Shown here: positions 1-64,000 of the stretch, in pieces | How the letters are laid out: the number at the start of each line of letters is the position of its first letter | How positions within the stretch are numbered: position 1 is the first letter of the stretch | From: Clostridia bacterium | GTDB taxonomy: Bacteria > Bacillota_A > Clostridia > Oscillospirales > CAG-272 | Assembly (NCBI GenBank): GCA_017467205.1 | Contig: JAFTSQ010000012.1 | Location: 1-64,000, forward strand | Reading direction: 5' to 3' | DNA: 64,000 nucleotides | Notes under the pieces: model-generated | Seen by the model: the letters and a program-made list of their open reading frames with translations, nothing else | What the model was told of the DNA's origin: nothing | The model's database searches: none | Made by a program: the position numbers and the translations under genes

Positions 1-384
1 TAGCTCCTCGGCATAGAATATCACGCGCGAGCTTTCGTCAATCATTGAAAGATTGCGAAAATAAATGCTCTTGTACCATCCGTCGTGCGCTGGCATAAGG
101 TAAGTTAGCTCCTCGTAGTCCTCGCGCCTTAAATAGCGCGGCGGCTTCCTTAAATATCTCTCCTGCGGTACGCAGAACACCCGCTTTATATTGAGCTCGG
201 GGCGCTCTTCCTTGATTTTTGTGACGATTTTATAGCATAGAGCGTCAAACTCGCCAAAGCCTCCAAAATAAAAAACGCGACAGTCCAAAACCGCCTTCAT
301 AATTTCGGCGGTTACCGTCGCATAAAGTTCGTCCGTCAGTTCAATTTCTCTGTGTCCAAAAAACGAGCAAATCATATCTTCCAT
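1..384 (-). CDS. SLOG/DUF1273-like protein, C-terminus cut by window edge
   Basis: Reading the minus strand from an ATG at 384 gives an open frame of 128 codons that leaves the window without a stop, so the C-terminus is missing. The N-terminus contains CSFFGHRE, followed about 30 residues later by FYFGGFGEFD. A GHR motif followed by a Gly-rich GGxGxFD strand is typical of the SLOG superfamily of Rossmann-like nucleotide-binding proteins (DUF1273/YpsA relatives), which are common and mostly uncharacterised in Clostridia. The cellular role is unknown. No good ribosome binding site precedes the ATG; a second ATG (codon 4) is possible. The start codon lies directly after a strong terminator belonging to the upstream RNA gene, so translation may depend on readthrough. 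Family assignment is by motif only. Confidence 0.6.
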   Translation of the reverse strand, partial: MEDMICSFFGHREIELTDELYATVTAEIMKAVLDCRVFYFGGFGEFDALCYKIVTKIKEERPELNIKRVFCVPQERYLRKPPRYLRREDYEELTYLMPAHDGWYKSIYFRNLSMIDESSRVIFYAEEL

Positions 385-422
385 AATAAAAAATAAGGTG
401 CCACCTCTTGCGAGATGACACC
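385..422 (-). terminator. Intrinsic terminator after the 6S-like RNA
   Basis: On the minus strand an 11-bp stem (GGTGTCATCTC paired with GAGGTGGCACC, G-U pairs included) closed by a GCAA tetraloop is followed by TTATTTTTTATT. It ends the RNA starting near 593 and abuts the ATG at 384. An upstream TGCGAGA (rc of 433-439) can alternatively pair with TCTCGCA in the 5' arm and loop, which would disrupt this terminator. Confidence 0.85.
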
Positions 423-593
423 GTAGAATACCTCTCGCATAGTAGTTGGCACACTAACAGAACAACATCCTTATTATAGGGCTACCTATTCAGGAGCGTG
501 CGATACAGTATATCTACCAAAAGATATAGTGCGCCCTGAAAATAGGCATAATACGCCCTTGTAGGATGTTTGTTCTTTATTCTATTGTGTGCC
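397..593 (-). ncRNA. ssrS: 6S RNA candidate (SsrS)
   Basis: A noncoding transcription unit of about 197 nt with its own consensus promoter and its own terminator. The body folds as one long interrupted rod: GGCACAC (593-587) pairs with GTGTGCC (454-448), AGAACAAACATCCT pairs with AGGATGTTGTTCT, and CCTATTTTCAGG pairs with CCTGAATAGG nearer the tip. The last two stems are separated by an internal bubble whose 3' side reads CCCTATAATA. A closing stem, a large central bubble resembling an open promoter, and a terminal arm are the hallmarks of 6S RNA, which binds the housekeeping RNA polymerase holoenzyme. Length fits the family (about 180-200 nt). The identification rests on architecture, not on a covariance model, and another structured RNA is possible. 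Confidence 0.65.
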
Positions 594-599
594 GCTACC

Positions 600-628
600 A
601 TTATAACATTTATTTTCCAATTTTTCAA
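600..628 (-). promoter_or_regulatory. Promoter of the 6S-like RNA
   Basis: Minus-strand TTGAAA (628-623), a 17-nt spacer and TATAAT (605-600). The predicted start near 593 coincides with the first base of the RNA closing stem. Confidence 0.8.
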
Positions 629-980
629 GAGAATTGCGAAAAATCGTTGAAAAACAAAAAGCTCCGCAAGTGTTTTGGGACGGCGGACCGTCGAGGACGC
701 CGGTCCCTACAATATGGATGTTATAAGCTAAACTCCAATGCGCCGCCGCGCATTTCAAGCTTGCGGAGCGATCATTTCAAGACCGATAGGTCATTTCAAA
801 AATTCCGCAAGGGATTTATTTCACTGCGAGCCTGCTCGCTCTCCGGGTATTCGCCTATGGCGAAGATTCGCACGCTCTCCGCCTGACAAGCGAGCTTGTC
901 GATTTACGAGCGGCGAATGCGAACCGGATTCCGCTACGCTTCGGCGTGCGGAGCACGCGCCGAAGCGAGAGTAGCAGCAT
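629..980. other. Noncoding, hairpin-dense spacer
   Basis: No credible gene is visible here; the short open frames lack ribosome binding sites and recognisable sequence. The stretch is dense in small inverted repeats, for example GACAAGCgaGCTTGTC near 887-902 and GCTTCGGCG...CGCCGAAGC at 938-966. It also contains one copy of a dispersed GC-rich repeat at 684-710. Confidence 0.5.
684..710 (+). repeat. Dispersed GC-rich repeat, copy 1
   Basis: The 27-nt sequence starts CGGACCGTCGAGGACG and ends CCGGTCCCTAC. It recurs at 6449-6475 in the same orientation with one mismatch and at 6393-6419 in the opposite orientation. All copies are intergenic. The core is self-complementary (GGACCG...CGGTCC), so it can form a hairpin like REP elements. 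Confidence 0.75.
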
Positions 981-1256
981 AGCCGCAAGAGAGCCAAACT
1001 AACAAGCCTTACGACGATAAAATTTAGTGTCTTTCGTCGCGCCAAGCCTTGTAAAGTGGTACTTAACTGCGACTCGTCACGGCAAAATCCATCAAAATTT
1101 TATTCGCCGTAAGGTGCTATGCAGTTTTGAAACAATAGATTTTTTCATAGACGAGCTGAATTTCTCGAGAAATATATGATATTTAAGATAAATTCGGCGA
1201 AGTATTAGGGGAAAATCTATATTTCAAAACCTTATGAGTTTGACTCTCTTGCGGCT
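981..1256. mobile_element. MITE-like element with nested inverted repeats
   Basis: Terminal inverted repeats of 20 nt (AGCCGCAAGAGAGCCAAACT at 981-1000; complement of the copy at 1237-1256 with one mismatch) bound a 276-nt noncoding segment. A second inverted pair lies inside: GTTTTGAAACAATAGATTTT (1124-1143) and its near complement at 1211-1230, with a perfect ATTTCTCGAGAAAT palindrome between them. There is no open frame of note and no obvious target-site duplication. A related half-copy occurs at 45936-45976. This looks like a nonautonomous element or an imperfect palindromic repeat. Confidence 0.5.
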
Positions 1257-1307
1257 AACAACCCCGTCTGCAATGAACGAAGCTGTAAGGAGCGTATAAA
1301 GCTCTAT

Positions 1308-1341
1308 AAAAAACCAAAGCCCCAGAGTGTTACCTCTGGGG
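1308..1341 (-). terminator. Terminator after tRNA-Thr
   Basis: Minus-strand CCCCAGAG, a 6-nt loop and CTCTGGGG are followed by CTTTGGTTTTTT, directly downstream of the tRNA. Confidence 0.85.
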
Positions 1342-1346
1342 TTGTC

Positions 1347-1422
1347 TGGAGCTGCTACCCGGATTCGGACCGGGGACCTCATCCTTACCAAGGATGTGCT
1401 CTACCAGCTGAGCCATAGCAGC
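1347..1422 (-). tRNA. tRNA-Thr (anticodon GGT)
   Basis: A 76-nt cloverleaf is visible on the minus strand. The acceptor stem pairs GCTGCTA with TAGCAGC, the D-arm reads GCTCAGCTGGTAGAGC, and the anticodon arm CATCC/GGATG encloses the loop TTGGTAA with anticodon GGT (threonine). The T-arm holds GGTCCGAATCC. The discriminator base is T and a CCA end is encoded at 1349-1347. It has a dedicated promoter and terminator, so it is transcribed alone. Confidence 0.96.
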
Positions 1423-1450
1423 ATTGTGCCCGATGTTTCGGACGCGAACT

Positions 1451-1479
1451 ATTATATCAAACTTTTTTTCGTTTGTCAA
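1451..1479 (-). promoter_or_regulatory. tRNA-Thr promoter
   Basis: Minus-strand TTGACA (1479-1474), a 17-nt spacer and TATAAT (1456-1451), about 30 nt upstream of the mature tRNA 5' end. Confidence 0.88.
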
Positions 1480-1573
1480 TAGTTTTTCGAAAAATGTTTT
1501 TTGTTTCTTGAAGGAGGGGCAAAAATCCGCCGCTAAGTGCTATAAATTCTTTACGGCTTCTCTTGATTTCGCA

Positions 1574-2380
1574 TTACCTTCCTTCTTCGTCCTCAATTTT
1601 GCATTTTGCATTTCGCATTCTGCATTTATACTCAACCACCACGTAGCTTGAAAGCTTGGCACGCTCCCTCATTGCCGCCTTTACCTCTTCGCAGAGCTTT
1701 TCCTTGGCGTCACGTGGATGCAAATCCTTATCGGGATAGAACGGGCCGTCGACGTAGACGGTGGATTTTGCCCTGCCGAAGAGTCCGCGCGAGAAGGTGC
1801 GCGTCAGGGCATAGACGGGCGAGTCGAACTTCACCGCAAAGGTGAACGAGGTCGAGGGAAAATCGCGGATTTTGGTGTAGTACGGCCAGGTGCGAGCCTC
1901 GGGGTAAACGGCAACGACGCCGCCGCTTTTTAATACACGCCCCACCTCTTCGGTGAAGTTACGCGTGGATTTCAGGTCGGAGGGCAGGGGGAGCGCGCCG
2001 AGGAAGGGAGTAAGCGCGCCTATCACGGGGAGCGACACGTTATCTGGGTGAACTATGATAAATGTCTTCTTCGGGAAGGCGGCGAGATTGGGTGTCAGAG
2101 CGTCCATACCGAGAAGGGTATGGTTCATAAAAATCATATAGCCGTCGCGGCGATGGGCGCGAAGCGCGCGCTTGCCGACGAAGCGCTCGGAAAACTTGAT
2201 TTTCGTGTATAGAAAGGCGAGCGGTGGTGCTATAATTCTATGAAGAAAGAAGGAGAAGGTAAGCCAAAACGGATTCGTCCTGTGATAGCGGTAGCTTCCG
2301 TCTATCTTTTTTGCCTCGACGCCCTCGGCGGCAAAAACGTCGTCGCTTTCGCTGCTATAGTACACGACTCTTTTCTTCAT
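1574..2380 (-). CDS. PlsC-like 1-acylglycerol-3-phosphate acyltransferase family protein
   Basis: 268 residues from an ATG at 2380 preceded by GGGAGGCGAGATA; an upstream in-frame ATG lacks a site. The acyltransferase motif NHTLLGMDA (about 86-94) and the later block VYPEARTWPYY correspond to motifs I and III of the PlsC family, which acylates lysophosphatidate or related acceptors at the membrane. His and Asp of motif I are separated by five residues rather than the usual four, so the substrate may differ from classical PlsC. A hydrophobic stretch lies at about 39-58. The last 13 or so residues are Arg/Lys/Asn-rich and come from a simple TGCATTTTGCATTT-type repeat, suggesting the original stop was lost. 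It is transcribed alone, divergently from the hydrolase gene. Confidence 0.75.
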   Translation of the reverse strand: MKKRVVYYSSESDDVFAAEGVEAKKIDGSYRYHRTNPFWLTFSFFLHRIIAPPLAFLYTKIKFSERFVGKRALRAHRRDGYMIFMNHTLLGMDALTPNLAAFPKKTFIIVHPDNVSLPVIGALTPFLGALPLPSDLKSTRNFTEEVGRVLKSGGVVAVYPEARTWPYYTKIRDFPSTSFTFAVKFDSPVYALTRTFSRGLFGRAKSTVYVDGPFYPDKDLHPRDAKEKLCEEVKAAMRERAKLSSYVVVEYKCRMRNAKCKIEDEEGR

Positions 2381-2418
2381 TATCTCGCCTCCCTTACGCA
2401 AAAATACCTTACTGCACT

Positions 2419-2447
2419 ATTATAGCAACAACTCGTGGAAAATGCAA
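2419..2447 (-). promoter_or_regulatory. Promoter of the PlsC-like gene
   Basis: Minus-strand TTGCAT (2447-2442), a 17-nt spacer and TATAAT (2424-2419), back to back with the plus-strand promoter at 2466-2494. Confidence 0.7.
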
Positions 2448-2465
2448 GAGCAAATCTTGTCGCCC

Positions 2466-2494
2466 TTGACAACGAGGGGGTGGGGTGTTATAAT
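2466..2494 (+). promoter_or_regulatory. Promoter of the hydrolase-peptidase operon
   Basis: TTGACA (2466-2471), a 17-nt spacer and TATAAT (2489-2494), 41 nt before the GTG start of the hydrolase gene. Confidence 0.85.
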
Positions 2495-2535
2495 CGTATT
2501 GGTAAAAAGTTTTTATAAATATATAGGAGATAGAG

Positions 2536-3480
2536 GTGGAACCTTACGTAATAATACCGATAGTTCTCGTCGCCGTCCTGGCGATAATTTTAATAGGCTC
2601 GTACGTTGCCTACCGTATAGCCTTTTATACCAAGCGCCACGAAGACCTTGACGTGCTCGCCTGGCTCGGAGAGGACGACGAGCCCTGGAAAGCACCTACC
2701 AGACGGGGCATTGAGGCTCTTAAGGAAAAGCAGTTTGAGGACTGCTATATAACCTCGCGCGACGGCCTTCGCCTGCACGCGCTTTACTATTTCAATTCAG
2801 CCGACGCGCCGACGGTCATTCAGTGCCACGGCTACCGCAGCTTTTCCTTCCGCGATTTCTCGATAGGAAGCCTGCGCGCCATTGACGAGCGCGGATTTAA
2901 CCTTCTGCTTATCGACCAGCGCTCGCACTGGAAGAGCGAGGGGCACACTATTTGCTTCGGTCTTAAGGAGAGGTTCGACCTTTGTGACTGGATAGACTTT
3001 CTCATTCGCGAAAAGCGGGCGGGGAAGATAATACTTTCGGGAATGTCGATGGGCTCGGCTACCGTGCTTATGGCGGGCGGTCTTCCGCTTCCGAGTGAGG
3101 TCGTCGGCATTATTGCCGACTGCCCGTACTCCTCTGCCGCGAGGATAATAATGAAGGTTACCCGCTCGGATATGAAGCTGCCTGCTACGCTGCTTTTCCC
3201 GTTTGTGTATCTCGGTGCGCTCATATACGGCAGATTTAACCTCCTCGCCGACACGCCCGCGAAGGCTATCAAGCGGTGCCGCCTGCCGCTCCTTTTAGTG
3301 CACGGTGACGCGGACACCTTCGTTCCCTACGAAATGAGCCGCGAAATTTACGAGTCCCGACCCGAGAACACCGAGTTTCTGACCGTTCAGGGCGCGGACC
3401 ACGGAATGTCCTTCGTTGTGGACAGGGGAAGCTACGAGGCGGCGCTCGTGGCATTTGAAGAAAAAATACTAAAGGATTAA
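2536..3480 (+). CDS. Membrane-anchored alpha/beta hydrolase
   Basis: 314 residues from a GTG start preceded by TAGGAGATAGAG. Residues 4-27 form one hydrophobic helix, so the enzyme is probably anchored with its catalytic domain outside or at the membrane face. The fold is a serine hydrolase: nucleophile elbow GMSMGS (Ser171), acid in HGDADTF (Asp258 or Asp260) and histidine in GADHG (His289). QCHGYRS marks the oxyanion-side strand. Related Clostridial proteins are annotated as alpha/beta hydrolases of unknown substrate, and nothing here narrows it. The M16 peptidase starts 4 nt after its stop, so the two are cotranscribed. Confidence 0.85.
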   Translation: MEPYVIIPIVLVAVLAIILIGSYVAYRIAFYTKRHEDLDVLAWLGEDDEPWKAPTRRGIEALKEKQFEDCYITSRDGLRLHALYYFNSADAPTVIQCHGYRSFSFRDFSIGSLRAIDERGFNLLLIDQRSHWKSEGHTICFGLKERFDLCDWIDFLIREKRAGKIILSGMSMGSATVLMAGGLPLPSEVVGIIADCPYSSAARIIMKVTRSDMKLPATLLFPFVYLGALIYGRFNLLADTPAKAIKRCRLPLLLVHGDADTFVPYEMSREIYESRPENTEFLTVQGADHGMSFVVDRGSYEAALVAFEEKILKD

Positions 3481-3484
3481 AGCT

Positions 3485-6355
3485 ATGAAGAAAAACGACA
3501 CTCTTTACGGATTTGCAGTTACCCGCGTAAGCGAGGTAGGGAAGCTTGGAAAGCTCTACGAGATGGTATACGAAAAGAACGGCGCGCGCCTTTCCTATTT
3601 TGAGCGCGACGACAAAAATATGACCTTCTCGATAGCCTTCAAGACCATACCCGAGGACGATACCGGCGTTTTCCACATTATTGAGCACTCGGTGCTCTGC
3701 GGCTCTGAAAAATTCCCGGTCAAAGAGCCCTTCGTCGACCTGCTTAAAAGCTCGCTCAACACCTTCCTCAACGCAATGACCTTTGACGATAAGACGATGT
3801 ACCCCGTCGCGAGCAAGAACGAAAAGGACTTTCTCAACTTGGTCGAGGTCTATCTTGACGCCGTCTTCTGCCCGAAGATTCTCACCAAGCCCGAAATCTT
3901 CTATCAGGAGGGCTGGCATTACGAGCTTACCGACGAGGTGGGCGAGCCGACCTACAAGGGCGTCGTTTTCAACGAAATGAAGGGAGCGTACTCTGCGGCG
4001 GATCAGCTCGTCTTCAGATATATGCCGAAGCTCCTCTATCCCGACACCTGCTATTCAAAGAGCTCCGGCGGCGAGCCGGAGGCTATCCCGAGCCTTACCT
4101 ACGAGCAGTTCGTGGCGGCGCACGCGCGCTACTATCATCCCTCAAACTCCTATATTTTCCTTGACGGTGAGGTGAACCTTGATAAAGTTCTTCCGCTTAT
4201 CGCCTCCTACCTTTCGCGCTACGAGAGACGGGCGGTTGACGCTGGGATTCCTTATCAGCCGACCGCACCCCGTGTCACAAAAACCTTCGAATACGAGGTC
4301 GGAGAGGGAGAGGACGAGAGCGCAAAGGCGCGCCTTGCTCTCGGCAAAATTGTTGCCCGCTTCGACGAGCCCGAAAAATGCGCGGCGTACGCCGTTATCT
4401 CGGATATTCTTGCAGGCTCTAACGAATCGCCTCTCAAAAAGGCGCTTCTTGACGAGGGGCTTTGCGAGGACGTGAGTATGGGGCTCTACGACGGCATTCA
4501 GGAGAATGCTATGATAATCGAGGCAAAGAACGCAAAGGTCGAGAACATAGAAAAAATCGAGAAAATTATTACCGACACACTGACGGCGGCAAGTCGCACG
4601 CTTGACCGCGACAGGCTTCGCGCATCGCTTCACTTTGCCGAGTTCCAGGAAAGAGAAGCCGACTTCGGTGCAGCCCCCGCAGGTCTTATCTACGCTATGC
4701 GAGCGCTCGAAACCGAGCTTTACGGCGGCGACCCCACAGTCTCTATTGACAAAGCGAAATTTTACTCCGATTTGTATGAAAAAGTTGACACGGGGTACTT
4801 CGAAGAGCTCGTTTCGGTGCTCCTTGAGAGCGAAAATTCCGCAAAGCTCGTCCTCACCCCCTCGAAGAAATTAGCCGAGGAGCGCCTCGAAAAAGAGAGG
4901 GCGCGTCTGCGCTCTGCAAAGGCGTCGTGGAGTGCGGAGGAGCTCGCGCAAGTGATAGAGCTTAATAAATCTCTTGCCGAGTGGCAGAAATCCGAGGATT
5001 CGGAGGAAGCACGTGCCTCTTTGCCGACCTTGACTCTTGACGATATTTCAAGAGTGCCCGAGGACTTCACCGTCGAGGTTGGTGAGGCGCTCGGCGAGCG
5101 CACCCTGCTTTACAGAGCGGCGACGGGCGGCATAGTATACGCCGACCTCTTCTTCCCCTTGACCGACCTTACCGAAGAGGAAATTCCTCTCGCATCCTTC
5201 CTCGCCACCACCCTCGGCAATCTGCCGACCGAAAGCTTTGGAGTAATAGAGCTGCAGGACGAGATAAAAAAGAGCCTCGGCTCGCTCAAGGTGTCGCTCT
5301 CGACCTTTACCGATAAGGCGGGCAATACCGTGCCCTATATGGTAGTCAACTCAAGCGCGCTCGAGGCGGATGCGGAAAGAATGGTTGAGCTTTGCCGCGA
5401 GGTTATACTCACCACCGATTTCTCGGATAAAAAGCTCCTTCGCGACATTCTCAAGCAGTGTAAGCTTGCAACCGAGATGGCGTTCGTTGAAGGGGGACAC
5501 GCAGCAGCTCTCACTCGCTCTATGGCGGCGTTCAGCACCGAGTCGAGAATTGAGGATCTTTCCGAGGGTCTTGACTTCTTAAGAGCCGTTCGCACCCTTG
5601 ACGATTCCTTTGACACGATCACCTTGGCAGAGCGCCTCAAGGCGCTGTCCCGGCGCATATTCACCCGTGGCGGAGTCAGCGTCGCGCTCATAGGCGAGGA
5701 GAACCCCGCCCTTGCCGAAGGGTTCGTTAAGATGCTACCCGTGTCAAATAAAAAGCCTGCCGCAACGGCGATTAAGCCGCTCGGCGCGCGCCGCGAGGCG
5801 ATAGTTATACCCGCCCAGGTCGGCTATGCCGCAATGACCTCGAATATTCGCGATTTGGGGTATGAAAGCTCGGGCGCGCAAAACGTGGCGAGAAATATAG
5901 TTTCTTACAGCTATCTTTGGAACACCGTTCGCGTTCAGGGCGGTGCTTACGGCTCGGGAATGGTCGTTCGCCAGAACGGCAATCTCGGCTTTTATTCCTA
6001 CCGCGACCCATCTCCTATGGCAACCCTTGATGCGTACTGCGGCGTGGGCAGCTACCTTCGCGAGTTCGCAAAGGAGAACGATGATTTCACGAAGTTCATA
6101 ATCGGTGCTGTCGGCGATGCCGAGCCGCTTCGCTCGCCTCGCACGGCGGGAACTCTTGCATTTTCGCTTTATCTGCGCGGCGTGAGCCACGCCGATACCT
6201 GCCGCCGCCGCACCCAGCTTATCGAAACCGGAAGGGAAGAGCTCCTCGCGGTTGCCGATATGCTCGACAAGGTGGGAGAGCTAGGCTCGGTTGTCGTCGT
6301 CGGCGGAAGGGACAAGATAGACGAGGAACGCTTCGACGAGGTTATTTGTATTTAA
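3485..6355 (+). CDS. M16C family zinc metallopeptidase (presequence protease-like)
   Basis: 956 residues, the usual length of the single-chain M16C (PreP/falcilysin-like) family. The inverted zinc motif HIIEH is at 64-68, followed by the conserved VLCGSEKFPVKEPF block, and a downstream FNEMKGAYS near 163-171 supplies the third zinc ligand (Glu). The second half carries the degenerate partner domain; RVQGGAYGSG, about 820-829, is the Arg/Tyr substrate-binding block. These enzymes degrade short unstructured peptides inside a closed chamber. No signal peptide is present, so it should be cytosolic. It is the second gene of the operon with the hydrolase; no perfect terminator follows, only a weak CCGTCC/GGGCGG hairpin. 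Confidence 0.93.
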   Translation: MKKNDTLYGFAVTRVSEVGKLGKLYEMVYEKNGARLSYFERDDKNMTFSIAFKTIPEDDTGVFHIIEHSVLCGSEKFPVKEPFVDLLKSSLNTFLNAMTFDDKTMYPVASKNEKDFLNLVEVYLDAVFCPKILTKPEIFYQEGWHYELTDEVGEPTYKGVVFNEMKGAYSAADQLVFRYMPKLLYPDTCYSKSSGGEPEAIPSLTYEQFVAAHARYYHPSNSYIFLDGEVNLDKVLPLIASYLSRYERRAVDAGIPYQPTAPRVTKTFEYEVGEGEDESAKARLALGKIVARFDEPEKCAAYAVISDILAGSNESPLKKALLDEGLCEDVSMGLYDGIQENAMIIEAKNAKVENIEKIEKIITDTLTAASRTLDRDRLRASLHFAEFQEREADFGAAPAGLIYAMRALETELYGGDPTVSIDKAKFYSDLYEKVDTGYFEELVSVLLESENSAKLVLTPSKKLAEERLEKERARLRSAKASWSAEELAQVIELNKSLAEWQKSEDSEEARASLPTLTLDDISRVPEDFTVEVGEALGERTLLYRAATGGIVYADLFFPLTDLTEEEIPLASFLATTLGNLPTESFGVIELQDEIKKSLGSLKVSLSTFTDKAGNTVPYMVVNSSALEADAERMVELCREVILTTDFSDKKLLRDILKQCKLATEMAFVEGGHAAALTRSMAAFSTESRIEDLSEGLDFLRAVRTLDDSFDTITLAERLKALSRRIFTRGGVSVALIGEENPALAEGFVKMLPVSNKKPAATAIKPLGARREAIVIPAQVGYAAMTSNIRDLGYESSGAQNVARNIVSYSYLWNTVRVQGGAYGSGMVVRQNGNLGFYSYRDPSPMATLDAYCGVGSYLREFAKENDDFTKFIIGAVGDAEPLRSPRTAGTLAFSLYLRGVSHADTCRRRTQLIETGREELLAVADMLDKVGELGSVVVVGGRDKIDEERFDEVICI

Positions 6356-6392
6356 GCATTCCCGTCCTTTCGGGCGGATATGGGAATTTATT

Positions 6393-6475
6393 GTAGGGAC
6401 CGGCGTCCTCGACGGTCCGTAGTTCCAAAACACCGAAACAAAAAATAACGGACCGTCGAGGACGCCGGTCCTTAC
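6393..6475. repeat. Inverted pair of the dispersed GC-rich repeat
   Basis: Two 27-nt copies of the repeat first seen at 684-710 face each other (6393-6419 and 6449-6475) with 29 nt between them, so the whole can fold into one long hairpin. The gap 6356-6606 otherwise contains only a weak hairpin near 6358-6388 and the terminator of the next gene. Confidence 0.8.
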
Positions 6476-6554
6476 GGGATGTATCACGGTTGCAAATTTA
6501 TCCTATAGGATAGCGAAGCGGCACGAATGCATATAATGAGACATTTTGCTCTGT

Positions 6555-6592
6555 AAAACAAAAACGCCCCAAGGCTCGATGTGCCTTGGGGC
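6555..6592 (-). terminator. Terminator of the secreted-protein gene
   Basis: Minus-strand GCCCCAAGGC, a 7-nt loop and GCCTTGGGGC are followed by GTTTTTGTTTT. The opposite strand also ends in a short T run, so it may act in both directions. Confidence 0.85.
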
Positions 6593-6606
6593 AAATTTTT
6601 ACTTAA

Positions 6607-7581
6607 TCAAATTTCTTTTTTCAGAGGAAGGAATGCAACCGCTGCCGTGTCGATTTTTCCCGACGCGCCGAGCGCCGCAACTCCGACGAGCTCCTTTTGC
6701 GCCGCGTTAGCTCTCTCGGCTATTGCGTTGATTGCCGCAACTCTGCCCTCAAGCGAGCGGATTGCCGAGGAAACGCCCTTGACGCTCTTGTCGGTTCTTT
6801 CAAGAACCGCGTACGCCGCAGGTATCTTCTCGTAGGGATTACCGACTCCGACGGTGGAAACCGCCGCAATGAATTCGTTAGCCGTCGCCTCTGCCGACTG
6901 CATATATTCCTCGGCATCCAAAAGGATTTCTGTCGCCTCGCTGACACCGGGATACTCGGCTATCAAGGTCTTATCAAAGTTCTTCGCGTTTTTGTAGGAC
7001 GTGGAAATCTCCGAATAGATATCTCCGCCCTCGTCAAGCGCCGCCTGACACTCGTTTGCATACTGAATGTAGGAGCGCGATGCGGTTTCGCCGGTTAAGA
7101 GCTCGGCGTTAATGGTAGTATATGACTCTCTTGCGGAGAGAACGCCCTGCCAGGTGGGGTCGGAGGAATAATAGCTGTCCTGCGCCGCGTCGAGCGCCGC
7201 GCGGACTACGAGGTAGCTGCCGCCTGCGTAGTATTCCGAAATAGCCACCGAAACCTGCTCAACGAAGCTTTCGGAGTCTTCAATGGCTTTATTGATGGTG
7301 CTTATCTGCTCGTCAAGCTCCGCGAGCGCGTCGGCAACGCCTGTGTACGACGTGTCGGTAAACTTGACTGCCGCGCTGTTTGCGTAGTCTGCCGCCGCCT
7401 TCTTATCGGCAAGGGTTGCCGCGTCGGATATCGCCTCAACCGCCTCAACGAACGCCGCTGCTCGCTCCGCGTCGGTCGCGGCAAGCGAGGTTATGGAAGC
7501 CGTCGCGAAGAGGACAGCCGAAAGGAGCGTGCAAAGGAGCACGGCAAAGAGCGTGCGCAAAGCTCCGTATTTTCTTTTCAT
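6607..7581 (-). CDS. Secreted helical protein of unknown function
   Basis: 324 residues. I do not recognise a family. The first 35 residues form a classical signal peptide: MKRK charged start, a hydrophobic core, then an Ala-rich cleavage region ending near SLAAT. The mature part is Ala/Glu/Ser-rich and predicted to be mostly alpha-helical, with several stretches resembling FIVAR-like helical bundles and almost no Cys or Trp. It ends in LPLKKEI without a sortase or membrane anchor. It is monocistronic, with its own terminator. A cell-surface or extracellular structural role is the most one can infer. Confidence 0.6.
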   Translation of the reverse strand: MKRKYGALRTLFAVLLCTLLSAVLFATASITSLAATDAERAAAFVEAVEAISDAATLADKKAAADYANSAAVKFTDTSYTGVADALAELDEQISTINKAIEDSESFVEQVSVAISEYYAGGSYLVVRAALDAAQDSYYSSDPTWQGVLSARESYTTINAELLTGETASRSYIQYANECQAALDEGGDIYSEISTSYKNAKNFDKTLIAEYPGVSEATEILLDAEEYMQSAEATANEFIAAVSTVGVGNPYEKIPAAYAVLERTDKSVKGVSSAIRSLEGRVAAINAIAERANAAQKELVGVAALGASGKIDTAAVAFLPLKKEI

Positions 7582-7736
7582 AGTAATTTGTCCAGCCTTT
7601 CCGGCGCATAACGCCGATAGTTTCTCAAATTAATTATACCACCCGAAAGCCGCCCTTTTCAATATACAATCATAACAAAATTTGAGCCGCGCTTTTGTTT
7701 ATTGTTTTTTATGCGTTTTTATTTTGCCGTCGGAAC

Positions 7737-7765
7737 TTGACTTTAATAAAAAAATATATTATAAT
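7737..7765 (+). promoter_or_regulatory. ileS promoter
   Basis: TTGACT (7737-7742), a 17-nt spacer and TATAAT (7760-7765). The predicted start near 7772 leaves a leader of about 95 nt. Confidence 0.82.
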
Positions 7766-7771
7766 TCTATT

Positions 7772-7866
7772 GGTTATATAGTGCCCGATATTACGGGCGG
7801 CTGTTTTCTGTCCCTTGGCGGACGGGATTTTTTATTTGTAATTTAACTTTTTAAGGAGATAAAAGA
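7772..7866 (+). promoter_or_regulatory. Short structured leader of ileS
   Basis: The leader contains a GCCCG/CGGGC hairpin (7783-7798) and a second small hairpin (GTCC/GGAC or TCCC/GGGA, 7810-7827) running into ATTTTTTATTT, which resembles a weak intrinsic terminator. It is too short for a T-box and shows no T-box sequence. The ribosome binding site AAGGAG (7853-7858) decides the GTG start at 7867. Confidence 0.4.
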
Positions 7867-10800
7867 GTGAGCGAGATCTACAAAAAGGTGTCAACGAGCC
7901 TTGGCTTCGTTGAGCGTGAGAAGCTTGTAAGAAAATTCTGGGAGGATAACTCCATCTTTGAAAAGAGTATGCTCTCCCGTCCGAAGAGCAATAGCTTTAC
8001 CTTCTACGAAGGACCGCCGACGGCTAACGGAAAGCCGCACATCGGCCACGTTCTTACCCGAGTTATAAAGGATATGATACCGAGATACCGCACGATGAAG
8101 GGTCAGCGCGTGCTTCGTAAGGCGGGCTGGGATACTCACGGTCTGCCGGTCGAGCTTGAGGTCGAAAAGAAGCTCGGAATAGACGGTAAGGATCAGATAG
8201 AAAGCTACGGCCTTGAGCCCTTTATTGCACATTGCAAGGAGTCGGTGTGGAACTATAAGGGAATGTGGGAGGACTTCTCCGGCACGGTAGGCTTCTGGGT
8301 GGATACCGACAATCCTTACGTCACCTACGATAATAACTTTATTGAGTCGGAGTGGTGGGCTCTTAAGCAGATTTGGGACAAGGGGCTCATTTACAAGGGC
8401 TTCAAGATAGTTCCGTACTGCCCCCGCTGCGGCACCCCCCTCTCATCGCACGAGGTAGCGCAGGGCTATAAGACGGTCAAGGAAAAGTCCGCCGTAGTTC
8501 GCTTTAAGTGCATAGATGAGGACGCATATTTCCTCGCCTGGACGACGACGCCCTGGACGCTCCCCTCGAACGTTGCCCTCTGCGTCAACCCCGATGAGAT
8601 TTACTGCAAGGTCAAGGCGGCTGACGGCTTCGTTTACTATATGGCGAAGGCGCTTCTTGACAAGGTTCTCGCCCCCCTTGCGACCGAGGACGCACCCGCA
8701 TACGAGATACTTTCCGAGATGCGCGGCGCGGAGCTTGAATATAAAAGGTACGAGCCTCTCTTTGCCTGCGCAGGTAAGAGTGCCGAAAAGCAGAAGAAGG
8801 CGGCTCATTTCATCACCTGCGACGGATACGTCACGATGTCCGACGGTACGGGTATCGTTCATATCGCGCCCGCCTTCGGTGAGGACGATAACAGGGTAGG
8901 AAAGAAGTACGAGCTTCCCTTCGTTCAGTTCGTTAACGCGAAGGGCGAGATGACCGAGGACACCGATTACGCGGGCGTTTTCGTCAAAAAGGCTGACCCG
9001 CTTATCCTCTCCGACCTCGACCGCGACGGCAAGCTCTTTGCCGCACCCAAGTTCGAGCACGATTATCCGCACTGCTGGAGATGCAATACCCCCCTTATCT
9101 ACTACGCTCGCGACACCTGGTTCATTAAGATGACCGCCGTGCGCGACAACCTCATAAGGAACAACAACACGGTAAATTGGATTCCCGAGAGCGTTGGTAA
9201 GGGTCGCTTCGGCGATTGGCTCTCGAACGTTCAGGACTGGGGACTTTCGAGAAATCGCTATTGGGGAACGCCCCTTAATATCTGGGAGTGCTCCTGCGGT
9301 CACCGCCATTCCGTCGGCTCTATCGAGGAGCTTCGCTCAATGTCGGACAACTGCCCCGAGAATATCGAGCTTCACCGCCCCTTCATTGACGCGGTCACGA
9401 TTAAGTGCTCCGAGTGCGGCGGCGAGATGAAGCGCGTCAGCGAGGTTATCGACTGCTGGTTTGACTCCGGCTCAATGCCGTTTGCGCAGTGGCATTATCC
9501 CTTTGAAAATAAGGAAATGTTCGATTCGCAGTTCCCCGCAGATTTCATCAGCGAGGGCGTCGACCAGACGCGCGGATGGTTCTATTCTCTTATGGCTATA
9601 TCCACCCTTATCTTTGATAAAGCACCCTACAAGAACGTCCTCGTTCTTGGCCACGTGCTTGATAAGGACGGTCAGAAGATGTCCAAATCCAAGGGCAACG
9701 CGGTTGATCCCTTCGAGGCGCTCGAGGAGTTCGGCGCGGACGCTATCCGCTGGTATTTCTATTCCAACTCTGCCCCCTGGCTTCCCAACAGATTCTATAA
9801 GGAAGCGGTTGTCGAGGGTCAGCGCAAGTTTATGGGAACGCTTTGGAATACCTACGCATTCTACGTTCTCTACGCGAATATCGACGGCTTTGACCCGACC
9901 AAGCACGCCTTTGACGAGGAAAGCCTCTCGGTAATGGATAAGTGGATTCTCTCCAAGCTCAACACCGCTGTAAAGAGTGTTGACGACTATCTTGCAAATT
10001 ACAAGATAACCGAGGCGACTCGCGTGCTTGAGGAGCTCGTTGACCAGCTTTCCAACTGGTACGTCCGCCGCAGCCGCGAAAGATTCTGGGTCAAGGATAT
10101 GCCCACCGATAAGGTGAACGCGTATATGACCCTCTACACCGCGCTCGTAACTCTTGCGAAAATCACAGCACCCTTCATTCCGTTTATGGCGGAGGAGATT
10201 TATCAGAATCTCGTTCGTTCTGTTGACACGGGTGCGCCCGAATCGGTTCACCTTTGCGATTATCCCGTAGCCGAGGAGGGAAGAATTGACTCGGCTCTTG
10301 AGGCTGATATGGACGAGGTTATCGACGTCGTCGTTCTCGGCAGAGCCTGCCGTAACGCCGCAAGCATCAAGAACCGCCAGCCTATCGCGAAGATGTACGT
10401 CAAGGCGGACGGTCGCCCGAGCGACAGCTTCATTACGGTTATAGCCGAGGAGCTGAACGTCAAGGAGGTCGAGTTTACCGACAGTGTTCGCGCCTTCACT
10501 ACGTATAGCTTCAAGCCCCAGCTTCGCACGCTCGGCCCGAAATACGGTAAGTATCTCGGTCAGATAAGAGAGAAGCTCTCTGCAATAGACGGCAACGCCG
10601 CTATGGATGAGCTTGAGTCGACGGGCACGCTCAACCTGCCCATTTCGGATATCACCGCCACTCTTACCAAAGAGGACCTTCTTATAGAAATGAGCAAGAC
10701 CGAGGGCTTTGAGTCGCTCTCCTCGGGTAACACTACCGTCGTTCTCGACAAACGTCTTACCCCCGCTCTTATTGAAGAGGGTAACGTGCGCGAGATAATC

Positions 10801-11025
10801 TCGAAGATTCAGACGATGAGAAAGGACTCCGGCTTCGAGGTAATGGACAGAATCAGGGTAGCCTTCCTTGGTAACGATACCATTGCGGAGATTGCAAAGC
10901 GCAACGAGGCTGAAATTATGGCGGACACGCTTGCGGATACTATCGCAGTCGGCGAAAGATTCAAGTTCGAGAAGGAATGGAACATCAACGGCGAGAAGGT
11001 CGTCCTCTCGGTAGAAAAGGTATAA
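7867..11025 (+). CDS. ileS: Isoleucyl-tRNA synthetase
   Basis: 1052 residues from a GTG start with AAGGAG eight nucleotides upstream. It charges tRNA-Ile with isoleucine in the cytosol. The class I signatures are HIGH (58-61, in GKPHIGHV) and KMSKS (604-608, in DGQKMSKSKGN). The CP1 editing domain follows the first half of the Rossmann fold, with TWTTPWTLPSN-type motifs near 220-232. Two Cys pairs (CPRCG near 185 and CSECGG near 518) suggest zinc knuckles. GWDTHGLPVELEVEKKLG and the lack of the C-terminal zinc finger typical of the E. coli type suggest the type 2 (eukaryote-like, often mupirocin-tolerant) class; this subclass call is inference. Confidence 0.96.
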   Translation: MSEIYKKVSTSLGFVEREKLVRKFWEDNSIFEKSMLSRPKSNSFTFYEGPPTANGKPHIGHVLTRVIKDMIPRYRTMKGQRVLRKAGWDTHGLPVELEVEKKLGIDGKDQIESYGLEPFIAHCKESVWNYKGMWEDFSGTVGFWVDTDNPYVTYDNNFIESEWWALKQIWDKGLIYKGFKIVPYCPRCGTPLSSHEVAQGYKTVKEKSAVVRFKCIDEDAYFLAWTTTPWTLPSNVALCVNPDEIYCKVKAADGFVYYMAKALLDKVLAPLATEDAPAYEILSEMRGAELEYKRYEPLFACAGKSAEKQKKAAHFITCDGYVTMSDGTGIVHIAPAFGEDDNRVGKKYELPFVQFVNAKGEMTEDTDYAGVFVKKADPLILSDLDRDGKLFAAPKFEHDYPHCWRCNTPLIYYARDTWFIKMTAVRDNLIRNNNTVNWIPESVGKGRFGDWLSNVQDWGLSRNRYWGTPLNIWECSCGHRHSVGSIEELRSMSDNCPENIELHRPFIDAVTIKCSECGGEMKRVSEVIDCWFDSGSMPFAQWHYPFENKEMFDSQFPADFISEGVDQTRGWFYSLMAISTLIFDKAPYKNVLVLGHVLDKDGQKMSKSKGNAVDPFEALEEFGADAIRWYFYSNSAPWLPNRFYKEAVVEGQRKFMGTLWNTYAFYVLYANIDGFDPTKHAFDEESLSVMDKWILSKLNTAVKSVDDYLANYKITEATRVLEELVDQLSNWYVRRSRERFWVKDMPTDKVNAYMTLYTALVTLAKITAPFIPFMAEEIYQNLVRSVDTGAPESVHLCDYPVAEEGRIDSALEADMDEVIDVVVLGRACRNAASIKNRQPIAKMYVKADGRPSDSFITVIAEELNVKEVEFTDSVRAFTTYSFKPQLRTLGPKYGKYLGQIREKLSAIDGNAAMDELESTGTLNLPISDITATLTKEDLLIEMSKTEGFESLSSGNTTVVLDKRLTPALIEEGNVREIISKIQTMRKDSGFEVMDRIRVAFLGNDTIAEIAKRNEAEIMADTLADTIAVGERFKFEKEWNINGEKVVLSVEKV

Positions 11026-11036
11026 AAATCAGCACG

Positions 11037-11195
11037 GGGCGGGCGCATTTGGGCGCAAGCGAAAATGACTAAAAAGGACGGAAAAGCTCCAAAATCAACA
11101 AAGCGCAGAGAATATGCGTTATAAGGTTGAATTTCTGCGAATTTCTCCAAAAAAATAAAGTCATTTTCTATTCGCTCTCAAATCCCCCTACCCCC
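11037..11195 (+). repeat. Intergenic repeat family B, copy 1 (about 155 nt)
   Basis: This segment matches, in opposite orientation, 16339-16489. Shared blocks in order are GCATTTGGGCG, GAAAATGAC, AAGGTTGAA...TTCTGCGAATTTCTCC, GTCATTTTCTA and TCGCTC.CAAATCC. GAAAATGAC and GTCATTTTC are inverted repeats, so each copy can fold as a long hairpin. It fills the gap between ileS and the AraC gene. Confidence 0.8.
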
Positions 11196-11223
11196 GGAAA
11201 ACCGCCACTTTAGAGGAATTGAT

Positions 11224-12072
11224 ATGAGAAACGAAAACGTGCGCAGACTTCTGCCCGACGTTCCCGCGTATGCATCACAGCAGGGAACGCAAAAGTTAGG
11301 TCTTGTCGCCGAGCTTCATTATCACGACGAAATAGAATTGCTCGCCATACATTCGGGCGAGTTCCTTTGCACTGCGGAGGGCGTTGAATACCGCGCCAAA
11401 GCAGGCGAGGTAATTTTCATAAACTCGAGGATTCCGCACTCGACCGCCTGCGACACACCGGGCACGAGGATAGGGCTTTTGCAGATACTTCACAGCCCCT
11501 TTATCGGCGGCGACGAGCCGCGCACCATTCGCTATTCGGTGCGCCTTATGGGCAGAGCATTCTCGCCTGTCAAGGTGGTTGCGGACAAGGAGTTTTTCCT
11601 CGCGGTAACCGGCGCTATCGACGAGCTGCGGTCAAAGAGGCACGCCTGCGAGGCGTTCGCAAAGGCGCATATTTATAAGATACTCGGCACGCTCATTCGT
11701 GACGGCTGCCTTGCCGACGAAAAGGAGATATATCTCAACAGCGAGGTGCAGAAGGTGCTACCCGTGTTGACTTATCTCAACGAAAACTACGCCGAGGGTC
11801 TGACTCTCGACGAGGCGAGCGCGCTTCTTAATTTTGATAAGAGCTATTTCTGCCGCATCTTCAGGCGCGCTATCGGCGCGACCTTCACCGAGTACCTAAA
11901 CTTCGTCAGAATATGTAAGGCGGAAAAGCTGCTCTCGAAGACCGACAAGAGCGTTATCGAGATATCCGAGGCAGTCGGATTCTCCTCGGTTTCCTATTTC
12001 AACCGCGTCTTCAGAAAATATTGCAGCTCCACTCCCCGCGAGTACAGAATGGCAAAATACTGTAATATGTAA
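11224..12072 (+). CDS. AraC family transcriptional regulator with cupin sensor domain
   Basis: 282 residues; AGAGGAATTGAT precedes the ATG. The N-terminal half is a cupin-type ligand-binding domain: HYHDEIELLAI (about 37-47) followed by GEVIFINSRIPHST. The C-terminal hundred residues are the AraC double helix-turn-helix, including LDEASALLNFDKSYFCRIFR and the second helix pair ending ISEAVGFSSVSYFNRVFRKY, the usual family signature. Such proteins control sugar or metabolite genes. No adjacent target gene is obvious; the next gene is on its own promoter. It resembles the regulator at 59995 in organisation. Confidence 0.88.
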   Translation: MRNENVRRLLPDVPAYASQQGTQKLGLVAELHYHDEIELLAIHSGEFLCTAEGVEYRAKAGEVIFINSRIPHSTACDTPGTRIGLLQILHSPFIGGDEPRTIRYSVRLMGRAFSPVKVVADKEFFLAVTGAIDELRSKRHACEAFAKAHIYKILGTLIRDGCLADEKEIYLNSEVQKVLPVLTYLNENYAEGLTLDEASALLNFDKSYFCRIFRRAIGATFTEYLNFVRICKAEKLLSKTDKSVIEISEAVGFSSVSYFNRVFRKYCSSTPREYRMAKYCNM

Positions 12073-12092
12073 AAATTATACTTTGAGCGAAA

Positions 12093-12139
12093 AAGAGCAA
12101 GCATGCAAGACGAAAATCTTGCCTGTCTGCTCTTTTTTT
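12093..12139 (+). terminator. Terminator of the AraC gene
   Basis: AAAGAGCAAGCATGCAAGA pairs imperfectly with TCTTGCCTGTCTGCTC and is followed by TTTTTTT. Confidence 0.8.
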
Positions 12140-12149
12140 CGTAAAAGAG

Positions 12150-12178
12150 TTTACAACTTTCGTAAAATGTGCTAAAAT
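12150..12178 (+). promoter_or_regulatory. Promoter of the flavin reductase-like gene
   Basis: TTTACA (12150-12155), a 17-nt spacer and TAAAAT (12173-12178), 28 nt before the start codon. Confidence 0.7.
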
Positions 12179-12206
12179 GATATTAAGTTCTATAAAGGAG
12201 ATTTTT

Positions 12207-12821
12207 ATGGCAAGAACAAATCTTTCGCCGGGGACGCTTATCGCGCCTATCCCTGCCGTTATGGTGAGCGTTGGCGATATGGAAAACTCGAATATAATCA
12301 CGGTTGCTTGGACGGGTATACTCTCCACCCACCCGGCGCGCGCCTACATTTCGGTGCGCCCGAGCCGCCATTCCTACGGAATTCTCAAGGAGCGCGGCGA
12401 GTTCGTTATAAATCTGACAACCAAAAAGCTTGCAAAGGCTACCGACTTTACGGGCATTTACACCGGCGCAAAGGTGGATAAGTTTGCAAAGCTCGGACTC
12501 ACGAAGGTAGAGAGTAAATGCGTCAGCGCACCGACTATTGCCGAGTGCCCGCTCTCACTCGAATGCCGCGTTTGCGAGGTTATACCGATGGGAACGCACG
12601 ATGTTTTTATTGCGGATATCGTGAGCGTTTCCTGCGACGAAAAAATTATGGATAAGGACGGCAAAATCTGCCTTCATCGCGCAGGGCTTATGGCGTATGC
12701 GCACGGCGAGTATTTCGCCCTTGGCGAAAGCCTCGGTAAATTCGGCTTCAGTGCCACCAAGAAAAGAAAAGCGCCCCCGAAGAAGAGTGGCGGCGGAAAG
12801 GCAGGCAAGGCGGACGCGTAA
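12207..12821 (+). CDS. Flavin reductase-like FMN-binding split-barrel protein
   Basis: 204 residues from the ATG at 12207, chosen because AAAGGAG lies seven bases upstream; an upstream in-frame ATG has none. The core is the flavin reductase-like split barrel: NIITVAWTGILSTHPARAYISVRPSRHSY carries the FMN-binding strand and loop, followed by FVINLTTKKLAKATDFTG. These proteins bind FMN and either reduce free flavin or serve as small redox proteins. A Lys/Gly-rich tail (from about 185, KKRKAPPKKSGGGKAGK) is added after the domain and may bind nucleic acid or simply be disordered. The next gene begins 15 nt later and may be cotranscribed. Confidence 0.85.
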   Translation: MARTNLSPGTLIAPIPAVMVSVGDMENSNIITVAWTGILSTHPARAYISVRPSRHSYGILKERGEFVINLTTKKLAKATDFTGIYTGAKVDKFAKLGLTKVESKCVSAPTIAECPLSLECRVCEVIPMGTHDVFIADIVSVSCDEKIMDKDGKICLHRAGLMAYAHGEYFALGESLGKFGFSATKKRKAPPKKSGGGKAGKADA

Positions 12822-12836
12822 GACGCTCTCTGGAAT

Positions 12837-13238
12837 ATGAAAGAAGAAAGAAACGAATACACAAAAAACAGGATTCTCTCACTTATTGAGGCGGAATTTG
12901 AAAGCGACGTCGCCTTTGAGCGCGCTATGGGCATACCCGACAAGACGGTCAATAACTGGCGCCGCGGTCGCTCCTCCTCGTTTATGAGGATGCTCCCCGA
13001 AATAGCCGCGCGCTTTCGCGTTACGGTATCCGACCTTCTCAACGTGCCGATAGGCTCGGACACCTCCGAGCTCTCCGAGGAGGAAAAGCACCTCGTTCAC
13101 CTCTACCGCCGCTCGCGTACGCTCCCCGAGGCGCAACGCGCCGCATTGCGCAAGACGCTCGAATCGGTGGTGCTGATGTACCTTGAGCTCGCAGGCGAGC
13201 GCGGAACAACAAGAAGAAAGAGAGTAGGGAAGGTTTGA
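12837..13238 (+). CDS. Small helix-turn-helix protein
   Basis: 133 residues. The first 65 form a Cro/C1-like helix-turn-helix: FERAMGIPDKTVNNWRRGRS is the turn and recognition helix, followed by LPEIAARFRVTVSDLL. The C-terminal half (SEEEKHLVHLYRRSRTLPEAQR and a following helix) is the kind of short oligomerisation tail seen in Clostridial XRE regulators. The ribosome binding site is weak, consistent with translational coupling to the preceding gene. Its target is unknown. The stop codon lies inside a perfect 8-bp hairpin (13234-13253). Confidence 0.75.
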   Translation: MKEERNEYTKNRILSLIEAEFESDVAFERAMGIPDKTVNNWRRGRSSSFMRMLPEIAARFRVTVSDLLNVPIGSDTSELSEEEKHLVHLYRRSRTLPEAQRAALRKTLESVVLMYLELAGERGTTRRKRVGKV

Positions 13239-13256
13239 AAATAAATTTTCAAACTC

Positions 13257-13323
13257 GTCGTTTGTGTCTTTCGTTCCGTAAGGGATGGAACGAATTTCCT
13301 TGCGGAAACCGAAGACAAACGAC
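13257..13323 (+). other. Long imperfect hairpin ahead of the isomerase gene
   Basis: GTCGTTTGTGTCTTTCG (13257-13273) pairs with CCGAAGACAAACGAC (13309-13323), and CCGTAAGG pairs with CCTTGCGG inside it. No T run follows, so it is not a standard terminator. It sits in the untranslated region between the HTH gene and the isomerase-like gene. Confidence 0.55.
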
Positions 13324-13350
13324 CGCACTAAAAAAGGAATGGTTAAAAAT

Positions 13351-14211
13351 ATGAGAATTTCAACGCTTACCCACCCGATAGAGATGCGCGTCGGTCATGT
13401 GGAGGCAATAAAGCTTATTGCAGAGGCGGGCTTTGAGGCAATTGACTACACGATGTTAAGCCCGACCCACCCGGTCTTCACAGCCGAGCGCGATAAAATA
13501 GTCCGCGAGCTGAAGGAGACTGCCGACTCATACGGCATACCCTTCAATCAGGCGCATTCCTTAAACCCAAGCTGGCGCTACGGCGTCGACGAGGCGGAAA
13601 ACCTTAACCGCAAAAGGTGCGTGCTCGACTCTGTCGAGATAGCGGCGGAGCTCGGCGCGAAGAATATAATCGTTCACCCGATAGCTATGCCCGAGAAAAC
13701 GCGCGCGGAGCAAAAGGAATTCAACCTTGATTTCTATGCAGACGTACTTGAGCGCGCCTCAAGCGTTGGTATCACGGTGGCTGTTGAGAATATGTGGGGC
13801 AGGCATCGCGACAGAGCCGATATGATAGTTCCGAACGTTTGCTCAACGGCGGAGGAGATGTGCGACTATATCGACTCGCTCGATTCGCCCTACGTCACCG
13901 CCTGCCTCGACCTCGGTCACGCAGGCCTCGTCGGAGAGCGCGCGGACGCAATGATACGCACGCTTGGGGAGCGCCTCGGCGCGCTCCATATCCACGACAA
14001 CGACTTTTTAGAGGACTTACATACCTTCCCGTACTTCGGCAAAATGAATTTCCCGCTCATTATCGAAGCGCTCCGCGAGGTTGGCTACGCGGGTGATATC
14101 ACCTTCGAGCCGAGTGTTATTTTCGAGCGGATACCGACCGACCTGTTTGGTGCGGCGCTTCGCTTTTTGAAGGAAATAGGCGAGCATCTTCGCCGTGAAC
14201 TGACAAAATAG
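13351..14211 (+). CDS. Sugar phosphate isomerase/epimerase family protein (TIM barrel)
   Basis: 286 residues from the ATG at 13351; AAGGAATGG lies upstream, and the ATG at 13339 inside that stretch is a less likely alternative. The sequence fits the xylose isomerase-like (AP endonuclease family 2) TIM barrel: AAELGAKNIIVHP, ITVAVENMWG (Glu metal ligand), VTACLDLGHAGL (Asp and His), LHIHDND (two His) and DITFEPS (Glu). These residues form the divalent metal site of sugar isomerases and epimerases such as hydroxypyruvate isomerase and tagatose epimerase. The exact substrate is not indicated. A zinc ribbon gene follows 13 nt later. Confidence 0.85.
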   Translation: MRISTLTHPIEMRVGHVEAIKLIAEAGFEAIDYTMLSPTHPVFTAERDKIVRELKETADSYGIPFNQAHSLNPSWRYGVDEAENLNRKRCVLDSVEIAAELGAKNIIVHPIAMPEKTRAEQKEFNLDFYADVLERASSVGITVAVENMWGRHRDRADMIVPNVCSTAEEMCDYIDSLDSPYVTACLDLGHAGLVGERADAMIRTLGERLGALHIHDNDFLEDLHTFPYFGKMNFPLIIEALREVGYAGDITFEPSVIFERIPTDLFGAALRFLKEIGEHLRRELTK

Positions 14212-14224
14212 GAAGGTGATTAAA

Positions 14225-14446
14225 ATGAAAAATTCAAATACTTGCCCGAAATGTAAAAGTGGCGATATAGTGCGCTTTGACGGCTACGCAGGCCCGTACG
14301 GCGCAGGCAATAACCTTATGGTCGGCTCGACTATCTTCTCCGCGGTGAACGTCAACCGTTACGTTTGCTGCAGCTGCGGCTTTACGGAGGAATGGATAGA
14401 TGCGGAGGATCTCGAAAAGGTAAAGAGCAGCCGCAAGGCTCGGTAG
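14225..14446 (+). CDS. Small zinc ribbon protein
   Basis: 73 residues from the ATG at 14225; GGAAGGTG lies six bases upstream. Two Cys pairs, CPKC near the N-terminus (7-10) and CCSC in the middle, form a zinc ribbon that encloses about 35 residues of Gly-rich sequence. The rest is an acidic then basic tail (EEWIDAEDLEKVKSSRKAR). Proteins of this shape are widespread and uncharacterised in Clostridia. It is probably cotranscribed with the isomerase-like gene. A GC-rich hairpin (14463-14504) with no clean T run follows. Confidence 0.7.
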   Translation: MKNSNTCPKCKSGDIVRFDGYAGPYGAGNNLMVGSTIFSAVNVNRYVCCSCGFTEEWIDAEDLEKVKSSRKAR

Positions 14447-14520
14447 CTCGGTATATTCGCAAGGCAAAATACCCCCCGTTTTTTGACACGGGGGTAGCTT
14501 TGCCAACCATACAAAAACAA

Positions 14521-14555
14521 ATAGGGCAGAGAATTTTCAAAAATTCTCTGCCCTA
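14521..14555 (-). terminator. Terminator of fhs
   Basis: AGGGCAGAGAATTTT and AAAATTCTCTGCCCT form a 15-bp perfect stem with a 3-nt loop. On the minus strand it is followed by ATTTGTTTTTG, about 40 nt past the fhs stop. It may also stop plus-strand transcription. Confidence 0.82.
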
Positions 14556-14592
14556 AAGCTTTGGCGAAAGCCTGTGCTGTTTGGTTTATAGA

Positions 14593-16269
14593 TTAGAAGA
14601 GACCGATGATCTTTCCCGACTCGTCGACGTCGATACGCTCGGCGGCGGGGGATTTGGGAAGACCGGGCATTGTGAGTATGTCGCCCGTCTGCACCACTAT
14701 AAAGCCGGCTCCTGCCGCGAGCTTAACGTTTCTTACGGTTATCGAGAAGCCGCTTGGTGCGCCGAGCTTGGTAGGGTCGTCGGAGAAGCTGTACTGCGTT
14801 TTCGCCATACAGATAGGAAGATTTCCGTAGCCGAGGGCGACTATCGTGTCTATCTGCTTCTTTGCCGCAGGGGTAATAATAACGCCACTGCCGCCGTAGA
14901 CCCTTTCGGTGATGCTCTTTATCTTGTCTTCAACGGTTGCGTCGAGCTCGTAGGAGAAGGTGAAGTGCGGCTTATCCTCCTCGCAAAGACGGACGACCTC
15001 GCGCGCGAGCTCAATACCGCCGGCACCGCCCTTTGCCCATACATCAGAGAGGACGACGTTAACGCCGAGCTTTTTGCACTCGCCGATAATACTGTCAACC
15101 TCGGCGTCGGTATCCGTGGGGAATCTGTTGACCGCAACGACGCAGGGAAGACCGAAGGTGTTTTTAATATTGGAAACGTGGCGAAGAAGGTTGGGAATAC
15201 CCTTGCCGAGCGCCTCGAGGTTTTCCTCACCGAGCGCGGTTTTGGGAACGCCGCCGTGCATCTTTAGCGCGCGGATAGTTGCAACCACAACAACTGCCGA
15301 GGGGGTAAGACCTGCCATGCGGCACTTGATATCAAGGAACTTTTCAGCACCGAGGTCAGCGCCGAAGCCTGCCTCGGTTATGGTGTAGTCACCCATCTTG
15401 AGCGCGAGCTTGGTTGCAATTACAGAGTTGCAGCCGTGAGTGATATTCGCGAACGGTCCGCCGTGAACGAAGGCGGGCGTGCCCTCAAGAGTCTGAACGA
15501 GGTTGGGCTTCAGCGCGTCCTTAAGAAGCGCGGTCATAGCGCCTGCCGCCTTGAGATCGCCTGCGGTTACGGGGCGGTCGTCGTAGGTGTAGCCGACTAT
15601 GATGTTCGAGAGTCTTTCCTTGAGGTCGGCTATCGAATTTGCGAGGCAGAGAATAGCCATAACCTCGCTTGCGACGGTGATGTCAAAGCCGTCCTCGCGC
15701 GGAACACCGTTTGCCTTGCCGCCAAGTCCGTCAACGACGAAGCGGAGCTGACGGTCGTTCATATCAACGCATCTTTTCCAGGTTATCTTACGAACGTCTA
15801 TACCGAGGGAGTTGCCCTGCTGGATATGGTTGTCGAGCATTGCGGCGAGCAGGTTGTTTGCCGCGCCTATTGCGTGGAAGTCACCTGTGAAATGAAGGTT
15901 AATGTCCTCCATCGGCACGACCTGCGCATATCCGCCGCCTGCCGCACCGCCCTTAACTCCGAAGACCGGGCCGAGCGAGGGCTCGCGGAGGGCTACGACG
16001 GTGTCCTTGCCTATCCGCCTAAGACCGTCGGCAAGACCGATAGTAGTCGTGGTCTTGCCCTCTCCTGCGGGAGTGGGGGTTATTGCCGTGACGAGAACGA
16101 GCTTTCCGTCCTCTCTCTTCGTTTCTGAAAGGAGTGAAAGGTCTATCTTCGCTTTGTATTTGCCGTACTGCTCGACGAACGCATCGTCAACGTGAGCTGT
16201 CTTGGCAATCTCGCCTATCGGCTTCATATTACAGCTTTGCGCAATTTCTATATCCGATTTGTATCCCAT
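14593..16269 (-). CDS. fhs: Formate-tetrahydrofolate ligase
   Basis: 558 residues, the standard length, from an ATG preceded by AGGAAAGGAAAACAGGAAA. The enzyme joins formate to tetrahydrofolate using ATP, giving 10-formyl-THF in the cytosol. The ATP-binding loop [13 protein letters not shown] lies at about 67-79; [25 protein letters not shown] and FTGDFHAI blocks follow, typical of the family. It lies 224 nt downstream of purL on the same strand. 10-formyl-THF is the formyl donor for PurN and PurH, so the link to the purine operon is functional. A repeat element sits in the gap, and whether fhs has its own promoter is unclear. Confidence 0.97.
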
Positions 16270-16338
16270 TTTCCTGTTTTCCTTTCCTGTGAGGGCGGCT
16301 CAAGTTGAAAAGCTCGAGCTGCCCTTATATTTTACCTA

Positions 16339-16489
16339 GGGATAGGTGGATTTGTGAGCGATTAGAAAATGACTTTTAATTCAATGGAGAAATTCGCAGA
16401 ATTTCAACCTTTATTGTGAATTTTAGCTCATTTATAATTTTTTGAGCCTCTTTCTTGTCATTTTCGGTTACGCCCAAATGCACCGGCCC
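16339..16489 (-). repeat. Intergenic repeat family B, copy 2
   Basis: Reverse-complement copy of 11037-11195. Its centre reads GAAATTCTGCGAATTTC on the minus strand, a near-perfect palindrome. It occupies most of the gap between purL and fhs and so would be transcribed if the purine operon reads through. Confidence 0.8.
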
Positions 16490-16493
16490 TTTT

Positions 16494-19400
16494 TTACTTG
16501 AAGTAGCGGACTGCCGCCTCAAACATTCTTATGTTATAGTTACCCTCGACGTTCTTGTAAAGACCGTCGCCAATACGCTCGCTGTGACCCATCTTACCAA
16601 AGACGCGACCGTCGGGCGAGGTAATGCCCTCAATTGCGTACATCGAGTCGTTGGGGTTGTGGTGGATATCCGCGGTTGCGTTGCCGTCAAGGTCGACGTA
16701 CTGCGTTGCAATCTGACCGTTTGCCGCGAGCTGTCTTATAAGCTCCTCGGATGCGAGGAAGCGGCCCTCGCCGTGAGAAATAGGAACGTTGTAAACGTCG
16801 CCAACCTCGGTAAGAGCAAGCCACGGGGACTTGTTAGATGCGACACGGGTACGCACTATTCTCGATTGGTGGCGCGCTATCGTGTTGAAGGTGAGGGTGG
16901 GGCAGCTCTCGTCGGTATCTATAATTTTACCGTAGGGAACGAGGCCGAGCTTGATAAGAGCCTGGAAGCCGTTGCATATACCGCACATAAGTCCGTCGCG
17001 CATCTCAAGAAGCTCGCTGACGCCGTCCTTTACCGCAGCGTTGCGGAAGAAGGCGGTGATGAACTTACCGCTTCCGTCGGGCTCGTCGCCGCCGGAGAAG
17101 CCGCCGGGAATGAATACCATCTGAGCTTCCTTAAGGCGCTTTGCAAAGTAGTCAACGCTCTCGGAAATGCCCTTAGCGGAAAGGTTGTTGATAACTATTA
17201 TCTCGGGGTCTGCACCCGCATCGGCAACCGCCTTTGCGCTGTCGTACTCGCAGTTAGTACCGGGGAATGCGGGAATGAGAATTCTGGGCTTTGCAACCTT
17301 GATAGCGGGAGCTTTGCGCTCGCTCGCCTTGTAGGAGAAGGTTTCCATTCTTCCGTCGCCCTGCTTGATGTTGCAGCTGTAAACGCTCTCAAGCTTTCCC
17401 TCGTAGTCCGAAAGCAGCTCGGAAAGCGAGAGCTCCTCGCCGCGATAGGAGATAACCTCACGGGCGGTCGCGCGACCGAGGTATATAGCGCCCTCGGGAG
17501 CTTCCTTTGCCTCAACGATGAAGGATGCATAGCTATAACCGAAGATATCCTCAAGCGAAAGAGAGTCCGAGAAGGTGAAGCCGAAGCCGTTACCGAAGCA
17601 CATCTTCATAACCGCCTCTGCTATGCCGCCGATGCCGGGCGTGTAGCAGGAAACGGCCTTTTTAGTAGAGAGAAGCTCGTGTACGCGAGCAAACAGAGCC
17701 ACAGCCGACTCCGCGGTGGGAAGACCGTCCTCACCGTGCTCCGACTTGAGAAGGTAGAGGTTATTTTCGCCCTTTATCTCGCCTGAAACGATATCCTTCG
17801 TCTTTGCGGTGGTAACCGCGAAGGAAACGAGGGTGGGCGGAACGTCGAGGTCCTCAAAGCTTCCACTCATAGAGTCCTTGCCGCCGATAGAGCCTATGCC
17901 GAGCTGCTTTTGCGCGCGGTGCGCACCGAGAAGCGCCGCAAGGGGAAGACCCCATCTCTTTGCATTCTTGCCGAGGCGGGGGAAGTATTCCTGGAAGGTG
18001 AGGTAGGTTTCGTCAAAGGACGCACCGCTCGCTATCAGCTTGCAGACCGATTCGAGCACGGCAAGATATGCGCTGTGGTAGGGGCTCTTTTCGGCTATGA
18101 AGGGGTTGTAGCCCCATGCCATAAGCGAGCAATCGTCGGTGTGCTTTTTCTCGACCGATATCTTCTGTACCATAGCCTGAGCAGGTGTGAGCTGGTGCTT
18201 TCCGCCGAAGGGCATTATAACAGTGCCCGCGCCTATGGTGGAGTCGAATCTCTCGGAAAGTCCGCGCTTTGAGCAGACGTTAAGGTCGCTTGCCGTCTTC
18301 TTATAGTTTTCGCTGAAGCTGCCCGAAATAGTCTTGTTATAGGGCTTCGGAGCTTCGATTTCTATATCAATATGCTTGGGTGCGCCGTTGGAGTTCAAGA
18401 ATTCGCGGCTGATGTCGACGATTTTCTTGCCGTTCCAATTCATAACGAGGCGCGCCTCTTCGGTCACCTCTGCAACGGCGGTGGCACGGAGGTTTTCCTT
18501 GTATGCAAGGGCGAGGAATGCGTCGACGTTCTCGCGCTCGATAACAACTGCCATTCTCTCCTGCGACTCGCTTATCGCAAGCTCCGTTCCGTCAAGGCCC
18601 TCGTACTTCTTGGGCACTGCGTTGAGGTCTATCGTAAGACCGTCCGCAAGCTCGCCGATAGCGACCGAAACGCCGCCTGCACCGAAGTCGTTGCATCTCT
18701 TTATCATTCTGCTCGCCTCGGGGTTGCGGAAGAGCCTTTGGAGCTTTCTTTCCTCGGGGGCGTTGCCCTTTTGCACCTCTGCGCCGCAGCTTTCAAGCGA
18801 CTTTACGGTGTGCGACTTTGATGAGCCGGTAGCACCGCCGCAGCCGTCACGGCCGGTAGCGCCGCCGAGAAGGATTACCACGTCGCCGGCTACGGGGCGC
18901 TCGCGGCGGACGTTTCTTTCGGGAGCAGCCGCGATAACCGCGCCTATCTCCATTCGCTTTGCCGCGTATCCGTCGTGATAGAGCTCGTCTACGATACCTG
19001 TCGCAAGACCTATCTGGTTACCGTAGGAGGAATATCCTGCCGCCGCGGTGGTGACTATCTTTCTCTGGGGAAGCTTGCCGGGTATGGTTTCGCTGACCGG
19101 CTTCAAGGGGTCAGCCGCACCCGTAACGCGCATTGCGCCGTATACGTAGGAGCGACCCGAAAGCGGGTCACGGATAGCTCCGCCAATGCAGGTAGCCGCG
19201 CCGCCGAAGGGCTCAATCTCGGTCGGGTGGTTATGCGTTTCGTTCTTGAAAAGGAGAAGCCAGGGCTCGCTGACGCCGTCTACCTCAACGTCGATTTTGA
19301 CGGTGCAGGCGTTTATCTCCTCGGACTCGTCGAGTCTGTCGAGCTTGCCGTGCGCTTTAAGGTATTTTACCGCAACCGTCGCAACGTCCATAAGGCAGAT

Positions 19401-20182
19401 AGGCTTGGTTCTCTCTATATCGTGGCGGGTTTCGAGGTAGTCGTTATACGCCGCCTCAAGAAGCGGGTCGGCGAACTTGACCGAGTCAATCTCGGTCTGG
19501 AAGGTGGTGTGACGGCAGTGGTCGGACCAGTAGGTGTCTATCATTCTGATTTCGGTGATGGTGGGGTCGCGCTCTTCGGTGCGGAAGTACGCCTGGCAAA
19601 AGGCAATATCGTCAGCATCCATTGCAAGACCGTAGTCCGAAACGAACTGTTCAAGACCTGCTCTGTCAAGACCGATAAATCCGTCAAGCACCTTTACCTC
19701 GGTGGGTACGGTGTAGTCGAGCGCGAGAGTTTCGGGCAGCTCAAGTGCCGCCTCTCTTGCTTCGACGGGGTTGATAACGTGCTTTTTGATAGCGGCGATA
19801 TCAGCCTCCGTGAGCGCACCGTAGAGAACGTAGACCTTTGCGGTCCTAACGGTGGGTCTGTCGCCCTTGGAGATTATCTGAATGCACTGTGCCGCGCTGT
19901 CTGCCCGCTGGTCAAACTGACCGGGCAGGAATTCAACGGCGAAGACCGCCGCCGCACCCTCGCATTCGAGGGTCTTTGAGGTGAGGTCGAGCTGGGGCTC
20001 GGAGAACACCGTCTTTTCTGCGTATTCAAACAGCTCCTCGCTGATGTTCTCGGCATCGTAGCGATTTATAACGCGAACGTCTTCGAGAGCGCTTATTCCG
20101 AGAAGCGAGCGAGCGTCCGAAAGAAGAGCCTTTGCTTCGTTTGCAAGCTCCTTTTTCTTCTCAACAAAAATTCTGTATACCA

Positions 20183-20183
<1 letters not shown>
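16494..20183 (-). CDS. purL: Phosphoribosylformylglycinamidine synthase, single-chain
   Basis: 1229 residues, the long form that fuses the synthetase and glutaminase halves and needs no PurS or PurQ. It converts FGAR, ATP and glutamine to FGAM. The synthetase part contains DTYWSDHCRHTTF (about 218-230) and NETHNHPTEIEPFGGAATC, the nucleotide and substrate motifs. The C-terminal class I glutaminase starts near RILIPAFPGTNCEYDS; its nucleophile is in MCGICNGFQ (Cys near 1070) with His and Glu in SHGEGRF (His near 1137). The sequence belongs to the Clostridial clade of PurL. Its ATG overlaps the purD stop by one base, so it is translationally coupled. Confidence 0.96.
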
Positions 20184-21460
<1,277 letters not shown>

Positions 21461-21478
21461 TTCGGGATGCTCCTTTCA

Positions 21479-22663
21479 TTAGTGGTGGAACAGGCGCATT
21501 CCTGTGAACGCCATTACCATTCCGTACTTGTCTGCGCACTTGATAACTATATCGTCGCGCACCGAGCCGCCGGGCTCTGCTATGTACTTAACGCCGCTTC
21601 TCTTCGCGCGCTCAATATTGGCGTCGAAGGGGAAGAATGCATCGGATGCGAGGGCAACGCCGTCAATCTTCGAAAGATACTCGCGCGCATCCTCGGCGGT
21701 AAGCGGCTCGGGGCGGGTGGTGAAATACTTCTGCCAATTGCCCTCGGCGCAAACGTCCTCTTCATTCTTGTTTATATAGCCGTCGATAACGTTATCGCGG
21801 TCGGGTCTTGCAATTCCGTCCTTGAAGGGAAGGGCGAGCACCTTCGGGTGTCTGCGCAAGAACCAGGTGTCAGCCTTCGTGCCTGCAAGGCGGGTGCAGT
21901 GAATTCTCGACTGCTGACCTGCGCCAACGCCGATAGCCTGTCCGTCGGTCGCGTAGCAGACCGAGTTTGACTGGGTGTACTTAAGGGTGATAAGCGCGAT
22001 AACGAGGTCTCTTGCAGCCTCTTCGGTGAGCGCCTTATTTTCGGTAACGATGTTATCGAAGAGCGATGCGTCTATCTTATAATCGTTTCTGCCCTGCTCG
22101 AAGCTGATACCGTAGACCTGCTTGGTTTCGATGGGAGCGGGGGTGTAGGTGGGGTCAATCTTTACGATATTGTAGTTGCCCTTTTTCTTGGTCTTGAGTA
22201 TCTCAAGCGCCTCGGGGGTGTAGCCGGGAGCTATAATACCGTCGGAAATCTCGCGCTTGATGAGCGTTGCGGTAACCACGTCGCACTCGTCGGAGAGTGC
22301 TATCCAGTCGCCAAAGGAGCTCATTCTGTCAGTGCCGCGCGCTCTTGCGTAGGCGCAGGCGAGGGGGGATGAGTCAAGCTCCTTGATGTCGTCGACGAAG
22401 CAGGCGCGCTTAAGGTCGTCGGGAAGCTTGATTCCAACTGCCGCCGAGGTGGGACTGACGTGCTTGAAGGAGGTCGCCGAGGGGAGTCCCGTCGCTTCCT
22501 TCAATTCCTTAACGAGCTGCCAGGCGTTGAATGCGTCAAGGAAATTTATGTATCCGGGTCTGCCCGAGAGAATTTCAATGGGGAGCTCCGAGCCGTCCTG
22601 CATATAGATGCGGGAGGGCTTTTGGTTGGGGTTACAACCGTATTTAAGTTCAAATTCTTTCAT
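21479..22663 (-). CDS. purH: Freestanding AICAR transformylase (PurH C-terminal activity only)
   Basis: 394 residues from the ATG at 22663 (AAGGGAACGCT upstream); the ATG at 22681 overlaps the upstream gene and is less likely. The protein matches the AICAR transformylase half of bifunctional PurH: LKYGCNPNQKPSRIY, SFKHVSPTSAAVG, GVGAGQQSRIHC and SDAFFPFDANIERA carry the folate and AICAR site (the KHVSP and SDAFFPF motifs are diagnostic). The N-terminal IMP cyclohydrolase domain (MGS-like) is absent. That step is supplied by the PurO-type protein encoded immediately upstream. It uses 10-formyl-THF, made by Fhs. Confidence 0.95.
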   Translation of the reverse strand: MKEFELKYGCNPNQKPSRIYMQDGSELPIEILSGRPGYINFLDAFNAWQLVKELKEATGLPSATSFKHVSPTSAAVGIKLPDDLKRACFVDDIKELDSSPLACAYARARGTDRMSSFGDWIALSDECDVVTATLIKREISDGIIAPGYTPEALEILKTKKKGNYNIVKIDPTYTPAPIETKQVYGISFEQGRNDYKIDASLFDNIVTENKALTEEAARDLVIALITLKYTQSNSVCYATDGQAIGVGAGQQSRIHCTRLAGTKADTWFLRRHPKVLALPFKDGIARPDRDNVIDGYINKNEEDVCAEGNWQKYFTTRPEPLTAEDAREYLSKIDGVALASDAFFPFDANIERAKRSGVKYIAEPGGSVRDDIVIKCADKYGMVMAFTGMRLFHH

Positions 22664-22677
22664 AGCGTTCCCTTTCT

Positions 22678-23397
22678 TCACTTGTTTTTGTTTATAAGTC
22701 TTGTTTCACTCTTTCCACTCTCGAGGTCGACGAAACAAACGTAGAGGGATATCTTGTTTTCTTCGTTGAGGTTCTGCCAGATGCAATTCGTAAGTGCGTC
22801 AATATCCGAGGGAATCTTAACTCTCTCGGGCTCACCGGTGAAGGTGGGGAGGGGATTGCCGTCGGTCATATAGGTGTGAATAAAGTGGCCAAGACCTGCG
22901 GTCGCGGTGTACTCGTAGAAATAGCGGTTGCAGCCCAAGCCCTCGGGGTCGGAGCTCTTGAGAATGCTCATTTCGTACTTAAATCCGCCGTCCGAGAGGT
23001 CGAGAAGTCCGCTGATACGGGGGGTGAGGTTCGGAGCGTCGGGCTCAAACTCGCGGGTGCGAAGAGCCGCTCTCATATCTTCGCCACGCAGGAGCGCGTC
23101 GTATACCGTGTCGGTCTGGTCGCCGTTGGTAACCACTATCTTGTCGCCGGCTCTCTTAACTGCTGAATAAATGATAAGAGAGGGGTCGGAAACCTTGGAA
23201 AAATCGTAGGGCTCGGTGTATATCGCGCCGTCCTTTTCGACGAAAACGCGGTTGCGAGAGTTCTCGCTTCTGCCCATAATGAAGTATGCGAACGCGGCGC
23301 ACTTTGCGTCGGCAGTCTTGCCGATAATTATACCGCGGCCGGGATAGGCGTTGTTTTTGAGAAGCTCGCCTATGAGCTCGGTTTCATAAACGTTCAT
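22678..23397 (-). CDS. purO: IMP cyclohydrolase, archaeal PurO type
   Basis: 239 residues. The sequence matches the IMP_cyclohyd family first defined in archaea as PurO: YPGRGIIIGKT near the N-terminus, IMGRSENSRNRVF (about 41-53), VVTNGDQTDTVYDAL (about 88-102) and TPRISGLLD. PurO closes the ring of FAICAR to IMP, the last step of the pathway, and is unrelated in fold to the cyclohydrolase domain of bacterial PurH. Its position directly upstream of a transformylase that lacks a cyclohydrolase domain supports the assignment. Confidence 0.93.
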   Translation of the reverse strand: MNVYETELIGELLKNNAYPGRGIIIGKTADAKCAAFAYFIMGRSENSRNRVFVEKDGAIYTEPYDFSKVSDPSLIIYSAVKRAGDKIVVTNGDQTDTVYDALLRGEDMRAALRTREFEPDAPNLTPRISGLLDLSDGGFKYEMSILKSSDPEGLGCNRYFYEYTATAGLGHFIHTYMTDGNPLPTFTGEPERVKIPSDIDALTNCIWQNLNEENKISLYVCFVDLESGKSETRLINKNK

Positions 23398-23419
23398 TCT
23401 GAAGTTCTCCTTATTTTGT

Positions 23420-24031
23420 TTATTCAGCGCCGACTATCTCGGCACACACCTTTTCGCAGGCGAGAGGGAGTATCTTCCACTCCGCCTCCTCCATAACTCT
23501 TCTTTGCAGAGATTCGGGGGTATCGCCGTCCTTGATTTCAACCGCGCGCTGCATTATTATTCTGCCGCCGTCGGGTATCTCGTTGACGAAATGAACGGTA
23601 GCTCCCGTGACCTTAACTCCGTACGAGAGCGCCGCCTCGTGCACGCGCAGACCGTAAAAGCCCTTGCCCGAGAAGGAGGGGATGAGGGAGGGGTGGACGT
23701 TGATTATTCTTTCGGGGTAAGCCGAGGTAAAGCCCTCGCCGAGAATTGACATAAAGCCCGCAAGGACTATGAGGTCTATTTTGTGCTCCGAGAGAAGTGC
23801 CTTTATTCTTCCCTCGAACTCCTCGGCATCGGCACACTCGCGCCGAAGAACGACGGCGGTGGGAATGCCCGCCTCTGACGCTCTGACGAGCGCGTAGGCG
23901 TCCGCCTTATTGGAGATAACTAACTCTATTTTACCGCTTTTTATGATACCGTCGCGCTGTGCGGCGATGAGCGCACCGAGGTTAGTGCCGCCGCCCGAGA
24001 CGAGAACGGCTATTTTAGCAACGCCGCTCAT
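23420..24031 (-). CDS. purN: Phosphoribosylglycinamide formyltransferase 1
   Basis: 203 residues, the usual length. It transfers the formyl group of 10-formyl-THF to GAR. The N-terminus [16 protein letters not shown] is the phosphate-binding loop; the folate site is VHPSLIPSF with the catalytic Asn in IINVHPS, followed by [14 protein letters not shown] (His and Asp). The start overlaps the purM stop by 4 nt, showing translational coupling. Confidence 0.96.
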
Positions 24032-25068
24032 AAAATTATCTTGTCCTCACTCTTGACTATCTCGCCGATAACGTAAGCGTCCTCGCCGTTTGCCGTGAGA
24101 ATGGAAAGAGCTTCGTCAACCGACTCCTTAGGAACTACTATGCTCATTCCGACACCCATATTGAAGGTGTTGAACATATCGCGCTCGGAAATTCCGCCGC
24201 GCTCTGCAAGGAGCTTGAATATCGGGAGAATCTTAACTGCCGATTTGTCTATCTTCGCGCCAAGACCGTCGGGAATGGAGCGCGGGATGTTCTCGTAGAA
24301 GCCGCCGCCCGTAATGTGCGAGATGCCGTGAACCTCTACCTTTTCAAGAAGGGCGAGAACCGACTTTACGTAAATCTTGGTGGGGGTAAGGAGGGTTTCG
24401 CCGATGCTCTTGCCTCCGAGCTCTGCGACGGGGGACTTGATATCCGCGTTTTCAACGTCGAATACCTTTCTTACAAGCGAGAAGCCGTTGGAGTGAACGC
24501 CGCTCGATGCAAGAGCGATAACCACGTCGCCCTCCCTCATTTTCTTGTTGTCTATAATCTTTGCCTTGTCGACGACGCCGGTGCAGTAGCCCGCAAGGTC
24601 GTACTCGTCAACAGGATAAAAGCCGGGCATCTCTGCGGTTTCACCGCCGATGAGCGCCGCGCCGGACTGAACGCAGCCCTCCGCAACACCCTTAACGATG
24701 TCGGCAATTCTTTCGGGAATGTTCTTTCCGCAAGCGATGTAGTCAAGGAAGAAGAGGGGCTTTGCACCCGTGCAGATAACGTCGTTTACGCACATCGCAA
24801 CGCAGTCAATACCAACGGTATCGTGCTTGTCCATAAGGAAGGCGAGCTTAAGCTTCGTTCCAACACCGTCCGTGCCGCTTACGAGAACGGGGCGGCTCAT
24901 ACCGGTAACGTCAAGCTCGAAAAGACCGCCGAAGCCGCCGACGTCGGAGCAAACTCCGCTCGTCATCGTCCTCGCGATATGAGCCTTCATAAGATCTACT
25001 GCCTTGTAGCCTGCGGTAATGTCAACGCCGGCGGCAGCATAGCTGTCGGATTTTGATTTGGTGTTCAT
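24028..25068 (-). CDS. purM: Phosphoribosylformylglycinamidine cyclo-ligase (AIRS)
   Basis: 346 residues. The enzyme cyclises FGAM to AIR with ATP. The family signatures are [16 protein letters not shown] at the N-terminus, [15 protein letters not shown] (about 64-78), [10 protein letters not shown] and [13 protein letters not shown]. It lies between purF and purN and is separated from purF by 56 nt; no promoter or terminator is apparent there. Confidence 0.97.
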
Positions 25069-25124
25069 TTTGTTTTCCTTTCTTTCATTGGCTTCTCTTT
25101 TTGGAGATATATTTAATTTTTTAT

Positions 25125-26549
25125 TTATTCTTTTCCGCTCCAGCAGTACGTGCAGAGCTTGCAGGGATCAACGCCTATCGCCTTGACAAGACCCTCAAGC
25201 GTCTGAAATTCAAGAGAGTCGAACTTGAACTGCCGGCATATCGCCTCGCGCATACGCCTTCCGCGCTCGGTGCTCGCGTCGCTGTATTCGTCGAGGTGCT
25301 CAAGTCCCTCCTCGCCCTCAAGGTCGATTATCGTCTTTCTCGTAATGAGCTCCAAGGCGTTCTTCGCGCTTGAGAAATTGAGGTACTTGCAGGGGTACAT
25401 AATCGGCGGGCAGGCAGAGCGCATATGCACTTCCTTTGCGCCGTTGTCGTAGAGGAATTCAACCGTTTCCTGAAGCTGCGTTCCTCTGACTATCGAGTCG
25501 TCAACGAAGAGTAAGCTCTTGTCCTTTATCAGCTCTGTGACGGGTATCTGCTTCATCTTCGCAACTCTGTGCCGCTCTCTCTGGCTTGAGGGCATAAAGC
25601 TTCTCGGCCAGGTGGGCGTGTATTTTATGAACGGGCGGGCAAAGGTTTTGCCGCTCTTGTTCGAGTAGCCGATGGCGTGCGGAGTTCCGGAGTCGGGCAC
25701 GCCGCAGACGTAGTCGACGCTGTCAATAAGCCCCGCCTCCATATCGTGCTCCGCCATAATAGCGCCGTTGCGGTAACGCATTATCTCTACGTTCTCGCCC
25801 TCGTAGGTCGAGTTGGAGTAGCCGTAATACGACCAGAGAAACGCGCAGATTCTCATTTTCTCGCCCGGCTCGGCAAGGGTCGTAATACCGTCAGCCGAAA
25901 GCTCGACTATCTCGCCAGGTCCGAGCTCGCGCTCGGTTTCGTAACCGAGCTTGGTATAGGCAAAGGACTCGAAGGATACGCAGTATCCGTCCTCTGCGCG
26001 ACCTATCGTAATAGGAAGCCTTCCGAGCTTATCCCTTGCGGCTATAAGCCGTCCGTCCTCCTTCAGAACGAGTATAGACGCCGTTCCGTCTATTTCCGAC
26101 TGGGCGAACTTGATTCCCTCAAGGAAGGACTCCTTTTGGTTGATGAGTGATGCAACGAGCTCGACGGAATTTATCCTTCCACCGTTCATTGCGGAGAAGT
26201 GGCCGTTGTGGTCTATGAAGTATTTTTCTATAAGCTCGTCGGCGTTGTTTATCTTGCCGACTATCGTAATAGCGTACCTTCCGAGCCGCGAGCGAATGAG
26301 AAGCGGCTGGGGGTCGGTGTCGCTTATACAGCCTATCGCCGAATTGCCGCTCATTATTTCGAAGATATCGTCAAACTTCGTTCTGAACGGCGAGTTTTCA
26401 ATATTATGTATCTCACGAAGAAGACCGCGCTCGGCGTTGAGCGCTGCCATACCGCCCCTTCGAGTTCCGAGGTGCGAATGGTAGTCCGTTCCGAAGAACA
26501 CGTCGGAGATAATGTCGCGCTTTGCTACCGCGCCAAAGAATCCACCCAT
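25125..26549 (-). CDS. purF: Amidophosphoribosyltransferase homologue lacking the N-terminal Cys nucleophile
   Basis: 474 residues from an ATG preceded by GGAGGTTTTAGC. The C-terminal PRTase domain is intact: [15 protein letters not shown] and the PRPP loop [13 protein letters not shown] (about 346-358). Cys residues in YPCKY and CKLCTYC match the positions of iron-sulfur ligands in Bacillus-type PurF. However, the N-terminus reads [10 protein letters not shown] instead of the family MCGIFG, so the cysteine that hydrolyses glutamine in the Ntn domain is missing, and the HNGN-like motif is also replaced ([10 protein letters not shown]). No alternative start restores a Cys. Relatives with an MGGFFG start occur in Clostridia and Bacteroidetes. 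It may use free ammonia or have another role. Confidence 0.85.
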
Positions 26550-26566
26550 GCTAAAACCTCCGTGCG

Positions 26567-27064
26567 TTAAGCCTGCCCGAGTTCTGACGCGAGTGCTGCG
26601 TCCTTCTTGAGAACCGCGAGCGAGTCTGCCTTGCGCTTTGCGTCGAGCTTCTTTTGGAGAGCTTCGTCGGTTATGGCAAGCATCTCGGCGGCAAGAAGAG
26701 CCGCGTTTGCGCCTCCGTTTATTGCGACGGTTGCAACCGGAATGCCTGAGGGCATCTGAACTGTGGAAAGAAGAGCGTCAAGCCCGTCGAGATTTGTCGA
26801 CTTGCAGGGAATTCCGATGACGGGCAACGTCGTGTTAGCCGCGATAGCACCCGCAAGGTGCGCCGCCATTCCCGCCGCTGCTATGATAACGCCGAAGCCG
26901 CACTCTCTTGCCGTGCGGGCAAAGTCGCGCGCCTCGTCCGGCGTTCTGTGCGCCGAATAGATATGCACCTCAAAGGGAATTTCAAGTGCGGCGAGCGTGT
27001 CCGTCGCCTTTCTGATTATGGGAAGGTCGCTGTCGCTTCCCATCACGATTCCGACTTTTTTCAT
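26567..27064 (-). CDS. purE: N5-carboxyaminoimidazole ribonucleotide mutase
   Basis: 165 residues, first gene of the purine operon; AGGAGATAAAA precedes the ATG. Class I PurE rearranges N5-CAIR to CAIR. The motifs VGIVMGSDSDLP (4-15) with its Ser and Asp phosphate loop, YSAHRTPDEA (39-48, catalytic His) and the AAAGMAAHLAGAIAANTTLP stretch with PVIGIPC are diagnostic. No purK is present in this window. Confidence 0.97.
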   Translation of the reverse strand: MKKVGIVMGSDSDLPIIRKATDTLAALEIPFEVHIYSAHRTPDEARDFARTARECGFGVIIAAAGMAAHLAGAIAANTTLPVIGIPCKSTNLDGLDALLSTVQMPSGIPVATVAINGGANAALLAAEMLAITDEALQKKLDAKRKADSLAVLKKDAALASELGQA

Positions 27065-27110
27065 TTTTATCTCCTATCCGCCGGGCTGTACCGGCTGTAA
27101 ATTAACAATC

Positions 27111-27154
27111 AAAAAGGGCGCACTTACTCCTCGGTGAAAAAAGTAAATGTGCCC
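27111..27154 (-). terminator. Riboswitch expression-platform terminator of the purine operon
   Basis: On the minus strand GGGCACATTTACT pairs with AGTAAGTGCGCCC and is followed by TTTTTGATT. The first arm includes the GGGCA end of the ZTP aptamer, so ligand binding and termination are mutually exclusive, the expected ON-switch layout. Confidence 0.85.
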
Positions 27155-27237
27155 AGACGGTCGGCAAAACGGGCACTGCCCGCAACGCTTATCTATCCCT
27201 GTGGTAAGCTCCACTGAACCGTCGGTCAAGAAAGCGG
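27150..27237 (-). promoter_or_regulatory. ZTP (pfl) riboswitch upstream of purE
   Basis: The minus strand shows the two-part ZTP aptamer: a 5' hairpin domain with TGACCGACGG, GTGGAGCTTACCAC and AGGGA closed by CGCTT/AAGCG, then a short linker hairpin (GGGCAGTGCCC) and the conserved 3' element CCGTCTGGGCA. ZTP riboswitches sense ZMP/ZTP, which accumulate when 10-formyl-THF is limiting, and normally turn on purine and folate genes. The location before purE and the overlap with a terminator fit precisely. Assigned from consensus elements, not from a covariance search. Confidence 0.85.
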
Positions 27238-27278
27238 CTGCTCGCAAAAGACTTTGCAGCGTGATTTTTAACGGTAAT

Positions 27279-27308
27279 ATTATACCACGCCCTCTTATAT
27301 AATGTCAA
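27279..27308 (-). promoter_or_regulatory. Purine operon promoter
   Basis: Minus-strand TTGACA (27308-27303), an 18-nt spacer and TATAAT (27284-27279). The start near 27272 gives a leader of about 208 nt containing the riboswitch. Confidence 0.85.
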
Positions 27309-27377
27309 GATATAAATAAGTACAAAAAGAAGTAAAATCGTGAGCGCGCGATAGGGGATTTGTGCCAAAGAAAAAAC

Positions 27378-27406
27378 TTGACAACGGTGCGGTGGACGGT
27401 TATAAT
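27378..27406 (+). promoter_or_regulatory. Promoter of the Lrp-aminotransferase operon
   Basis: TTGACA (27378-27383), a 17-nt spacer and TATAAT (27401-27406), divergent from the purine promoter. The transcript begins near 27413. Confidence 0.88.
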
Positions 27407-27475
27407 GGTATAAAACCAAAAGGCAAAGGAGCGGTAAGACGCCCTATTTGCCGAAAAGAAAGGATGGGTCAACCT

Positions 27476-27958
27476 ATGAATATCAAGATACTCAAGCTTC
27501 TCGAAAAGGACGCGCGAATGAGCGCCGCGGAAATCTCAGCCATAACCGGAATGGCTGCCGCCGAGGTCGAATGCGAGATTGCCGAGATGGAGAGGGATGG
27601 CATCATCCGTGCCTACAAGAGCGTTATCGACTGGGAGAAGGTAGACACCTCGCAGGTCAGCGCCATTATCGAGCTCAAGGTAACGCCTAAGGCAGGTCTT
27701 GGATTTGAAGAGGTGGCAGACCGTGTCGCAAAATACCCCGAGGTTGAGTCTGTTTATCTTATGAGCGGCTCGTACGACCTCAAGGTCGTCGTCAGGGGCA
27801 AGACCTTCCACGAGGTATCCACCTTCGTGGCAAAGGAGCTCGCGGTTATAGATTCGGTAACCTCCACCGCCACGCAGTTCGTTATGCGCAGATATAAGGA
27901 GGCGGGAATTGAGCTTATTTCCACCGAAGAGGATGAGAGAGGAATGTTCTCCCTATGA
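27476..27958 (+). CDS. Lrp/AsnC family transcriptional regulator
   Basis: 160 residues from the ATG at 27476, selected because AGGATGG is eight bases upstream and because the family starts close to its helix-turn-helix. Residues 1-45 are the winged helix (ILKLLEKDARMSAAEISAITG); residues 60-140 form the RAM ligand-binding domain with VYLMSGSYDLKVVVRG. Such regulators respond to amino acids. The stop overlaps the start of the aminotransferase gene by 4 nt, so it probably controls or senses products of that enzyme. Confidence 0.9.
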   Translation: MNIKILKLLEKDARMSAAEISAITGMAAAEVECEIAEMERDGIIRAYKSVIDWEKVDTSQVSAIIELKVTPKAGLGFEEVADRVAKYPEVESVYLMSGSYDLKVVVRGKTFHEVSTFVAKELAVIDSVTSTATQFVMRRYKEAGIELISTEEDERGMFSL

Positions 27959-29136
27959 TAGATTATTCCAAGATGCTGAACGAGTCGGTCAAGTCGATAA
28001 AGCCGTCGGGGATACGAAAGTTCTTCGACATTGCGGCAACCGTTGAGGACGTTATATCCCTCGGCGTCGGCGAGCCCGATTTTGCAACCCCGTGGCAGAT
28101 AAGGAGCGCGGGTATACGGTCGCTTGAGCGCGGCAGCACGCACTACACGGCAAACTCAGGACTTATCGCCCTGCGCCGCGAAATTTCAAGCTATTTTTTG
28201 AGAAAATACGAGGTTAAGTACGACCCCGTGTCAGAAATTCTCGTTACCGTCGGCGGTAGCGAGGCAATAGATATGCTCATCCGCGCAATAGTAGGGGTGG
28301 GCGACGAGGTTATTATCCCCCAGCCGAGCTACGTCTGCTACGAGCCTATGGTAATTCTTGCGGGCGGTACACCCGTGATAGTGGACACGAAGGCGGAAAA
28401 CGGCTTTAAGCTCACCGCCGAGGAGCTGCGCGCCGCCATAACCGAAAAAACGAAGCTTCTTATCCTTCCTTACCCCTCAAACCCCACGGGCGCGGTTATG
28501 GAAAGGGCGGATATCGAGGCACTCTCCGAGGTGCTTGCCGACACCAATATCGCCGTTGTTTCCGACGAGATATACGCAGAGCTTACCTTTACCGAAAACG
28601 CGCATGTGAGTGCGGCGGCGGTCGAGGGTATGCGCGAGCGCACCGTTGTGGTAAACGGCTTTTCGAAGACCTTTTCTATGACAGGCTGGCGTCTTGGCTA
28701 TGCCTGCGGACCGCGCGAGCTTATCAAGGAAATGACGAAGATACATCAGTACGCAATAATGTGCGCCCCCACCGCGTCGCAGTACGCGGCTATTGAGGCG
28801 CTTCGCAACTGTGACGAGCGAGTCGCCGAGATGAAGGAGGAGTACGATAACCGCCGCCATCTCATAGTCGACGGCTTCGGAAAGCTCGGGCTCGAATGCC
28901 GTGAGCCGCTCGGCGCGTTCTACGCCTTCCCCTGCATTAAAAGCACGGGACTTTCGAGCGAGGAATTCTGCGAGAGGCTTCTTCTTGAAAAGCGCGTCGC
29001 CCTCGTTCCCGGCACGGCGTTCGGCAAGAGCGGCGAGGGCTTTGTCCGCGCCTCCTACTGCTACTCGGTAGCGCACATCCGCGAGGCGCTCAAGAGAATA
29101 GGCGAGTTTCTTGAAACGGTGACGGAAAAGGGATGA
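27955..29136 (+). CDS. PLP-dependent class I/II aminotransferase
   Basis: 393 residues, fold type I aminotransferase. SLGVGEPDFATP near the N-terminus, PSNPTGAV (Asn ligand), VSDEIYAEL (Asp and Tyr around PLP) and NGFSKTFSMTGWRLGY with the Schiff-base Lys238 are all present, and an Arg for the substrate carboxylate lies near VRASYC. The family includes aspartate, alanine and aromatic aminotransferases; the substrate cannot be settled from sequence. It overlaps the Lrp gene upstream and the radical SAM gene downstream (4 nt each), so the three are translated as a unit. Confidence 0.93.
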   Translation: MIDYSKMLNESVKSIKPSGIRKFFDIAATVEDVISLGVGEPDFATPWQIRSAGIRSLERGSTHYTANSGLIALRREISSYFLRKYEVKYDPVSEILVTVGGSEAIDMLIRAIVGVGDEVIIPQPSYVCYEPMVILAGGTPVIVDTKAENGFKLTAEELRAAITEKTKLLILPYPSNPTGAVMERADIEALSEVLADTNIAVVSDEIYAELTFTENAHVSAAAVEGMRERTVVVNGFSKTFSMTGWRLGYACGPRELIKEMTKIHQYAIMCAPTASQYAAIEALRNCDERVAEMKEEYDNRRHLIVDGFGKLGLECREPLGAFYAFPCIKSTGLSSEEFCERLLLEKRVALVPGTAFGKSGEGFVRASYCYSVAHIREALKRIGEFLETVTEKG

Positions 29137-30020
29137 GATACAATAACTTAAGCGAATACTTGAGAGGCCGCTTCGGCGGCAGGCTCGGTAAGATTTGCAT
29201 TGACGCAGGCTTTACCTGCCCTAACCGCGACGGGCGTTGCGGCGAGGGCGGCTGTATCTTCTGCGGCGAGCGAGGCGCTGGCGAGCATATTCAGCCGGGC
29301 GCTATCAGCGAGCAGGTGAGGGCGGTCGTCGAGCGCGACAGGAAGCAGGACAAATTCGTTGCCTATTTTCAGAATTTCACGAATACCTACGCACCGGTCG
29401 AGGTTCTGCGCGAAAGATACGACGAGGCGGTAGCCGAGAAAAAGGTCAAGGTGCTCGCCGTCGGCACGCGCCCCGACTGCATTAGTGAGGAGGTCGCCGC
29501 GCTCCTTGCGGAATATAAGGAGCGGTGCGAGGTTTGGGTTGAGCTTGGGCTTCAGACCTCGAACGACGAGGTTGCAAGGCTTATCCGCCGCGGATACAAA
29601 AGCGAGGTCTTTCTTCGCGCAACCGAAATCCTGAAAAAACACGGCATTCCTTTTATCGTTCATCTTATGGCAGGCCTTCCCGGCGAGAGCCTTGAGGATT
29701 TCAAGAAAAGCCTTGATTTTGTAAACAAAACTTTGCCTTTTGGCATAAAAATTCATTCACTTTACGTAATGCGCGGCACGAATATGGAGAAAATGTACCG
29801 CGAAAATCTTTACACGCCACCGACCCAAGAGGAGTATGCAGAGGCGGTCGTGTACGCGATAGCACACACGCCGAGGAGCGTTATCTTCCATCGCCTGACG
29901 GGCGACTGCCCGCGCGATTTGTTAGTCGCACCCGAATGGAACGCCGACAAAAACGGAACGCTCGACAGGATAAATTCAATTCTTGAAGAGCGCGGACTTA
30001 CCCAGGGCTGTTTGGAATAA
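29133..30020 (+). CDS. TIGR01212/YhcC family radical SAM protein
   Basis: 295 residues. The N-terminus YNNLSEYLRGRFGGRLGKI is the family hallmark, followed by the cluster ligands in CPNRDGRC...GGCIFC (Cys29, Cys41 and Cys44 in the YhcC spacing, with an additional Cys36). YFQNFTNTYAP, ELGLQTSND and HLMAGLPGE mark the SAM barrel. The biochemical role of YhcC proteins is not established. Coupled translation with the aminotransferase probably reflects operon convenience rather than a shared pathway, but a link cannot be excluded. Confidence 0.9.
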   Translation: MRYNNLSEYLRGRFGGRLGKICIDAGFTCPNRDGRCGEGGCIFCGERGAGEHIQPGAISEQVRAVVERDRKQDKFVAYFQNFTNTYAPVEVLRERYDEAVAEKKVKVLAVGTRPDCISEEVAALLAEYKERCEVWVELGLQTSNDEVARLIRRGYKSEVFLRATEILKKHGIPFIVHLMAGLPGESLEDFKKSLDFVNKTLPFGIKIHSLYVMRGTNMEKMYRENLYTPPTQEEYAEAVVYAIAHTPRSVIFHRLTGDCPRDLLVAPEWNADKNGTLDRINSILEERGLTQGCLE

Positions 30021-30026
30021 TAAAAA

Positions 30027-30075
30027 CAGAGCAAGAATAGAAGGAAGCTTACCCTTTTACTCTTGCTCTTTTTTT
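30027..30075 (+). terminator. Bidirectional terminator between the radical SAM and XRE genes
   Basis: GAGCAAGA and TCTTGCTC with an internal GAAGG/CCTTT extension, followed by TTTTTTT on the plus strand and by TGTTTTTATT on the minus strand. It serves both convergent genes. Confidence 0.85.
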
Positions 30076-30096
30076 GCCTCGCATAGATTATAATAT

Positions 30097-30336
30097 TCAA
30101 ACAAGCTCGTCGAGGCTGACGCCGAATATTTCGGCAAAAGCCTTCAGCTCGATATCGGTAACGAATCTTTTTCCGCTCTCTATTCTTTGAATCGCGTTTT
30201 TATCCAAATCTATACCGATAAGCTGCATTTTATCTGCAAGAGCCCTTTGCGAAAGCTTTGTGGGATAAGCCAGCCTGAATTTGCGAATATTATCGCCGCA
30301 CAGATTGTTACTGCCGCCACATTTGTTCTTGAACAT
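30097..30336 (-). CDS. Small XRE-type helix-turn-helix regulator (pair 1)
   Basis: 79 residues; GAGGTG lies four bases before the ATG. A Cro/C1 helix-turn-helix spans about 18-75: TKLSQRALADKMQLIGI, KNAIQRIESGKR and VTDIELKAFAEIFGVSLDELV. It has no extra domain. It is divergent from an AbrB-like gene, and the same arrangement with paralogous proteins is found at 52102-52635. The recognition region differs between the two, while TDIEL and GV..L..L are conserved. It probably represses both genes through the inverted repeats in the intergenic region. Confidence 0.85.
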   Translation of the reverse strand: MFKNKCGGSNNLCGDNIRKFRLAYPTKLSQRALADKMQLIGIDLDKNAIQRIESGKRFVTDIELKAFAEIFGVSLDELV

Positions 30337-30350
30337 TTTACACCTCTTTT

Positions 30351-30419
30351 TGACATTCAGTGATTGACAAATCTATTATATTGTGTTAGAATGTAGAATA
30401 TGACATTCACCAAATGTCA
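30351..30419. promoter_or_regulatory. Operator region of AbrB/XRE pair 1
   Basis: A perfect inverted repeat TGACATT-CACCA-AATGTCA (30401-30419) sits at the predicted transcription start of the AbrB gene. A half-site TGACATTCA is repeated at 30351-30359 just upstream of the XRE start codon. The repeats flank the promoter on both sides, as expected for autoregulation. Confidence 0.6.
30364..30392 (+). promoter_or_regulatory. Promoter of the AbrB-like gene (pair 1)
   Basis: TTGACA (30364-30369), a 17-nt spacer and TAGAAT (30387-30392), between the two operator sites. Confidence 0.75.
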
Positions 30420-30473
30420 AATCACGCAAACAAGGAGCGTCGTGGGTACCGGCACCTACAATGCAGAGGCAAG

Positions 30474-30659
30474 ATGAAGACAATTGTTGGCATAGAAAAA
30501 GAAATAGATAAGCTCGGGAGAATAGTTATTCCTAAAGAATTAAGAGCGCGGTACGGTTTAACCGATAACGTGGAAATTATAGCCACCGAGCAAGGTATTA
30601 TGTTAAGAAGTCCGAAATACAAGATCGTTAGGCGAGAGAGCAAAGCCGAGAAAAGATAA
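30474..30659 (+). CDS. AbrB/SpoVT-type DNA-binding protein (pair 1)
   Basis: 61 residues from the ATG at 30474. This is almost a bare swapped-hairpin AbrB domain: KEIDKLGRIVIPKELRARYGLTDNVEI, where the LGRIVIPKELR motif is diagnostic. A short basic tail follows. It is about 70 percent identical to the protein encoded at 52102-52287. Such proteins bind AT-rich DNA as transition-state regulators or as antidotes in toxin systems; no toxin is visible here. Its 5' region includes a degenerate copy of the GC-rich repeat near 30437-30466. Confidence 0.88.
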   Translation: MKTIVGIEKEIDKLGRIVIPKELRARYGLTDNVEIIATEQGIMLRSPKYKIVRRESKAEKR

Positions 30660-30670
30660 ACTCGGGAAAC

Positions 30671-30721
30671 AAAAAGGCATAGCCGAAAGCTTTTAATTAA
30701 GCTTTCGGCTATGCCTTTTTT
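30671..30721. terminator. Bidirectional terminator between the AbrB gene and the opp operon
   Basis: AAAAAGGCATAGCCGAAAGC and GCTTTCGGCTATGCCTTTTT form a 20-bp perfect stem. Both strands end in T runs, so it stops the convergent AbrB and opp transcripts. Confidence 0.93.
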
Positions 30722-30735
30722 GCTGAAAATCAACC

Positions 30736-31134
30736 TTACGCTACCGACGAGTAGAGCGCTAAAAAGAGAAGTGAAAGTGCAACGAAGGCGACCCCCGTGT
30801 AGAGAAATGCGCGAGGTGCGGCGCTCCTTTTTTTGCTTCGCTCGCACTTGTAGTCGTAATAGCTTTTTTTCTCGGCTTTAGGGAACGGCAGGAGCGAGTG
30901 CGCCGCCGCGGAGAGCGCATAGGCGAGCGAGTCAAAAAAGCCCGTCGAGGCTATCCATACAAGCGCGCCTGCCGAAAGGATTAGTATACCGGGGATGAAA
31001 AATGCATCGGACAATATAGAATAGAGGATAGGCGGCGAGCTTGCCGAGAATAAGCCTTGCCCCGCCGCAACCAGAAATGCGACGAGCAGCCCGACTGCCG
31101 CCGTAAGAGAATACTTTATCAGCCTGCCTTTCAT
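30736..31134 (-). CDS. Small membrane protein at the end of the opp operon (DUF3899-like)
   Basis: 132 residues with three hydrophobic segments (about 8-30, 40-65 and 108-130) separated by a basic loop (KAEKKSYYDYKCERSKKR). Its length, topology and placement after oppF resemble the DUF3899 membrane proteins found in Firmicute opp operons, but I place it by resemblance only. The ATG overlaps the oppF stop by 4 nt, so it is translated with the transporter. Function unknown. Confidence 0.55.
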   Translation of the reverse strand: MKGRLIKYSLTAAVGLLVAFLVAAGQGLFSASSPPILYSILSDAFFIPGILILSAGALVWIASTGFFDSLAYALSAAAHSLLPFPKAEKKSYYDYKCERSKKRSAAPRAFLYTGVAFVALSLLFLALYSSVA

Positions 31135-32255
31135 CCTTCACCACCCGAAAGATGAGCCTTGTATTTTGCCTCCTCCGCGTCGTTACAGAGAACGAAGTGG
31201 CCGCCCTCAATCTCGCGAAAGCTTGGCTCGCCCTGCGAGTAATCGTGATCGCGCTGTGGGTTATAGGTTATTCTCTTCCTTCTTTTTTCGTATTCGGGGT
31301 CGGGCAGTGGAATTGCCGAGAGGAGCGAGCGCGTGTACGGGTGCAGAGGATGCTCGAAGAGCTTGTCCGCGTCCGCGAGCTCCACTAATTTGCCAAGGTA
31401 CATAACGCCTATCCTGTCGGAAAAATACTTGACTACCGAGAGGTCGTGCGCTATAAAAAGAACCGTCAGCGAGAGCTCGTTTTTCAGCTCTTGGAGAAGG
31501 TTGATTACCTGCGCTTGAATAGACACGTCAAGAGCCGAAACCGGCTCGTCGGCTATTATCAGCTCGGGCTTCATAATAACCGAGCGCGCAACGCCGATGC
31601 GCTGGCGCTGTCCGCCCGAGAACTCGTGCGGATACCTGCCCGCGTGCTCTCTCTCAAGACCGACGAGCTCGAGCGTGCGATAGACCTCGCTGTCGATGAC
31701 ACCCTTGTCCTTGATGCCTTTGATAACAAGCCCCTCGGACACTATCTCCTTGACCGTCATTCTGGGGTCGAGGGATGCTATCGGGTCTTGGAATATCATT
31801 TGAATTTGGGTTATAAGATTAGTGTCGACGTGGGTGCTGTCATACCTTGCCTCGCTCATAAGGCGCTTTTGCTCGGCAATAAGGGAGGCGAGCGCCCTTC
31901 GTCTTTCGGCTATTTTCTCCTTTTCGCCGCACTTTTTAAGCTCTGATAGCTCTGCTCGGAATTTCTCCTTCGCCTCGGCTATTTTCTCTTTGTAGGCGAG
32001 AGTTCCCGCGCTTATCCTCTTGCCCTTGAAATATATATTACCGCCCGTTATGTTATAAAGCTTGATAACGGCGCGGCCGGTCGTGGTTTTCCCACAGCCC
32101 GATTCGCCAACGAGGCCGAAGACCTCGCCGCGCTTTATGGAGAAGGAAATATTATCGACTGCTCGCAGCCCGCCGAAATGCATTGAGAGGTTTTCAATGC
32201 GAAGCAGCTCGTCGCCTGCCGAAATATCGGGTGCATTTTTTGATAAATCAGTCAT
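31131..32255 (-). CDS. oppF: Oligopeptide ABC transporter ATP-binding protein OppF-like
   Basis: 374 residues from the ATG at 32255; GAGGTG is eight bases upstream, better than the in-frame GTG at 32267. Walker A is [12 protein letters not shown], the signature is [14 protein letters not shown] and Walker B is [11 protein letters not shown]. The C-terminal oligopeptide extension ([19 protein letters not shown]) identifies the Opp/Dpp subfamily. A charged coiled insertion of about 65 residues lies between Walker A and the Q-loop ([15 protein letters not shown] and onward). It pairs with OppD to drive peptide uptake. Confidence 0.93.
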
Positions 32256-33876
32256 TTTCGGCTTCACCTCTCAATTTTTTCATTCTTTCGATGCGCTCTG
32301 TGACGACCCTCGGCGGCTTGATTTTCGGAGCGTCGGGGTGCAAAAGCCAGGTCGCCGCAAAGTGAGTGTCGCTTATTTTGAACATCGGCGGACTTTCTTC
32401 AAAGTCTATCTTCATTGCGTATCTGTTGCGCTCGGCAAACGCATCACCCACGGGGGGATAAATCATATTCGGGGGAGTGCCGGGGATAGCCTCAAGCTTC
32501 TCCTTGGTGTCAAGGTCGGGCATTGAGGAAAGGAGCGCCCAGGTATACGGATGCGCGGGGGAGTAGAATATATCGCTTGCCGTCCCGTACTCGACTATCT
32601 TTCCTGCGTACATAACCGCAATTCTGTCCGCCACATTGGCAACGACGCCGAGGTCGTGCGTTATGAATATGATAGAGAGATTCCTCTCACGCTTCAGTCT
32701 GCCGATAAGCTCAAGTATCTGCGCTTGAATTGTAACGTCGAGGGCGGTGGTCGGCTCGTCGCAGATGAGGACGTCGGGATTTGCCGCGAGCGCGATGGCT
32801 ATAACTATGCGCTGGCGCATACCGCCCGAGAACTCAAAGGGGTATTGCCCGTACCGTACGCTCGGCTCGGGAATTCCGACCTCCTCCATAAGCTTAAGAG
32901 CGCGCATTTTCGCCGTACTGCGAGTGATGCGGCCGAGGACGCCCGCGGCGCACTCCCCAAGATAATCTATGAGTCTTTCCGCTTCAAGCGCGTAGTTGCG
33001 GGTGGGGCGTGTCGAGATTTTCACCTCATAGTGCTCTTTAAGCTCTGCTATAATCCTCGCGATTTTTCCTCTTTCGAGTGTGCGGCTTGCCAGGGATGCG
33101 CGCAGAGCCGACTCAAAGGATGCAGGCGCCCCGTCCATTTCCTTTTCCATCGGGTCGGCAGATGCCCTGACGCACCTTACGAGCGGCTTGGCTATTTTTA
33201 TAAATTCGCCGTAGCCGACACCTTTGTCCATTACCGCCTTGTATGCTGACTCGCAGAGCTTGAGCGCCTCGCGCCCTCCTTCGTACGACCTATTCGCCGA
33301 GAGCTCAAGAGCCGCGGCGGCGTTCTTTTTGAAATCAATCATAAAGCCGTCGTCGAGCTCTGCACGCTTGAATGCGAAGCTATAAAAGCTTCGGCAGGCG
33401 GCACTGATGCGCGCCGCCTCTTCGTTATTTTCTGCGACCGCCTCTATCATAAGCCGCTCGAGGCGGCGAAGGGTTGAATTGAAGCTTTTTCGGCACTCGC
33501 GCGCCCTTGCCTTGCTCTTCAGTAGCATTGCCTCGGTCAGCTGATTTCCTATTTTCATAATGGGGTTGAGACTGGAGAGGGGGTCTTGGAAAATCATAGC
33601 GAGCTTGTCGCCTCGGAGCTTGTAAAACTCCTCCTCCGAAAGCTTCAAAAGGTCGCGCCCCTCATAGATTATCTCGCCGCCCTCGACCTCTGCGTTGCCT
33701 GCGAGAATTCCGAGAATAGCCTTTGAGGTGACCGACTTGCCCGAGCCCGACTCGCCGACTATCGCAAGTGTTTCGCCCTCGGATAGCTCGAAATCAATGC
33801 CGCGCACCGCCTGCAACTTACCCGAAACAGTCCTGAAGGATATCTTAAGATCTCTTACCCGTAATTTAGTTGCCAT
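32248..33876 (-). CDS. oppD: Oligopeptide ABC transporter ATP-binding protein OppD-like with a large insertion
   Basis: 542 residues, about 200 longer than ordinary OppD. Walker A GESGSGKS is at 41-48, Q-loop [11 protein letters not shown] at 95-105, signature FSGGMRQR at 349-356 and Walker [12 protein letters not shown] just after. The insertion runs from about 125 to 320, between Q-loop and signature, that is, in the helical subdomain facing the permease. It is helical and charged, with several Cys. The Opp C-terminal block ([15 protein letters not shown]) is intact. All catalytic motifs are present, so the protein should be active. Confidence 0.92.
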
Positions 33877-33892
33877 AAATCATACCACCTTT

Positions 33893-35428
33893 CTAATCTT
33901 CCACGCCGCGAAGGGATGGGTTGAACGCGTCGCGCAGACCGTTGCCGAACAGGTTGAAGGATATCTCAAGAAGCGAGATAAAGAGCGCCGGAAACAGTAT
34001 GATATGCGGGTGTGTGCTGAGCGAGCCCTGACCCTGCGAGAGCATAGTACCTATGCTAGTGAATGACGAGGATGCTTCCAGATTGATGATGTTGAGGTAG
34101 GAGAGCATCGACTCGGTGAAGATAACGCCGGGAATGGTGAGAACGGCAGAGGTGATTATCGTTCCTATCGAGTTCGGGAAGATATGCTTTAACATAATTC
34201 GGCGGTCCTTTGCGCCGAGAGTTTTTGCCGCGAGAACGTACTCACGCCTCTTGTATCGGTAGAACTGCATACGCACTCGTGACGCCATTCCGACCCACCC
34301 CGTCATAACGAAAGCGAAGAGGAGAGAGGGGAGCGTGCCGAGTTTTTCGGCGAGATGGAGCTGAAAAAGGGTGGCAACGACTATGAAGGGAACTGATGCC
34401 AAGATGTCCGAAATCCGCTCGAGGACGAGGTCTGTCGTCCCGCCGTAGTAGCCCTCTATCGCACCGTATATTGCGCCTATGGTCAAATTTATCAGCGAAA
34501 CGAATATAGCGAGTAAGAAGGAGAGGCGAGCACCGAGGGCGAGGCTTGTCAGAATATCCTGACCGTAGTTATTCGTGCCGAGCAGGAAGGCGGGCTCGTG
34601 CCCGTTTTTGTAGGTGTAATACTCGTAGTAGTTAACCCGAACCTTAACGCCGCCCTGAACGCGAAGCGCGTAGATATAGCTGCCGTCGTCGCCCGCTATG
34701 CGAGAGCCGTCGTACTTGGCAGCCGTCTGGCTTGTGAGGCTATCAGTCGTCAGATAGTTCGGGATATAATTTCCCTCCTTATCGTAGACTGCCGCACCCG
34801 TGCTGGTAGCCGAGCCGCTCGCGAGCTTATACCAGAAGTTTGCGCCTTGATTTCCTATCTTGAAGTCGACCTTGTAGCTTGCCGGTATTGGATAGAAGAG
34901 CTGCTTGCCACTCTCCGCTTGATAAGAGAGTAGGGCTCTGTATTCCTCGTTTGAGAGGTTTTGGAAGGCGTAGCCCACCTGGTAGTAGCTGTCCACCTTG
35001 AAGGTATAGTAGACGGTGCCGTCCTCGTCCACGGTTTTTTTAACGTCGGAGCAAATGGCGCTCATACCGCTTTCCTTGCCGATGGAGTTGTAGTAGTCGT
35101 AGCCCGCCTGCCCCTCGCGCTTCCACCTTGTGCCGTCAAGAATTCCTATTTTCGAGAGCAACGTGCTTTTCGGCAGGGCTGCGGCAAAATATCCGTCCCT
35201 GTCACCGAGCTCGTACGGCGAGAGGAGCGGGGCGAATATTGCAAAGAGGGAGAGGATAACTATTATTCCGAAGGCGACGACCGAGCTCTTATTTTTTCTG
35301 AATCTTATCCACGCGTCCTTGAAATAGCCGATAGGCTCGCTCTCGAGCTTTTTATCGTAAATTTTTTCGCCGCGGCTTGCGAATTCGAATTTCTCCTTGG
35401 GGATCACACTAAAGCTATCGTTCATCAT
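33893..35428 (-). CDS. oppC: Oligopeptide ABC transporter permease OppC-like with extracytoplasmic insertion
   Basis: 511 residues, roughly 200 more than typical OppC. After TM1 (about 50-72, VVAFGIIVILSLFAIFAPLL) comes a soluble segment of about 210 residues rich in Tyr, Gly, Asp and Ser, before the conserved permease core resumes near NYGQDILTSLALGARLS. The EAA loop EYVLAAKTLGAKDRRI contacts the ATPases. The insertion must lie outside the membrane and may contact OppA. The start overlaps the oppB stop (ATGA). Confidence 0.92.
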   Translation of the reverse strand: MMNDSFSVIPKEKFEFASRGEKIYDKKLESEPIGYFKDAWIRFRKNKSSVVAFGIIVILSLFAIFAPLLSPYELGDRDGYFAAALPKSTLLSKIGILDGTRWKREGQAGYDYYNSIGKESGMSAICSDVKKTVDEDGTVYYTFKVDSYYQVGYAFQNLSNEEYRALLSYQAESGKQLFYPIPASYKVDFKIGNQGANFWYKLASGSATSTGAAVYDKEGNYIPNYLTTDSLTSQTAAKYDGSRIAGDDGSYIYALRVQGGVKVRVNYYEYYTYKNGHEPAFLLGTNNYGQDILTSLALGARLSFLLAIFVSLINLTIGAIYGAIEGYYGGTTDLVLERISDILASVPFIVVATLFQLHLAEKLGTLPSLLFAFVMTGWVGMASRVRMQFYRYKRREYVLAAKTLGAKDRRIMLKHIFPNSIGTIITSAVLTIPGVIFTESMLSYLNIINLEASSSFTSIGTMLSQGQGSLSTHPHIILFPALFISLLEISFNLFGNGLRDAFNPSLRGVED

Positions 35429-36384
35429 TTTTTCGACCCCATCCTTATTCTCGGATCAATTAATCCGTAGCTTATATCGATAACTATACCCGATAATAGA
35501 CCTATCAGAGTATAGAAGAAGGTCAGAGCCATAAAGAAGTTATAGTCGCGCAGGGTTATGGATTGAATATAAAGCGCGCCGACGCCGGGGATGCCGAAGA
35601 TGTTTTCAATGATAAGCGAGCCGCCGAGTATGCCGATGAACTCGCCTATTATCATAGGCAGGATAACGACCATCGCGCCCCTCATTGCGTGGCGCGAGAT
35701 AGCCTGCGCCCGAGATAGACCCTTGGTGCGCGCGAGGAGCATATAATCACCCGTCAAAACCTCGGATAATTCTGCACGGGTATACCTCGTCAGCCCCGCA
35801 ACCACGCCAAATCCGAGCGAGATTATGGCGGGAATCATTGAGTAAAACATACTGAAGCTGAAAAGCGGCGATTGGCTCTCGGTGTTGACGAGCAGGTCGA
35901 ACCAGCCGAGCTTGAAGCACAGAAAATACTGAACGAGAAAGGCGTAAACGTAGCTCGGTACGGAGATGAAAAGCATAACCGAGGTTGAAATCAGGTGGTC
36001 CTGCCACCTGTTCTTCTTAAGGGCGGCAAGAATGCCGAGGGCGATGCCGATAGGTATTGCAAAAAGGATGGAATAAAGGTTGACGAGAACAGTGTATGGA
36101 AGCTTGGTGAGCAACACGTCCCACACGCCCTGCGCCGCGTACATCTGCTCGCCAAGACCCCAGTCCCAAGCCGAAAGAATTGACCTCAAGAACAAGAAGT
36201 ACTGAACGAGAATGGGCTTTCCGTAGCCGAGCTGCTCGCGCTTCAGCTTTATGAGCTCAACGTCGCGCCCCATCTCCTTGAGGGCGGGAAGAGGCAGAAG
36301 CTTGATGAGTATAAAGCATATCGTCATAATAACGAATAGCGTAAAAATCATCAAGAGAATTCTTTTCAGTACGTACTTTCCCAT
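35425..36384 (-). CDS. oppB: Oligopeptide ABC transporter permease OppB-like
   Basis: 319 residues with six hydrophobic segments, the normal length. It begins MGKYVLKRILLMIFTLFVI, the usual OppB start, and contains the EAA loop DYMLLARTKGLSRAQAIS and the terminal GLIDPRIRMG. GGAGAA precedes the ATG. The gene follows oppA across a strong hairpin and overlaps oppC. Confidence 0.94.
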   Translation of the reverse strand: MGKYVLKRILLMIFTLFVIMTICFILIKLLPLPALKEMGRDVELIKLKREQLGYGKPILVQYFLFLRSILSAWDWGLGEQMYAAQGVWDVLLTKLPYTVLVNLYSILFAIPIGIALGILAALKKNRWQDHLISTSVMLFISVPSYVYAFLVQYFLCFKLGWFDLLVNTESQSPLFSFSMFYSMIPAIISLGFGVVAGLTRYTRAELSEVLTGDYMLLARTKGLSRAQAISRHAMRGAMVVILPMIIGEFIGILGGSLIIENIFGIPGVGALYIQSITLRDYNFFMALTFFYTLIGLLSGIVIDISYGLIDPRIRMGSKK

Positions 36385-36420
36385 CGTTTTCTCCTTCCCG
36401 TCTTGTGACGGGGCGTTTCA

Positions 36421-36465
36421 TAAAAGGCAGACCGCGACCGAGAGGTCGGTCACGGTCTGCCTTTT
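36421..36465 (-). terminator. Attenuating hairpin between oppA and oppB
   Basis: AAAAGGCAGACCGTGACCGA and TCGGTCGCGGTCTGCCTTTT form a stem of about 20 bp with a short loop, directly after the oppA stop on the minus strand. The T run is only four bases, so it likely acts as a partial terminator and 3' end protector that keeps the binding protein more abundant than the permease. Confidence 0.75.
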
Positions 36466-39033
36466 TCAGTATTTGATATTTGCCTTCACAGCTCCCCAAC
36501 TCGCATCATCAAAGTTATAGTAAAGATAGCGGATGCCGCCCGTGCCCACTAGCTGAATATAGTTCTCGGTGGGTGCGTCGACCTTCTTTGAAAGGAGGGA
36601 GGCTGTGTTTCTGTAATAAAGCGGCGTGTTGGCAAAGCCTTCAAGATAGATTCTTTCGATTGCCGCGAAGAATTCGCATCTGGTTTCGTAGCTGTAGCTT
36701 GTAAACTCGCCGAGCGACGCGAGGGAGTCGACCTTGAGCGAGCCTATCCAGTCAGCCCAATCCTTGAGCGACGCCTGATAGTCCTTGCCGTCAACGGTGA
36801 ATTTTACCTGAATCTTCTCGGTTTTGTAGCCTATCTCCATCTGGTTGCCCGAGCCGTCGGAGGCGTCGGTGTAAACCTGGCTGATTATAGTGAACGGCGA
36901 CATAGCCGAGCCGCCCCAGGTGGAGAAAATAATTGCGGTGTTGCCTGCGGCGAGGGTTTCGTAATAGTCCTCGTCGGCGGTCATAGTCAGAGAGATTTTG
37001 CCCTCGAATCCCGTGCCAACACACGCCTTCTTGATCTGCTCCTCGCAGTAGGTGAACATCTTGACGTATACCTCGTCGGTGCTGTATACGCGGAAGTCAA
37101 GGGTGATATCCGACTTGCCGTCGTATATTCCCGCCTCAAGCGCCTTGTCGTACGCCTTTTGCATAAGCCTCTTTGCCGCCGCCATATCGTAGCCGGTGAC
37201 CGCCTCGTAGGCGGCGTCAAGGCTCGCAAAGTCGCCGCCCTCGCCGTAGCTTATACCGTAGAGGTCGACTATCGCTCGCTTTGCCGCGTCGCTGTCGCGG
37301 TAGATAGCGCCGGTGAAGGGGTCGTAGCAGTATTGGTAGTTAAGAAGGCCGAAGCCCGCAGTGCCTGCGGCGGTAAACGCGCTTGCAAAGTGCTCGCGGT
37401 CAAGCGAGAGGGCGAAAGCTTGTCTGAATTCCTTGACGGCAAGAATCTGTGCGCCACCGCCGAGAAGCCTCAGCTTGTCGTACGCCGTATTAAAGGTGAT
37501 TTTCGTGGTATAGTCCTGGGGCGTGTAACGAATTCGGTCGCTTGAGGAGTAGATTTCCATGTCGGAGGAGTCGAGAGCTATCTCGGTGATATCACCGCCG
37601 AGGAAGGACTGAAGGGCGGTTGCGTGCTCCTTGATAACTCTGACGGAGATCTTGTCGGTCTGGAACTGACCTCTGTGGCGACCGTCCTTATATCCGTACC
37701 AATTTTCGTTTCTCTCAAACACGAGCTCGGTATCGGCTTGGAACTTGGTTAGAACGTAAGGGCCATAGCTTGCGTTGGTTGCAAGGCTCGTGCCGTAGGT
37801 GCTCGTCGCCTTGACTGCCGCCGATTTGTCGGTGGTGAGGTTGCCGTTTTTATCGTAGTATTTAAGAAGGCTCTCGTAAAGGTCGCACTTTACAAGCCAG
37901 GTCGAAGAAAGGTTATAGGGAAGATAGAAGCCCGGTTGGGAAACGGGTGCGGTGTAAACTATAACAATCTCGTACTCGCCCGTCTTTAATAGACCTACCG
38001 AGGACCAATCTGCCTCGGGATAGGTGTAATCGACGTAGGCATAATTTATCCAATCCGCATCATCCTCGCCCCATTCCTTGACGCCGGTGATAACGCGCTT
38101 GATAAGCGCTAAGCTCTCGTCGGTGAGCACGACTCTGCCCCCCTCGCCCGCAAGCGCCTCGAGCGAGGCGTAGGCGGTCATATCAAAGTAGCTTTCCCCG
38201 TATGCTGCGGTGTAGTCGGCAAGGGAATAGCCGCCGAGGTGGTTGAGCGGGTCGGTGAGCGCGATATAGACTCTCTCGCCGCCAAGGGTGTAAACGCCGC
38301 CCGCGCCTTTTGTAAGGTCGCCGAGGTCGTTGAAGGTGTAGCTCTTGCCGTCAAAGTTATCCGACCCAACCGTTCTGCCGCTGTAAAGATAAGCCTTTGC
38401 GCCGACAAGCTGAAGGTCACCTGCGTAGTAGGAGTCGGCGCGGCGGTTAAGGAGAAGCGGGTCGAGCTGATACTGCATCGACTTGATATAGTCGTCAGCC
38501 TTGATGGGCGTGCCGTCGTGCCACTTGGCGCTCGGATTGAGAGCTATTTTCCACGCCCTTGCGCGCTCGCCCTCCGTGATGCCGAACCTGCCGATATAGT
38601 CAGAGGTGACGTCAACGGGCAGCTCCGCCGCCATCTCGCAGACCACCGCGTAGCCTGTAAGGTCGGAGTTGAGCACAAAATCGTAAAAGCCCATCGACTG
38701 ATAGCCGAGGGTGTAGCTGTCGTCGTTCGTTTCCCAGGAATGCGGATTCCAGTTAAGACCGGTGGTTGCGCCGAGATAGTCGTTGTAGGTATAAGTCTTC
38801 TCGTCGGTGTAATCCTTATTTGTGTTGCCCGCGTATGCAAGGCGGCTCACCGCACCCTCGCCCTCGCCCTCTGACGAGCTCGTGGTGATTGACCCGCCGA
38901 AGAATACCTTATTATATACCTCGGGGTCGCTGAAGCTCGCCGCAGGCTCGAAAGAGCCTGTGCAGGAGGTGAGAGTTGCCGAAAAAGCGACAAGGAGCGA
39001 GAGGGTGACGAGCAGAGATAGTGCTCTCTTCAT
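36466..39033 (-). CDS. oppA: Oligopeptide ABC transporter substrate-binding lipoprotein OppA-like
   Basis: 855 residues from the ATG at 39033 (GGAGAAACAAAAA upstream). A lipoprotein signal peptide ends in the lipobox LTSC, Cys24, so it is anchored to the outer face of the membrane. The mature chain belongs to the SBP_bac_5 family: the segment around YVLTKFQADTELVFERNENWYG and AFALSLDREHFASAF is characteristic. It is much longer than the usual 540 to 600 residues, with extra loops throughout. It is first in the opp operon. Its ligand is probably a peptide, but sugars or nickel cannot be excluded. Confidence 0.9.
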   Translation of the reverse strand: MKRALSLLVTLSLLVAFSATLTSCTGSFEPAASFSDPEVYNKVFFGGSITTSSSEGEGEGAVSRLAYAGNTNKDYTDEKTYTYNDYLGATTGLNWNPHSWETNDDSYTLGYQSMGFYDFVLNSDLTGYAVVCEMAAELPVDVTSDYIGRFGITEGERARAWKIALNPSAKWHDGTPIKADDYIKSMQYQLDPLLLNRRADSYYAGDLQLVGAKAYLYSGRTVGSDNFDGKSYTFNDLGDLTKGAGGVYTLGGERVYIALTDPLNHLGGYSLADYTAAYGESYFDMTAYASLEALAGEGGRVVLTDESLALIKRVITGVKEWGEDDADWINYAYVDYTYPEADWSSVGLLKTGEYEIVIVYTAPVSQPGFYLPYNLSSTWLVKCDLYESLLKYYDKNGNLTTDKSAAVKATSTYGTSLATNASYGPYVLTKFQADTELVFERNENWYGYKDGRHRGQFQTDKISVRVIKEHATALQSFLGGDITEIALDSSDMEIYSSSDRIRYTPQDYTTKITFNTAYDKLRLLGGGAQILAVKEFRQAFALSLDREHFASAFTAAGTAGFGLLNYQYCYDPFTGAIYRDSDAAKRAIVDLYGISYGEGGDFASLDAAYEAVTGYDMAAAKRLMQKAYDKALEAGIYDGKSDITLDFRVYSTDEVYVKMFTYCEEQIKKACVGTGFEGKISLTMTADEDYYETLAAGNTAIIFSTWGGSAMSPFTIISQVYTDASDGSGNQMEIGYKTEKIQVKFTVDGKDYQASLKDWADWIGSLKVDSLASLGEFTSYSYETRCEFFAAIERIYLEGFANTPLYYRNTASLLSKKVDAPTENYIQLVGTGGIRYLYYNFDDASWGAVKANIKY

Positions 39034-39142
39034 TTTTTGTTTCTCCATTCGGAATAAAATTTGCCACACATCATATGCGGCTATTATTTCCCGAAAGGAA
39101 TTTTTTATCCGCAGACGGTTAAAACGATAGGCAAAAAACTTT

Positions 39143-39184
39143 GTAAAACGAAAGCGGAAACGCTGAGTTTGCAACGTTTCCGCC
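39143..39184 (-). terminator. Terminator of the copper ATPase gene
   Basis: Minus-strand GCGGAAACG and CGTTTCCGC enclose a 12-nt loop and are followed by TTTCGTTTT. It separates copA from the opp operon. Confidence 0.8.
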
Positions 39185-39225
39185 ATTTTTATTCGCTTAT
39201 GCCTAAATGCGACAGCCTCTCGTGC

Positions 39226-41664
39226 TTATTCGATGCCTGTTACTTCGTAACCTGCCGCTACGACGGCTCGGGTGAGCGCCTCGTCCGGCACGGGCGAGGA
39301 AAGAGTAAGGCTTGCCGTGCCGCTTTCGTGGCTGACGATAGCCTCCTTCACCTCGGGAAGTGCCTCAAGCACCTTTTTGACTCTGCCCTCGCAGTGCGGG
39401 CACATCATACCCTCTATTTTCATCACTTTTGTCATTTTAGCTTTCTCCTTTTTCGGTTTTGGATAAATTCTTACAAGGTTAAGTCGCAGTGCGTTCATCA
39501 CGACCGAGAAGCTCGAAAGGCTCATAGCTGCCGCGCCGAACATCGGCGTCAGCTCCCAGCCGGTAAAGGCGGTGAATACGCCTGCCGCAAGCGGAATTCC
39601 CACTGCGTTGTAGATAAACGCCCAGAAGAGATTTTCGCGTATATTACGGAGCACCGCGCGTCCGAGCGTTATCGCCGCGGGAATGTCGGCGGCGTTGCTC
39701 CTCATCAGGACGACGTCTGCCGAGTCTATCGCTATATCCGTTCCTCTGCCGATAGCGCATCCCACGTCGGCGCGAGTCAGGGCGGGAGCGTCGTTGATTC
39801 CGTCGCCGACCATCATAACTCTGCCGTCTTTTGAAAGCTCGGCAATTATCGCCTCTTTGTCGTTCGGCAGAAGCTCGGCTCTCACCTCGCCAATGCCTGC
39901 CGCCTCGGCAATTTTTTTCGCTACCGCGCGGGCGTCGCCCGTGAGCATCACAACTCTAAGACCCATCGCGCGCAGTCTGTCGGTGGCCATAGCCGCCTCG
40001 GGACGAGGCGTGTCAGCCACGGCAATAACTCCGACGACTCTGCCGTCCTCGGCGAAGAAAAGCGGAGTTTTCGCCGCACGGGTCAGACTTTCCGCAATAT
40101 TTTTCGTGTTTTCATCGATTTTTGCGTGCTCTTCTATAAAGGCGCGCTTGCCGCCCGCAACCGTCTTGCCGTCGAGCCTGCCGACAACGCCCGAGCCCGT
40201 AATTGAGGAAAACTCCTCGACCTCCGATATTGGCGTGCCGCGCTCCTTCGCGTACTCAACCACCGCCCTTGCAAGCGGATGCTCGCTCTTTGCCTCAAGC
40301 GAGGCGGCTATCCTTAGTAGGTGCTCCTCGTCATCCGAGGCTATATCGGTGACCGCAGGACGTCCGACGGTGACCGTGCCGGTTTTGTCAAGTGCCACTA
40401 TGCTGATTCTGCCCGTCATCTCAAGCGCCGCCGCGCTCTTGAAGAGTATGCCGTCCTTTGCGCCGACACCGCTTCCCACCATTATGGCGACCGGAGTTGC
40501 GAGTCCGAGCGCGCAGGGGCAGCTGATAACGAGGACGGAAATTGCGCGCTCAAGCGCGTGGCCGAGCTCGCCGTCCGCGATAAGCCAGCCTATCAGGGTG
40601 ACTATCGCTATTCCTATTACCGTCGGCACGAATATTGCCGAAACTCTATCTGCCACCTTGGCTATCGGAGCTTTCGTTGAGGTCGCGTCGCTGACGGTTT
40701 TTATTATTTCGGAAAGCGCGGTTTGCGCTCCGACCTCGGTCGCTCTGCATCTCAAAGCTCCCGATTGGTTGACTGTTCCGGCATATACCTTAGAGCCCAA
40801 CGTCTTTTCTGCCGGTAGGCTCTCGCCCGTGAGCGAGGATTCGTCAACCGCGCTCTCGCCGAGAATTACCACCGCGTCCGCAGGGATGCTCTCGCCCGGG
40901 CGGACTATGAAGATATCCCCAACGGCAAGCGCCGCCGCGGGAACGGTTACCTCTTCGCCATCACGAATGACGGTTGCCAGCTTTGGAGAGAGGTCCATAA
41001 GCGCGCGCAGAGCGTTCGTCGTTTTGCCCTTTGCACGGCTCTCAAGGAGCTTGCCGAGCGAGATGAGCGCAAGTATCATTGCGGCAGACTCAAAGTAAAG
41101 ACCGTGCAGGGCGTGAAGCGCCGCCGCGGCGTCACCCGAAATCTGCAGCTGTACAGCGCCTGCGTACACGTATATACTCCAAAGGAAAGAAACTCCCGAG
41201 CCGAGCGACACGAGCGTATCCATATTCGCGCTCAGGTGGAGCACTGCCCGAGTGCCGTTTATGAAAAATCTTCTGTTTATGAAAATTACGAGCGCCGATA
41301 GGGTAAGCTGTATAGCGCCGAGCGCTATCGCGTTTGTTTTTAGGAATGAGGGCAGGGGAAAGCCCCACATCATAGCGCCCATACTGAAATACATCAAGAT
41401 AGTCACGAGCGAGAGCGAGGTGATAAGGCTTATGAGCATTTTCCTTTCCACAGTGCCACCTGTTTCGGTGTTGCCGCCAACACCGTAGCCCGCGCCCTCA
41501 ACGGCGGCGCGAATGAGCTCGTCTGTCACCTCGCCCTCAACGGCGAGGGTGTTCGTTAATAGATTCACCGAGCAAGCCGCAACCCCCGAAAGCGAGGAAA
41601 CCGCCCGCTCAACCCTCGCGGCGCAAGCGGCGCAGCTCATACCCTTTATCGAATATTTTTTCAG
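39226..41664 (-). CDS. copA: Copper-translocating P1B-type ATPase with two heavy-metal domains
   Basis: 812 residues if started at CTG 41664; the first ATG (41640) gives 804. GGGAGGTG stands six bases before the CTG, an in-frame stop lies between, and the added LKKYSIKG completes the first strand of the N-terminal metal-binding domain (GMSCAACAARV), so CTG is favoured. The pump carries the CPC motif SCPCALGLATP, DKTGTVT phosphorylation loop, SEHPLARAV and GDGINDAPAL. An extra heavy-metal domain with GMMCPHCEGRV sits at the C-terminus, a fusion that is unusual because it normally is a separate CopZ. It exports Cu(I) from the cytosol. Confidence 0.93.
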   Translation of the reverse strand: MKKYSIKGMSCAACAARVERAVSSLSGVAACSVNLLTNTLAVEGEVTDELIRAAVEGAGYGVGGNTETGGTVERKMLISLITSLSLVTILMYFSMGAMMWGFPLPSFLKTNAIALGAIQLTLSALVIFINRRFFINGTRAVLHLSANMDTLVSLGSGVSFLWSIYVYAGAVQLQISGDAAAALHALHGLYFESAAMILALISLGKLLESRAKGKTTNALRALMDLSPKLATVIRDGEEVTVPAAALAVGDIFIVRPGESIPADAVVILGESAVDESSLTGESLPAEKTLGSKVYAGTVNQSGALRCRATEVGAQTALSEIIKTVSDATSTKAPIAKVADRVSAIFVPTVIGIAIVTLIGWLIADGELGHALERAISVLVISCPCALGLATPVAIMVGSGVGAKDGILFKSAAALEMTGRISIVALDKTGTVTVGRPAVTDIASDDEEHLLRIAASLEAKSEHPLARAVVEYAKERGTPISEVEEFSSITGSGVVGRLDGKTVAGGKRAFIEEHAKIDENTKNIAESLTRAAKTPLFFAEDGRVVGVIAVADTPRPEAAMATDRLRAMGLRVVMLTGDARAVAKKIAEAAGIGEVRAELLPNDKEAIIAELSKDGRVMMVGDGINDAPALTRADVGCAIGRGTDIAIDSADVVLMRSNAADIPAAITLGRAVLRNIRENLFWAFIYNAVGIPLAAGVFTAFTGWELTPMFGAAAMSLSSFSVVMNALRLNLVRIYPKPKKEKAKMTKVMKIEGMMCPHCEGRVKKVLEALPEVKEAIVSHESGTASLTLSSPVPDEALTRAVVAAGYEVTGIE

Positions 41665-41719
41665 TTGTTACACCTCCCTAAAAAACCGATTTATGACAAC
41701 TAATATTTACAATTTCGAG

Positions 41720-41746
41720 CAAAAACGCGAGATTTAAGCCTCGCGC
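41720..41746 (-). terminator. Terminator of cyuA
   Basis: Minus-strand CGCGAG, an 8-nt loop and CTCGCG are followed by TTTTTGC, about 80 nt past the cyuA stop. Confidence 0.7.
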
Positions 41747-41823
41747 TTGCTGTTTTGTTTGTGGAAAAATTGAGTAAAAAGTTTGATTAAATTTAAGACT
41801 TTTTGCCGTGAGAGGAGTGCGCT

Positions 41824-43098
41824 TCAAAGCGTTTTTATCATCAGCTTTATAATCTCCTCGTCGGTTTCTCTCATACCTATGCGAGCTATCTCGCCGACGT
41901 TGCTGATAGTGTTTTCAACACCTCGCTCGACTATACCGTCACCGCCCTTGAAGGAGTGACCTCTGCGGTACATTTCCATACCTAAAATTCCTGCGTCAAC
42001 CGCGCTTGCAATCTTTGCCGCGCAGCTGGATTTCGCGCCGTCGCATATCATACCAGAATCTATTGCGAGGGCGTTGACGAGGGTGTGGGATATTTCCTTG
42101 AGCCGACCGCCGAGCAGATAGGATATTCCGCATCCCGCACCTGCGCCTGCGCTTACCGCGCCGCAGTATGCCGAGAGCCTGCCGATGCCGGTCTTCATAT
42201 GTACCGTCAGAAGATTGGAAACGACGAGCGAACGTATCAGCCGCTCGTGCGAGAAGCCGTGATGATGCGCGTAAACTATAACGGGGAGCGAGGCGGTCAT
42301 ACCCTGATTTCCGCTTCCCGAAACGATAACGACGGGCAATTCACAGCCGTTCATTCTGGCATCCGAGCCTGCGGCGGCGGTTGCCTTTGCAAGATTCTGA
42401 ACGCTGTCGCCAAAGGCGGCGAGAATGGTCTTACCGACCGATGCGCCCCAAGCGCCCGAAAGCCCCTCTTTAGCTATTGCGGTGTTGTAATTTATCTGTC
42501 GCTCGATTATCTCGCGCACGTCCTCTATTGCCACGCAGTCCGCAAACTCGACGACACCCTCAACCGAGAGTATAGACCTGTCGGTCTGACAGACGTTTTC
42601 GACTCCGCCCGCCTCGCGAGTGAGGAGCGGCTCGCCGTTTTTCTCAATGCGTACCACGTTGGTGTGATAGCCCTCAATTCTGACGAATGAGCGCTCGCTC
42701 TCTGCCTGCGCTGTGATGCGGATATCGAATATACATCCGCCGGGCGCTTGAGATATCCTTATAGGACAGCTCTCGGCGAATGCGGCTATTTGAGGGTAGT
42801 CCTCCTTCGTGATAGCGGAGAGCACCTCAAGCTCGCCGTCGGCGTTGCCCGCAACGCAGCCCGCCGCGACCGCAGAGGCAATTCCGCGAAGACCGCCCGT
42901 GTTCGGCACTATAACGCTCTTTACGTTTTTGAGGATGTTTCCGCTGACCTCGATATCGACTTGCTCGGGTGCTTTTCCGAGCGCCCGCCTTGCAAGTGCG
43001 GCGGCGTAGGCGATAGCGACGGGCTCTGTGCAGCCCATTGCCGGTATTAGCTCCTCTTTTAGTATTTGCACGTATTTTTGATAGGTTTCCTTCGTCAC
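41824..43098 (-). CDS. cyuA: L-cysteine desulfidase (CyuA/UPF0597 family)
   Basis: 424 residues from a GTG at 43098 with GGAGG seven bases upstream. A longer frame from an ATG at 43200 overlaps the promoter and is rejected. The family starts near LKEELIPAMGCTEPVAIAYAAA with the first cluster Cys. GSGNQGMTASLPV is a conserved core, and AGAGCGISYLLGG and MICDGAKSSCAAK carry the remaining Cys ligands of the [4Fe-4S] cluster. The enzyme splits cysteine into pyruvate, ammonia and sulfide; the same fold resembles the alpha domain of L-serine dehydratase, so a serine substrate is a lesser possibility. Confidence 0.9.
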   Translation of the reverse strand: MTKETYQKYVQILKEELIPAMGCTEPVAIAYAAALARRALGKAPEQVDIEVSGNILKNVKSVIVPNTGGLRGIASAVAAGCVAGNADGELEVLSAITKEDYPQIAAFAESCPIRISQAPGGCIFDIRITAQAESERSFVRIEGYHTNVVRIEKNGEPLLTREAGGVENVCQTDRSILSVEGVVEFADCVAIEDVREIIERQINYNTAIAKEGLSGAWGASVGKTILAAFGDSVQNLAKATAAAGSDARMNGCELPVVIVSGSGNQGMTASLPVIVYAHHHGFSHERLIRSLVVSNLLTVHMKTGIGRLSAYCGAVSAGAGAGCGISYLLGGRLKEISHTLVNALAIDSGMICDGAKSSCAAKIASAVDAGILGMEMYRRGHSFKGGDGIVERGVENTISNVGEIARIGMRETDEEIIKLMIKTL

Positions 43099-43179
43099 GA
43101 CTCGTCCTCCGACGTAATTTTCGGATAGTGGGAATTTTTTGAACGGCGAGAAAAAGCCGCTGCATATTTTTACGAGAAC

Positions 43180-43208
43180 AGTATAACACCAAAACCCCAA
43201 AAAGTCAA
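43180..43208 (-). promoter_or_regulatory. cyuA promoter
   Basis: Minus-strand TTGACT (43208-43203), a 17-nt spacer and TATACT (43185-43180), about 80 nt before the GTG start. Confidence 0.75.
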
Positions 43209-43278
43209 CCGCGACGGCGGCTTTTGCCGCCCACAGCGCAAAAAATACTACCCGCGAGACGCACTGTCGGGTGCGTGC

Positions 43279-43307
43279 TTGACATTCGCGCGGAAAAGAT
43301 ATATAAT
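43279..43307 (+). promoter_or_regulatory. Promoter of the ribF-prmA-rsmE operon
   Basis: TTGACA (43279-43284), a 17-nt spacer and TATAAT (43302-43307). Confidence 0.87.
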
Positions 43308-43355
43308 AACTATTACTGATTAAAGATACCCCTTATGAAAGGTGAGGTGACGTCC

Positions 43356-44273
43356 TTGAAGATAACCGAATATTCCGCTTACACGAGAATGCGCTCGCGC
43401 CCGTGCGTCGTGGCTCTCGGGCTTTTTGACGGCGTTCATCTTGCGCACCGCGCCCTCATCGGTAAGGCGGTTGCAGAGGCGAGAGCGTTGGGCACTGACG
43501 CGCTCGTATTTACCTTCCGCTCGGAGTCGGCGGAGCTCAAGCGCGGGGTAGGCAGGCTTTATCCGACCGAGGATAAGCTTTCGCTCATAGCCTCGCTCGG
43601 AGTTGACGAGACGGTTGTTGCCGATTTCTCCGAGCTGTCGCATATGAGTCCCGAGGAGTTCGTCAGCTCCTGCCTTGTGGGAAGCCTCGACGCTTGCGTT
43701 GCCGTTTGCGGCTTTAATTTCAGATTCGGCTACCGCTCGGCAGCCGATGCGCACGAGCTCTCGCGGCTGCTTGCGGAGCACGGTCGCCGCACGATAATCT
43801 CCGAGGAGTATAGCTTTGAGGGTAAAACTCTATCTGCCTCGCTTATCCGCTCGCTCATAGGCGAGCGTCGGCTGAAGGAGGCGAGCCGCGCGCTCGGCGA
43901 GCCGTACTTTATAAGTGCCGTCGTTGAGGGCGGAATCAGCCTTGGCGGTAAGCTCGGAACGCCCACGGCGAATACCCCGATTGATGAAAAAAGAATAGCT
44001 CTGCCGCGCGGCGTTTACAGGACTCGCGCCGAGATTCGCGGTGAAAAATACAATGCTGTGACTAATATCGGCGTCTGCCCGACGGTTGGCGCACGCGCCC
44101 TGCACGCCGAAACGCATATTCTCGGCTTTTCGGGTGTGTTGTATGGTGAGCGTGTTAAAATATCCTTCCTCGAGTTCCTGCGTGATGAGATGGAATTCGC
44201 AAGCGAGGAAGAATTGAAGATGCAAATAAATATTGACAAAATGAAGGCGTTGAACGCAAAGGATGATAACTGA
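43356..44273 (+). CDS. ribF: Bifunctional riboflavin kinase/FAD synthetase
   Basis: 305 residues from a TTG at 43356, chosen because AGGTGAGGTG lies six bases upstream; the ATG at 43335 has no site and would add seven residues. The N-terminal adenylyltransferase domain has the VALGLFDGVHLAHRALI nucleotide-binding motif (about 18-34) and CGFNFRFG. The C-terminal kinase domain contains LGTPTANTP and VTNIGVCPTVG, the flavokinase signature. It makes FMN and FAD from riboflavin in the cytosol. First gene of an operon with prmA and rsmE. Confidence 0.95.
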   Translation: MKITEYSAYTRMRSRPCVVALGLFDGVHLAHRALIGKAVAEARALGTDALVFTFRSESAELKRGVGRLYPTEDKLSLIASLGVDETVVADFSELSHMSPEEFVSSCLVGSLDACVAVCGFNFRFGYRSAADAHELSRLLAEHGRRTIISEEYSFEGKTLSASLIRSLIGERRLKEASRALGEPYFISAVVEGGISLGGKLGTPTANTPIDEKRIALPRGVYRTRAEIRGEKYNAVTNIGVCPTVGARALHAETHILGFSGVLYGERVKISFLEFLRDEMEFASEEELKMQINIDKMKALNAKDDN

Positions 44274-44274
44274 T

Positions 44275-45195
44275 ATGAACGGAAAGTGGACAAAGCTCAC
44301 CGTAAGGTGCAAAACAGAAGAGCTCGAATGTGTCAGCGCGGTTATGAGTATGCTCGATAACGGGCTGATGATAGAGGATTTCAGTGATTTCTCGCTCAAC
44401 GGAATGTACGGTGAGCTCGTTGACGAAAAGATACTTTCGGCAAATCGCGAGGTGGCGAGCGTTTCGATATTCGTGCCAGAGGAAAAGAGCCTTGCGGAAT
44501 ACCGCGCCTTTCTTGCCGAGAGATTTAACTACCTCGGAATCTCGCCCGAAATAGAGTTCGAGGGCGTGAATGAGGAGGACTGGGCGGAAAATTGGAAAAA
44601 ATATTACAAGCCCGTCAAAATAGGAAGGGTGACCATAGTTCCCGCCTGGGAGAAGTACGACGCCGCCGAAGGTGAGGTCGTTGTCAGAATGGATCCCGGT
44701 ATGGCGTTCGGTACGGGAACGCACGAAACGACGAGGCTGGTTCTCCGCTTTATTGAGGAGGAGCTCCGCGGCGGCGAGCTCGTGCTTGACGTTGGAACGG
44801 GCTCGGGAATTCTCTCGATTTGCGCTTCAAAGCTCGGCGCGCGTTACTGCTGTGCGTACGATATAGACCCCGTTGCCGTCAAGGTGGCGAGAGAGAACGT
44901 GCGCGACGGCGGCGTCGACAACGTCAGCGTTGACGTGTCCGACCTTCTCTCAAGCGTTGACAAGAGCCGCGGTAAGTACGATTTTGCCGTGGCGAATATA
45001 GTTGCCGATATAATAGTCAGAATGATGCCCGACATCTCCGAATATCTCACCCCCGACGCAAGCCTCGTTCTTTCGGGAATAATTGCAGATAGGGAAGAGG
45101 AGGTCGTGTGCTCTGTCAGAGAGTGCGGCTTCGAGGTCGTGCGCAGGCTGACCGAGAACGACTGGGTCGGACTGCTCGTAAAAAGGAAGGTGTAG
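44275..45195 (+). CDS. prmA: Ribosomal protein L11 methyltransferase
   Basis: 306 residues from the ATG at 44275 (AGGATGATAAC upstream). The N-terminal substrate-recruiting domain is followed by a linker and a Rossmann methyltransferase with PGMAFGTGTHETT (about 142-154), the SAM loop LDVGTGSGILSI and the catalytic NIVADI segment (NxxADI). It trimethylates L11 lysines. The gene begins one base after ribF and ends two bases before rsmE. Confidence 0.95.
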   Translation: MNGKWTKLTVRCKTEELECVSAVMSMLDNGLMIEDFSDFSLNGMYGELVDEKILSANREVASVSIFVPEEKSLAEYRAFLAERFNYLGISPEIEFEGVNEEDWAENWKKYYKPVKIGRVTIVPAWEKYDAAEGEVVVRMDPGMAFGTGTHETTRLVLRFIEEELRGGELVLDVGTGSGILSICASKLGARYCCAYDIDPVAVKVARENVRDGGVDNVSVDVSDLLSSVDKSRGKYDFAVANIVADIIVRMMPDISEYLTPDASLVLSGIIADREEEVVCSVRECGFEVVRRLTENDWVGLLVKRKV

Positions 45196-45197
45196 TT

Positions 45198-45929
45198 ATG
45201 CCTAAATTCTTCGTTGAAAGTCAGGCAATATCTTCTGATACAATAACCATACTCCCGCCCGACGCGCATCACATCGCCCGATCGCTTCGTATGGCGGTAG
45301 GCGATAAAATAACCGTTTCCGACAACACGGGGGTGGACTACGAGTGTGAGCTCGTTGAAATTCGCGACGAATACGCCATCTGCCGCACCCTCTCGGCAAG
45401 CCATAGCGATGCCGAGCCGCCAATCGATATTACGCTCTATATGGCGTACCCGAAATCAGACAAGCTTGAGACGGTCGTTCAAAAGGCGGTTGAGCTCGGT
45501 GCGACGGCTATCGTTCCCTTCGAATCCTCACGCTGCATCAAGCGGCCTAAGGAGGACAGGGAGGAGAAGAGGTGCGCACGCCTTCAGCGCATAGCAACCG
45601 AGGCGGCAAAGCAATGCGGCCGCTCAAGGCTTCCGAGAGTTGAGAGGACGCACTCCTTCGGCGCGGCGATATCAGCGGCGGCGAAGTCCGACCTTGCACT
45701 CTTTTGCTACGAGGGCGGCGGCGAGTCAATAAGGCAGCTCATTGAGGGCGCGTCGGGTGCGAAAACCGTCAGCGTAATAGTTGGATCTGAGGGGGGCTTC
45801 TCGCCCGAGGAGGCGGCGCTCGCTCGTGAGGCGGGGCTTTCCTTTGCAACGCTCGGGCGGCGGATACTGCGCTGTGAAACCGCACCGCTCTTTGCTCTTT
45901 CGGCTCTTTCCTGCTTCTTTGAGCTATGA
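45198..45929 (+). CDS. rsmE: 16S rRNA m3U1498 methyltransferase
   Basis: 243 residues from the ATG at 45198, preceded by AAGGAAGGTG. The family pattern is clear: HHIARSLRMAVGD near the N-terminus, KSDKLETVVQKAVELGA (about 85-101), ATEAAKQCGRSRLP and the knotted SPOUT region IVGSEGGFSPEEAALAREAG with LGRRILRCETA. It methylates uridine 1498 of 16S rRNA using SAM. The prmA-rsmE order is common in Firmicutes. Confidence 0.95.
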   Translation: MPKFFVESQAISSDTITILPPDAHHIARSLRMAVGDKITVSDNTGVDYECELVEIRDEYAICRTLSASHSDAEPPIDITLYMAYPKSDKLETVVQKAVELGATAIVPFESSRCIKRPKEDREEKRCARLQRIATEAAKQCGRSRLPRVERTHSFGAAISAAAKSDLALFCYEGGGESIRQLIEGASGAKTVSVIVGSEGGFSPEEAALAREAGLSFATLGRRILRCETAPLFALSALSCFFEL

Positions 45930-45935
45930 TAAATT

Positions 45936-45976
45936 GCATAGCCGCAAGGCTTGTTAGTTCGACTCTCTTTCGGCTA
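45936..45976 (+). repeat. Half-copy of the 981-1256 repeat family
   Basis: The 31 nt AAGGCTTGTTAGTT...TCTTTCGGCTA matches the complement of about 980-1012 at all but a few positions. TAGCCG and CGGCTA at its ends can pair. It lies directly after the rsmE stop. Confidence 0.65.
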
Positions 45977-46044
45977 ATGTTAACAATAATATTCAATATA
46001 ACGAAGAATTAAAAAGAAATTTGTAAATTTTTTTGAAAAAAGTA

Positions 46045-46073
46045 TTGAAAAAATACAAAAAATAGGTTAGAAT
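46045..46073 (+). promoter_or_regulatory. Promoter of the PucR-type regulator gene
   Basis: TTGAAA (46045-46050), a 17-nt spacer and TAGAAT (46068-46073) in an A-rich stretch; the leader is about 50 nt. Confidence 0.75.
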
Positions 46074-46129
46074 ATAGTACAGTATAAACAAAATCAGTTT
46101 GTCGCTCAAATTGAAAGGGGACTTTATAT

Positions 46130-47215
46130 ATGTCAAACCGCTTGTTTCAAACGGTCATAAATCAGATGAAGGACGTCGTCGGCCGCGTTATCGGAGCAAT
46201 AGACGAGAACGGAATCGTAATTGCCTCGAGTGAGCTCGGCAAGATAGGCGAGTCGAAGCAGAGAATAAAGGATGAGCTCGCATTCAGCTCCGGCACGATA
46301 GTATACGACGGGTATACCTACCGCGCAATCAACACCAATAACGGCAGTGATTCAATAGTTTTCGTTGAGGGTGACGATTCCTCGGCGAGCAAAACGGCAC
46401 AGATGCTCGCAATAACGCTCTCGAACATAAAAAATCTTTACGACGAGAAATACGATAAAACTTCATTTATTAAGAATATAATACTTGACAACATACTCCC
46501 GAGTGATATATACATAAAATCCAACGAGCTTCATTTCTCCGGCGAGGAGCGCCGCGTCGTTATGGTCGTTAAGTTCCAGACGCCCGTATCCGGCTCGCCC
46601 TACGAGAAGATGCAGAGCATTTTCGCCGATGCAAGTAAGGATTACGTCATAAATATCAGCGAACAGGACATAGTTATTGTTAAGGAGCTTGAGGAGCATA
46701 CGACCAACGAGGACGTTGAGGCGTTTGCAAACGAGATGTTCCGCACGGTAGCTAAGGAGTATTCGGCGAAGATACTCGTCGGTATCTCCTCGATAGTCGA
46801 CGACCTGAAGGGTCTTGCAAGAGCCTATAAGGAGGCTCGTATCTCGCTTGAGGTCGGCAAGGTGTTTGATATCGAAAAGAACGTTATGTCGTATGAGAAT
46901 CTCGGTATCGGCAGACTTATCTATCAGCTTCCCACCACCCTTTGCGAGATATTCCTCCAGGAAGTTTTCAAGAAGGGCTCGCTCGAGTCGCTTGACAGGG
47001 AAACTCTTATGACCGTTCAGTGCTTCTTTGAGAACAACCTTAACGTTTCGGAAACCTCAAGAAAGCTCTTCGTTCACAGAAACACCCTCGTTTACCGTCT
47101 TGAGAAGATCAGAAAGCTGACGGGTCTTGACCTTCGCGAGTTCGACCACGCTGTAACCTTCAAGGTTGCGCTTATGGTTAAGAAGTATCTTACCAGCAAG
47201 CCCACCAAGTTCTGA
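46130..47215 (+). CDS. PucR/CdaR-type transcriptional regulator
   Basis: 361 residues; GAAAGGGGA precedes the ATG. The N-terminal third resembles the sugar diacid recognition domain of CdaR (LFQTVINQMKDVVGRVIGAIDENGIVIASS). The centre is a GGDEF-like CdaR domain, and the C-terminus is the PucR helix-turn-helix: FFENNLNVSETSRKLFVHRNTLVYRLEKI (about 305-333). The family regulates organic acid, purine or amino acid catabolism. No target gene is adjacent; the gene is alone behind its own promoter. Confidence 0.88.
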   Translation: MSNRLFQTVINQMKDVVGRVIGAIDENGIVIASSELGKIGESKQRIKDELAFSSGTIVYDGYTYRAINTNNGSDSIVFVEGDDSSASKTAQMLAITLSNIKNLYDEKYDKTSFIKNIILDNILPSDIYIKSNELHFSGEERRVVMVVKFQTPVSGSPYEKMQSIFADASKDYVINISEQDIVIVKELEEHTTNEDVEAFANEMFRTVAKEYSAKILVGISSIVDDLKGLARAYKEARISLEVGKVFDIEKNVMSYENLGIGRLIYQLPTTLCEIFLQEVFKKGSLESLDRETLMTVQCFFENNLNVSETSRKLFVHRNTLVYRLEKIRKLTGLDLREFDHAVTFKVALMVKKYLTSKPTKF

Positions 47216-47358
47216 TAGCCTTTAGAGATAGACAATAAACGCTTATTTTGTCGCACGGGTAGCCACCTGTGCGGCAAATCGTTGCTTATAGCACTCCCGC
47301 GCCACGCTCTTTCGAGGTGCGGGCGGCTCTTTCCAAAACAGAAGAAAAGGCATCCCGA

Positions 47359-48684
47359 ATGAAAAATTACTTAAAAAGGAGCCAAGCCTCGCGCTCGCTC
47401 TCCTTATTACTTGCAATCTCACTGATACTCATATCCGTCACATCGCTCTTTTCCTGCGTCAAGCTCCCCTCCGAGTCGCTGACGAGGGAGGAAATCCTTG
47501 CAAATATGGAGGAGCGCGACGGCGGCTTCAGCTCGGTTCACGAATACCTTGACGATTGGGGTATTCGCGGCTTCAGCAGCATGAAAATGTCGGGCGTCGA
47601 GCTTGCGTACAAAAACTATTACTACAAGGACCTTCCCGCACCCAAGGAATTTGCAAAAAGCGTTGCAATGCTTTATCTTGATAATTGCCTTGAGAGCACA
47701 GACCCCGCTGACAGTACCGCTGTGACCGACGCGCTGATAAGCTGCTTCGTTGCCGCTACCGAGGATAGATACGCGGCATATCGTACGGCGAGTGAATACA
47801 GTGATTACGTTACCGATATGAGCGGCTCGTTCGTCGGCATAGGAATTACCGTTCAGTATATAGAAGAAGAGATAGTTATAATCAAAATAATTGACGACTC
47901 GCCCGCCGAGGAGGCAGGCATTCAGGTCGGAGATATAGTCCTCGCGGTTGACGGAGTTTCGGTTCGCGAGGCGGGATACGACGCGTCTATTAACAGCATT
48001 CGCGGCGAGGAGGGAACGGCGGTTACGCTTACCCTTGACCGTGACGGCGAGGCGGTCACCGTCGTTGCGACGAGAAGACCCGTAGTTGAGCCGACGGTTG
48101 AGTACGAGCTCAATGACGGCGTCGGCTACATCCTTATCACCAGCTTCAAGGACAACACGGCAGAGCAGTTTATAGCCGCTGTGGACTATATGGAGAAAAA
48201 CGGTGCGAAGGGGCTCATTTTTGACCTAAGAACTAACACGGGTGGCTACCTTTCGGCAGTTGGCAAGATGGTCGGCTACCTCGTTCCCGAGGGAACGGTC
48301 ATTGCCTCGTTCAGTAACGATTACGCACCCGACCTCGTAGCAGAGGGCTCTCACACGCTCTCGCTCCCCTGCGTTATTCTGACTAACGAGTACACCGCGT
48401 CGGCATCCGAGCTTTTCACCGCGGCACTGCTCGATTACGAAAAGATGGGGCTTATCGAATGCACCACCGTCGGTAAAACCACCTACGGCAAGGGCGTTAT
48501 GCAGTCGACCCTCACCTTTACCGATAAATCCGCGCTTACCCTCACGGTAGCTTACTACAACTCGCCCCTCGGCAAAAACCACGACGGAGTGGGTCTTACC
48601 CCCGACGTTGAAGCGGAATACTCGCCGGAGCACGACGGTCAGCTTGAGGCGGCGTACACCGAGATAGCAAAGCTTATCGGTTAA
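47359..48684 (+). CDS. S41 family C-terminal processing peptidase, lipoprotein
   Basis: 441 residues from the ATG at 47359 (AAAAGG upstream); an upstream in-frame ATG lacks a site. The signal peptide ends in LFSC, a lipobox, so the protein is anchored outside the membrane. A PDZ domain (about 145-230, GIGITVQYIEEEIVI and AGIQVGDIVLAVDG) precedes the tail protease core with TNTGGYLSA, the catalytic Ser in TASASELF (about 347-353) and the catalytic Lys in TTYGKGVMQ (about 375). It resembles CtpA/CtpB enzymes that trim extracytoplasmic substrates, some in sporulation. Two GC-rich hairpins lie in its 5' region (47247-47280 and 47298-47330). Confidence 0.92.
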   Translation: MKNYLKRSQASRSLSLLLAISLILISVTSLFSCVKLPSESLTREEILANMEERDGGFSSVHEYLDDWGIRGFSSMKMSGVELAYKNYYYKDLPAPKEFAKSVAMLYLDNCLESTDPADSTAVTDALISCFVAATEDRYAAYRTASEYSDYVTDMSGSFVGIGITVQYIEEEIVIIKIIDDSPAEEAGIQVGDIVLAVDGVSVREAGYDASINSIRGEEGTAVTLTLDRDGEAVTVVATRRPVVEPTVEYELNDGVGYILITSFKDNTAEQFIAAVDYMEKNGAKGLIFDLRTNTGGYLSAVGKMVGYLVPEGTVIASFSNDYAPDLVAEGSHTLSLPCVILTNEYTASASELFTAALLDYEKMGLIECTTVGKTTYGKGVMQSTLTFTDKSALTLTVAYYNSPLGKNHDGVGLTPDVEAEYSPEHDGQLEAAYTEIAKLIG

Positions 48685-48728
48685 ACACGAATAAAAATTA
48701 ACTAACATATATTAGGAGAATACCGAAA

Positions 48729-49211
48729 ATGGCAGAAAAGACCTATACCAAAGCGGGCTTCAAGGCACTTCAGGAGGAGCTCGATTACCTCGTTAACGTT
48801 CGCGTTGAGGAGAACAAGAAGGAGATATCGACCGCGAGAAGCTTCGGCGACCTTTCCGAGAACAGCGAGTACGACGAGGCAAAGGCGGAGCAGGGTAAGA
48901 TTCACACGAGAATCGAGGAGCTCCGCGAGCTTATCGCCCACGCAAAGATAGTAGACGAAACGCAGATAGACGAAAGCCGCGTCAGCATCGGCTCGGTAGT
49001 TGTTGTTTTTAATACGACGAGAAACAGAGAGTTCACCTACCATATAGTAGGATTTAACGAGGCAGACCCCGTTAACGGCAAGATTTCCGACGCATCGCCC
49101 GTCGGTATGGCTCTTCTCGGAGCAAAAGAGGGCGACGAGGTTGTCGTCGCGGCGGACGGAGTTCGCGAGCAGCGCCTCACTGTAAAGAGTGTTTCGAGAG
49201 CAAAGGAATAA
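48729..49211 (+). CDS. greA: Transcription elongation factor GreA
   Basis: 160 residues; TAGGAG stands ten bases before the ATG. The coiled-coil finger carries DLSENSEYDEAKAEQG (about 37-52) with the acidic tip, and the C-terminal FKBP-like domain follows with PVGMALLGAKEGDEV. It binds the secondary channel of RNA polymerase and stimulates cleavage of stalled transcripts. lysS follows 19 nt downstream, a common gene pair in Firmicutes. Confidence 0.97.
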   Translation: MAEKTYTKAGFKALQEELDYLVNVRVEENKKEISTARSFGDLSENSEYDEAKAEQGKIHTRIEELRELIAHAKIVDETQIDESRVSIGSVVVVFNTTRNREFTYHIVGFNEADPVNGKISDASPVGMALLGAKEGDEVVVAADGVREQRLTVKSVSRAKE

Positions 49212-49230
49212 ACCGAAAGGAAGGCTACTT

Positions 49231-50736
49231 ATGGCAAACGAAAATAACGTACTTAACGACACAAGCGAGCTTAAGGTTCGCAGAGATAAGCTTGCCGCTC
49301 TTCAAGAGGCGGGATGCGACCCCTATGAGATAACCAAGTATGACGTTACGGCAACCAGCATTTCGGCTATTGCATCCTTCACCTCGCGCGAGGCGGAGCT
49401 TGCCGAGGGAGGCGAGGCTATCACCGTTCGCGTTGCGGGCCGTATGGTAAGCCGCAGAATTATGGGTAAGGCGTCCTTCGCTCACCTGCTTGACGGTGAG
49501 GGAAAGATTCAGCTCTACGTTGCGCGCGACGAGATAGGCGAGGAAAGTTACGCCGCATTCAAGAAGTGGGACGTTGGTGACATTATCGGAGTTGAGGGAA
49601 CTCTCTTCCGCACGAGAACCGGTGAGGTTTCGGTACACGCGAAGAGCGCAATTTTGCTCTCCAAGTCGCTCCTTCCTCTTCCCGAGAAGTTCCACGGTCT
49701 TACCAATATTGAGCAGAGATATAGGCAAAGATACGTTGACCTTATCGCTAACCCCGACGTAAAGGACACCTTCGTGAAGCGCTCGAAAATACTCAAGCTC
49801 ATTCGCGACTTCCTTGATTCGAAGGGCTTCCTTGAGGTTGACACTCCGATACTCGTTCCCCTCGAGATAGGCGCAAGCGCGCGCCCCTTTGTTACTCACC
49901 ACAACACGCTTGATATGGATATGTATCTGCGTATTGAAACCGAGCTTTACTTAAAGCGCCTCATCGTTGGCGGTATGCATAAAGTCTACGAGGTTGGCCG
50001 TATCTTCAGAAACGAGGGTATGGACCCCAAGCATAACCCTGAATTCACCACTATCGAGCTCTATCAGGCATTCACCGATTATCTCGGAATGATGGACCTC
50101 GTTGAAGAGCTCTACAAGATGCTCGCAAAGGAAATCTGCGGCTCGACCACTATTACCTATCAGGGCATCGAGATAGATATGAGCAAGTGGGAGCGCCTTA
50201 CGATGATTGAGGCGGTCAAGAAATATTCCGGTGTTGATTACCACACCTGGCAGAGCGATGCCGACGCAAGAGCGGACGCAAAGCGCCTTCACGTCGAAGT
50301 GCCCGAAAACGCGACACGGGGTACGGTTTTGGTTGAATTGTTCGACGCTTTCGTTGAGGACAAGCTCATTCAGCCCACATTCATTTACGACTATCCCGTT
50401 GAAAACAGCCCGCTTGCAAAGCGCAAGCCTAACGACCCCCTCTTCACCGAGAGATTTGAGTATTTCATCAATTGCACCGAGTACGGAAACGCATTCTCCG
50501 AGCTCAACGACCCGATAGACCAGAAGGAAAGATTCGAGCGTCAGGTTGAGGCAAAGCTTCGCGAAGAGCCGGAGTGTCACGCAGAGGTCGATTACGACTA
50601 CGTAACCGCCCTTGAGTACGGTATGCCCCCCACAGGCGGTCTTGGCTTCGGCGTTGACAGGCTTGTTATGCTTCTTACGGATTCTGCGTCGATTAGGGAT
50701 GTTTTATTATTTCCCACGATGAAACCGGAGGCTTAA
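49231..50736 (+). CDS. lysS: Lysyl-tRNA synthetase, class II
   Basis: 501 residues from the ATG at 49231, preceded by GAAAGGAAGG; an upstream in-frame start has no site. An OB-fold anticodon-binding domain (about 60-150) precedes the class II core with the motif 2 block VYEVGRIFRNEGMD, PEFTTIEL and motif 3 GLGFGVDRLVMLLT. The C-terminus ends FPTMKPEA. A second copy of the bases encoding PTMKPE is found 144 nt downstream (50881-50898), suggesting that DNA was inserted at the 3' end of the gene. Confidence 0.97.
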   Translation: MANENNVLNDTSELKVRRDKLAALQEAGCDPYEITKYDVTATSISAIASFTSREAELAEGGEAITVRVAGRMVSRRIMGKASFAHLLDGEGKIQLYVARDEIGEESYAAFKKWDVGDIIGVEGTLFRTRTGEVSVHAKSAILLSKSLLPLPEKFHGLTNIEQRYRQRYVDLIANPDVKDTFVKRSKILKLIRDFLDSKGFLEVDTPILVPLEIGASARPFVTHHNTLDMDMYLRIETELYLKRLIVGGMHKVYEVGRIFRNEGMDPKHNPEFTTIELYQAFTDYLGMMDLVEELYKMLAKEICGSTTITYQGIEIDMSKWERLTMIEAVKKYSGVDYHTWQSDADARADAKRLHVEVPENATRGTVLVELFDAFVEDKLIQPTFIYDYPVENSPLAKRKPNDPLFTERFEYFINCTEYGNAFSELNDPIDQKERFERQVEAKLREEPECHAEVDYDYVTALEYGMPPTGGLGFGVDRLVMLLTDSASIRDVLLFPTMKPEA

Positions 50737-50880
50737 AGCTTTGGTTCACCCACCGACCGAGCCCCTCCACCGTCGCATAGTCGCGCTCTGTCGCCTCGGT
50801 ACACTCGGCTCGGCACGCTCGTTGCTTTGGGCGGTTTCGCTGCGCTAAAAACCGTCGTTTAGAAGGTTTTTAGCTTGCTA
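50737..50880. other. Noncoding insertion-like segment after lysS
   Basis: 144 nt bounded by near-identical sequences: CCCACGATGAAACCGGA at the end of lysS and CCCACTATGAAACCCGA at 50881. The interior is rich in CTCGG/GCTCG dyads and has no credible gene. The bounding duplication looks like the footprint of an insertion, though no clear terminal inverted repeats are visible. Confidence 0.4.
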
Positions 50881-50900
50881 CCCACTATGAAACCCGAATC

Positions 50901-51146
50901 CTCGCAGGCATAAATTCCGCAATACTTTGTTGCCCCTCGCTCGCACACCTCGGAGTATTTGTATACACCGTCGGCGTGCTTACTCGGTAGCGCCTCGTCT
51001 TGCAAAATTTCTGCTGTGCGAGGTCGCAGGCATAAATTCCGCAATACTGCGTTAAAGCATCGACTTGTCGCCCTCGCCGTAGGTAACTACGCCGTCGGGC
51101 TTCGCGCTTGCTTTGCCTTGTTTTGCAAAATTTCTGCTCTGCGAGG
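50901..51146. repeat. Two tandem 123-nt repeat units
   Basis: Units 50901-51023 and 51024-51146 have the same length. Each begins TCGCAGGCATAAATTCCGCA and ends TTGCAAAATTTCTGCTNTGC plus GAGG; the centres differ. The two ends of a unit are imperfect inverted repeats of each other (GCA.AAATT..GCAA), which suggests a small nonautonomous element in tandem. The remaining bases up to 51281 hold only the start region of the next gene. Confidence 0.75.
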
Positions 51147-51281
51147 GATGGCAGAAGCTTTGCAGGTGAAATCCGCACTCGCGATGGCACTCGAAGAGCT
51201 CGCCAAGAGGTTTACCGCAGTCAAAAGAATAAAAAGGATAAAGACGGCGGACAGAAAACCTGTCCGCCGCATTTTTGAATT

Positions 51282-51989
51282 ATGATTGAAAATACTGAAA
51301 AGAAAACAGGATTTCTTCATTGGTTTGACAACTTCTGGTATCACTATAAGTGGCACTCCATCGTTGCAATCTTCCTCGTTTTTACGATAACAGTCTGCTC
51401 TGTGCAGATGTGCACCAAGGACAACCCCGACGCTTATATAATGTATGCCGGCAACACCGTTATCTCGAAAACCAACGGTGAGGGCGGAATCTCCCCCTTC
51501 CAAACGGCGACAGCCTCGCTCAAAAAGCACGCCGAGGATTACAACGGCGACGGCGAGGTCTACGTTGCCTTCAACTCGCTCTACATACTGAACGAGGAAG
51601 AGATAAAGGCTATTGAGGACGAGGGCGACTACGATATCGACCGAACCTACATTCAAAACAACCATAACGAGCTTACGCAGATGCTCTCGTATGGCGACTA
51701 TTTCATTTTTATTCTGTCGACCGACCTTTATCTTGAGTTTTCTGCCGCATCGGAGCTCCCGCTCTTCACGCCGCTTGCAAATTATGCAAGCTCGGATAGC
51801 CTATCCTACGCGGCTGACGACGCGGTGTATCTCAATTCCACCAAGCTTGCAACAGAGCCCGTCTTCTGTGACCTGCCGAGTGATACGGTGGTCTGCTTCC
51901 GCGTTCGTTCGGAGGTAGCACTCTTCAAGGGAAACGACGCGCAGTACCAAAACAGCGAAAAAATCCTTCGCGATATTCTTTCTAAATAA
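51282..51989 (+). CDS. Single-pass membrane protein of unknown function
   Basis: 235 residues. I do not recognise a family. One hydrophobic helix lies at about 24-44 (WHSIVAIFLVFTITVCSVQMC) behind a short cytoplasmic part (KKTGFLHWFDNFWYHYKWHS). The remaining 190 residues are outside and acidic, with a Ser/Tyr/Asp-rich composition and two Cys. Similar short proteins with a FWYHYKW-type cytoplasmic stretch are frequent hypothetical proteins in Clostridia. The ribosome binding site is weak. It is monocistronic with a strong terminator. Confidence 0.65.
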   Translation: MIENTEKKTGFLHWFDNFWYHYKWHSIVAIFLVFTITVCSVQMCTKDNPDAYIMYAGNTVISKTNGEGGISPFQTATASLKKHAEDYNGDGEVYVAFNSLYILNEEEIKAIEDEGDYDIDRTYIQNNHNELTQMLSYGDYFIFILSTDLYLEFSAASELPLFTPLANYASSDSLSYAADDAVYLNSTKLATEPVFCDLPSDTVVCFRVRSEVALFKGNDAQYQNSEKILRDILSK

Positions 51990-52003
51990 GATTTTATTCT
52001 ATA

Positions 52004-52040
52004 AAAAGAGCAAGAACGAGTGCGTTCTTGCTCTTTTTTC
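52004..52040 (+). terminator. Terminator of the membrane protein gene
   Basis: AGAGCAAGAAC and GTTCTTGCTC close a 6-nt loop and are followed by TTTTTT. Confidence 0.92.
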
Positions 52041-52101
52041 ATATTACTACACGAAGCGCGTAGTGAATGCCGTTTTGAGGAATGAAATCGCGTATCCGCA
52101 T

Positions 52102-52287
52102 TTACGCCTTATCCGTCCCCTTGTGTTCGACCTCAACAAGCTCGTATTTCGGGTTTCTCAACACCAATCCGCTCGTTGTTGCTATAATTTCCACGTTTTC
52201 CGTCAAGCCGTAACGCTCTCGAAGCTCTTTTGGGATAACGATTCGCCCAAGCTTGTCAATTTCCTTTATTATTCCAATGAATTTCAT
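52102..52287 (-). CDS. AbrB/SpoVT-type DNA-binding protein (pair 2)
   Basis: 61 residues from the ATG at 52287; GAGGGA is four bases upstream, while the in-frame ATG at 52311 lacks a site. The swapped-hairpin domain contains KEIDKLGRIVIPKELRERYG, nearly identical to the protein at 30474-30659, and a short acidic/basic tail. It is divergent from an XRE gene, as in pair 1. The conserved core and divergent tails indicate duplication followed by separation. No toxin or prophage gene is nearby. Confidence 0.88.
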   Translation of the reverse strand: MKFIGIIKEIDKLGRIVIPKELRERYGLTENVEIIATTSGLVLRNPKYELVEVEHKGTDKA

Positions 52288-52311
52288 AAAATCCCTCAAA
52301 AATATCTGCAT

Positions 52312-52377
52312 TTGTCTTATGACAGGACAAGAATTCGACGGAGATAGTATATCATAATTTATGTCCTATGTCAAGAC
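52312..52377. promoter_or_regulatory. Operator region of AbrB/XRE pair 2
   Basis: Two related dyads lie between the divergent genes: TGTCTTATGACAGGACA (52313-52329) and TGTCCTATGTCAAGACA (52362-52378 region), each TGTC-N9-GACA. The second overlaps the -35 box of the AbrB promoter. Their spacing and half-sites differ from the TGACATT dyad of pair 1. Confidence 0.55.
52346..52374 (-). promoter_or_regulatory. Promoter of the AbrB-like gene (pair 2)
   Basis: Minus-strand TTGACA (52374-52369), a 17-nt spacer and TATACT (52351-52346), between the two dyads. Confidence 0.75.
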
Positions 52378-52395
52378 AAAAATGGGAGTGATTTT

Positions 52396-52635
52396 ATGGC
52401 ACGAATAATTGACGGTGCAAAAAAGAATCTTATCGGTTCTAATTTGAAAAGGCTGCGCACGAAGATGAACATGAGCCAAGAGGCTTTGTCTGCAAAGCTT
52501 GAGCTTCAAGGTGTTTACGTATGCCGAGGCTCTGTTTCCCGAATAGAAGACTATTCCAGAACTGTTACCGATATTGAGCTTTGCGCAATAGCGGAGGCGC
52601 TCGGCGTTGACGTCGGGTTACTGATTGAAAAGTAA
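52396..52635 (+). CDS. Small XRE-type helix-turn-helix regulator (pair 2)
   Basis: 79 residues from an ATG preceded by GGGAGTGATTTT. The Cro/C1 helix-turn-helix is formed by LKRLRTKMNMSQEALSAKL and GSVSRIEDYSRTVTDIEL, with the tail ALGVDVGLLIEK. It has the same length as the regulator at 30097-30336, and the TDIEL block is shared, so the two are paralogues. It probably represses its own gene and the divergent AbrB gene. Confidence 0.85.
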   Translation: MARIIDGAKKNLIGSNLKRLRTKMNMSQEALSAKLELQGVYVCRGSVSRIEDYSRTVTDIELCAIAEALGVDVGLLIEK

Positions 52636-52668
52636 CTTTCGGCACAACATACTTATGATATTCATATA

Positions 52669-52709
52669 AAAAAGGCAACTCGGCTTCAAAAGCCGAGTTG
52701 CCTTTTTTT
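52669..52709. terminator. Bidirectional terminator between XRE pair 2 and apbE
   Basis: GGCAACTCGGCT and AGCCGAGTTGCC with a short loop, A run before and T run after, so it terminates both convergent genes. Confidence 0.92.
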
Positions 52710-52744
52710 GCGTTTTTATAAGATATGGTGCTATCCGTGTTAAA

Positions 52745-53761
52745 TTATTGGTTGCTGTCAAGCAACTTTCCGTCTTTAGTAATCCAATAAGCCTCGCCGC
52801 CCACCAGGCGTATCAGGGCGAGCCCTTCCTCATAGCTCATAGAGAAGAGTGCTGTTGAGAGAGCGTCGGCAAGACCGCTGTCGTCGACGACTACGGTGAC
52901 CGAGAGGTGATGCTCTGCGGGGTAGAGGGTGTCCTTATCGATTATATGACCGTAATTTTTGCCGTCGACGGTGTAGTAGCGCTGATACGCGCCCGAGGTG
53001 ACTACCGAGATATCCTTTTTCGTGAGCTTGAAGGAATAGCCGTCGCCCACGGGATTTTCAACGCCGACGACCCAGCCGTTGCCGGACGGCTTTTCGCCTA
53101 TCATACGGACGTTGCCGCCCGCGTTTATAACGAAGCTCTCCACGCCGCTCTCCTCGAGCATCTCTGCTATGCGCTCGACCGCATAGCCCTTTGCCACAGC
53201 GCCCACGTCAAGCGACATCTCGCCGTCGCGAAGCTCGACTGTGAGATTCTCTTCGTTAAGGACGAGGTCGTCGATATTACAGTGCTCCTGTCGCTCGGCG
53301 AGCAGCTGCTCGCTCGGCAGGGCGGCAGAGCCGCCCTCAAGCGCCTCGGTGCGACGGTCGTGCCAAAGCGAGAGCACAGCTCCCATTGCAATATTGACCT
53401 CGCCGCCTGTTATGCGGTAGGCAGATGCGCCGAAGCTCAAAAGGTCAAAGAGCTCGCGGCTTACCTCGACGGGCCTCTCGCCCGCCATCTTATTGACGGT
53501 CGCAATATTGACAATGCCGTCGTATTCGTTATAGATATCAAAGAGCTTGTGGTATTTATCAAGCTCACCCTCAACGCGAGCGCAAAGCGCAGAAAATTCG
53601 GCGTCGGTTTTGCCGGAATAGTCCGCAAGGGATATGACCGTGTCAAAATAAACATAATAAGTTTTGGATTTTGGCTCGGGGTCAACCCTCGCGCATCCGA
53701 ATGCCGCGACGAGTGTAGCAAAGCATAAAATCAGCGCGAGAATAATTTTTGTAATTTTCAT
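52745..53761 (-). CDS. apbE: FAD:protein FMN transferase, lipoprotein
   Basis: 338 residues from the ATG at 53761 (AGGAATAGGAAA upstream). The signal peptide ends in AAFGC, Cys23, so the mature enzyme is a lipoprotein on the outer face. ApbE attaches FMN from FAD to Thr or Ser of target flavoproteins such as Rnf and Nqr subunits or extracytoplasmic flavoproteins, using Mg. The family motifs are SLDVGAVAKGYAVER (about 193-207), NAGGNVRMIG and the C-terminal TSGAYQRYYTVDG with HIIDKDT. No target flavoprotein gene is in the window. The upstream hypothetical gene is separated by a terminator. Confidence 0.92.
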   Translation of the reverse strand: MKITKIILALILCFATLVAAFGCARVDPEPKSKTYYVYFDTVISLADYSGKTDAEFSALCARVEGELDKYHKLFDIYNEYDGIVNIATVNKMAGERPVEVSRELFDLLSFGASAYRITGGEVNIAMGAVLSLWHDRRTEALEGGSAALPSEQLLAERQEHCNIDDLVLNEENLTVELRDGEMSLDVGAVAKGYAVERIAEMLEESGVESFVINAGGNVRMIGEKPSGNGWVVGVENPVGDGYSFKLTKKDISVVTSGAYQRYYTVDGKNYGHIIDKDTLYPAEHHLSVTVVVDDSGLADALSTALFSMSYEEGLALIRLVGGEAYWITKDGKLLDSNQ

Positions 53762-53784
53762 TTTCCTATTCCTGTTATTTCTAT

Positions 53785-53814
53785 TCAAAAGGCTGTCTTT
53801 TGAAAGACAGCCGA
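53785..53814 (-). terminator. Terminator upstream of apbE
   Basis: Minus-strand GGCTGTCTTT and AAAGACAGCC with a 2-nt loop, followed by TTTTG. It closes the small membrane protein gene that precedes apbE. Confidence 0.8.
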
Positions 53815-53843
53815 GGTTTTATGGTGGCGAAGCTCATTTTTTG

Positions 53844-54269
53844 CTACTTCAGCAGCATCAGGACGAGCACGAGTATCAGGATAAGAGCGCCGAGTGCGCC
53901 CGCGAATATGAGAATGAAGCGGCGAAGCCGACGCATACGCAGATATCTGCGCGCACGGCGAAGATAGACCGAGATGGGATCTTTTCTCTTTTTGACGTAT
54001 CGTATGAACTTCTTCATCCAGAGGATGTCGCGCTTATCAATCTCGTCGCTCTTTCTGACCGTTGCAGGCTCGCTGAAAAAGCGGTACTTGATGTTTCTGT
54101 ACGACACGAGCTTGGGGAGCACCTCATCTCTGTCGGGAGCAAAGCGCGCGTTATTCAATCGGTTGATATACTCGGTGACTCCGCTTGACGGAACGCCGAA
54201 TTTCTCGCACAAGAGCCTGTCCAGCTCCACGTAGAGATTAAGGAACTTTTCGTTTCTTCTCTTACCCAA
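53844..54269 (-). CDS. Small basic protein with a C-terminal membrane helix, unknown function
   Basis: 141 residues from a TTG at 54269, nine bases after AAAGGAG; another TTG three codons upstream touches that site and is less likely. The first 75 residues look like a small folded domain (KFLNLYVELDRLLCEKFGV), then a strongly basic segment (YLRRARRYLRMRRLRRF) leads into one membrane helix of about 22 residues at the C-terminus. A tail-anchored protein facing the cytosol is the natural reading. I do not recognise a family. Confidence 0.6.
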   Translation of the reverse strand: MGKRRNEKFLNLYVELDRLLCEKFGVPSSGVTEYINRLNNARFAPDRDEVLPKLVSYRNIKYRFFSEPATVRKSDEIDKRDILWMKKFIRYVKKRKDPISVYLRRARRYLRMRRLRRFILIFAGALGALILILVLVLMLLK

Positions 54270-54485
54270 CGCACTCAACTCCTTTCCAAAGCCTTTTTAA
54301 TATTTTACTACATTCTGCCCCACATTTCAATAGCAAAGCGGACATTTTTTGAAATTTAAGGAAAATTTAACTTTTTAAGCCTTCAAAGCCACAGTAAAAA
54401 TCAAGCGCCGCGCGAAAAAGAGCAAAAATTAAATATTATTAAAGTTTCGCTTTGCTACTTTATTTTTTCTTTTTTTAAGTGTAAT

Positions 54486-54783
54486 ATTATAATGCCAAAG
54501 TTGCAACTTTTATTCTTTGGCATACTCAAATAAAATGATGAGATTAGCGTGAAATAACCTTTACAAAAACCAACTTTAGTTATTCACGCCAGGAATTTTC
54601 GCGATTTGGAACCTTAATCCAAACCGTCGCGTTAGCGTACCGAAAATTCAATTATACTTTGCGCAGTCGCCATGGGCGACAGAACCGAAGGATAGCGTGA
54701 AATAACATTCATCAAATCTGAATTTGTGTGTTCACGCCCGTGATTTATGTGCGGTCGCCATAGGCGACAGAATGGGGATTAAA
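54486..54783 (+). promoter_or_regulatory. Structured repeat-containing leader of the glycosyltransferase gene
   Basis: The region 54270-54783 has no gene. It begins AT-rich with a TATAAT-like box (near 54488), then a perfect ATGCCAAAG/CTTTGGCAT hairpin (54494-54525). Two similar modules follow: GCGTGAAATAAC with GTTATTCACGC (54547-54589) and GCGTGAA with TTCACGC (54695-54737), each with a GTCGCC/GGCGAC hairpin downstream (54666-54680 and 54754-54768). Inside the first, GAATTTTCG and CGAAAATTC also pair. The last hairpin runs into AGAATGGGGATT, which includes the ribosome binding site. Confidence 0.5.
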
Positions 54784-56064
54784 ATGACGCCAATTGAGAT
54801 AATCAGACTCGTTCTGACAATCCTTAATATAATAATCAGCGTCCTTTTCGTGCTTTGTTATGCATATCAGTACGTTTACGCATTTATTGCCTTGGTCTTT
54901 AAGCCGAAGCCGCATAAGCCGGCAGTGCTTCACAATTTTGCCGTGCTTGTCTGCGCAAGAAACGAGGAGGCGGTTATCGGCAATCTTATCGAGAGCCTGC
55001 GTCAGCAGGACTATCCCGCGGAGCTTACTCGCATATTCGTTCTTGCCGACAACTGCACCGACGGTACGGCAGAGGTTGCCCGCACGCTCGGTGTCGAGGT
55101 TTATGAGCGCAAGGATAGCACCGAGGTCGGAAAGGGCTACGCTCTGAATTACCTGCTCTCGAAGCTTGACGAGGACTACGGCAAGGATGCGTTTGACGCG
55201 TATATCGTCTTTGACGCGGATAACCTTGTCGATAAGAACTTTATCACCGAGATAAACAAGACCTATTCGGACGGCTACGAGGTCGTTACGAGCTACCGTA
55301 ACACGAAAAACTACGGTGCGAACTGGATAAGCGCAGGCTACGGGCTTTGGTTCTTGCGCGACACCCGCCTTCTCAATCAGGCGCGCCAGATACTCGGTAC
55401 TTGCGCCGTCGTGTGCGGAACGGGATTTTTGTTCTCGAGAAAAATCAAGGAAAAGAACGGCGGCTGGCCCTTCCATTTCTTGACGGAGGACACGCAGTTT
55501 ACCGCCGCGTCGGCAACGAGCGGCGAGATATTCGGCTACGCAAACGACGCGCACGTCTACGACGAGCAGCCCACCAAGTTCTCGCAGTCCTGGTGGCAAA
55601 GGCTCAGGTGGGCGAAGGGCGGTATGCAGGTATTTAAGCGACACGGGGGTGCACTGTTCGGCGGAATCTTCTCCAAAAAGTTCGCCACCTGTTACGACCT
55701 TGCAATGAGCATTGCTCCCGCATTTTTCCTCAGCATTGCGGCTGTGGTCGTCAACGTGGTTGGAATTTTAGTTTCGCTCATTATGGGCGACGTTATGAGC
55801 GCGCTTATGATGGCGGGCGGACTTTTCGTCGGCTGCTACGCACTGGTATTCCTCTTCGGAGTTATTACGACGGTTTCCGAGTGGCGTCATATCAAGGCGC
55901 GAGCATACAAAAAGATACTTTATCTTTTCACCTTCCCGATATTTATGTTCACCTATATTCCGATAGCAATAACCGCTATTTTCAGCCGAGTCGAGTGGCG
56001 GCAGATAGAGCACACCTCGACCGAGCGACTCTCGGATCTTGAAGGTATGAGCAAAAAATCCTGA
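54784..56064 (+). CDS. Membrane glycosyltransferase, family 2
   Basis: 426 residues from the ATG at 54784, five bases after GGGGATT; an ATG at 54772 is possible. One or two membrane segments (about 10-42) precede a GT-A domain with VCARNEEAVIGNLIESLRQQ, a DAD motif (Asp144-Ala-Asp146 in FDADN), TEDTQFT and QRLRW (272-276, the QxxRW acceptor motif of processive beta-glycosyltransferases). Three or four more membrane segments follow (about 310-400). This layout resembles cellulose synthase-like or N-acetylglucosaminyl transferases of exopolysaccharide synthesis. The polymer is not known. Confidence 0.9.
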   Translation: MTPIEIIRLVLTILNIIISVLFVLCYAYQYVYAFIALVFKPKPHKPAVLHNFAVLVCARNEEAVIGNLIESLRQQDYPAELTRIFVLADNCTDGTAEVARTLGVEVYERKDSTEVGKGYALNYLLSKLDEDYGKDAFDAYIVFDADNLVDKNFITEINKTYSDGYEVVTSYRNTKNYGANWISAGYGLWFLRDTRLLNQARQILGTCAVVCGTGFLFSRKIKEKNGGWPFHFLTEDTQFTAASATSGEIFGYANDAHVYDEQPTKFSQSWWQRLRWAKGGMQVFKRHGGALFGGIFSKKFATCYDLAMSIAPAFFLSIAAVVVNVVGILVSLIMGDVMSALMMAGGLFVGCYALVFLFGVITTVSEWRHIKARAYKKILYLFTFPIFMFTYIPIAITAIFSRVEWRQIEHTSTERLSDLEGMSKKS

Positions 56065-56084
56065 CGCCTCATATAATGAAAATG

Positions 56085-56142
56085 AGGCTAACTCGGAGTA
56101 GAGTCGCCTCTGGTCGCCGCGCGGCGACGGAATGGAGATTTT
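56085..56142 (+). promoter_or_regulatory. spoVM leader with shared hairpin and RBS
   Basis: GTCGCC (56113-56118) and GGCGAC (56123-56128) form a hairpin that is followed by GGAATGGAGATTTT and the ATG. This closely matches 54754-54783 in front of the glycosyltransferase (GTCGCC..GGCGAC..GAATGGGGATT). An extra GAGGC/GCCTC dyad lies just upstream. Confidence 0.5.
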
Positions 56143-56220
56143 ATGAAAATAGTCGTTATACATTCGCCGAAGTTCCTCTCGCCTTGGCTCGCGAGGATAT
56201 TCGGGTTAAAGCTCAAATAG
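56143..56220 (+). CDS. spoVM: Stage V sporulation protein SpoVM
   Basis: A 25-residue protein starting MKIVVIHSPKFL and ending RIFGLKLK. GGAG lies five bases before the ATG. It matches SpoVM, the 26-residue amphipathic helix that recognises the convex forespore membrane and anchors the coat protein SpoIVA: an initial MK plus hydrophobics, the conserved Pro9, PKFL, then a hydrophobic/basic helix. The gene is too short for usual gene calls. It follows the glycosyltransferase gene and is closed by a strong terminator. Its presence implies that the lineage sporulates or recently did. Confidence 0.85.
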   Translation: MKIVVIHSPKFLSPWLARIFGLKLK

Positions 56221-56241
56221 ACATATTCTTAAAAATAACGC

Positions 56242-56280
56242 AAAAGCACTTATGGCAGGTAATTTCCATAAGTGCTTTTT
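56242..56280 (+). terminator. Terminator after spoVM
   Basis: AAAAGCACTTATGG and CCATAAGTGC enclose a 9-nt loop and are followed by TTTTTGC. Confidence 0.9.
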
Positions 56281-56304
56281 GCTTGGGGTTTTTGAGTAGA
56301 ATTA

Positions 56305-57331
56305 TCAGCAAGACGATACGCTGCCGTGAAGTCCGCCTGCGCGGCTCTTGCCCGCCTCGGCGGCATCCGAGCGCAGACCAAGGATTTTTATACCCTTGTC
56401 AGTGGTGTTTTTGAATATCTTTTCCATATCGTTATAGTGCGGCTGGGAAAGGTTTATGCCCGTCACCTCGTGGAGCGCGCAGATCGCTTCTATGTAGTGG
56501 TCGCCCCTGCCGCAGAAGTGGACTGCTCCACCGCCGTAGTATTTCAACAGACGGGCGTCGTAGGGAAGCGCAAACTCGCGGTATTGGTCGGGCGAGAGGT
56601 TCATTGCGCTGTCACTGCGGAGCACTATCGCGCCCTTGTGATAGAAGTTTGACCAGTGGGGATTCATCCTCTTGTTTATGGGGTAAAGCTCGTACCACTT
56701 ATTCATAAATTCGACATAGGTGTCGCTGATAAGCGAAAGGGATGTGCGAAGGAGCTCGGGCTCTTCGTGTAGAAGAGGTCGCTACCCCTGCGAGCCGGGG
56801 CGGTAGACGGTGACGTGCTTTTTAATCTTCGGGTATTTTTCGAATACCTCAAGGCATATCTCGCCAAACTCAAACACCCGAGTACCGTAGCCGACGATGA
56901 GGCTCGGTGCGCCCTTGTCTACCATAGCTTGCATCCAATCGGAGCTCATTGAGGGCTTGTTGGCGGGTAGGGGGTGTTTCATAGGGCATCATATATATTT
57001 GTGCACCGAAGAAGGACGTAAGAATACACGTGCCGTAGTTTGCGCGGATAGCGGCGTTGTAGCAACCCAACTCAAGTGCGCGCGACACGCCGAGCATCTT
57101 CTTGTGGAGCATAAGGTCAAGGTCGCCGACCGTGTCGTTGATATTAACGCTTTTTGTGGAAACGGCGGGGCGTGCGTCTTTTTCTCATAGGATAAAAGAC
57201 GTCACCACAAAGCGGTCGAAGAGAAAATCCTACCACTACCCCGCGAAATCGTCCTCTACCTCGGGGTCTATCCTGCGCTCGATATCCTAGAGAAGCTGCT
57301 CGGTTTCCCTTGATAGCTTAAGCATATGCGT
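56305..57331 (-). pseudogene. Decayed uroporphyrinogen decarboxylase-like (corrinoid methyltransferase family) gene
   Basis: Continuous similarity is visible over about 340 codons on the minus strand, but the frame is broken. From the ATG at 57331 there are four in-frame stops within the first 50 codons (TAG, TAG, TAG, TGA), a frameshift near 56980 and a further TAG near 56780, apparently with a small deletion beside it. Recognisable fragments include GVSRALELG, AAIRANYGT, FGAQIYMMPYET, AMNLSPDQYREFALPYD, GGGAVHFCGRGDHYI and GINLSQPHYNDMEKI, all typical of UroD-like methyltransferases from anaerobes. It lies just downstream of an intact activase and an intact MtaA-like gene, so it was probably the third member of that operon. 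Confidence 0.85.
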
Positions 57332-57347
57332 ATCTCCGTTTCATATT

Positions 57348-58748
57348 TTATTCCGAGAAATACATATTCTCCATAAAGAGCCTTGAAAAATACTCGCTTG
57401 CCGAAAGGTCTATATACTCGCAAGTGGCGGTTAAGCGCGAAAGGTCGCCGCCCTCGCTCGCGTATTTCACAGTGCCGAGCAGGCTACTGTTACCGAGAGG
57501 GAGGAATTTGCTCTTAAGCTCGCGCGGCAAAAGACCTGTGCTGACTGCCGACTCGGCGTTGAGCTTCGTGGAAAATCCGCCTGTGATGTAGACGGTGTCG
57601 ATATCGTCAAAGCCGACGCCCCTTGTGTACATAAGCGAGAGGATAGCCGAGCATACCGCCGACTTTGCAAGCTGGTATTGGCGAACGTCCGAGGGGGTGA
57701 GGATAACTCCGTCTGCAACCTCAAAGTCGTCCTCCATAAACCCTGTTTCGTCAATACTCTCGCACCGAACGAGCTCGGAAATTATGTCAATAAGTCCGGT
57801 TCCGCAGATGCCGCAGGGCTCTGCATTTCCAATGGTGGAAATTACCGCTTTGCCGCTCTCGTCAAAGCAGAAGGCGGACACCGCACCCGGCATAGCCGGC
57901 ATACCGTGTGAAATATTCGCGCCCTCAAAGCAAGGGCCTGCCGCCGCTGCGGTGCATATCGCGCCGTCCTTTGAATAAAGGATTATCTCGGCGTTAGTGC
58001 CGAGGTCGACGAGAAGGGAATGCCGCTCGCCCCTTGGCATCTTGACGAAATTCATGCCTGCCACAAGGTCAGCTCCGACGAACGCCGAAACCGACGGCAG
58101 AGTTATCACGCGCTGAATGCCCAAAAGCCCAAGCTCCTCTGCCGAAGCCTCGCGCTCGTCAAGAAACGCGGGGGTGTAGGGCGCTGCGCCCATTGAGGTG
58201 CAGTCAACGCCGAGGAATATATGCAGCATAGTCGCGTTGCCGGATACGAACATCCGCTCGATTTTTTTCGAGGTAATCTCGCTTATCATAGCGTTTACCG
58301 TCTTGATAAGCACCGCCTGCATAGGCGCGACCGAGTTTTCCTTTGCGTAGCTTATGCGCGACATTACGTCCGCGCCGAACGCCGTTTGCGGATTCTTGCG
58401 GGTAAGAACCTTAATTATCTCGCCGTCCTTTGAGATAAGCGCGAGGGCGAGTGAGGTCGTTCCTATGTCGAGTGCGAGGCTGACGCCATCCTGTCCCTCG
58501 CCGTCTATGCGAGCGCCGTGCTCCGAGAGGATATCCGCCGCCTCGGGCGGCGTGACGGTAATATCCGAGCGTATCTCGTAGCGGCAGGCGAGCTCCTCCT
58601 TGCCGTTAACCAAAACCGTGCATTTTTTGCACACGCCCCTGCCTCCGCAGGGGTGGTCAACGAAAATTTCCTGCTCGCCGAGAAGCTGTGAGAGCAACTG
58701 CCCGTCCTTCGCGAAAAATTCCTTTTCGCCAATAGTCACCTTATGCAT
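57348..58748 (-). CDS. ASKHA-type corrinoid activation protein with N-terminal [2Fe-2S] domain (RamA-like)
   Basis: 466 residues. The N-terminus is a plant-type ferredoxin domain: Cys34, Cys40, Cys43 (DHPCGGRGVCKKC) and Cys55 in LACRY. The rest is an ASKHA ATPase of the DUF4445 type: LALDIGTTSLALALI, FVSGNATMLHIFLG, VDLGTNAEIIL and GICGTGLIDII. Such enzymes (RamA, RACo) use ATP to reduce inactive Co(II) corrinoid proteins back to Co(I) in methyltransferase systems. Its start overlaps the end of the MtaA-like gene by 8 nt. No corrinoid protein gene is in the window. Confidence 0.88.
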   Translation of the reverse strand: MHKVTIGEKEFFAKDGQLLSQLLGEQEIFVDHPCGGRGVCKKCTVLVNGKEELACRYEIRSDITVTPPEAADILSEHGARIDGEGQDGVSLALDIGTTSLALALISKDGEIIKVLTRKNPQTAFGADVMSRISYAKENSVAPMQAVLIKTVNAMISEITSKKIERMFVSGNATMLHIFLGVDCTSMGAAPYTPAFLDEREASAEELGLLGIQRVITLPSVSAFVGADLVAGMNFVKMPRGERHSLLVDLGTNAEIILYSKDGAICTAAAAGPCFEGANISHGMPAMPGAVSAFCFDESGKAVISTIGNAEPCGICGTGLIDIISELVRCESIDETGFMEDDFEVADGVILTPSDVRQYQLAKSAVCSAILSLMYTRGVGFDDIDTVYITGGFSTKLNAESAVSTGLLPRELKSKFLPLGNSSLLGTVKYASEGGDLSRLTATCEYIDLSASEYFSRLFMENMYFSE

Positions 58749-59730
58749 AAAGCTCTTTTACCTTATTGAAGTATGCGTCGATATTCTCCCACTTTGCCGT
58801 GTGCGGAACGTCGCAGCCGGAGGATATCATAAAGTTGTCGTGACCTGAGCATTCGTTATAGATGCGGTCGAGCTCAGCTCTTATCTCGTCGGGCGTTGCG
58901 TCACGGAACATAAGCGGATTGAGGTTACCCATAACTATGCTGTCCTTCGGCATCTTGTCTATGATATCTGCAAGATTTATCGCGTTTCCGAAATGATAGA
59001 TATCTGCACCGAGGGCGGCAATACTGTCAGCCATATCAACGACCGCGCCGCCGCAGTTGTGGTAGCAGAAGATGAAGTCGTCGTCGCTCACCGCGTCGAT
59101 AATTTCCTTAACGAAGGGCGCGGAGAATTCAGCGGCAAGCGAGGGGGAGAGAAGGCCTGCCGCAGGCTCTGCGAGTATAACGCCGTCAGCACCCGCCGCC
59201 TTGTATTCAAGAATGTATGCCTTGATGAACTCGGTAGCCTTCGAAAGAAGAATCTTTACCTCGTCGGGCGAATCGTAGCACTCCATCATAAGCTCGCTCA
59301 TATCAAAGAGTCTGCCTGCAAGAGAGTACGGACCGAGCGCGCCGCAGAAGACGGGGAGGTCCTTGATTTGCTCCTTTGCGAGTCTTACACCCTCGACGTA
59401 TATGGGAGCACGAGCGGTGTTAACGCTCGGAACGACTATGCTTTCTGCGTCCTCGATAGAGTCGATAATACCTTCGGCAACGGTGGGCACGTCGTTTTCT
59501 TCAAAGCGAATCTTCGCACCGAAGCACTCGGATTCGACCGAGAGGTCCATCATATTGAGCACCGCGCCCATATGGCAATGCTCGGACATCGTTTTCATAC
59601 CGAGTGCCTGCGTTTTCGCGGACGAGATGAGCTCCTCTACTGTTATTCCGAGAAGGCTCGTGACGGGGAAGGAGAGGATGGGGAGAGTTCTTTCCTTGTG
59701 CTCAAGGAGCTTTTTTGCTTTTTCTTTCAT
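58741..59730 (-). CDS. MtaA/CmuA-type methyltransferase (UroD family)
   Basis: 329 residues from the ATG at 59730 (GAGGT upstream). It belongs to the uroporphyrinogen decarboxylase superfamily, in the branch of MtaA/MtbA/CmuA enzymes that move methyl groups between corrinoid proteins and thiols or folate. Zinc ligands appear in FCYHNCGG (His and Cys) and SSGCDVP (Cys), the MtaA spacing. Other blocks are LPILSFPVT, GPYSLAGRLFD, AEPAAGLLSPSLAAEF and GNLNPLMF. First gene of the operon with the corrinoid activase. True UroD is less likely because no other heme genes are nearby and the Cys ligands are present. Confidence 0.88.
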   Translation of the reverse strand: MKEKAKKLLEHKERTLPILSFPVTSLLGITVEELISSAKTQALGMKTMSEHCHMGAVLNMMDLSVESECFGAKIRFEENDVPTVAEGIIDSIEDAESIVVPSVNTARAPIYVEGVRLAKEQIKDLPVFCGALGPYSLAGRLFDMSELMMECYDSPDEVKILLSKATEFIKAYILEYKAAGADGVILAEPAAGLLSPSLAAEFSAPFVKEIIDAVSDDDFIFCYHNCGGAVVDMADSIAALGADIYHFGNAINLADIIDKMPKDSIVMGNLNPLMFRDATPDEIRAELDRIYNECSGHDNFMISSGCDVPHTAKWENIDAYFNKVKELYA

Positions 59731-59787
59731 AGTTATAACCTCACAAAAATTTAGCGCACAGCGCCGATTGGTTTCATATCCTTCTTG

Positions 59788-59816
59788 ATTGTACCACAAA
59801 ATCTCACACGAGTAAA
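59788..59816 (-). promoter_or_regulatory. Probable promoter of the corrinoid methyltransfer operon
   Basis: Minus-strand TTTACT (59816-59811), a 17-nt spacer and TACAAT (59793-59788). Confidence 0.6.
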
Positions 59817-59936
59817 TATGGTAAACTTGTTTTTATTTCGAGTATTTTCAAAAGAATACCACATAAATGAGCGACTCGCGATAAAGCAGGTCGCCCAACT
59901 AAGCTTGTCGATGTCGTTTTGTTTTTTTCATAAGTA

Positions 59937-59965
59937 TTGACATTATTTTTATTTATTTGTATAAT
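59937..59965 (+). promoter_or_regulatory. Promoter of the AraC regulator gene
   Basis: TTGACA (59937-59942), a 17-nt spacer and TATAAT (59960-59965); the leader is about 25 nt. Confidence 0.88.
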
Positions 59966-59994
59966 AGTTTTAAAAAGCTATAGGAGGTATCGCG

Positions 59995-60792
59995 GTGTAT
60001 AACGAAAGCCCTTTTTATGAAAAGGCGGCGGATATTGACGGGCACTTGAACTTTCAGTGCATAACCACAACGCTATTAAATCGGCATAGTGTTATGCCGC
60101 ACTTTCACGACAGTATAGAGATAATCGCGGTGGCAAGCGGCAGCTATACGGTGAGGGTTGGCGGCGAGGAGCGAAGACTTTCTTCCGGCGAGATAGCCTT
60201 CATTGATTCATTTGCGACCCATTCAACCCGCTCGGAGGGCGACGCGACGCACTTTGCCGTTACTATAAGCTCAAAGTATTTTGCGGGCGTTACTCAGCTA
60301 AAGGAACGCACGCTCCCCCCATTCCTTTCAAAAACCGACGGAACGGAAGGTCTTTTCTCGGTGCTTGAGTCGGCACAGTTATTGTTTGACAAGGGGAAGA
60401 ACGAGACGGTAAAGCGCGGCTTCGTTGAGCTCTTTCTCGGGGCGCTTATCAGCCTTTATCCAACGGTTGAGCGCCCGAAAAACCGCGCGGCAGAGAATGC
60501 AAGACATATACTCCGCTTTGTCAACGAGCATTTCAAAGAGCCGCTCACCCTTCGCGCGCTCGCCCGCGAGTTCGGTTATACGGAAAACCACTTTTCTTTC
60601 CTTTTCAACCGCTTCGCAGGTATGAATCTGCGCGAGTATCTCAACCGCAGGCGTCTTGCCGAGGTTCTCGTGCAGGAAAAGCTAAACCCCGACACGCCGC
60701 TTTACAGGCTGGTGCTTGAGGCGGGCTTTGAGAGCCAGAACACCTATTACCGTGCCCTCAAAAGGTACGGACGGGAAAATCTAATATCGTAA
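59995..60792 (+). CDS. AraC family transcriptional regulator
   Basis: 265 residues from a GTG start seven bases after GGAGG. The N-terminal cupin domain has MPHFHDSIEIIAVASGSY (about 31-48) and GEIAFIDSFATHST; the C-terminal AraC domain has LRALAREFGYTENHFSFLFNRFAG and the second helix pair ending LVLEAGFESQNTYYRALKRYG. It is transcribed with or just ahead of an isomerase-like protein and a Gfo/Idh/MocA oxidoreductase, which it probably controls in response to a sugar or sugar derivative. It resembles the regulator at 11224 in layout. Confidence 0.88.
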   Translation: MYNESPFYEKAADIDGHLNFQCITTTLLNRHSVMPHFHDSIEIIAVASGSYTVRVGGEERRLSSGEIAFIDSFATHSTRSEGDATHFAVTISSKYFAGVTQLKERTLPPFLSKTDGTEGLFSVLESAQLLFDKGKNETVKRGFVELFLGALISLYPTVERPKNRAAENARHILRFVNEHFKEPLTLRALAREFGYTENHFSFLFNRFAGMNLREYLNRRRLAEVLVQEKLNPDTPLYRLVLEAGFESQNTYYRALKRYGRENLIS

Positions 60793-60896
60793 TTTTTGAC
60801 AATAAGTTCTAAAGTAATGACATTGTAATGCTCACCGTTTACAACTAAAATAAAATTAGCAAAACCCAAAATAAAGCAAAAGGAAAGGTAGACACA

Positions 60897-61748
60897 ATGA
60901 AAAAATTCCAGATTGGTGCAATTGTTGAGTCCTTCCGTCTTGGCACTCGCGGCGGCATTGAGCGCGCGGCAAGCCTAGGCGTTGACGGCGTTCAGCTCTA
61001 TGCAACGAAGGGCGAAAACGCGCCCGAGAACCTTTCGGCGCAGGGTCGCCGCGAGCTTCTCGACCTCGTAAAATCGAACGGCATTCGCTTCTCCGCTCTT
61101 TGCGGCGACCTCGGTCGCGGCTTCGGCAACCCCGAGCTTAATCCCGAGCTTATCGAGAAGTCCAAGAGGATAATGGACTTGGCGCTCGACCTTGAAACCA
61201 ATATAGTAACAACGCATATCGGCGTCGTGCCCTCCGACCCGAACCACGACCGCTACAAAATAATGCACGAGGTGTGCTACGAGCTCAGCCAGTATGCTCA
61301 TTCGCTCGGTGCGCATTTCGCTATCGAAACCGGTCCTGAAACCTCCGCGGTTCTCAAGGGCTTCCTTGACGGGCTCGGCTCAAGAGGCGTTGCGGTAAAC
61401 CTCGACCCTGCGAATCTCGTTATGGTAACCGGCGACGACCCCGTCGGAGCGGTTTACAACCTTCGCGACTACATAGTTCACACTCACGCAAAGGACGGCG
61501 TTATGATAACTCGCGGCAATCCCGAGTATATATATAAGGCTGTTCATCCCGTTCCCGAAGAGGCTATGGGCGTTAAGTATTTCGAGGAAGTACCGCTCGG
61601 CACGGGCTCGGTTGATTTCCCGGCATACCTCAAGGCTCTCGAGGATATAGGCTATAACGGCTTCCTCACCATTGAGCGCGAGGTAGGTGCAGACCCCGCG
61701 GCTGATATTCGGACGGCGGTTGATTTCCTTAATAACCTTATAAAGTAA
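60897..61748 (+). CDS. Sugar phosphate isomerase/epimerase family protein (TIM barrel)
   Basis: 283 residues; AAAGGAAAGG precedes the ATG. A xylose isomerase-like TIM barrel is indicated by IVTTHIGVVPSD (metal-side His), HFAIETGPET (Glu ligand), VAVNLDPANLVM (Asp), IVHTHAKDGV (His) and FLTIEREVG (Glu). The neighbouring dehydrogenase suggests a pathway for inositol-, sugar acid- or glucoside-type substrates, in which oxidation is paired with isomerisation. It is distinct from the isomerase-like protein at 13351. Confidence 0.87.
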   Translation: MKKFQIGAIVESFRLGTRGGIERAASLGVDGVQLYATKGENAPENLSAQGRRELLDLVKSNGIRFSALCGDLGRGFGNPELNPELIEKSKRIMDLALDLETNIVTTHIGVVPSDPNHDRYKIMHEVCYELSQYAHSLGAHFAIETGPETSAVLKGFLDGLGSRGVAVNLDPANLVMVTGDDPVGAVYNLRDYIVHTHAKDGVMITRGNPEYIYKAVHPVPEEAMGVKYFEEVPLGTGSVDFPAYLKALEDIGYNGFLTIEREVGADPAADIRTAVDFLNNLIK

Positions 61749-61770
61749 GATTTTTTGGAGGACAGTGAAA

Positions 61771-62832
61771 ATGAGCAAGATTAAAATTGGTATTATAGGC
61801 GTCGGTAACATTTCCGAGTCGCACATTCAGGCATATAAGAAGAACCCGAACGTTGAGCTTTACGCATTCTGCGATATCAACGAGGAGCGCCTTCAGAAGA
61901 AGGGTGAAAAGCACGGTATCACGAAGCTTTACACCAAGTGTGAGGATATGCTCGCACTCGAGGAGCTTGACGCAGTAAGCGTTTGCACCTGGAACGTAGC
62001 TCACGCACCCTGCACCATTGCCGCGCTCAAGGCAGGCAAGAACGTTCTCTGCGAGAAGCCTATGGCTATGAACGCAGAGGAGGCAGTTGAGATGATGGAG
62101 GTGGCAAAGGAAACCGGCAAGCTTCTTATGATAGGCTTCGTTCGCCGCTACGGCAACGACTGCGATATCCTTCGCGACTTCATTTCTACCGACTATTTCG
62201 GTGATTTCTACTATGCAAAGGCACAGTATCTCAGAAGAAACGGTAACCCCGGCGGCTGGTTTGCAGACAAGGCTCGCTCGGGCGGCGGACCTCTTATCGA
62301 CCTTGGCGTTCACGTAATAGATTTCGTTCGCTTCGCACTCGGCAACCCCAAGCCCGTGTCGGTTTACGGTGCTACCTTCGAGAAGCTTGGTGACAGAAGA
62401 AACCTCAAGACGAAGAAGGAATACGTGTCGAGTGACGCGCATAACGAGCGCATTTGCAACGTAGAGGACCTTGCTTCCGCAATGATAAGATTCGATAACG
62501 GCGCAGTTCTTTCGGTTGAGGCGGCGTTCAGCCTCAATATCAAGGACAACGTCGGCAAGATTGAGTTCTTCGGCACGAAGGGCGGCGCTTGCATAAACCC
62601 CGAGCTTGAGATGTATACCGAGCTTAACGGATATATGGCAGACGTTTCGCTTAAGGCTGAAACCGCGCTCAGCTTCAACGGCTTGTTCGACAAGGAGATA
62701 AACCACTTCGTTGACTGCTTGCTCGGTAAGACCGAGTGCAGAAGTCCTGCGGAGGACGGCGTTGAGATGATGAAGATTCTTGACGCTGTTTACGAGTCGG
62801 CACGTACCGGTCACGAGGTCGTTATCGGCTGA
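61771..62832 (+). CDS. Gfo/Idh/MocA family NAD(P)-dependent oxidoreductase
   Basis: 353 residues from the ATG at 61771; TTGGAGGACA lies six bases upstream, and the in-frame GTG at 61765 lies within the spacer. The Rossmann motif IGIIGVGNISESHI is at the N-terminus, followed by the conserved CEKPMAMN (Lys of the EKP motif) and the C-terminal sugar-binding sheet with GGGPLIDLGVHVIDF (Asp and His of catalysis). The family oxidises or reduces sugars, inositols and glycosides. It is 22 nt after the isomerase-like gene and is followed by a terminator. Confidence 0.92.
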   Translation: MSKIKIGIIGVGNISESHIQAYKKNPNVELYAFCDINEERLQKKGEKHGITKLYTKCEDMLALEELDAVSVCTWNVAHAPCTIAALKAGKNVLCEKPMAMNAEEAVEMMEVAKETGKLLMIGFVRRYGNDCDILRDFISTDYFGDFYYAKAQYLRRNGNPGGWFADKARSGGGPLIDLGVHVIDFVRFALGNPKPVSVYGATFEKLGDRRNLKTKKEYVSSDAHNERICNVEDLASAMIRFDNGAVLSVEAAFSLNIKDNVGKIEFFGTKGGACINPELEMYTELNGYMADVSLKAETALSFNGLFDKEINHFVDCLLGKTECRSPAEDGVEMMKILDAVYESARTGHEVVIG

Positions 62833-62860
62833 TTTTGACCTGAAAGGCTATACCCGTGTC

Positions 62861-62904
62861 AAAAAACGGCAGAGCAAGTAAAATGCTCTGCCGTCTTTTG
62901 CTTT
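62861..62904 (+). terminator. Terminator of the isomerase-oxidoreductase operon
   Basis: ACGGCAGAGCA and TGCTCTGCCGT close a 7-nt loop and are followed by CTTTTGCTTT. Confidence 0.88.
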
Positions 62905-62949
62905 AACTGCGCTTCCAATATATACTTTGATAAAAATCGAGAAAATCTC

Positions 62950-62978
62950 TTGCAAAGCTCATTATTTTATGATATGAT
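62950..62978 (+). promoter_or_regulatory. Promoter of the flavodiiron protein gene
   Basis: TTGCAA (62950-62955), a 17-nt spacer and TATGAT (62973-62978), 35 nt before the ATG. Confidence 0.7.
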
Positions 62979-63013
62979 GTCAATGATAATATTTGAAGTG
63001 TGAGGAAAACTAA

Positions 63014-64000
63014 ATGTATATTACAAACGATATCCGCTTTGTCGGTGTTAACGACCGTAAAATAGATTTATTCGAGGGGCAGTATCCCGTGCCGAACGGC
63101 GTGTCCTACAACTCGTATCTGATTCTTGATGAAAGAATCGCGGTTATGGACTCGGTGGACGCCGATTTCTTTGACGAATGGATTGCAAATATTAAAGGCG
63201 TGATAGGCGACCGCTCGCCCGACTATCTGATAGTTCAGCATATGGAGCCCGACCATTCGGCAAATATCGCTAACTTTATGAGAGAGTATCCCGAGGCAAT
63301 CGTAGTTTCCTCGGCAAAGGCTTTCTCGATGATGAAATTCTTTTTCGGCACGGATTTTGCACAGAGGCGAATAGTCGTCAGCGAGGGGGACACGCTCTCG
63401 CTCGGAGCGCATAACCTCTCCTTTGTCAGCGCGCCTATGGTGCACTGGCCCGAGGTTATAGTCACCTATGACACGACCGACAAGGTGCTCTTCTCGGCGG
63501 ACGGCTTTGGTAAGTTCGGCACGACCGATACCGACGAGCCGTGGGCTGACGAGGCAAGGCGCTATTACATCGGCATCGTCGGCAAATACGGCGTACAGGT
63601 GCAGAACCTTCTGAAGAAGGCGGGAGGCTTGGATATCGAGATTATCTGCCCGCTCCACGGCCCTGTGCTCAAGGAAAATCTCGGCTATTATATCGGGCTT
63701 TACGACGCGTGGTCAAGCTATCGCGCGGAGGCGGAGGGCATAACCGTTGCCTACACCTCGGTATACGGCAACACAAAGCGCGCCGTAATGAAGCTTTGCG
63801 ACGAGCTTCGAAAGAGAAGTTCGCTCCCCGTCGCAGTTTACGACCTTGCAAGGTGCGATATGACCGCCGCGGTGGCAGATGCATTCCGCTATGGCACGCT
63901 CGTCCTTGCCACCACGACCTATAACGCCGATATCTTCCCGTTTATGAAGGACTTTGTTGAGAGGCTTAACGAGCGCAATTTCTCGAACCGCAAGGTCGGC
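63014..64000 (+). CDS. FprA-type flavodiiron protein, C-terminus cut by window edge
   Basis: 329 codons from the ATG at 63014 (GAGGAAAACTAA upstream) run to the window end without a stop. The metallo-beta-lactamase-like domain holds the diiron ligands: HMEPDH (His76, Glu78, Asp80, His81), the HWPE histidine (144), the Asp of SADGFG and the HGP histidine (215). A flavodoxin domain begins near 240 (ITVAYTSVYGNTKRAV). Family A flavodiiron proteins reduce oxygen to water or NO to N2O, protecting anaerobes. About 60 to 70 residues are missing. No rubredoxin gene is visible before it. Confidence 0.94.
   Translation, partial: MYITNDIRFVGVNDRKIDLFEGQYPVPNGVSYNSYLILDERIAVMDSVDADFFDEWIANIKGVIGDRSPDYLIVQHMEPDHSANIANFMREYPEAIVVSSAKAFSMMKFFFGTDFAQRRIVVSEGDTLSLGAHNLSFVSAPMVHWPEVIVTYDTTDKVLFSADGFGKFGTTDTDEPWADEARRYYIGIVGKYGVQVQNLLKKAGGLDIEIICPLHGPVLKENLGYYIGLYDAWSSYRAEAEGITVAYTSVYGNTKRAVMKLCDELRKRSSLPVAVYDLARCDMTAAVADAFRYGTLVLATTTYNADIFPFMKDFVERLNERNFSNRKVG

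Follow-up and report, generated by a model that had tools for sequence, protein, structure and literature searches.

A Clostridia PurF homologue without the glutaminase cysteine is a probable phosphoribosylamine synthase

A PurF-like gene in a ZTP-riboswitch purine operon

In textbooks PurF is the regulated, glutamine-dependent step with which purine synthesis begins. The window (the whole 64 kb stretch of DNA that was analysed) carries on its minus strand, at 25125-26549, a gene for a 474-residue PurF-fold protein, here termed PurF*, that begins with ATG and has the N-terminus [10 protein letters not shown]. An earlier note had described this gene as a PurF homologue without the glutamine-hydrolysing cysteine; the open reading frame is exactly as described, and a glycine stands at the position of Cys1. 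PurF* occupies the purF slot of a purine operon with a ZTP riboswitch, in which the order of genes is purE, PurF*, purM, purN, PurO-like IMP cyclohydrolase, AICAR formyltransferase, purD, purL and fhs. The features are as follows.

27144-27239, minus strand: ZMP/ZTP riboswitch upstream of purE (RF01750, 47.1 bits, gathering score 39)
26567-27064, minus strand: purE, the first gene of the operon, immediately upstream of PurF*
25125-26549, minus strand: PurF*, 474 aa, with a PRPP site and a predicted dead, remodelled glutaminase domain; probable phosphoribosylamine synthase
25866-26546, minus strand: former Ntn glutaminase domain of PurF*, residues 2-228, with Gly2 in place of Cys1
25479-25502, minus strand: PRPP loop of PurF*, D350-DSIVRGT-357, the same as in canonical PurF
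25143-25847, minus strand: span of PurF* with the four conserved Fe-S cysteines C235, C387, C466 and C469 (and C380 and C463)
24028-25068, minus strand: purM, immediately downstream of PurF*
23420-24031, minus strand: purN
22678-23397, minus strand: IMP cyclohydrolase of the PurO-like Pfam family PF07826
21479-22681, minus strand: stand-alone AICAR formyltransferase (NF005492)
20183-21460, minus strand: purD, the consumer of phosphoribosylamine
16494-20183, minus strand: purL, which has a class I glutaminase cysteine motif of its own, MCGICNG (TIGR01857, 1854 bits)
14593-16269, minus strand: fhs, formate-tetrahydrofolate ligase

The riboswitch at 27144-27239 probably controls the PurF* operon. 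The gene had been called the only PurF-like one in an otherwise complete early-pathway operon. The first part can be extended to the whole 64 kb, since tblastn searches with PurF from E. coli and from clostridia found no second PurF there, canonical or otherwise, and only one other match, of 45 residues with an E-value of 0.28. 'Complete' was slightly generous, as purC, purB and purK are absent among the operon's genes.

A GGAGG sequence stops 7 nt ahead of the ATG, and 17 nt separate the end of purE from PurF*; because both sit so near the start codon, it is unlikely that an upstream start with a cysteine was overlooked. A start-site artefact was ruled out by the GGAGG and by the alignment of MGGFFG to CGIVG. 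The only Pfam match of PurF* is a weak one to GATase_7 (29.5 bits), and its TIGR01134 score of 176.6 bits misses the curated NCBIfam cut-off of 350. TIGR01134 is nevertheless the only family that it matches at an E-value below 1e-20, with neither the family score nor the synthase domain of GlmS or AsnB; E. coli GlmS rows align to it over residues 2-248 at most. In a predicted structure, the fold of PurF* is that of PurF over its whole length.

Gene neighbourhoods were compared across 121 loci, with PurF* called in 106; the 15 missed are probably due to long antisense open reading frames, and neighbour counts are therefore lower bounds. Where a next gene was called among the nearest loci, 50 of 66 have purM directly after PurF*. 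PurF* lies mostly outside a purine operon in the loci beyond these, the majority of which are more divergent, the next gene being purM in 4 of 35 and canonical PurF in 1 of 35. Genes for PurF and PurF* are adjacent in L014, L028, L153, L154 and L155. The recurrent neighbours that were identified are purC, purE, purM, purN, purO, purV, purD, and genes for a carbamoyltransferase, OMP decarboxylase, a phosphoribosyltransferase and a formate/nitrite-type transporter. At seven loci with a stand-alone PurF* (L150, L153, L156, L157, L158, L160 and L165) no riboswitch was found directly upstream of it at Rfam gathering scores, the three Rfam matches in these loci sitting elsewhere.

Three further features of these neighbourhoods were observed. 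A PurO-like IMP cyclohydrolase and a stand-alone AICAR formyltransferase replace the bifunctional PurH in the window operon, and the two lie within five genes of PurF* in at least 44 and at least 39 of the 106 loci, respectively. The formate/nitrite-type transporter lies two to three genes downstream of PurF* in at least nine loci, on the same strand in 9 of 9, and perhaps supplies formate for purine carbons; the one copy scanned (L041:8787-9395, plus strand) matches PF01226 with 90.4 bits. Finally, carB lies beside stand-alone PurF* at L156:5981-9211, L157:13425-16649 and L160:12618-15836, where none of the adjacent genes called has the length of carA, possibly as a second glutaminase-free nucleotide enzyme or merely through shared synteny. 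An ammonia module of carB and PurF* was considered and set aside as possible clade synteny, a carB cluster being found within five genes in 6 of 106 loci (three of the six scanned) and on the same strand in two of the six.

Residues lost, retained and gained

E. coli K-12 PurF and 32 canonical PurFs were aligned with 81 distinct PurF* proteins, from the window and the 80 nearest loci. We take R73-T76, N101 and D127 of E. coli PurF to be its glutamine site. Cys1 is catalytic, as stated by Brown et al. (2011, PMC3261824). It can be seen that Cys1 is glycine in 81 of 81 PurF* proteins, the window protein included, that R73-Y74-P75-T76 (E. coli numbering) is missing from all 81, and that H100, N101 and D127 are replaced in all 81, D127 by serine or threonine in 63, while G102 is retained throughout. 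Chance or a single mutation behind the lost cysteine was ruled out, the loss being common to 81 of 81.

The residues of the synthase site are, by comparison, kept. All 81 proteins conserve K326, Y258, R332, F334, R342 and K349 (E. coli numbering). For the PRPP loop D366-T373 the count is 80 or 81 of 81, and the window's DDSIVRGT is identical. Each of the Bacillus-type Fe-S cysteines C235, C387, C466 and C469 is cysteine in all 81. The earlier note's account of a changed second glutaminase motif in a protein with an intact PRPP loop and probable iron-sulfur cysteines is thus borne out. Two further cysteines were observed: position 380, near the Fe-S ligand C387, is cysteine in 81 of 81 PurF* proteins and serine or alanine in 32 of 32 canonical rows, and position 463 is cysteine in 80 of 81 PurF* proteins versus 18 of 32 canonical rows.

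Across 61 PurF* proteins below 75% identity, 100 positions are near-invariant, 39 of them within residues 1-228, and new near-invariant motifs, DYHSHLG and FRxKF, are present. In the former glutaminase domain the near-invariant residues include D22-YHSHLG-28, I47-H48, I50, F55-R56, F59 and N127, residues 22-28 aligning with the canonical stretch around R26-G27. Eight of these residues (D22, Y23, H24, S25, H26, H48, R56 and N127) are identical in 61 of 61 rows and all except H26 are either unlike the commonest canonical residue or insertions. Judged from these alignments, the rebuilt domain is a clear case of new invariant residues gained after the loss of catalytic ones.

Occurrence of PurF*, canonical PurF and PurD

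A scan of genome-contig DNA returned at least 585 relatives, canonical PurFs possibly among them; the best 80 of these at least 585 loci all encode PurF*, with 66-77% identity to the protein of the window. A protein search gave at least 8000 candidates, canonical PurFs possibly included, and a divergent-member query reached, among the matches listed, Desulfoscipio gibsoniae, Phosphitispora and Acetivibrio alkalicellulosi (its record flagged as unverified), with identities of 61-63%. Those members of the family that carry a name are annotated 'amidophosphoribosyltransferase' or purF.

We surveyed 291 genomes of one class, that of the genome carrying locus L004 (a Clostridiales bacterium). The TIGR01134 search placed 13 of 14 control genomes above its cut-off. 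E-value stand-ins for the cut-offs were used in the cross-table, which gave 212 genomes with canonical PurF versus 213 by direct cut-off, and 247 with PurD both ways. PurF* was found in 89 of the 291 genomes, 40 without ('only') and 49 with ('both') a PurF above the TIGR01134 cut-off, although some 'only' calls will be false, the survey genomes being of untold completeness and the nearest loci lying mostly on MAG contigs. PurF* is partial in two of the 40 (G139 and G228) and in two of the 49 (G036 and G019). Among 58 genomes searched from the 80 nearest loci, canonical PurF was found in 14 (0 of 8 and 14 of 50) and not in the other 44.

PurD scored above cut-off in 36 of 40 PurF*-only genomes and in 49 of 49 with both proteins; the counts were 154 of 163 for the canonical-only genomes and 8 of 39 where neither protein was found. 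Retention in the PurF*-only genomes gave p = 0.29 against the canonical-only genomes and p = 2e-10 against those with neither, values that are optimistic as related genomes are not independent. One PurF*-only genome, G167, has a TIGR01134 match (4.9e-80) that exceeds the PurF* level and may be a broken canonical PurF; without it the count is 35 of 39. Among the eight genomes with PurD and neither PurF, four (G063, G089, G214 and G282) have a PurF match below cut-off yet above the GlmS-like background.

A tree of 61 PurF* proteins, 14 PurFs from members of the class and E. coli PurF, built by a quick method, gathers PurF* into a single clade with 100% support, with 30 of its 73 inner branches open. 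The PurF* stem is 5.64 changes per column long, so the deep placement of the clade relative to canonical PurFs is uncertain. On this tree, 25 rows labelled 'only' and 24 labelled 'both' require no fewer than 16 changes, and gaps in MAGs may account for some of them.

Proposed function, rival readings and known systems

Since PurF*-only genomes keep PurD about as often as canonical ones, PurF* most likely makes phosphoribosylamine. PurF* alone should not hydrolyse glutamine, because it has no N-terminal nucleophile. We infer its synthesis of phosphoribosylamine in the cell, the direct donor and the ammonia route, and propose that PurF* is probably the operon's working phosphoribosylamine synthase on free ammonia, with a rebuilt glutaminase domain. 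The basis of this proposal is the lost glutaminase residues, the kept PRPP and Fe-S residues, the predicted fold, the position in the operon and the retention of PurD in PurF*-only genomes. PRPP would bind in the retained phosphoribosyltransferase site, free ammonia would enter where glutamine once bound and couple to it, and the former glutaminase domain, no longer hydrolysing glutamine, would now have a structural or ligand-binding role and be strongly constrained in a new way.

Free ammonia is the simplest and, in our estimate, the probable donor, given the absence of a nucleophile in PurF*, the precedents for ammonia use and the lack of any partner glutaminase among the neighbours identified. 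Gut and rumen contents are rich in ammonia. E. coli PurF in which alanine or serine replaces Cys1 is reported to retain ammonia-dependent activity (Mei and Zalkin, 1989, as cited in PMC3261824), and a paper on yeast PPAT (PMC12017579) describes use of ambient NH3 and relays a proposal that external NH3 enters via the glutamine site. An ammonia-dependent enzyme was one of three options in the earlier note and is the best supported of them, by the retained PurD and the E. coli precedent, the activity itself being a prediction. Glutamine use does not appear to have been lost in general, as suggested by the cysteine motif of the window's PurL. Several observations count against the proposal. The 49 genomes that also have canonical PurF, and the divergent loci mostly outside the operon, mean that the role of PurF* there may differ; 4 of 40 PurF*-only genomes have no PurD; and simple ammonia use needs no pocket, and so leaves the new invariant residues unaccounted for.

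Alternatively, a separate glutaminase might dock on the remodelled domain, at a conserved surface formed by DYHSHLG and FRxKF, and feed a phosphoribosylamine-making PurF*. The 39 near-invariant positions of the dead domain are what an interface or ligand site would show. However, no glutaminase is among the recurrent neighbours identified by family scan or query match (smaller clusters, some probably antisense artefacts, being left out), Glutaminase PF04960 is present in 3 of 36 PurF*-only genomes, and eight PurF*-only genomes have no other TIGR01134 match at all, although GlmS was missed there too and these genomes may be incomplete. The partner glutaminase, the note's second option, is accordingly disfavoured and we regard it as unlikely.

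We hold it equally unlikely that PurF* is a paralogue with a regulatory or moonlighting role, and that phosphoribosylamine is made by a canonical PurF elsewhere in the genome. This third option would suit the 49 genomes with both proteins, to which it may apply, and the loci where the two genes are adjacent, and the window's evidence is confined to 64 kb of its genome. It fits poorly with the 40 of 89 genomes without a PurF above cut-off, 36 of which keep PurD, with the 44 of 58 without canonical PurF, with catalytic PRPP residues that are invariant or nearly so, and with the status of PurF* as the sole PurF in the window.

More improbable still is a remodelled pocket that forms a new catalytic site freeing ammonia from another donor, or a new effector site, so that PurF* would still be a two-site enzyme: eight residues of the former glutaminase domain do not vary across the 61 rows, but PurF* has no N-terminal nucleophile and none of its neighbours points to a donor. 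That PurF* is a decaying pseudo-enzyme, with phosphoribosylamine coming from other enzymes or spontaneous chemistry, is very improbable, since the 100 near-invariant positions over 61 divergent proteins imply strong purifying selection and the PurF* rows listed have no internal stops, against which stand the PurF-free phosphoribosylamine formation reported in Salmonella under some conditions (PMC3485032) and four of the 39 genomes with neither PurF (G031, G186, G191 and G297), in which PurD is retained and no PurF match was found, partial ones included.

Returning to PurF* as an ammonia-dependent synthase, we tentatively suggest a wider scenario, in which a large clade of Clostridia may have moved the committed purine step from glutamine to free ammonia, rebuilt the glutaminase domain round an invariant DYHSHLG / IHxI / FRxKF site for a ligand or partner, perhaps for nitrogen sensing, and then lost canonical PurF repeatedly. 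An 'amidophosphoribosyltransferase' or purF annotation predicts glutamine use, and the sequence argues against this for PurF* alone. Should PurF* use ammonia, purine synthesis in many gut and anaerobic Clostridia would be coupled directly to ammonium, these bacteria would escape PurF-directed glutamine analogues, and the metabolic models built for PurF* genomes would be wrong at the first purine step.

PurF* shares with canonical PurF (EC 2.4.2.14, TIGR01134; the Bacillus Fe-S type of 1ao0 and 1gph) the whole-length fold, the PRPP loop, the flexible-loop residues, the four Fe-S cysteines and the slot before purM. It differs in lacking Cys1, the glutamine loop, N101 and D127, in an identity of 24-32% and a TIGR01134 score below cut-off, and in having invariant motifs and insertions of its own (around residues 50-59, W314 and about 401-434). 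No report of a bacterial PurF family without the cysteine was found among the literature matches listed, which covered few subscription journals; the archaeal PurF' paper was the only one. According to that paper (Brown et al., 2011, PMC3261824), crenarchaeal PurF' is PurF-like, has no N-terminal cysteine (many members having alanine or valine instead) and lies near purine genes, a true PurF is present as well in every crenarchaeon examined there, and an ammonia-dependent enzyme is proposed as a hypothesis. By this description PurF* is alike in its PurF-like sequence, missing cysteine and purine-gene neighbours. It is, however, bacterial, carries glycine in place of the cysteine and lacks the glutamine loop as well, and whereas a true PurF always accompanies PurF', PurF* is without a canonical PurF above cut-off in 40 of 89 genomes and without one in the 64 kb window. 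NAD synthetase, a different enzyme family, likewise has glutamine-using and ammonia-using forms, the single-domain form using free ammonia (PMC3376133). In that ammonia form the glutaminase domain is absent, whereas in PurF* it appears to have been kept, disabled and rebuilt.
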